A DNA stretch of 20,240 bases, taken from positions 1-20,240 of the IMG/VR virus record IMGVR_UViG_3300020190_000443; one strand, given 5' to 3'. A model generated the notes under the pieces. It was not told the origin of the DNA and searched no databases. It saw only the letters and a list, made by a program, of their open reading frames with translations. A program made the translations under genes and the position numbers. This document shows positions 1 through 20,240 of the stretch, piece after piece; position 1 is the first letter of the stretch, and each line of letters starts with the position of its first letter. This DNA is from a virus.

Positions 1-862
1 TTCTAGTGAGCAGGTCGCCCTTCGTCGTCAGCGCCGCGGCGCCGTTGCCGGGCTGCGGGCCGACCTCCACCCATTGCGAGTCGTAGTAGATGAACGTCTT
101 CGCCGTGTCCGACTCGAACCAGAGGTCGCCGGTGTTCGGGTCCGCGGGGGCGTTCTCCGAGACGTTGACCGTCGCGCCGCCCCCCGCGGCGGCGGCGTTG
201 ACCCACTCCGTGCCGTTGTACTGGAGGACCTGGCCGCTCACGGGGTTGGACACGTTGATGTCGGTCAGGTCGGACAACTCCTCCGCGCCGGTGTCCGCGT
301 TCAGTTCGACCCAGTTGTTGCTGTAGTAGATGAATAGGCTCAGGTTCGCCGAGTCGTACCAGAGGTCGCCGTTCTCGGGGTTCGCGGGAGCCGAGTCTCC
401 GACGGTTGTGCTGGAGCCAGTGCCGTTTATCCAACTCTCGCCGTTGTACTTGAGAATTTGACCTTGAATTAAATTTGCAAATTGAACATCAAACAAATCA
501 GAAAGTTCTTCAACTTGCAAGTCTGGGGTAAGTTCAACCCAGTTATTGCTGTAATAAATAAACAGAGTGAGGTTTGTCGAGTCGTACCAGAGGTCGCCCG
601 ATTCAGGATTGGCAGGCGCACTATCCCCTACTGTCGTGCTAGAACCTTTGCCGTTAATCCACTTATCGCCGTCGTACTTGAGGGTTTGACCAGCGATGAG
701 GTTGTTGAACTGTACGTCGAACAGGTCGGACAGTTCCTCGGCGCCGGTCTCGGCGTTTAGCTCGACCCAAGCCGAACCGTAGTAGATGAACATCTCGAGG
801 CTCGTGGAGTCAAACCAGAGGGCGCCGACTTCTGCGTCGGCCGGCGCCGTGTCGCTGACGGT
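1..862 (-). repeat. Tandem repeats of about 76 codons inside the fiber gene
   Basis: Four units can be aligned on their TV/NV + (S/G)(D/E)xAP motif, with starts near 862, 634, 406 and 166; the last is cut by the window edge. Spacing is 228, 228 and 240 nt, always a multiple of three. Each unit carries GxLW(F/Y)(D/E)S, FIYY, WVE(L/V) and, where complete, EELSDL and a Gly-Gln-x-Leu-x-Tyr segment. Units 2 and 3 are nearly identical in protein but differ greatly at synonymous positions. Such in-frame repeats are likely shaft or knob modules that can expand or contract by recombination. Confidence 0.85.
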
Positions 863-1219
863 GATTGTTGAGTTGCCGCTGATTTCGTTCCAAGCACCGT
901 TGGCGCGGTAATAAAAAGAGTTGTCGGCGGTGTCCACCGCGATGGCGCCATCGGGGAGCGGAGCGGTCGGCACGCCGGCGACGGCCATCGTGACGACGCC
1001 GGCGGTCGCCTTCAGGACGTCGTCCGTCGAGAGGACGTTTGCGCTGTCGCGGTAGAGGTTCGTGTCGTAGGCGCCCGAGCCGTCGCTCCACGAGAGGCGA
1101 CCGCCCGCCTCGAGCTTTACGCGGCCGTAGACCTCGCCGTTGAGGAAGACCGTGAGCGCGTCCGAGCCGGCGGACGCCAGATTCTTAATGGTTATCGGGG
1201 TGACGAATTTTTGTGCCAC
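1..1219 (-). CDS. Tail fiber protein with tandem repeats (C-terminus cut by window edge)
   Basis: Reading from a GTG at 1219, the frame is open without a stop to position 1, giving 406 codons, so the 3' end lies outside the window. The N-terminus MAQKFVTPITIKNL resembles that of the neighbouring fiber (MAQKFLTNLNLNQ). GAGG about 6 nt before the GTG is a good ribosome binding site. From about residue 115 the protein is made of repeats with the pattern TTVGDSAPANP..GDLWYDS, then LFIYYSNNWVEL, then EELSDLFDVQ and a KYNG..WING end. The last visible residues, LTTKGDLLTR, are a motif common in phage fibers. The role is inferred: a receptor-binding or spacer fiber attached to the baseplate. It is the last visible gene of the operon. 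Codon use varies sharply between repeats. The fiber call is fairly sure; the receptor is unknown. Confidence 0.8.
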   Translation of the reverse strand, partial: MAQKFVTPITIKNLASAGSDALTVFLNGEVYGRVKLEAGGRLSWSDGSGAYDTNLYRDSANVLSTDDVLKATAGVVTMAVAGVPTAPLPDGAIAVDTADNSFYYRANGAWNEISGNSTITVSDTAPADAEVGALWFDSTSLEMFIYYGSAWVELNAETGAEELSDLFDVQFNNLIAGQTLKYDGDKWINGKGSSTTVGDSAPANPESGDLWYDSTNLTLFIYYSNNWVELTPDLQVEELSDLFDVQFANLIQGQILKYNGESWINGTGSSTTVGDSAPANPENGDLWYDSANLSLFIYYSNNWVELNADTGAEELSDLTDINVSNPVSGQVLQYNGTEWVNAAAAGGGATVNVSENAPADPNTGDLWFESDTAKTFIYYDSQWVEVGPQPGNGAAALTTKGDLLTR

Positions 1220-1276
1220 TTGCGACCTCAATCGCTATTGCTTCTCGTTCGCTGGCCCCTCAAGGCCAACTATGTT

Positions 1277-2593
1277 TTAGACCGCGGTTACGACGATCCT
1301 AAACGCATTCGCCGCGTGACTGCCCAACAACACGACAGTGACCGTGTCCGGGTTGGTTCGATTGACGTCGCCGACGACGGTTTCTCCTGTCGCCACTTCG
1401 TACACCTGAACGATTACGTCGGTCGTGTTGAAATTGTGGGTGACGGTCGTCGTTGAGGTTCCCGAGGCATGCGCCGTGTTGCCCTGGGCGGCGACGCGAG
1501 CAAGGGTCGCCGTGGTCGTGGTGGCCGCGCCAGCGGTCGTCTTGATGCCAAGGTTCGTTCTTGCGGTGGCCGCATCAGAAGCGCCAGTACCACCATCCGC
1601 AACGGCGACGTCCGTGCCGTTCCAAACACCGGTCTGGATGGTGCCAACTGTCGTGATGCTTGCCTGACCGACATAGGTGGAAGCAATATCAACGGCGTCG
1701 CCGGTGATTGCCGTCCTGTCGGCAACGACATTGACGTTGATTGTGTTGCCGGATTGACTGAGTCCATCACCAGCAACGAACGAACCGGCACCCGAGAACT
1801 GCGTCCAGGCGATCGCCGTGACCCCGACGGTAATCGTGCCGTTCGTCGAAATGACAAAACCCTTATCGGAGTTGACGGTACCTTCTTCTACGAAGGTGAA
1901 TGTTCCAGCCGAAAGTTCTCCCGTATCTTCGGTTCCGTTTGAGTCGGATGCCCGGACTGGCGCACCCGCGCCAACAACATAAATACCGTTGTCTACATGT
2001 GCGACACCTGGGCCACCTTGGTCCTTGACCAAGATGCGGTTGCCGGCGGCAAGCGTGACTCCATCAAGTGTTTGGCCGGCCGCAAGGTCGGTAGCAAGGT
2101 TGACCGACGCGACAGTTGCGGCTCTTACTGACTGTTTGACATCCAGGCCTTGGCGAGCGGCGTCAACGTAACCCTTGGTGGCAATGTGGGCGGCATCCGT
2201 CGGGGTCGCAACCTTCGCGTTGCCCTGGGCATCGCGTCTTACGAGTTTGCTGGCGATCGCTTCAGATGTCGCATCGTTGAGCATCTGCCAAAACGACGCA
2301 GGCAGGAGTCCGGCACTATCCGTATCGGCAACGTTGAGCGTGAGGGTAATCGTGCCGTTCGACTCGGAAACCGTGAGGGCTTCGGCGATTCCTGCGCCGC
2401 CACCAGAAACAATGGTGTGCGGAATTGATTTCCATGCTGAACCCGTGTAGACGTGGATGGTGTCGGTCTGGGTGTTGAAATACATCCGACCTTCGAAGTT
2501 CCCGTCGGCCGGGTTGGTGGCAAGTTTTTCAAAGGTGGCGTTAATCAGTTGGTTCTGATTAAGGTTTAGATTCGTGAGGAACTTTTGTGCCAT
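1277..2593 (-). CDS. Tail fiber protein
   Basis: 438 aa, ATG start at 2593 with AAGGAAG just upstream. The N-terminal part holds a motif typical of phage fiber proteins (EGRMYFNTQTDTIHVYTGSAW, near residues 35-55, slightly shortened in this description to the pattern GRMYFNT...VYTGSAW). The middle has ATKGYVDAARQGLDVKQSVR, and around residue 330 the widespread collar-like stretch TVGTIQTGVWNGT...VADGGTGA..AATARTNLGI. The C-terminus (about 385-438) is a small beta domain with THNFNTTDVIVQVYE and ends RIVVTAV. These are known recurring fiber modules; adsorption to the host surface is the inferred role. It follows the 91-aa tip-like gene by 9 nt and precedes a second fiber that shares the MAQKF start. 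GC is visibly lower than in the tape measure region. The receptor cannot be read from the sequence. Confidence 0.85.
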   Translation of the reverse strand: MAQKFLTNLNLNQNQLINATFEKLATNPADGNFEGRMYFNTQTDTIHVYTGSAWKSIPHTIVSGGGAGIAEALTVSESNGTITLTLNVADTDSAGLLPASFWQMLNDATSEAIASKLVRRDAQGNAKVATPTDAAHIATKGYVDAARQGLDVKQSVRAATVASVNLATDLAAGQTLDGVTLAAGNRILVKDQGGPGVAHVDNGIYVVGAGAPVRASDSNGTEDTGELSAGTFTFVEEGTVNSDKGFVISTNGTITVGVTAIAWTQFSGAGSFVAGDGLSQSGNTINVNVVADRTAITGDAVDIASTYVGQASITTVGTIQTGVWNGTDVAVADGGTGASDAATARTNLGIKTTAGAATTTTATLARVAAQGNTAHASGTSTTTVTHNFNTTDVIVQVYEVATGETVVGDVNRTNPDTVTVVLLGSHAANAFRIVVTAV

Positions 2594-2602
2594 TTTACTT
2601 CC

Positions 2603-2878
2603 TTATGTTAGATAAGCCTTGCCTGAGAACGCCGCTGAAAAATTAACTGTGACCTGAGTCGTGCTATTATATACTACCTCACCGAACACGTGCGTATCGG
2701 CAGAATCGACGATGGTGACCGAGGGTTTCCCGCCGAGGGTGTGGGTTATCACCCAAGTCGTGGATGCCACCCCCTGTATATGCTCGTGGCGCCTAGTGTT
2801 GGCTGAGCCCGACGACGCCCTTACCAAGACCAGATTTGGAGCATCCTGATTTACGGTTACTTGATTGGGCACGACCAT
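2603..2878 (-). CDS. Short fiber-tip-like protein
   Basis: 91 aa, ATG at 2878. The C-terminal half has the pattern TWVITHTLGGKPSVTIVDS, then EVVYNSTTQVTVNFS and SGKAYLT. This is a known C-terminal domain of many phage fiber proteins, here encoded as a small stand-alone gene. The C-terminus of the 438-aa fiber has a similar His-Thr/Asn plus beta-strand pattern, so the two may share a fold. It probably forms or caps a fiber tip, or is a small baseplate decoration; this is inference. No convincing ribosome binding site sits at the usual distance (AGGG is only 1 nt from the ATG), but TATAAT lies exactly 6 nt upstream, which suggests a leaderless message. A fragment of a split fiber is the alternative. 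Confidence 0.7.
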   Translation of the reverse strand: MVVPNQVTVNQDAPNLVLVRASSGSANTRRHEHIQGVASTTWVITHTLGGKPSVTIVDSADTHVFGEVVYNSTTQVTVNFSAAFSGKAYLT

Positions 2879-2884
2879 GCCCTA

Positions 2885-2890
2885 ATTATA
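2885..2890 (-). promoter_or_regulatory. Candidate -10 box for a leaderless fiber transcript
   Basis: The minus strand reads TATAAT followed by six bases (tagggc) and the ATG at 2878. A TANNNT hexamer 6-7 nt before the first base of a start codon is the known arrangement of leaderless promoters in Actinobacteria and Deinococcus. The 59-nt gap around it is AT-rich compared with flanking genes. No good -35 hexamer is seen at 15-18 nt spacing, which lowers confidence. It would give the fiber genes their own promoter. Confidence 0.4.
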
Positions 2891-2894
2891 CATT

Positions 2895-2915
2895 TTCCTT
2901 ATCACAATGAAGGAA
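2895..2915. promoter_or_regulatory. Inverted repeat upstream of the fiber-gene -10 box
   Basis: TTCCTT and AAGGAA form a perfect 6-bp inverted repeat around a 9-nt centre, in the gap between the conserved beta-rich protein and the fiber-tip gene. It starts 5 bp upstream of the candidate -10 box, where an operator would lie. It could also be a weak RNA hairpin at the end of the upstream gene; there is no following T-run on the minus strand, so a standard terminator is unlikely. It may be chance. Confidence 0.25.
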
Positions 2916-2937
2916 GAAGGCTAAGTTAACCCTGCCC

Positions 2938-3333
2938 TTATCTGGTGACCTCGGGTATTAGGTTGACGTCCCCGCGCACCACCTTGGAAACCACGTTGCC
3001 CGAACTCACTATCTCCAGGTCGTAGACGCCGCTCATCGTGAGCCCCGCCGTGTCGGCGGCGGAGATGCTTAGGAATATCTCGTTGTTCCTCGCGGGCGTG
3101 TCGCCCACGAAGGGGTTTATGGATATCCGGCCGTTCTCGGTCGTGAGGCTTATCATCGGCGTCACGCTGTCCACCGTGCGCCTTATGTGCATCCGTGCCG
3201 TGTGGCCGGCCAGGTTGTAGTTGACGAAGGTGTTCCCCGTCGGGTCGGCAACGAGGTCCGGTTGCTCGAGCGTGAGTTGGCGGAAAAAGGTCGAGCCCTG
3301 CTCCATCGTTATGTCGTAGATGCCTGCAATCAC
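2938..3333 (-). CDS. Conserved beta-rich phage protein, probable tail/fiber-associated
   Basis: 131 aa, GTG start at 3333 chosen because AGGAGA lies about 10 nt upstream and the resulting N-terminus MIAGIYDITMEQGSTFFRQL matches a widespread phage family. That family has the pattern 'AGxYDxxxEQGxTF', a middle 'NLxGxTARMxIR', a 'LTTENGxI' stretch, 'ISAADTAxL' and an ending 'PEVTR'; all are visible here in order (near residues 3, 40, 62, 91 and 127). The family has no assigned function that I know of. Members usually sit near fiber or lysis genes, as here between a holin and fiber genes, so a structural role in the distal tail is the likely inference. No signal peptide or membrane segment is seen. 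Confidence 0.7.
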   Translation of the reverse strand: MIAGIYDITMEQGSTFFRQLTLEQPDLVADPTGNTFVNYNLAGHTARMHIRRTVDSVTPMISLTTENGRISINPFVGDTPARNNEIFLSISAADTAGLTMSGVYDLEIVSSGNVVSKVVRGDVNLIPEVTR

Positions 3334-3381
3334 GGATGCGTTCTCCTAATCGTTTGCCTAAAAGATTGTAGATTAGGGACA

Positions 3382-3397
3382 CCGCCCTGACGGGCAG
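3382..3397 (-). other. Stem-loop just downstream of the holin gene
   Basis: On the minus strand CTGCCC pairs with GGGCGG (one G-U pair) around the loop GTCA, starting 8 nt after the holin stop codon. No T-run follows, so it is not a standard intrinsic terminator. It may stabilise the 3' end of upstream mRNA or reduce read-through into the fiber genes. The stem is short and could be chance. Confidence 0.3.
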
Positions 3398-3404
3398 CCC
3401 TCGG

Positions 3405-3620
3405 TCAGAGGATGGAGGCGGAGTCCTTGTTCGGGCCGACCTTCTTGAGGCCGAGGGCAGCAGCGATCGTCAGGGCGAGGGCGGTGACCCCGACCTTGAT
3501 GTTGTCGGTGCTCGCGATGGAGTCGAAATCCATCCCGTTGGCCATAGCCGATCCGAGCCAGCCGGACAGGAATGCCATAACCGACCTTTCGGCTGTGTCT
3601 TTTAGGAACTTGCTGTTCAT
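3405..3620 (-). CDS. Holin, r1t-like, two membrane segments
   Basis: 71 aa from the ATG at 3620. The frame also has a GTG at 3668 (87 aa), but that GTG has no ribosome binding site, whereas GAAAGGG lies about 9 nt before the ATG, and the shorter form fits the family length. The N-terminus MNSKFLKDTAERSVMAFLSG matches the r1t-type holin pattern (short polar start, then 'D.AER.' and a first helix). A second hydrophobic helix spans about residues 40-57 (VGVTALALTIAAALGL), followed by a polar tail VGPNKDSASIL, also typical. Holins make lesions in the inner membrane that time lysis. It lies between the last baseplate gene and the fiber genes; no endolysin is in the window. Confidence 0.75.
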   Translation of the reverse strand: MNSKFLKDTAERSVMAFLSGWLGSAMANGMDFDSIASTDNIKVGVTALALTIAAALGLKKVGPNKDSASIL

Positions 3621-3690
3621 GGCTTTCGCCCTTTCTGCGGACGACCTCTTGGGGTTGACCGCCGTCACTAAATTTTACCATTGCCGGCAT

Positions 3691-4914
3691 TTAGCCGAGG
3701 GCACTGATGTCAAACAGCCCGAAGTCTGGGTCGTTGAGGACGAAGTTGATCTCGTTGACGGTCTGGTGGAGCATGATGTAGCCGGCGGGCTTGGCCAGGG
3801 TCGCCATTTTGAGGACCACCGGGCTCGTGCTTCCCTGCGCCGGGGTGCCCGGCGTCTCGTTGACGATAGTCCTTACCATGATGTTGAACTCCTCGTCGTT
3901 CCACAGCGGAGTGACGAGCACCGACTTGCTCCCCCCGAGCACCGTCTGGACGGATTTTCTGATCGAATCCCTGCTCCCCGCCGCATGGCCGAACGCCGCC
4001 GTCTGGACTTGCCACCTGCGGAAGTCGAACGACGCGTCGAAGACGGAGGTCCCGCTGGTCACCTGCACGTCGGGAAGCGACCTGAAACCGCGGATCATCG
4101 ACCCCCACTCGAGGTACTCGGGGGTCATCAATTCCGGGTCCGTGATCTCGCTCCTGCTCAGGATGTTGTAGGGGTCGCCGTAAATCTCGACGGAATGGTG
4201 GTTCAACTCGGCCCTCTCGTAGTTCAGCATCCTGATGTACTTGTCCATCGCCTGCGACAGGTCGGCCGTCATCGAGTGGTAGATCTTCGCCAGCGGCCTG
4301 CTCGGGTTGGTCGCCTCGGCGTCCACATCGCGGAAGATGTCGGGGAACATCGGCTTGCTCAACTCGGAGAACTGGTTGAATTTCTCGGGCTCGTCCAGCG
4401 TCAGGGTCGGGAAGGTGAAAAGCACTGGCGAGGTCGGCGAGTTTGTCGCGATGACAATGGTTACCGACACCGAGGCGAACGGGGTGTTCTCGTCCCCGAA
4501 GACGAAGGTGTTCGAGAACGCGGGCGACCAACGCCCGTTGGGTATTTCCATCGTGTTCGGGGTGACCGATGGGTACGGCTCCGAGGTCGGGTGCAGGTAG
4601 GTGGACACGGTCGCTCCCGCGTCGCAGAACAGCAGCGAGTGGAACACGAGGGTCTCCGCGATGAAAGGGTTCCTCACTATGGGCTCCGTCCCCCTGATGA
4701 CGATGCTCTGGGTCGTGGGGTTGGAGAGCCTCAGGGTGAAGGCCTGCAGGGAGTTTGCCCCCACTTCCTCGATTGCCTGGGTGGTCGGCTCGTCAAATTC
4801 CCAGCCATTCTCGCCGAGGACGGCGGACGACGACTCGGCGATGTCGGAGTACGTCATGCGATCCAGCGACAGCGGGCTGGACAGCAGGTTCCTCTGAGCG
4901 ATTTTTACCCTCAT
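3691..4914 (-). CDS. Baseplate protein, gpI/XkdU-like
   Basis: 407 aa from the ATG at 4914, which overlaps the previous stop (ATGA). An upstream in-frame start at 4965 was rejected because it lies deep inside the gpJ-like gene. The N-terminal half (about 1-190) is beta-rich and without a recognised family. The C-terminal half carries 'PEYLEWGSMIRGFRSLPDV' and 'FRRWQVQTAAFGHAAGS', then 'IRKSVQTVLGGSKSV', resembling the tail protein I pattern in which an Arg-rich helix and a Gly-Ser/Thr turn precede a short beta domain. It directly follows the gpJ-like gene, the position of P2 gpI and PBSX XkdU. In P2, gpI is a baseplate component next to gpJ. The family assignment is moderate, the baseplate role more secure. 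It is longer than typical gpI proteins because of the N-terminal part. Confidence 0.6.
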   Translation of the reverse strand: MRVKIAQRNLLSSPLSLDRMTYSDIAESSSAVLGENGWEFDEPTTQAIEEVGANSLQAFTLRLSNPTTQSIVIRGTEPIVRNPFIAETLVFHSLLFCDAGATVSTYLHPTSEPYPSVTPNTMEIPNGRWSPAFSNTFVFGDENTPFASVSVTIVIATNSPTSPVLFTFPTLTLDEPEKFNQFSELSKPMFPDIFRDVDAEATNPSRPLAKIYHSMTADLSQAMDKYIRMLNYERAELNHHSVEIYGDPYNILSRSEITDPELMTPEYLEWGSMIRGFRSLPDVQVTSGTSVFDASFDFRRWQVQTAAFGHAAGSRDSIRKSVQTVLGGSKSVLVTPLWNDEEFNIMVRTIVNETPGTPAQGSTSPVVLKMATLAKPAGYIMLHQTVNEINFVLNDPDFGLFDISALG

Positions 4915-6122
4915 AGGTAGGTGACTTCGATGACTGAATTTTCCAGGTCCAGCAGCGGGAGGCATCCCTTCTCGTTGAATGTGCGGTTGCCGGCGCCGTC
5001 GCTAGTCGTGCCCTCGCAGGTGAAGGTTAGGTTGTCCTGCACGAATGCCACGTAGTCGACCGAACTTATGGCCGAGAAAATCATGCTCTTGCGGATTGCC
5101 TCGTCATTCAGCGAGAAGCGGTTCGGGGCGAATGTCTCGGCAAGGCTCGCCTTGATGGCCGCAAGCGTGGATGAGAAGTCCGCGTTGCGCTCGATTTTGA
5201 CGTTTGCGCTCACGGTCATCGGCAGAAGTTTCATGTCGAGGACCACCATCTGCAGGCCGGCCATCGACTTGGAGACCAGATCGGCGTAGATGAGGTTGCG
5301 CTCGAATAAGCTCAGCGTGCGGTCCTCCCCGTAGACGAACAGGGACACGTAGCCCGGCTCGGCTGGTGCGTTGGTGTTTCTGTTGTCCTCAGCATCCGTG
5401 GTGTCGTAGGCCTTCGCTCGCGACACGAACGGAAACTGGCTGAGGACGTATGACTCGATCTGCTGTGCGGTCGCGAGGATTGCGGACATGGATTGGAGCT
5501 GCGTGGCGAAGCGCGTCAGGAACTGCGCGTCGTTTTCGCCGAGGGATCCCTGCCTGAAGTCGCCCTCCGCCACCGCCGAGTCGATGACCGTCTGCGAGTT
5601 CAGGATGGTGAGAACCGTGTTCTCGGCGATCGGCCTTCGCTGCCCGAACTCGACGGCCGCGAGTTGGATGAACGCGGTCGGGAGGGGCGTTGGTGGGTTG
5701 GCGCCGAGGACCGGCGTGACCGGCTCTATGATCACGGAGTTCTGGGTCTCGTAGATCTCTGAGACCCTCTGCCCTGCGACCGAGTAGGAGTGCTCGAGGA
5801 TCATGCCCGCCTCTAGGGCCCCTCCCGCGTAATCGAGCGCCTGCACGGTGACGCCGACGGTCGCGTAGGTCGGCTCGGAGCGCCTGACGCCCATCAGGTT
5901 GGCGATGCCCTCGATGAGGCGGTTGGGTAGGGCATTGATTCTGTTGATGGCGAGCGTCGAGAGGAAGGCGAAGGACTGGATCATCGCGTCCTCGATGGTT
6001 CCGGGTCGGACCGACAGCTGCGGGACGTTCTGCCTCATCAGATCTATGGCGGTCAGGTAGACCTCGCCGGGATCCTTGTCGTACACGCGTAGGTTTACGT
6101 AGGGGGTGAAATCGATAGACAT
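4911..6122 (-). CDS. Baseplate wedge protein, gpJ-like (Baseplate_J family)
   Basis: 403 aa, ATG at 6122 with AGGAAGG upstream and a 1-nt gap from the gp25-like gene. The start MSIDFTPYVNLRVYDKDPGE, then 'RPGTIEDAMIQSFAFLSTLA' and 'LPNRLIEGIANLMGVRR' (about residues 40-75), is the usual N-terminus of gpJ-like proteins. The middle has the 'AVEFG' and 'EGDFRQGSLGENDAQFLTR' section, and the C-terminal third has 'PMTVSANVKIERNADFSST' (near 300). In P2, Mu and PBSX this protein forms the baseplate wedge that surrounds the hub and opens to trigger sheath contraction. Order gp25-like, gpJ-like, gpI-like is standard. Length is somewhat above P2 gpJ (about 300 aa). Confidence 0.88.
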   Translation of the reverse strand: MSIDFTPYVNLRVYDKDPGEVYLTAIDLMRQNVPQLSVRPGTIEDAMIQSFAFLSTLAINRINALPNRLIEGIANLMGVRRSEPTYATVGVTVQALDYAGGALEAGMILEHSYSVAGQRVSEIYETQNSVIIEPVTPVLGANPPTPLPTAFIQLAAVEFGQRRPIAENTVLTILNSQTVIDSAVAEGDFRQGSLGENDAQFLTRFATQLQSMSAILATAQQIESYVLSQFPFVSRAKAYDTTDAEDNRNTNAPAEPGYVSLFVYGEDRTLSLFERNLIYADLVSKSMAGLQMVVLDMKLLPMTVSANVKIERNADFSSTLAAIKASLAETFAPNRFSLNDEAIRKSMIFSAISSVDYVAFVQDNLTFTCEGTTSDGAGNRTFNEKGCLPLLDLENSVIEVTYL

Positions 6123-6123
6123 G

Positions 6124-6423
6124 TCAGACCTTCCTGAACTTCACCCGAAGGACCGTCGCGCCGGTGGACTCGTTGAGCTCCCCCTCGGCCTCCAGCACCT
6201 GTATCTCGGGCACGAATCGCGCCGCGTGCAGCATGAACACGCCCCTGTTGATCGCCGAGAACGACGGATCCATGACCCCGAATGTGGGGGCGAACGGGAG
6301 CGTGTTCGGCTCGGTGAGCGCCGCGAGGCTGAGCAGCTGTGCGTAGAAGGCGTCGGTGCCGTCCTCGAGCGTGACGAGGGACCCGTTCTGGTCAAACTCT
6401 AGTGGGAATCTCAATGTGGTCAT
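6124..6423 (-). CDS. Baseplate wedge protein, gp25-like
   Basis: 99 aa, ATG at 6423 sharing its last base pair with the spike stop codon (TAATG), a sign of coupled translation. The sequence has the gp25/W family order: a charged N-terminal strand, 'TDAFYAQLLSLAALTEPNTL' (about 23-42), a 'P.FG' turn (PFAPTFGVMDPSF), and a helix then a strand in the C-terminal half ending 'ATVLRVKFRKV'. In T4, gp25 nucleates the sheath at the baseplate, and XkdS of PBSX sits at the same place in its operon. This copy is shorter than T4 gp25 (132 aa). The family call rests on pattern and gene order. Confidence 0.75.
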   Translation of the reverse strand: MTTLRFPLEFDQNGSLVTLEDGTDAFYAQLLSLAALTEPNTLPFAPTFGVMDPSFSAINRGVFMLHAARFVPEIQVLEAEGELNESTGATVLRVKFRKV

Positions 6424-6803
6424 TAACCCTCGTTCTCCAGCGCGGTTACTCTTGCGTCCAGTGCGGCTACCACCGTGCTCAGGGCATCCAACTCTTGCTT
6501 GGTGGCGAACACATCGGGCACCACGTTCATTCTACCAATAACCACCAACTCCTGAGAGTCGTTCGCGAGAAACCCGCAGATAATGGAGTCGCCGACATTC
6601 AACCGCTGCGCCAGCGTCGTTCCGAGGGAGACCACGCGCGTCGCATCGATCCCGAGTCCGGGGATCCTGATGTTGACCGTGTTGCCCGACCCGACGGACT
6701 TTACGGTGCCGAGGAATAGACCCCCCCCGCTGAAGGGGTGGGCGGCGCCGTTGTCCCTGTTGACGAGATCCGGCATCCCGAATCGGAATTCGTTGAGGCT
6801 CAT
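6423..6803 (-). CDS. Baseplate spike, short gp5-like OB-fold protein
   Basis: 126 aa from the ATG at 6803, which overlaps the hub stop codon (ATGA). A much longer frame upstream, reaching 7589, is an Arg-rich shadow of the hub gene and was rejected. Residues about 25-92 have the OB-fold pattern of gpV/gp5 N-terminal domains: 'FLGTVKSVGSGNTVNIRIPG', 'RVVSLGTTLAQRLNVGDSII' and 'GFLANDSQELVVIGRM'. Residues 100-126 form a short heptad coiled coil (ATKQELDALSTVVAALDARV). It lacks the long beta-helix needle of T4 gp5 or P2 gpV and any lysozyme domain, so the membrane-piercing tip must be supplied by another protein or be very small. Position after the hub equals XkdR/gpV. Confidence 0.72.
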   Translation of the reverse strand: MSLNEFRFGMPDLVNRDNGAAHPFSGGGLFLGTVKSVGSGNTVNIRIPGLGIDATRVVSLGTTLAQRLNVGDSIICGFLANDSQELVVIGRMNVVPDVFATKQELDALSTVVAALDARVTALENEG

Positions 6804-8059
6804 GTTGTCGGCCTTCCGCTGGTGCCCGTGTCGACCGGCCCGGTCTGGCGCGCCTTGTAGTATGGGACGAGGATGTCCGGCCCGATTGGGTCGTTCGTCA
6901 GGTCCCTCTGATCGTATATGGGCCCGACTTCGAGGCCGATTATCTTCTCCTTCGGCCTTCTCTCCGGCGTCTGGAAATTTATCCCCGCGGGGTTCGGCGA
7001 TCGCTCCTCGAATTGCACCGAGGTGACGAGGTAGTAGCCGATGAAGGTCGGGATGTCCCCGACGAAAACCGTCATACCGGGCCTTATGCCGATCCCGTTC
7101 GTCCTGTCGATCTCCGCGGATCCTGTCGCTTCCATGACTTCGTTGTCGGATCGGTTCATGCTCGGCAGCCTCATCATTTCGTAGGCCTTGCCGACGTCGC
7201 CGGCAACCAGCGGTATGTACCGTCTCGTCACGGTCTTCTCCTCGAATTTCGGGGGCTGGGATTTCGGGATTCTCACCTTCGCCACGTACGTGATCGCGTC
7301 CGGCCCCCACTTGTGCAGAAGCCACTTCATGGACGCGAAGTAGAGGGTGCCGTCGACCTCGAAGCATTTGAACTTCGCCTGCTGGGCGAGATTCTGTATC
7401 ACGGTCCACGTCGAGTCGGCCTCGTTGTCGCCGCTGGCCTTGGTTATCCTCTTGCTCTTCGATGTCTCCTCGCCCACGAACTCGAGGCCGTACTTCTTCG
7501 CCGCGGCCCTCACGTAGGCCGTTCCGTTGCCCTGAATCATCTCTGGCTTCTTGTCGCGCTTCATTTGCTGGACGGCCTTGGATCGGCACTTGACCGTCCA
7601 GATGGGGGACACGGCCTCGCTCTGTTCGACGGAAACCTCGGCGACCTCCATCAAGACCAACTTCAGGTTAAGGCTGGCAACCTTGTCGGCCTCGTTGAAC
7701 GAGATGCCCTCGGCTATGGTCTTGGTCAGGTAGGTGACGTCCCTTCCGATGTTGAAGTAGTTGCCCGAGGCGAACGATCTCGACCCCTTCGACTTCACGT
7801 AATCCCTGTCGATTATCCTCAGGGTTATCTCGGTCACCTGGTCGATCGAGTAATCGACGGTGCAGGAGAGTATCGAGTCGTTCAGCGTTTCCTTGATGTT
7901 CGTGGCTATGTCGCCGAAGGTGACGTTGAATTTCTCGAAACCCCTCGAGGGCAGTTCGCTCTTCTTCGCCAGCGACGGCGCCCCGCCACCGTTGTTGGCC
8001 CCGCCGGATGCCACAACGAAGGGATTGTTCGAATCGCCGAATTCGTTCAAGATTGGCAC
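6800..8059 (-). CDS. Baseplate hub protein, gp27/XkdQ-like
   Basis: 419 aa, GTG at 8059 with AGGG about 6 nt upstream. After a flexible Gly/Asn/Ser-rich N-terminus (about 1-35) the protein has 'VTEITLRIIDRDY' (strand of the first barrel domain), 'SRKAVQQMK'-like turn (SKAVQQMKRDKKPE), 'AYVRAAAKKYGLEFVGEE' and 'STWTVIQNLAQQAKFKCFEV' followed by 'DGTLYFASM'. This last helix-strand pair (W.VI..LA....F..F..DGTLYF) is characteristic of XkdQ/gpD/gp27-type hubs. The hub trimer joins the tube to the spike. It lies between the large XkdP-like protein and the OB-fold spike, as in PBSX. The C-terminus is Pro/Thr-rich and probably disordered. Confidence 0.78.
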   Translation of the reverse strand: MPILNEFGDSNNPFVVASGGANNGGGAPSLAKKSELPSRGFEKFNVTFGDIATNIKETLNDSILSCTVDYSIDQVTEITLRIIDRDYVKSKGSRSFASGNYFNIGRDVTYLTKTIAEGISFNEADKVASLNLKLVLMEVAEVSVEQSEAVSPIWTVKCRSKAVQQMKRDKKPEMIQGNGTAYVRAAAKKYGLEFVGEETSKSKRITKASGDNEADSTWTVIQNLAQQAKFKCFEVDGTLYFASMKWLLHKWGPDAITYVAKVRIPKSQPPKFEEKTVTRRYIPLVAGDVGKAYEMMRLPSMNRSDNEVMEATGSAEIDRTNGIGIRPGMTVFVGDIPTFIGYYLVTSVQFEERSPNPAGINFQTPERRPKEKIIGLEVGPIYDQRDLTNDPIGPDILVPYYKARQTGPVDTGTSGRPTT

Positions 8060-8067
8060 GGCTCGCC

Positions 8068-10977
8068 CTAACCTGTGGTCACATTGACGCCCGAGGAGAA
8101 CGTCAGGTACCTTTTAAGCTTTTCCGTGGTCGGCGGTGGGTTGTCGACGCAATTCTTCTTGCACGGCTTTATCCTCGGCATCTGGATGAGATCGACGGAT
8201 TCGATCGGGATCTCCTGCAGGGTCATCGAGCACGAGGCTCGGGCGATCTGGTTCGGGGATGCGCCGTCCTTCAGGGGTCCGTTGCCGGTCCTCTGGACGG
8301 CGGTGACCGAGAAATCAGAGATGACGAACTCTATCCCCCTGCCGCTCGTGAGCAGCGGCCACCTCACCTCGTTCTCCATGAATTTGTCCATGTTGAGGAA
8401 GGTGACGGGGTAGGGCGTCTGGGCCATCTCCCTGAGCGTGGTTATCTGGTTCTCGCACGAGAAGTTGAGCCCGAACCCCTGCTTGTTCACGTATTTCATG
8501 TCGACGATGTCAAAATTGAAACTTATCTTCAGGAGGTTGAACCCAGTCCAATCGATTATCGGGTAGTTCCCGCTCCTCTGTATCTCGGTCCAAGTCGTGC
8601 CGATGCCCGAGTAGTTGACCTCCTTCGGCACGAAGGGGAACTCAAAACGCCTCGGCTTGGGCTGGGTGACGGTGCCGTCCGGCGCCACGATTTGGTAGGT
8701 CTGGACCAGTTCCGGCATCCCGACGACCGAAGTTGCGGCTGTCCTCACCCCCTGCCTGTAGCCCGGAAGGCCCCTGACCACGGTTATTCGTATGGTCTTG
8801 GTCTCGCCCGAGTCTGCTGGGTTGTCGGTCGAGCCGGTCTCGGTTCCCCCCGGCGTCCTCGGGGCCAAAGGTTTGAGGTTCGTGACGACGTCTTTCAGGG
8901 CCAGGTAGAGGGGGTCGTTCTCCAGTTCGGCGAGGGCGATCTTCCGCGTCTTCCCCTGACCCATGAGCAGGGCCACCTTGGCCGAGAGTATCGACTCCAT
9001 GACCGATCTCTTCAGTTCCTTGATCGGGGCGCCTTCCTTCAGCCTGTTGTTGAGGAATGCCAGCAGCCTTTTGGGCGTGAGGCTCTCGACGGCTGACCCC
9101 TCGGTGAGTTTTGACGTCGCCGCGGAGATGGTCTTCTTCCAGTCCCTCGGGATAATCACCACCGAATCGGTGGTGCCCGTGCTGGGGGCGTAACCCGGTT
9201 GCGCGCCAGGGGTCTGGGGCTTACCGCTGTAAGAGAACTCGGGCTGCTGCTCGAACCCCTTGACGCCCTGGAGGCTGAAAGTTATCCTTTCAAAACCCGT
9301 CTTGATGTTGTCGTTGCTGCGCGACCCGGGTTTGCTCGTGGTCGCTCCGCTTGCGACGTAGCCGACGAATTCCGTGCCCGCGAGGCTGTTGACGAAGTTC
9401 ACCTGGGCGGCCTTGGCCTTGTTGGGTTGGTAATAGCTCTGCAACTCCGGTTTTGTGAACCCGAGTTGTGCATTCACGTCGCTCTTGAGGAACTTCCCGA
9501 AGTGGAAGCCGCTCGTGCAGTAGCCCGCTGAAATCTCACTGTCTGCCGGCGCCGTGAATGCGTCGTCCGCGCTCGCTTCATTTACCTGTTGGTCTTGGCA
9601 TGTACAGGTTACGCCCGACTTTCTTATTCTTTTCTGCCCCGGAATTACGTACCAGTAGTAGGCGCGGGCCGCAATCGAGGCGCCCGCGGAGTTGTCTGCC
9701 GGCCCGTACCCCGGGAGCCACTGGTTGTCCCTGGGCGTAGCTACGTTCTGGTTGAAATCCGAGCCGCTCACGACATGCGTTTTCAGGTAGGAGCTGGTAT
9801 CGGCGGTGTCTAACGGCAAGACCGACCAAACACTCGGCAGGTTCGGTGGGTGGCCGAATTTCAAGTTCGGGAGTACTGCATTCTTGCCCCATTCGATGGT
9901 TTTTTTGCCGGCCTTGTTGAGGGTGCCCCCTCCGTCGGTCGGGATGGCGAGCTCGATGTGCCTCTTTATTTTAAATGATGTGTCTTCATCAAGGGCTATC
10001 CTGTACGCCAAGTTGCCCCTCACTATGAACAAATCGGTGAAGGTGTATTTTGTATCGTCATCGGAGCCGGCGGGTTTACTGGTCACCGCGTTTCCCGCGC
10101 TTGAATCCGCCGGGATTTTCTGCGCGGTCAGCGGCAGATCCAGCTCGCGTAAAATTTTGCTCCCGGAATAGACGATTTTTTCCTTAAACGTTTCCGGGAC
10201 GTTGATGCTTATCGGCTTCACGTTTTTCTTGATTATCGCCGTGTTGAACGGGTCGTCGTCTAGGTAGTAGGAGAGCGGGGTGTCCGCCGGATAGAGGGGC
10301 TGATCCGTTAGGAATAAGCCCTTGCCTCCCCCGTAGGCGCTCAGGGCATTGGTTTTGAAAGTCAAACCGCCGCTCTTGGATAAACCGAAGCTGTTCGATG
10401 GGGTCGCTTCCAGATCGACGTTCTCCCTGCTCGTTTTTCCGGTGAAGTAGTAATCGATGAGAATGCCGCGCGAGGTCGTTTTGCCCATCACCGTCTGCAT
10501 CCACCGAAGCCACAGGAGGACGAATTGTCCGTTGGCGTTGCCAAGGTGGATGTTGGGGATGGAGCCGAGAGCCTCCTTGCCCGAATTGCCTGCTTGGAGC
10601 CGGTATTCAGTGGTGGGGAGCGTCGGGTTGGATAACGCAAGAGGTCTTATCTTTCTGTATCCGTCCTGCAGGGACGGTCCGTATACTTCACGGTATACGC
10701 GCATCCAGATCTGCGCCGAGTATCCAAGTTGGGCATCCTCGTCAGATCCGAAGTAGCCACTTAGTCTCACGCTCTTCACCAAGTCGGTCGCCTGCAGGTG
10801 GAGGGCAGGGGCGATCGACAGGCCCTGCTCGTTGAAGCCGTAGCGCATGGTCTTTTCTCCCACGGTGCCAACAAGTCCCTCAAGTTCCGAAGTGTAGAGG
10901 TCGGCGGTCGACCTCTGCCCCCTCACCTCCGAGGAGCTGATCGGTTTCAACAAGTACTTAATCGGTGCGTCGGGCAT
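8068..10977 (-). CDS. Large baseplate/tail protein, XkdP-like C-terminus and SWIM-like Cys/His cluster
   Basis: 969 aa; the ATG at 10977 overlaps the tape measure stop by one base (TGATG). Residues 1-450 are beta-rich without a family I recognise; a stretch 'ILIDYYFTGKTSRENVDLEA' suggests a jelly-roll-like domain. Near 445-495, 'YYWYVIPGQK' is followed by C458-x-C460-QD, C487 and H492, close to the CxC...CxH order of SWIM zinc-binding motifs but with C-x4-H. Residues about 770-945 ('RRFEFPFVPKEVNYSGIGTT', 'WTGFNLLKISFNFDI', 'YPVTFLNM') resemble the XkdP-type tail domain that normally links tape measure and hub; no LysM domain follows. A C-terminal CKKNC pair is present. Its place between tape measure and hub supports a baseplate-hub accessory role. 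It is far longer than XkdP (about 230 aa), so extra functions are likely. Confidence 0.6.
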   Translation of the reverse strand: MPDAPIKYLLKPISSSEVRGQRSTADLYTSELEGLVGTVGEKTMRYGFNEQGLSIAPALHLQATDLVKSVRLSGYFGSDEDAQLGYSAQIWMRVYREVYGPSLQDGYRKIRPLALSNPTLPTTEYRLQAGNSGKEALGSIPNIHLGNANGQFVLLWLRWMQTVMGKTTSRGILIDYYFTGKTSRENVDLEATPSNSFGLSKSGGLTFKTNALSAYGGGKGLFLTDQPLYPADTPLSYYLDDDPFNTAIIKKNVKPISINVPETFKEKIVYSGSKILRELDLPLTAQKIPADSSAGNAVTSKPAGSDDDTKYTFTDLFIVRGNLAYRIALDEDTSFKIKRHIELAIPTDGGGTLNKAGKKTIEWGKNAVLPNLKFGHPPNLPSVWSVLPLDTADTSSYLKTHVVSGSDFNQNVATPRDNQWLPGYGPADNSAGASIAARAYYWYVIPGQKRIRKSGVTCTCQDQQVNEASADDAFTAPADSEISAGYCTSGFHFGKFLKSDVNAQLGFTKPELQSYYQPNKAKAAQVNFVNSLAGTEFVGYVASGATTSKPGSRSNDNIKTGFERITFSLQGVKGFEQQPEFSYSGKPQTPGAQPGYAPSTGTTDSVVIIPRDWKKTISAATSKLTEGSAVESLTPKRLLAFLNNRLKEGAPIKELKRSVMESILSAKVALLMGQGKTRKIALAELENDPLYLALKDVVTNLKPLAPRTPGGTETGSTDNPADSGETKTIRITVVRGLPGYRQGVRTAATSVVGMPELVQTYQIVAPDGTVTQPKPRRFEFPFVPKEVNYSGIGTTWTEIQRSGNYPIIDWTGFNLLKISFNFDIVDMKYVNKQGFGLNFSCENQITTLREMAQTPYPVTFLNMDKFMENEVRWPLLTSGRGIEFVISDFSVTAVQRTGNGPLKDGASPNQIARASCSMTLQEIPIESVDLIQMPRIKPCKKNCVDNPPPTTEKLKRYLTFSSGVNVTTG

Positions 10978-13900
10978 CAGCGCCTCTGCCTTTCATTGCT
11001 GAGGGCGAGCTTGAGCTTGACCACGGCCGCGTCGGCTATCGCCTGCGCGTCCGTGTTGCCGTTCACCGTCATGTTGATGACCATTGGGCTCGCCTCGCCC
11101 CCCTTGCCGCCGAGTGGCCTCGTGATCGTCGTTTTGGGCGCGGACATGTCGCCGAACGGCAGCGGCCCCGGGACGACGTGGAGGTGCCTGCCCCCGTTGG
11201 CGCCGTGGAACTCGGCGAACCCTCCGTTCGCGTGGACGAGCCTCTGGTAGGCGCCGAGGTTCTGGCCGACGAGGTCGTACGCCCTGCCCGTGACGTGGTC
11301 GGAGTTGATCGACCCGAGACCGAATTCCCTGTACGACGAGGTGACGTTCCTCGTGCCGGTCAGCATCCCGTCCAACGCCGCGTGCCTGCCCATCGTCTGC
11401 GCGAGGCGCGAGGACGTCGTGTCGCCGATGCCCTTGCCCCTCGGGGTGCTGGTGTCGTTGTTCTGGTCGACGAACTTGATGAACTTGTCGGTCATCCAAT
11501 CCGGCCTTGCGTCGCGCTCATCGAAGAAATTGGAGAACATGTCGATGATCCCCTGGTACGTGTCCCTGAGCTCCTCGGGCATCTTGTCGAGGGATATCTG
11601 CAACTCGTCCCCCTCCCCGACAGCCTTCAGGCCGAGTGCGGCGCCGTCCAGGCCGTAGGCCTTCATCAGCTGCGAGAAATCATTCATCGAGAATTTGCTC
11701 ATGTCCGCGTTTTCGAACAGCCGGCCGCTCTCCAAATCCGAGAGGAGCTGCAGTTGTTGTGCCATGCCGATCTCTCCGAAAGCTTCCGAGAACTTCTTGG
11801 AGTCCAGCATGAACTTTTGGCCCTGGACATTTTCAATCAGCCTCGCGTTGATCTCGCCGCCCATCGTGGCGGATCCCGTGCCGATTCCTTGAAGCAGCAT
11901 CGACTGGAATGCCTCGCCCACCGGGCCCGTGTTGAATCTGTCCCTCTCTCCGTAGAATGGGCTCGTCACCGTTTTCCCGTTGATTATCTCCTTACGGCTG
12001 AACTCGGTGCCGTCCGGGCCGAAGAGGGCCAGCGCCTGGATCATCCCTTGGAGCCCGCCGCCGGCGAAGTTGAACAGGTTCGGCATGAAATCTTTGATGA
12101 AGGTCGCAAAATCCGAGTCGGACATTTCCCCGCTGGCTTCGTCCAAGGCGTCCCTGAACGCTCTGGACTGCTCGTCGACTATGTTGGGAGCATCCAGGTT
12201 CTCGAAAGCCTTGGCGAATTGGTCCAGCCCAGCGAGGGCGATGTCCATCTGTAGCCCCCGGAGCTGCTCTCTGGTCTTGGCGACGCCCACCCCGAGTTCC
12301 TCGAGGACCGTGTGGAAGTCCTTGGTGGCGTCGTAGAGGTCGACCCCCATCGTGGAGGCCATGCGCTCCACCTCCTGTTCCGTCTTCCCCGTAAACCGCG
12401 TGAGGATCTCGAGCTTCTTCTGGTAGATGTCCGTCAGGTGGTTCTGCGCCTTCTGCCGCCTGTCCAGCTTGTCGGCCACTTTCAGGCTCTCCTCCGGGCG
12501 CTTTCGCATGTCCTTTATCTGCTCGTCGGTCAGGTTGAACTGCGACTGGTTGGCGGCCATGAACTGGACCAACTGCGCTCCCGACGCGCCTTTGCGCACC
12601 ATGTCCAGGATTTGGTTTTCCTTGGCGTTCATCGATCCGCCCGCGCGCGTGCGCGCCACGATGGCCGATTTGCCGACGCCCCCGCTGGCGATCATGTCTC
12701 TCTGGATGAGTTGCATCTCGGACGCGAAGATGTTGTCGAACGCCGCCTGGAACGCCGCCCGCACCTTCTTCTTCTCTTCCTTGACCTTGTTGAGCCCGCC
12801 CATCAACCCGCCGACGGCCGTGCCTATGATCGCGCCCGCCGCGGTTCCGAACCCGGGGGCGATCATCGTTCCGATGGCGGCGCCAGCTGCGGCCCCGCTT
12901 ACCGCCCCGCCTCCGACGGTCTTCGACGTCAGGGCCGCGCCGCCGAGTCCGATGCCGAGGCCGGCGAGCGGGTTGTACATACCGATCATCGCGCCGGCGG
13001 ACAGGAACCCCTGTGCCTCCTCCGAGACCATTCCGGAGTTCGCGAGGGCGCCGAGCCCGAGGCCGACGCCGATCCCGCCGGTCGCCGAGCCCTGCAGACC
13101 TTTCCTGTTCTCGTTGCCGAGGACCATCCCGCCCAGCCTGCTCTGCCTGGCGTGCCCGGCGGCGAGCCGCACTCCTTGAACCCTGGATGCGAAGCCGCCC
13201 GGTCTGTACTGCTTCGGGCCGTTCAGCGCCGAGGTGGGGGAGAGGAAGTTGTTGTACAGCCGGCCACTGAAAAACCTGCCCCTGAAGCTGTTCGGGTCGT
13301 ATGTCGCTCCCGGTCCGTACTGCCTCACGCTGGTCATCCCCGGCGGGAACTGCAGGAAGGTCCTCTGGTTGCCGAACATGGTGGTGCGCGACTGTATCGT
13401 TGCGCCAGCGTTCGGCCCGCTCGTGATCAGGTGGCCGCCCCCGATGCCCTGCCCGGCGCGGACGTGGCCGCCGAACTGCTTGCGAAGTTCGCCCCTCTCC
13501 TGGGGCGTGAGCTTTGGGCGCGGCGAAGACCCGCCGCCTCCCCTCGACGAAAACCCGCCCCCGCTCGTGCCGTACCCTGGCGCGCCCCGGAACGGCAGCA
13601 CGCCGGTGGGCCCGCCGCTTGTTCGTATGCTGTTGGAGTCCTTCACGATGCCCATGTTCCCGCCCCCGCCCCGGACGCCGTACTGCATCATGGGTTTCCC
13701 GTTGACGTATATGACGCGGGCGTTCACGTTCATGTTGGCGACCTCGCGCATGCCGGAGGTGCTCATCGTCTGGGTGAAGTAGCCCTTCGTGTTCTTCATG
13801 CCCCTGGCCAGGCCCATCAGGCCGATCAGGGAGCTAACGCCGCCCATCCCTCCGATTCCCCCCGTGAGCTTGGTGAAGCCGCCTAGGAAGCTTGTGAACA

Positions 13901-15425
13901 GCTCGATGAGGCTGGTGAACCCCTTTATCACCTTGTTGATGAAAGGCAGGGACTGGAAGAACAGTTTCCTCGCCTCCGAGAAGTACTCCATGACCTTGAC
14001 GAGCATTTCCCCGAAGTTGGTCCCGAACTGCCTGAGCTGCGGCTCGTTGGCGAGGAGCTGGTTGTTGAAGTCGTACATGTTCTTCTTTATCTGCTCCCAG
14101 ACGGGGAGCCAAGCGCTCTTGAGGATGCCCTCGAACACCCTGGCGCCCTCGATGAATGGCCTGAGGACGTCGAGGACTCTGTTCCACCCGTCCGTGAAGT
14201 TGTCCCACCAGTTGCCGATCCTCTCGAATATCCCCATGGAGCCCGGCAGGAAGTCGCGCATGGTCCTGACCACGAAGTCCGAGATCTTTCCGACCACGAC
14301 GGAGATCTTGTCTATGAAGCCCGACTTGCCGAACTCGGTCACCTGTCCGTTCATTCTCTGGAGGGCGCGGGTGATGATTGCGAAGGACTCCTTCGCCTCC
14401 TTCTTCATCGGGGCGAGGAAGCTCTGGCCGAAGTCCGCGAACTGGCCGCGCAGCATGTTGAACTCCCCCTTGAGCGTGGCGATCAGCGTGCCCGACACGG
14501 CGCCGAACTGCCCGTCCACTCCTCCGAGCTTGGCGAGCTCGCCGGACCTGATCGCCGCGGTCAGGCCCGCCTTCGTCTTGTCGCTGCCTTTCCCTTTCTC
14601 GAACTCCTCGAGAGCCTTTTTCAGTTGCGGGCTGAACTTCTTGCCGGCCGACACGACGTCGCTGTAGGACTTCTTGGTGTCCTGCAGCGTCGCTATGAGT
14701 GCTCCGGCCTGCTTCGTCCCCTCCTTGAGATCCATGCCGGCGCTGGCGAAGTCCATGAGCCCCTTCAGCGTGTTTTTCGAGCCGGTGGTAAACCTCGTGC
14801 CGCCCTTAACGACCTCCCCGTAAGCCGCGACGAGGTTCTCGATTCCCACCGATGCGAGGTCGGCGTCCATGGTGAGGGCGCGCATCTGCACGCGCGTCTG
14901 GTTGAGGGCGGATCCGAACTCCGCCGCTTGCCCTCGGCCGGCGAACGCGAACATCGCGGCTTGCTGCTCCCTGATGGCGGCCGCCGCCGTGCCCGCCGCT
15001 ATCGCCACCCCGGCCATCCCCGCTGCGACCATCTTCATCGCGCCATGGTACGCCTTCATGATGAGCCGTCCCGTCCCGAACAGGAGGTGGATTCCCATCA
15101 TCGCCACGCCCATCGCCGCCATCTCGAGGACGAGCCCCTTGATCGTCAGGCCGAGGAATTTCGAGAGGCCTTGGCCCGTCATTCTGATCATCTTGTCGAA
15201 GGAGTCGAAGCGTTTCTTGTACTTTCGCGAGACCCCGTCGAAATTCTTGAACTCTTCCTTTATGCGGTTTCTGTCGCCGCGCGACCGCAGGTCCCTGTCT
15301 CTGTCGCGCCTCTTCTCGTCGCGCCTGTTGGCCCCAGCGAGTCTCTCCAGTTTGCGCCGGGTGCGGTCGATCTCCTTGTCGTCGGATTTGACCTCTATTT
15401 TTATTACGACGCGCTCGTCAGGCAT
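10977..15425 (-). CDS. Tape measure protein with C-terminal M15-type peptidase
   Basis: 1482 aa, ATG at 15425 with GGAGA 5 nt upstream. The N-terminus (about 20-75) is strongly basic and helical. Residues about 95-170 are hydrophobic membrane-like segments. Residues about 560-775 are Gly/Pro/aromatic-rich and unlike a coiled rod. Residues about 778-878 form a long Gly-Ala zipper (SGAAAGAAIGTMIAPGFG and similar). Charged helices follow to about 1340. Near 1377-1416 the motif SDH-x6-D ... HLH (H1377, D1384, H1416) matches M15/VanY-like zinc peptidases that cut peptidoglycan peptides. Tape measures set tail length and enter the host first, so the enzyme likely opens the wall during infection. 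Position after the chaperone gene is standard. The tape measure call is firm; the peptidase call rests on the motif only. Confidence 0.92.
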   Translation of the reverse strand: MPDERVVIKIEVKSDDKEIDRTRRKLERLAGANRRDEKRRDRDRDLRSRGDRNRIKEEFKNFDGVSRKYKKRFDSFDKMIRMTGQGLSKFLGLTIKGLVLEMAAMGVAMMGIHLLFGTGRLIMKAYHGAMKMVAAGMAGVAIAAGTAAAAIREQQAAMFAFAGRGQAAEFGSALNQTRVQMRALTMDADLASVGIENLVAAYGEVVKGGTRFTTGSKNTLKGLMDFASAGMDLKEGTKQAGALIATLQDTKKSYSDVVSAGKKFSPQLKKALEEFEKGKGSDKTKAGLTAAIRSGELAKLGGVDGQFGAVSGTLIATLKGEFNMLRGQFADFGQSFLAPMKKEAKESFAIITRALQRMNGQVTEFGKSGFIDKISVVVGKISDFVVRTMRDFLPGSMGIFERIGNWWDNFTDGWNRVLDVLRPFIEGARVFEGILKSAWLPVWEQIKKNMYDFNNQLLANEPQLRQFGTNFGEMLVKVMEYFSEARKLFFQSLPFINKVIKGFTSLIELFTSFLGGFTKLTGGIGGMGGVSSLIGLMGLARGMKNTKGYFTQTMSTSGMREVANMNVNARVIYVNGKPMMQYGVRGGGGNMGIVKDSNSIRTSGGPTGVLPFRGAPGYGTSGGGFSSRGGGGSSPRPKLTPQERGELRKQFGGHVRAGQGIGGGHLITSGPNAGATIQSRTTMFGNQRTFLQFPPGMTSVRQYGPGATYDPNSFRGRFFSGRLYNNFLSPTSALNGPKQYRPGGFASRVQGVRLAAGHARQSRLGGMVLGNENRKGLQGSATGGIGVGLGLGALANSGMVSEEAQGFLSAGAMIGMYNPLAGLGIGLGGAALTSKTVGGGAVSGAAAGAAIGTMIAPGFGTAAGAIIGTAVGGLMGGLNKVKEEKKKVRAAFQAAFDNIFASEMQLIQRDMIASGGVGKSAIVARTRAGGSMNAKENQILDMVRKGASGAQLVQFMAANQSQFNLTDEQIKDMRKRPEESLKVADKLDRRQKAQNHLTDIYQKKLEILTRFTGKTEQEVERMASTMGVDLYDATKDFHTVLEELGVGVAKTREQLRGLQMDIALAGLDQFAKAFENLDAPNIVDEQSRAFRDALDEASGEMSDSDFATFIKDFMPNLFNFAGGGLQGMIQALALFGPDGTEFSRKEIINGKTVTSPFYGERDRFNTGPVGEAFQSMLLQGIGTGSATMGGEINARLIENVQGQKFMLDSKKFSEAFGEIGMAQQLQLLSDLESGRLFENADMSKFSMNDFSQLMKAYGLDGAALGLKAVGEGDELQISLDKMPEELRDTYQGIIDMFSNFFDERDARPDWMTDKFIKFVDQNNDTSTPRGKGIGDTTSSRLAQTMGRHAALDGMLTGTRNVTSSYREFGLGSINSDHVTGRAYDLVGQNLGAYQRLVHANGGFAEFHGANGGRHLHVVPGPLPFGDMSAPKTTITRPLGGKGGEASPMVINMTVNGNTDAQAIADAAVVKLKLALSNERQRR

Positions 15426-15457
15426 CTTCTCTCCGAGGGGTGGATCCTTGGCCGCCG

Positions 15458-16182
15458 TTAACCCTTGGCTTGCCGTTCAGCGGCTGCTCGATCCTTCTCT
15501 ATTACTTTAGCACAAGCCATTCTTATGACCCACTCGGCGTCCGTGCAATCCAGCATCCGGATGGGGTCGGTCCCCCACAACTCGCCCAGGCGTGCGACCG
15601 ATTTGATTAGAGGTTCTTCGACTAGGTCGTCGAAGACCTCTTCGTAGGGTCCTCATTTGCCTCGATCGTGTCCCCGTAGCCGGCGGCGTCGAGAATGGCG
15701 AGGGCGGCCGCCTCCACGTGCGGGTCGATGGCAAAGAATGCGCGCACCGCGTCCGGGATCGGGCGCGTGGTGTTGGTCATCTTCATTATCGCGTCGTGGC
15801 CGAAGGTGATCGGGTAACCCTCGTCGTCCCTGACCTCCTCGTCGCCGAGGATCACGCCGGTGCAGGTGTTTCCGATCACGAGCGACGCAAACTTGGTCGC
15901 GTCCATGCCGTTCTTGGTCTCGTCGCCTGCCTCCTTGCGCCACTTGCGCACCTGGCTCTGGGAGACGTTCGGGCTGATGCGTAGCGACACTCTCGGGCGC
16001 TCCGGGACCTCGATGAACACGTCGCTGCGGCTCACCTTCGTCTCGATCGTGGACGTGAGCTTCTGCAAGAGCGTCTCCGCATTTTCCGCCTTGGAGATCG
16101 CGGACTGGGTCTTTTCCTCGCGCGCCTTCTTGGCTGGCTCGGTTCCGGTTGTTGGTTCGTCCGAATATAGTGATTCGGCCAT
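15458..16182 (-). CDS. Tail assembly chaperone, frameshifted long form (gpGT-like)
   Basis: A second product of the chaperone gene. If the ribosome slips -1 at the Pro codon (15648-15646), it leaves the first frame after residue 179 and continues for 62 codons to a TAA at 15460-15458, giving 241 aa. The extension reads YEEVFDDLVEEPLIKSVARL, then GELWGTDPIRMLDCTDAEWV and a charged helix ending RQAKG. It is acidic, free of the Arg/Pro excess of shadow frames, and has the look of known gpT-type extensions (a Trp-Gly-x-x-Pro turn and a final charged helix). It has no good start codon of its own. An in-frame TGA at 15655-15653 in the -1 frame forces the shift to happen at or after that point. In lambda the long form recruits the tail tube to the tape measure and is absent from the virion. 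Confidence 0.75.
15612..15649 (-). promoter_or_regulatory. Programmed -1 ribosomal frameshift signal with stem-loop
   Basis: The message reads GAC CCT ACG in the first frame; tRNA-Pro on CCT can re-pair one base back on CCC. Seven bases after CCT a stem-loop begins: GGT-CTTCGAC, loop GACCTA, GTCGAAG-A-ACC, that is 7 perfect pairs plus 3 more across one bulged A (15638-15612). The stop codon TAG of the short form spans the loop and stem. A 5-9 nt spacer before a stem is the known design of -1 frameshift stimulators. The slippery site is not a classical X-XXY-YYZ heptamer, so the exact slip mechanism is inferred. Confidence 0.65.
15622..16182 (-). CDS. Tail assembly chaperone, short form (gpG-like)
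   Basis: 186 aa, ATG at 16182 with AAAGGA 8 nt upstream. The N-terminal 45 residues are charged and helical (KAENAETLLQKLTSTIETKV). The body has 'ISPNVSQSQVRKWRKEAGDE', 'KFASLVIGNTCTGVIL' and 'IMKMTNTTRPIPDAVRAFFA', then a DPH helix and an end ANEDPTKRSSTT. Gene position between tube and tape measure, size, and the frameshifted continuation identify it as the G-type chaperone, which keeps the tape measure soluble during tail assembly and is not part of the virion in lambda-like systems. The DPT(K/x)xS end just before the shift site resembles other phage chaperones. It is separated from the tube gene by a 94-nt gap. Confidence 0.8.
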   Translation of the reverse strand: MAESLYSDEPTTGTEPAKKAREEKTQSAISKAENAETLLQKLTSTIETKVSRSDVFIEVPERPRVSLRISPNVSQSQVRKWRKEAGDETKNGMDATKFASLVIGNTCTGVILGDEEVRDDEGYPITFGHDAIMKMTNTTRPIPDAVRAFFAIDPHVEAAALAILDAAGYGDTIEANEDPTKRSSTT

Positions 16183-16210
16183 GATTTATCCTTTCGATGG
16201 GTTGGGAATA

Positions 16211-16280
16211 GGCATTAAACTAGCAACCTTTAGCCGTCGCCAGCGCAACTATGCCGAGCCCCCGAAGGGCGTTAAACTAG
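16211..16280. repeat. 13-nt direct repeat flanking the gap after the tube gene
   Basis: GGCATTAAACTAG (16211-16223) and GGCGTTAAACTAG (16268-16280) match at 12 of 13 bases, 57 nt apart in the 94-nt gap between the tube and chaperone genes. One copy contains the tube stop codon (CTA on the plus strand at 16277-16279). It may be the trace of a small duplication of the gene end, or a regulatory repeat. Nothing else supporting a function is seen. Confidence 0.5.
16258..16270 (-). other. Small stem-loop after the tail tube gene
   Basis: Minus strand GCCC-TTCGG-GGGC begins 6 nt after the tube stop codon; an alternative register gives CCC-TTCG-GGG with a stable UUCG loop. No T-run follows. It separates the highly needed sheath and tube from the chaperone and tape measure, needed in low amounts, so it could protect the upstream message or weaken read-through. 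The stem is short. Confidence 0.3.
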
Positions 16281-16786
16281 GTTGTCTGTGCCGGCTTTTT
16301 CGCCTCTACGTTGACATCGCTGATAGAGAAGGTCAGGGCGAAAGTCGACGGGGCGCCCGACGAAGAGTCTCCGTCCGGCTCCGTCAAACCGACGAGAAGG
16401 GCGTTGGAGTAGATCCTGTCGTTGGCCGGGTTCGTAAGGCCGCAGTTGAAAACCCTCACGTTGATGTCGTAGAAGCCGATGCCGACGAACTGCCTCATCT
16501 TCCTGATGGCCGTCATCAACCCAATGTCGCTGGCGTCGTCGTCGTAGTGGGCGGTCAGGGTGATGTCCCCGATCTCCGACGGCGCGCAGAGGACCGTCGG
16601 TCGCTTCGCGCCCCCCTCGTAGATCTTCTCCACGGAGGCCGTGATCTCGCCGCCGGAGATCTGTGCGAAGAGGAAATCGGTTTTGGCCGGCGTTTGCAGG
16701 GCGGGTGGCGCTTCATTATTCCCAATTGTCGTGGTCGATCTGGGGGTGATGTGGGCCAAGACCTGGCGTTGCGATACTTTTGCCAT
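16277..16786 (-). CDS. Tail tube protein
   Basis: 169 aa, ATG at 16786 with GGAGG 6 nt upstream, 11 nt after the sheath stop. It is a compact beta-rich protein with the usual tube order: an N-terminal loop (about 1-45, Thr/Pro-rich), 'GEITASVEKIYEGGAKRPT', 'EIGDITLTAHYDDD', a helix 'IGLMTAIRKMRQFVGI', the strand 'DINVRVFNCGLT', and a final 'FALTFSISDVNVEA'. Size and its place directly after the sheath gene are as in other contractile phages. Hexameric rings of this protein stack into the DNA-conducting tube inside the sheath. Strong ribosome binding site agrees with a high-copy product. Assignment is mainly by pattern and synteny. Confidence 0.82.
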   Translation of the reverse strand: MAKVSQRQVLAHITPRSTTTIGNNEAPPALQTPAKTDFLFAQISGGEITASVEKIYEGGAKRPTVLCAPSEIGDITLTAHYDDDASDIGLMTAIRKMRQFVGIGFYDINVRVFNCGLTNPANDRIYSNALLVGLTEPDGDSSSGAPSTFALTFSISDVNVEAKKPAQTT

Positions 16787-16797
16787 TTATTCCTCCG

Positions 16798-18270
16798 TTA
16801 ATTGGTTACCGATGCGGTAAGGCTTGACTTGATGATGTCGACTTCGATCCTGTCCCCAACGCTGGAAACCCGAAGGCCGACCCTGGCTGTTATTTTACCA
16901 TTTGTCAGATCAAGAGTTGAGTTTAGTTTAGCATCACATCTCACGGTGTAGCCGTAGTCGATCCTCGTGCCGTTGACCGCGAACGCCTCAAACAGCGCGC
17001 CCGAGATCCGGTAGCCCTCGAGGACGGCGATGAGCCTTCCCTCGATCGAGGAGAAGATGCCGCCGCGCCCGTCAATCGTCGAGAAGACCAGCGGCTCGAT
17101 TGCCCTGTAGGAGTCCGTCACGACGGAGTTAACGATGTCCTGCGCGGTTATGTATCGGAAGTTCGTCGTGTCCTGCGAGAGGGATCGGGCACCGTAAATT
17201 CGCACGGAGTTGCTGATCACCCTGATCGCGTTGACGGCCTCGTCGTCAAGGCTGTTGCCGTTCGTGCGGTCGATTTCTACGACCAGACCGTTCACGAAGT
17301 TTGCCTGGGAATTCGCTCCGGCGAAGGGGACGTGGGAGTTTGAACCATTGACGATCTTCGACCTTTTGCCGGCGACATACCCGTCTGGCGGGATCTGCCT
17401 GTTCACCCCGACCACCGCGGTGGGCGTGAAAACCCACGGGTAGTAGAGGGCGGCGTGCTCAAGGTTCGGGTTGTTGGCGATGACGTCCTGCGCCCAGGTT
17501 TTCGCGCCAGCGATCGTGGTGTTGTTGTCGGTGTGGAGGATCGCGATCCTGTTGTACTCGTTCGCGTGGCTGATGAGCCCGGTCATCACGGTTGCCGACT
17601 GGTTCTCGGGGCACGACACTGCGCCGGTCCCGAGCGCGTCATTGAACTTTGCCAGGCCGGTCACCAGGAGCGCCGCCGTCACCGAGGCCGCATCATCGGT
17701 GCCTGCGCTCAGCGCTGTGAGGGCGGCGACCTTCGGGAGGCTGGTGTCGGACCCGAGCGAGGCGACGATGTACTTGCTCGCCTCGGCGTGGAGGTTGAGC
17801 TTGCCGACGATCTGCTCGCGCGTCGTGCAGTTGCCCGTTGTCGCGACCTGGACGCTGTTCTTGAAAATCTTGACGACGCGAGTTCCCGCTACGGTTCCGT
17901 CGGTTACCTGCGCGCCGATAGCCGAGCTCCACGCCCCTGGGCCGTTGGCCGTAAGGATAATCGTGGTGTTGCCGGGGGTCTCTTCGTCGACAAGGTTGAG
18001 GAGGCCCGAAGTCGCAGCTGGGCCGACGACCCGTGAGATGTAGCACTGCGTGCCGCCCTCTTCAAAAAATGTCTCAACGGTCGGGTGGAGGAAGGAGCCA
18101 GTGACGAAACCGCCGAAAATGTCTTCGAAATTGCCGAGGCTGAATACGAGTACGGCCTCGTTGACCGGCCCGCGCTCTGCCTTGCCCACGAAAAAGGCCT
18201 GCGAAGATTCGTTGAGCAGGGTGGCGGATGGCCCGGTGCGGACCGAAGTGGATATGGATACGCCTGGCAT
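16798..18270 (-). CDS. Tail sheath protein
   Basis: 490 aa, ATG at 18270 with GAGG 5 nt upstream. The start MPGVSISTSVRTGPSA, 'FFVGKAERGPVNEAV' (26-40), 'NFEDIFGG' and 'FFEEGGTQCYISRVVG' (68-83) are classic N-terminal sheath features. The middle (about 130-300) is a variable insertion domain. The C-terminal part has 'KRSKIVNGSNS', 'NAIRVISNSVRIYGARSLS', 'FRYITAQDIVNSVV', then 'IEGRLIAVLEGYRISGALFE' and a last strand 'KITARVGLRVSS', typical of the conserved sheath core. The protein forms the contractile outer tube that drives injection. It is followed at once by the tube gene. Length is within the normal range of 350-660 aa. No truncation or frameshift is seen. Confidence 0.95.
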   Translation of the reverse strand: MPGVSISTSVRTGPSATLLNESSQAFFVGKAERGPVNEAVLVFSLGNFEDIFGGFVTGSFLHPTVETFFEEGGTQCYISRVVGPAATSGLLNLVDEETPGNTTIILTANGPGAWSSAIGAQVTDGTVAGTRVVKIFKNSVQVATTGNCTTREQIVGKLNLHAEASKYIVASLGSDTSLPKVAALTALSAGTDDAASVTAALLVTGLAKFNDALGTGAVSCPENQSATVMTGLISHANEYNRIAILHTDNNTTIAGAKTWAQDVIANNPNLEHAALYYPWVFTPTAVVGVNRQIPPDGYVAGKRSKIVNGSNSHVPFAGANSQANFVNGLVVEIDRTNGNSLDDEAVNAIRVISNSVRIYGARSLSQDTTNFRYITAQDIVNSVVTDSYRAIEPLVFSTIDGRGGIFSSIEGRLIAVLEGYRISGALFEAFAVNGTRIDYGYTVRCDAKLNSTLDLTNGKITARVGLRVSSVGDRIEVDIIKSSLTASVTN

Positions 18271-18283
18271 GGTACCTCGCTAA

Positions 18284-18691
18284 TTAATCCGGGTTGTCAA
18301 TGTTGTTTTCCAATAATACTTGTTTTTCCTCTACTGGGTCAGCAACTAATGATGTGTCTTCGATTTTTTCGGAAATAGTTACTGTATCAAGGTTTGGCTC
18401 GTCGGGCTGGGTGGGCTGGGGCTCTTCCGGGGCCGCCTCTGCCCTCTTTTTCTTCTTTGGCTTGTCGGCGGCTCCGGTTTGTCCGCCGAGGATCTCCAGC
18501 AGGTTGTCGGCGACAAGCTCCCGAATCTTTGATGAGGCCGCGACCGAAGCCGAGTCCATGGCCGCCAGCCCCGCTGGCGGGATCTGATCCCCGTCGGCCG
18601 AGACGGAGAGCCAGAATTGGGAGAGGTTGACGATTACGACGGAGTCGTCGAAGCCGGCCGGTTCGGTCCGGCCAGAGAGTATTTTGAACAT
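18284..18691 (-). CDS. Unassigned 135-aa protein upstream of the sheath gene
   Basis: I do not recognise a family. Residues 1-70 look folded, with a beta start (MFKILSGRTEPAGFDDSVVI) and helices 'ASSKIRELVADNLLEILGG'. Residues 75-135 are Lys, Glu and Pro-rich (KPKKKKRAEAAPEEPQPTQP) and likely disordered. It lies 13 nt before the sheath gene and 14 nt after the probable tail terminator, so it is probably co-expressed with tail shaft genes; a neck, assembly or small head-tail role is possible but unproven. The ATG at 18691 has no ribosome binding site; TATTAT lies exactly 6 nt upstream. Its 3' third is AT-rich (35% GC over 18301-18360 against 75% over 18541-18600, hand-counted), which hints at recombination within the gene. 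Confidence 0.65.
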   Translation of the reverse strand: MFKILSGRTEPAGFDDSVVIVNLSQFWLSVSADGDQIPPAGLAAMDSASVAASSKIRELVADNLLEILGGQTGAADKPKKKKRAEAAPEEPQPTQPDEPNLDTVTISEKIEDTSLVADPVEEKQVLLENNIDNPD

Positions 18692-18697
18692 ACTACT

Positions 18698-18703
18698 ATA
18701 ATA
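18698..18703 (-). promoter_or_regulatory. Candidate -10 box for a leaderless sheath-operon transcript
   Basis: The minus strand reads TATTAT, six bases (agtagt), then the ATG at 18691. The spacing is identical to that of the candidate box at 2885-2890. The gene has no Shine-Dalgarno sequence, and the 14-nt gap is AT-rich in a GC-rich setting. No clear -35 element is seen. It could supply extra transcription for the high-copy sheath and tube genes downstream. Confidence 0.4.
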
Positions 18704-18705
18704 GA

Positions 18706-19338
18706 CTAATCAACCACCACTTCGTTGGTATAGCCCGAATCGTCGAAAACGCCCGTCGGCCCCTTGCTCTGGTATTTAATCGTTATCTCATCGACGTTCG
18801 CTATGTCGTCGCGGTAGACGATCTCGTCTATCAGCAGGTTGTAGGCGATGTACGCACCCGCCAGCACCCTGTCGCCCTTCAGGAGCGTCAGGTCCGAGAA
18901 CTCCTCGCGAATCGTCGTGTGGTCTATCTCGGCCCTGAACGACTTCCTCGGGTCCGTCGCATCTAGGCAGGGGGAGTCCAGCAGGGCGGATCGGAGAACG
19001 ACCGCCAGCCTGTCTCGCATGGTCGTCGTCTCCTTCGACCCCTCGGTTCGCGACCAGATGTACGACCTCATGGCGTAGGTGACCCTGTAGAGCGGGTGCA
19101 TGCCGTGCCAGCCGATCAGGTCGAAAGAGCTGGACGATATCGCCACCGTGATAATCGTGGGCCAGTGATCCATCACGAGGGGCTCGTAGGTGAAGTAATC
19201 CTCGGGGTCGGGCAACTCGCCTGCGCTTATCCCCCAGCCGTTCCGGTAGACCACCAGCCGTTTCGGTATCTCCTTCTTGAGGTACTCGTTCACGTAGTCC
19301 TTGGCGAACTGCGGCCCGTGCATCAGGTAGGTCGTCAC
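18706..19338 (-). CDS. Probable tail terminator/neck protein
   Basis: 210 aa; GTG at 19338 overlaps the previous stop by 4 nt (GTGA), which decides the start. The segment 'LYRVTYAMRSYIWSR' followed by a polar turn and a helix 'TTMRDRLAVVLRSALLD' (about 83-120) has the strand-then-helix order of tail terminator proteins, and a later strand-rich end ('AYNLLIDEIVYRDD', 'DEITIKYQSKG') fits too. Its place between the gpS-like gene and the sheath region is the usual site of the terminator that caps tube and sheath and joins the neck. I cannot name a family with certainty; a different neck component is the alternative. No signal peptide or membrane helix. Confidence 0.5.
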   Translation of the reverse strand: MTTYLMHGPQFAKDYVNEYLKKEIPKRLVVYRNGWGISAGELPDPEDYFTYEPLVMDHWPTIITVAISSSSFDLIGWHGMHPLYRVTYAMRSYIWSRTEGSKETTTMRDRLAVVLRSALLDSPCLDATDPRKSFRAEIDHTTIREEFSDLTLLKGDRVLAGAYIAYNLLIDEIVYRDDIANVDEITIKYQSKGPTGVFDDSGYTNEVVVD

Positions 19339-19814
19339 AGCATGGACTCCCTAACGGAGGCGATGTTGCCGTGGCAGACGTAAACGGCCGCGACCTCGCC
19401 GAACTTTTTCGCGAACCCGATCGGCTCGTAGACGACCTTGCGCTTGGGCATCTTCGTCGTTCCGTACTGGTGGAACTTCGCGTACTCCACCCTCGTGCCG
19501 AAGGTGGCATCCATGATGTCGATGTTGTTCGGCGGCCCCTGGAGCGAGGTGAGACTCCTGAAGAGGCGCCCCGTGCGGGTCATCAGGTCCGTCCCCGGCG
19601 CCTCGACCTTCTTCCATGCGGCGTACTGCGGGTCGAGCGGCGACCAGCCGCCGGACGGAAGACCGGCCTGCCTGAAGTTCTCCTCGTTGGCGAACCTGAG
19701 CCACTGCCTTGATCTCCACAGGACGGGGCGCATGTCGTTCGCGCGCTTCTTCATCATCACCATGCGAAGTATCGCCTTCTTCGCGTCGACCTTGATGGTG
19801 AGCTTTGTCGTCAT
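19335..19814 (-). CDS. Tail completion/virion morphogenesis protein, gpS/gpG-like
   Basis: 159 aa from the ATG at 19814, which shares its A with the preceding TGA (TGATG); a GTG one codon earlier (19817) is the alternative. Near residues 40-70 'NFRQAGLPSGGWSPLDPQYA' and 'WKK' match the 'P.W.PLS..Y...K' pattern of phage virion morphogenesis (Phage_tail_S) proteins, followed by 'LMTRTGRLFRSLT' (about 80-92) and the signature 'YAKFHQYGTTKMPKRKVV' (about 114-131), where the YA.xHQ.G...MP.R pattern is diagnostic. In P2 and Mu these proteins complete the tail-head junction. Location between connector and terminator genes agrees. The family call is strong. Confidence 0.85.
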   Translation of the reverse strand: MTTKLTIKVDAKKAILRMVMMKKRANDMRPVLWRSRQWLRFANEENFRQAGLPSGGWSPLDPQYAAWKKVEAPGTDLMTRTGRLFRSLTSLQGPPNNIDIMDATFGTRVEYAKFHQYGTTKMPKRKVVYEPIGFAKKFGEVAAVYVCHGNIASVRESML

Positions 19815-20240
19815 CACGAGTACCGGTTCTTGCGGTACCTCTTGAGCGTCATCAATTCCATTTCCAGGTACCCCGTCTGGAGCGGCGCGACGTTCCTCGT
19901 CTCGAGATCCTTTACGCCGACCACGTCGTCGTGCATGTTCTGCATTTCCCTCGTCGCGGCGCGGAGGATCAGCAACTTGAGCGCGGGTATCGCCGACCCG
20001 TTGAGGCCGCCCGTGTAGGTGACGGTGACCAGGTCATCCGCGTACGCCCCGAACACGTCAACGCCGAACCCGCGGACGACGTAGTCCTGCTCCGCCACCA
20101 GCGTCCTCTCCGTCCCCCTCAGTCGCTTCAGTTTGACCACGGACGCGCTGACCACGGGCGTGTTCAGGAGGTAAACGGTCGTCGGCGGTTCGAGGAAGGT
20201 GGAGTTGTCGACCGTGCTCCCTAAGAGGGAATCGCCGCTC
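19814..20240 (-). CDS. Probable head-tail connector protein (5' end outside window)
   Basis: The frame is open from the right edge of the window to a TGA at 19816-19814, so the start is not seen; reading begins at a partial codon and continues SGDSLLGSTVDNSTFLEPPT. A GTG at 20155 would give 113 aa, but coding upstream of it is continuous and protein-like (TTVYLLNTPVV), so that start is probably internal. The C-terminal part has 'DLVTVTYTGGLNGSAIPALK', a helix 'LLILRAATREMQNMHDD' and a basic end KRYRKNRYS. The strand-Gly-Pro-helix pattern resembles adaptor proteins that bridge the portal and tail. The position just before the gpS-like gene supports this. Assignment is tentative. Confidence 0.5.
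   Translation of the reverse strand, partial: SGDSLLGSTVDNSTFLEPPTTVYLLNTPVVSASVVKLKRLRGTERTLVAEQDYVVRGFGVDVFGAYADDLVTVTYTGGLNGSAIPALKLLILRAATREMQNMHDDVVGVKDLETRNVAPLQTGYLEMELMTLKRYRKNRYS

Follow-up and report, generated by a model that had tools for sequence, protein, structure and literature searches.

A non-classical −1 slip site, G_GAC_CCU, predicted in the tail assembly chaperone gene of an uncultured phage and its relatives

The tail assembly chaperone gene of an uncultured, contractile-tailed phage very probably contains a programmed −1 ribosomal frameshift at G_GAC_CCU, which is likely to proceed by a tandem tRNA slip. The phage is represented by a record of 20,240 bases, analysed as a whole and called the window here, with its tail genes on the minus strand. 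Comparison with related sequences reveals a −1 frame that is open and under selection, a confined place for the shift, a heptamer that co-varies with its codons, and a stem. The predicted event is of the known lambda G/GT type of tail-chaperone frameshifts, with a slip site that is new in this setting.

According to the proposed mechanism, most ribosomes would complete the gpG-like chaperone of 186 aa. A minority would reach the downstream stem-loop with GAC and CCU decoded in the P and A sites by tRNA-Asp and tRNA-Pro, respectively, and both tRNAs would go back by one base, from G_GAC_CCU to GGA_CCC (in relatives with AAC, from A_AAC_CCU to AAA_CCC). UAC would be read next, and the product would be a gpGT-like fusion of 241 aa carrying a 62-residue extension. 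If lambda is a guide, both products may attach to the tape measure protein, with the less abundant fusion recruiting the tail tube subunit. What we infer in this scheme is that shifting takes place and how efficient it is, that the tRNAs move in tandem, and what the two proteins do. The slip site of lambda is G_GGA_AAG; the site in the window is unlike it, and no sequence similarity to the lambda gpG/gpGT system is claimed.

Gene order and place of the shift

The genes follow each other on the minus strand in the order tail sheath, tail tube, chaperone and tape measure. The features of the region are listed below with their basis.

16798..18270, minus strand: tail sheath protein (PHROG 23)
16277..16786, minus strand: tail tube protein, preceding the chaperone (PHROG 5102)
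15622..16182, minus strand: zero-frame tail assembly chaperone, 186 aa, gpG-like (PHROG 5088, E 2.4e-12)
15653..15655, minus strand: TGA in the −1 frame, upstream limit for the shift (sequence)
15646..15652, minus strand: putative slip heptamer G_GAC_CCT (form X_XAC_CCY, with X matching, in 127/128 relatives)
15629..15641, minus strand: 5' arm of the stem-loop (folding; register kept in relatives)
15622..15624, minus strand: TAG ending the zero frame, placed between the loop of the stem and its 3' arm (sequence)
15609..15622, minus strand: 3' arm of the stem-loop, interrupted by a single bulged A (15615) (folding; register kept in relatives)
15458..15646, minus strand: −1 extension, 62 codons and TAA, gpT-like part of the predicted fusion (conserved, under purifying selection)
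10977..15425, minus strand: tape measure protein, 1482 aa, the next gene, with its ATG at 15425 (length and position)

The original prediction described a 186-aa chaperone frame followed by a −1 frame of 62 codons that ends before the tape measure gene, and placed both in the G/GT scheme. The frames were confirmed, with the extension at 15646-15458 and the tape measure ATG at 15425. The scheme is supported by the chaperone-family protein in the zero frame (PHROG 5088), by its position between the tail tube and tape measure genes, and by a conserved C-terminal extension that lies in another frame and overlaps the chaperone end. The AlphaFold model of the chaperone (pLDDT 82) found its best match among predicted viral structures in the tail assembly chaperone of Brevibacterium phage Cantare (E 2e-9), and the protein is homologous to annotated chaperones of Gordonia phages. 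A Foldseek search against the PDB gave nothing below E 3, Pfam with chaperone and extension gave nothing over the cut-off, PHROGs with the extension returned weak matches to unnamed families only, and a DNA-level search of phage records for relatives gave no match.

The −1 frame of the window is open from 15652 to 15461 (minus strand), ends with TAA at 15460-15458 and encodes GPYEEVFDDLVEEPLIKSVARLGELWGTDPIRMLDCTDAEWVIRMACAKVIEKDRAAAERQAKG. The slip codons are GAC at 15651-15649 and CCT at 15648-15646, so that the predicted fusion comprises 179 + 62 = 241 aa. Between the −1 TGA (15655-15653) and the zero-frame TAG (15624-15622) there is room of about 30 bases for the shift. That the TGA confines the shift had been stated before, and the limits are even closer across the family: a −1 stop stands immediately before CCC in 1/128 relatives and one codon earlier in 14/128, and the zero-frame stop follows only 1-3 codons further on in 9/128. 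Taken together, these stops narrow the shift window to the CCY codon. Sequences of the form X_XAC_CCY are rare in the window's own genes, with 2 among 6,566 codon pairs, the slip site being one of both. The other in-frame case in the main genes is AAACCCC at 3117-3111 (minus strand), in the ORF 2938-3333.

The tape measure ORF (10977-15425) had no family match. Near its C terminus it contains the motif SINSDHVTGRAYDLVG ... GGRHLHVVPG, which we take to resemble the zinc-binding pattern of M15-type D,D-peptidases; Pfam on the whole tape measure protein reported no M15-type peptidase family match. A fibre-like ORF at 2-1231 (minus strand) internally repeats a unit of about 60-70 residues several times (TTVGDSAPANPESGDLWYDS...LFIYYSNNWVEL).

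Slip heptamer and tRNA movement

The relatives were obtained by chaperone scans of public viral contigs, which left 128 distinct sequences after de-duplication, including one locus (L107) in an Actinomycetota metagenome-assembled genome. In 127 of them the slip site has the form X_XAC_CCY, where X copies the first base of the following Asp or Asn codon: G_GAC occurs in 90/91 members with GAC and A_AAC in 37/37 members with AAC. The single exception, L074, has T_GAC_CCC with an intact extension (around 1888). Elsewhere in these genes, GAC and AAC codons served as control and had the matching base in front of them in 19% and 31%, respectively. Immediately upstream of the slip codons the genes encode Glu, Val, Ala, Met, Leu, Ser or Thr, and on the tree this residue was replaced 18 times or more while the base before GAC or AAC stayed the same. 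Two independent switches between GAC and AAC were found, and the base was carried along both times; these switches alone are short of significance, and the weight lies on the base having stayed constant while the preceding residue changed.

The slip codons are restricted as well. GAT makes up 44% of the Asp codons elsewhere and CCA plus CCG 63% of the Pro codons, and none of these is used at the slip site; AAT, likewise common elsewhere, is also absent there. The codon after CCY is much less constrained. The constant base and the restricted GAC/AAC and CCY codons suggest that two codons and the preceding base are under selection, as would be expected with both tRNAs moving. Since GAC or AAC and the base in front of it change together, the P-site tRNA-Asp or tRNA-Asn very probably slips too, and tandem slippage of tRNA-Asp/Asn and tRNA-Pro is likely on this comparison.

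The original prediction let tRNA-Pro move to CCC at GAC-CCT; the place and the −1 direction hold, and the co-varying base speaks against a single tRNA. A slip of tRNA-Pro alone from CCU to CCC, on the tetramer C_CCU and with an irrelevant upstream codon, nevertheless is the strongest competitor, although an unlikely one. In E. coli, a pseudoknot lets the tetramers C_CC.U and C_CC.C shift (PMC4066793), and the CCC core is the sole feature that every member shares, the exceptions and the Gordonia phages among them. However, this explanation accounts neither for a base that copies the first base of the codon in 127/128 relatives nor for the absence of GAT and AAT, and tetramers are much weaker shifters than heptamers in E. 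coli (PMC4066793). Against tandem slippage, in turn, stands the poor re-pairing of tRNA-Asp on GGA, with one wobble-like and one mismatched position. Two sequences also break the rule and keep the extension, namely L074 and the Arthrobacter phage Abba with C_GAC_CCT. In L074 a single-tRNA slip may suffice because tRNA-Pro can re-pair fully on C_CCC.

As claimed originally, GGACCCT is non-classical. In the window (GGA_CCC_T) YYY = CCC fits the strict form X_XXY_YYZ with identical bases in XXX and YYY, and XXX = GGA fails; the A_AAC_CCY relatives (37/128) have the strict form. A relaxed form, in which the first base is kept in the P site and the A site re-pairs on YYY, describes the window and 127/128 relatives. 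Heptamers X_XXY_YYZ with G_GA as X_XX are known from RNA viruses, i.e. insect-specific flaviviruses, umbraviruses, dianthoviruses and mesoniviruses, where a GAY codon in the P site slips to GGA in tandem slippage (PMC5009743). These cases are RNA viruses of eukaryotes, whereas the window belongs to a bacterial system, and the umbravirus heptamer G_GAU_UUU has YYY = UUU instead of CCC (PMC5009743). Among 64 strict heptamers with the strongest stimulator in E. coli, only A_AA.C_CC.A, G_GG.C_CC.A and C_CC.G_GG.C were below threshold (PMC4066793); since A_AA.C_CC.U is absent from these three, it is shift-competent in E. coli.

Judged by its motif names, PRFect would cover AAACCCT ('threethree') and GGACCCC ('twoonefour'), and GGACCCT would be two-one-three and hence, by the names alone, unlisted (PMC10885494). 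Frameshift finders based on strict heptamers, and probably PRFect's listed motifs too, would therefore miss G_GAC_CCT. No relevant paper on frameshifting at GGACCCT/GGACCCU or AAACCCT/AAACCCU was found in the open-licence literature. The earlier suggestion that the site may be a new variant holds for this setting.

The −1 extension and the downstream stem-loop

The −1 extension is kept in 128/128 relatives. The original prediction had named relatives without both the open −1 frame and the stem as evidence against it, and this combination was absent from the collection. In the 126 relatives with a complete end, the extension spans 59-68 codons after CCC. Beyond the overlap with the chaperone, only the −1 frame is under purifying selection, with a pN/pS of 0.18 in contrast to 1.25 for the zero frame and 3.02 for the +1 frame.

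The extension might instead be a separate small gene whose translation begins at a codon of its own and is coupled to the stop of the chaperone. Annotators of Arthrobacter phages and of Cantare list a small hypothetical gene at this place, and the extension of the window has in-frame TTG and ATG codons (codons 22, 30 and 42). However, the first −1 start codon of the relatives lies anywhere from codon 3 to 59 and is absent in 20 members, invariant residues are encoded upstream of it, a Shine-Dalgarno-like motif precedes it in only 8 members, and annotators of the homologous genes in Gordonia phages give joined products. With the start variable or absent and the residues before it invariant, a separate gene is highly improbable. 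Metagenome contigs often carry single-base indels, but a sequencing or assembly error, or a mutation of a one-frame gene, is already refuted by conservation in the sequences, as the identical frame change at the identical codon occurs in 128 distinct sequences, none of them fused in one frame, and also in the genomes of phage isolates from Gordonia, Brevibacterium and Arthrobacter.

Two further routes into another frame were rejected. Transcriptional slippage needs longer runs than the CCC or CCCC that form the only run here, and after a +1 shift the frame closes after a median of 8 codons.

Returning to the tandem −1 slip, a stem of 13 pairs with one bulged A begins 4 nt past the heptamer. 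AGAGGT and CTTCGAC (15641-15629) pair with GTCGAAG (15622-15616) and, beyond the bulged A (15615), ACCTCT (15614-15609). The stem predicted originally, with the zero-frame stop within it, is thus present and is longer than the 7 + 3 pairs given. The folding energy in the window is −20.5 kcal/mol in comparison to a mean of −7.4 in shuffled sequences (z −5.88, with 0/200 shuffles reaching the energy of the window). When local folding is scored along 127 relatives, the lowest values (mean z about −1.9) come from windows that open 0-6 nt past the slip codon; elsewhere the score runs from about +0.2 to −0.8, except for the directly overlapping window. In a fixed register of 12 pairs, 76% of the cells are standard pairs and 49 are double-change cells, compared with 30-47% and 5-28 in slid controls. 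In redraws of synonymous codons, 46% of the members fold better than 95% of the draws, a conservative figure because the draw pool contained the stem codons.

The window thus has a putative stimulatory structure downstream, and its relatives differ in this respect: several members lack a convincing stem, and the distant Arthrobacter relatives retain the heptamer with no evident stem of the same shape. RNAalifold on 47 sequences gave no consensus structure, probably because registers and bulges differ between members, and Rfam gave no match. Given the folding minimum and the fixed-register pairs on the one hand and the stemless members and Arthrobacter phages on the other, the stem is probably a real but lineage-specific stimulator that belongs to the window's clade. 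An upstream Shine-Dalgarno-like stimulator was not conserved in the relatives. Some members have a second small hairpin about 30-55 nt past the slip codon (L033: GCCGACGATAAAGTCGGC), and the sliding-window folding score shows a weak second dip at this position.

Cultured phages

Gordonia phages such as GMA6, Schomber and DalanDe (Bendigovirus, Chidieberevirus) encode a homologous chaperone and extension in the same gene order, and their frameshift, also of −1 direction, is annotated as a joined product. At the equivalent Asp-Pro position they have the classical site C_CCT_TTG (CCCTTTG), and Cantare has the classical C_CCT_TTA (CCCTTTA) at the equivalent place. A scan seeded with the Gordonia chaperones returned only GMA6 itself and one match (L109) that is seemingly unrelated.

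Arthrobacter phages (Klausavirus, Marthavirus, Vibakivirus and others) have a homologous chaperone and extension, matched by hhalign with 99.4% and 97.6%, respectively. G_GAC_CCT and the extension are found in 16/17 sampled Arthrobacter phages; the exception is Abba (L354, around 930), with an intact extension. In contrast to the window, these phages have no stem of the window's shape, and the frameshift is unannotated: 0 of the sampled records give a joined product. Instead, 11 records list a small hypothetical gene at the extension, which in 10/11 shares its stop with the −1 extension. A survey of 46 Arthrobacter phages leaves frameshifting unmentioned (PMC5513430). The predicted G_GAC_CCT frameshift has thus apparently gone unnoticed in the Arthrobacter phages in culture, whose public records lack the fusion or list a fragment as a separate hypothetical gene.

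Comparison of the slip sites of the cultured phages and the window's clade shows that the CCCT core is constant and that the side of the partner codon differs. The partner lies downstream of CCCT in the Gordonia and Brevibacterium phages (C_CCT_TTG in Gordonia) and upstream in the Arthrobacter phages and the window's clade (G_GAC_CCT). We consider it probable that G_GAC_CCU and A_AAC_CCU form a distinct and widely used class of bacterial −1 slip sites, in which the P-site tRNA-Asp or tRNA-Asn re-pairs by the first codon position(s) and tRNA-Pro on CCC, with the slip partner on the opposite side of CCCU in comparison to Gordonia CCCUUUG. Such a class would so far have escaped notice in many Arthrobacter phages in culture, as well as in hundreds of uncultured phages whose hosts are probably aquatic actinobacteria. 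The natural variants, i.e. G_GAC and A_AAC, CCT and CCC, the two exceptions and the CCCTTTG relatives, make the rules of P-site re-pairing during −1 frameshifting in bacteria directly testable in cultured phages with laboratory hosts.

The small hypothetical genes between chaperone and tape measure in Arthrobacter phages and Cantare that share the stop of the −1 extension look like fragments of the frameshift product. Such ORFs were recorded at 1513-1650 (L345), 1106-1240 (L346), 998-1138 (L347), 998-1141 (L348), 1010-1186 (L352) and 1052-1180 (L353), and further ones at 989-1129 (L354), 1061-1150 (L356), 980-1192 (L357), 1091-1219 (L358) and 1385-1492 (L342).
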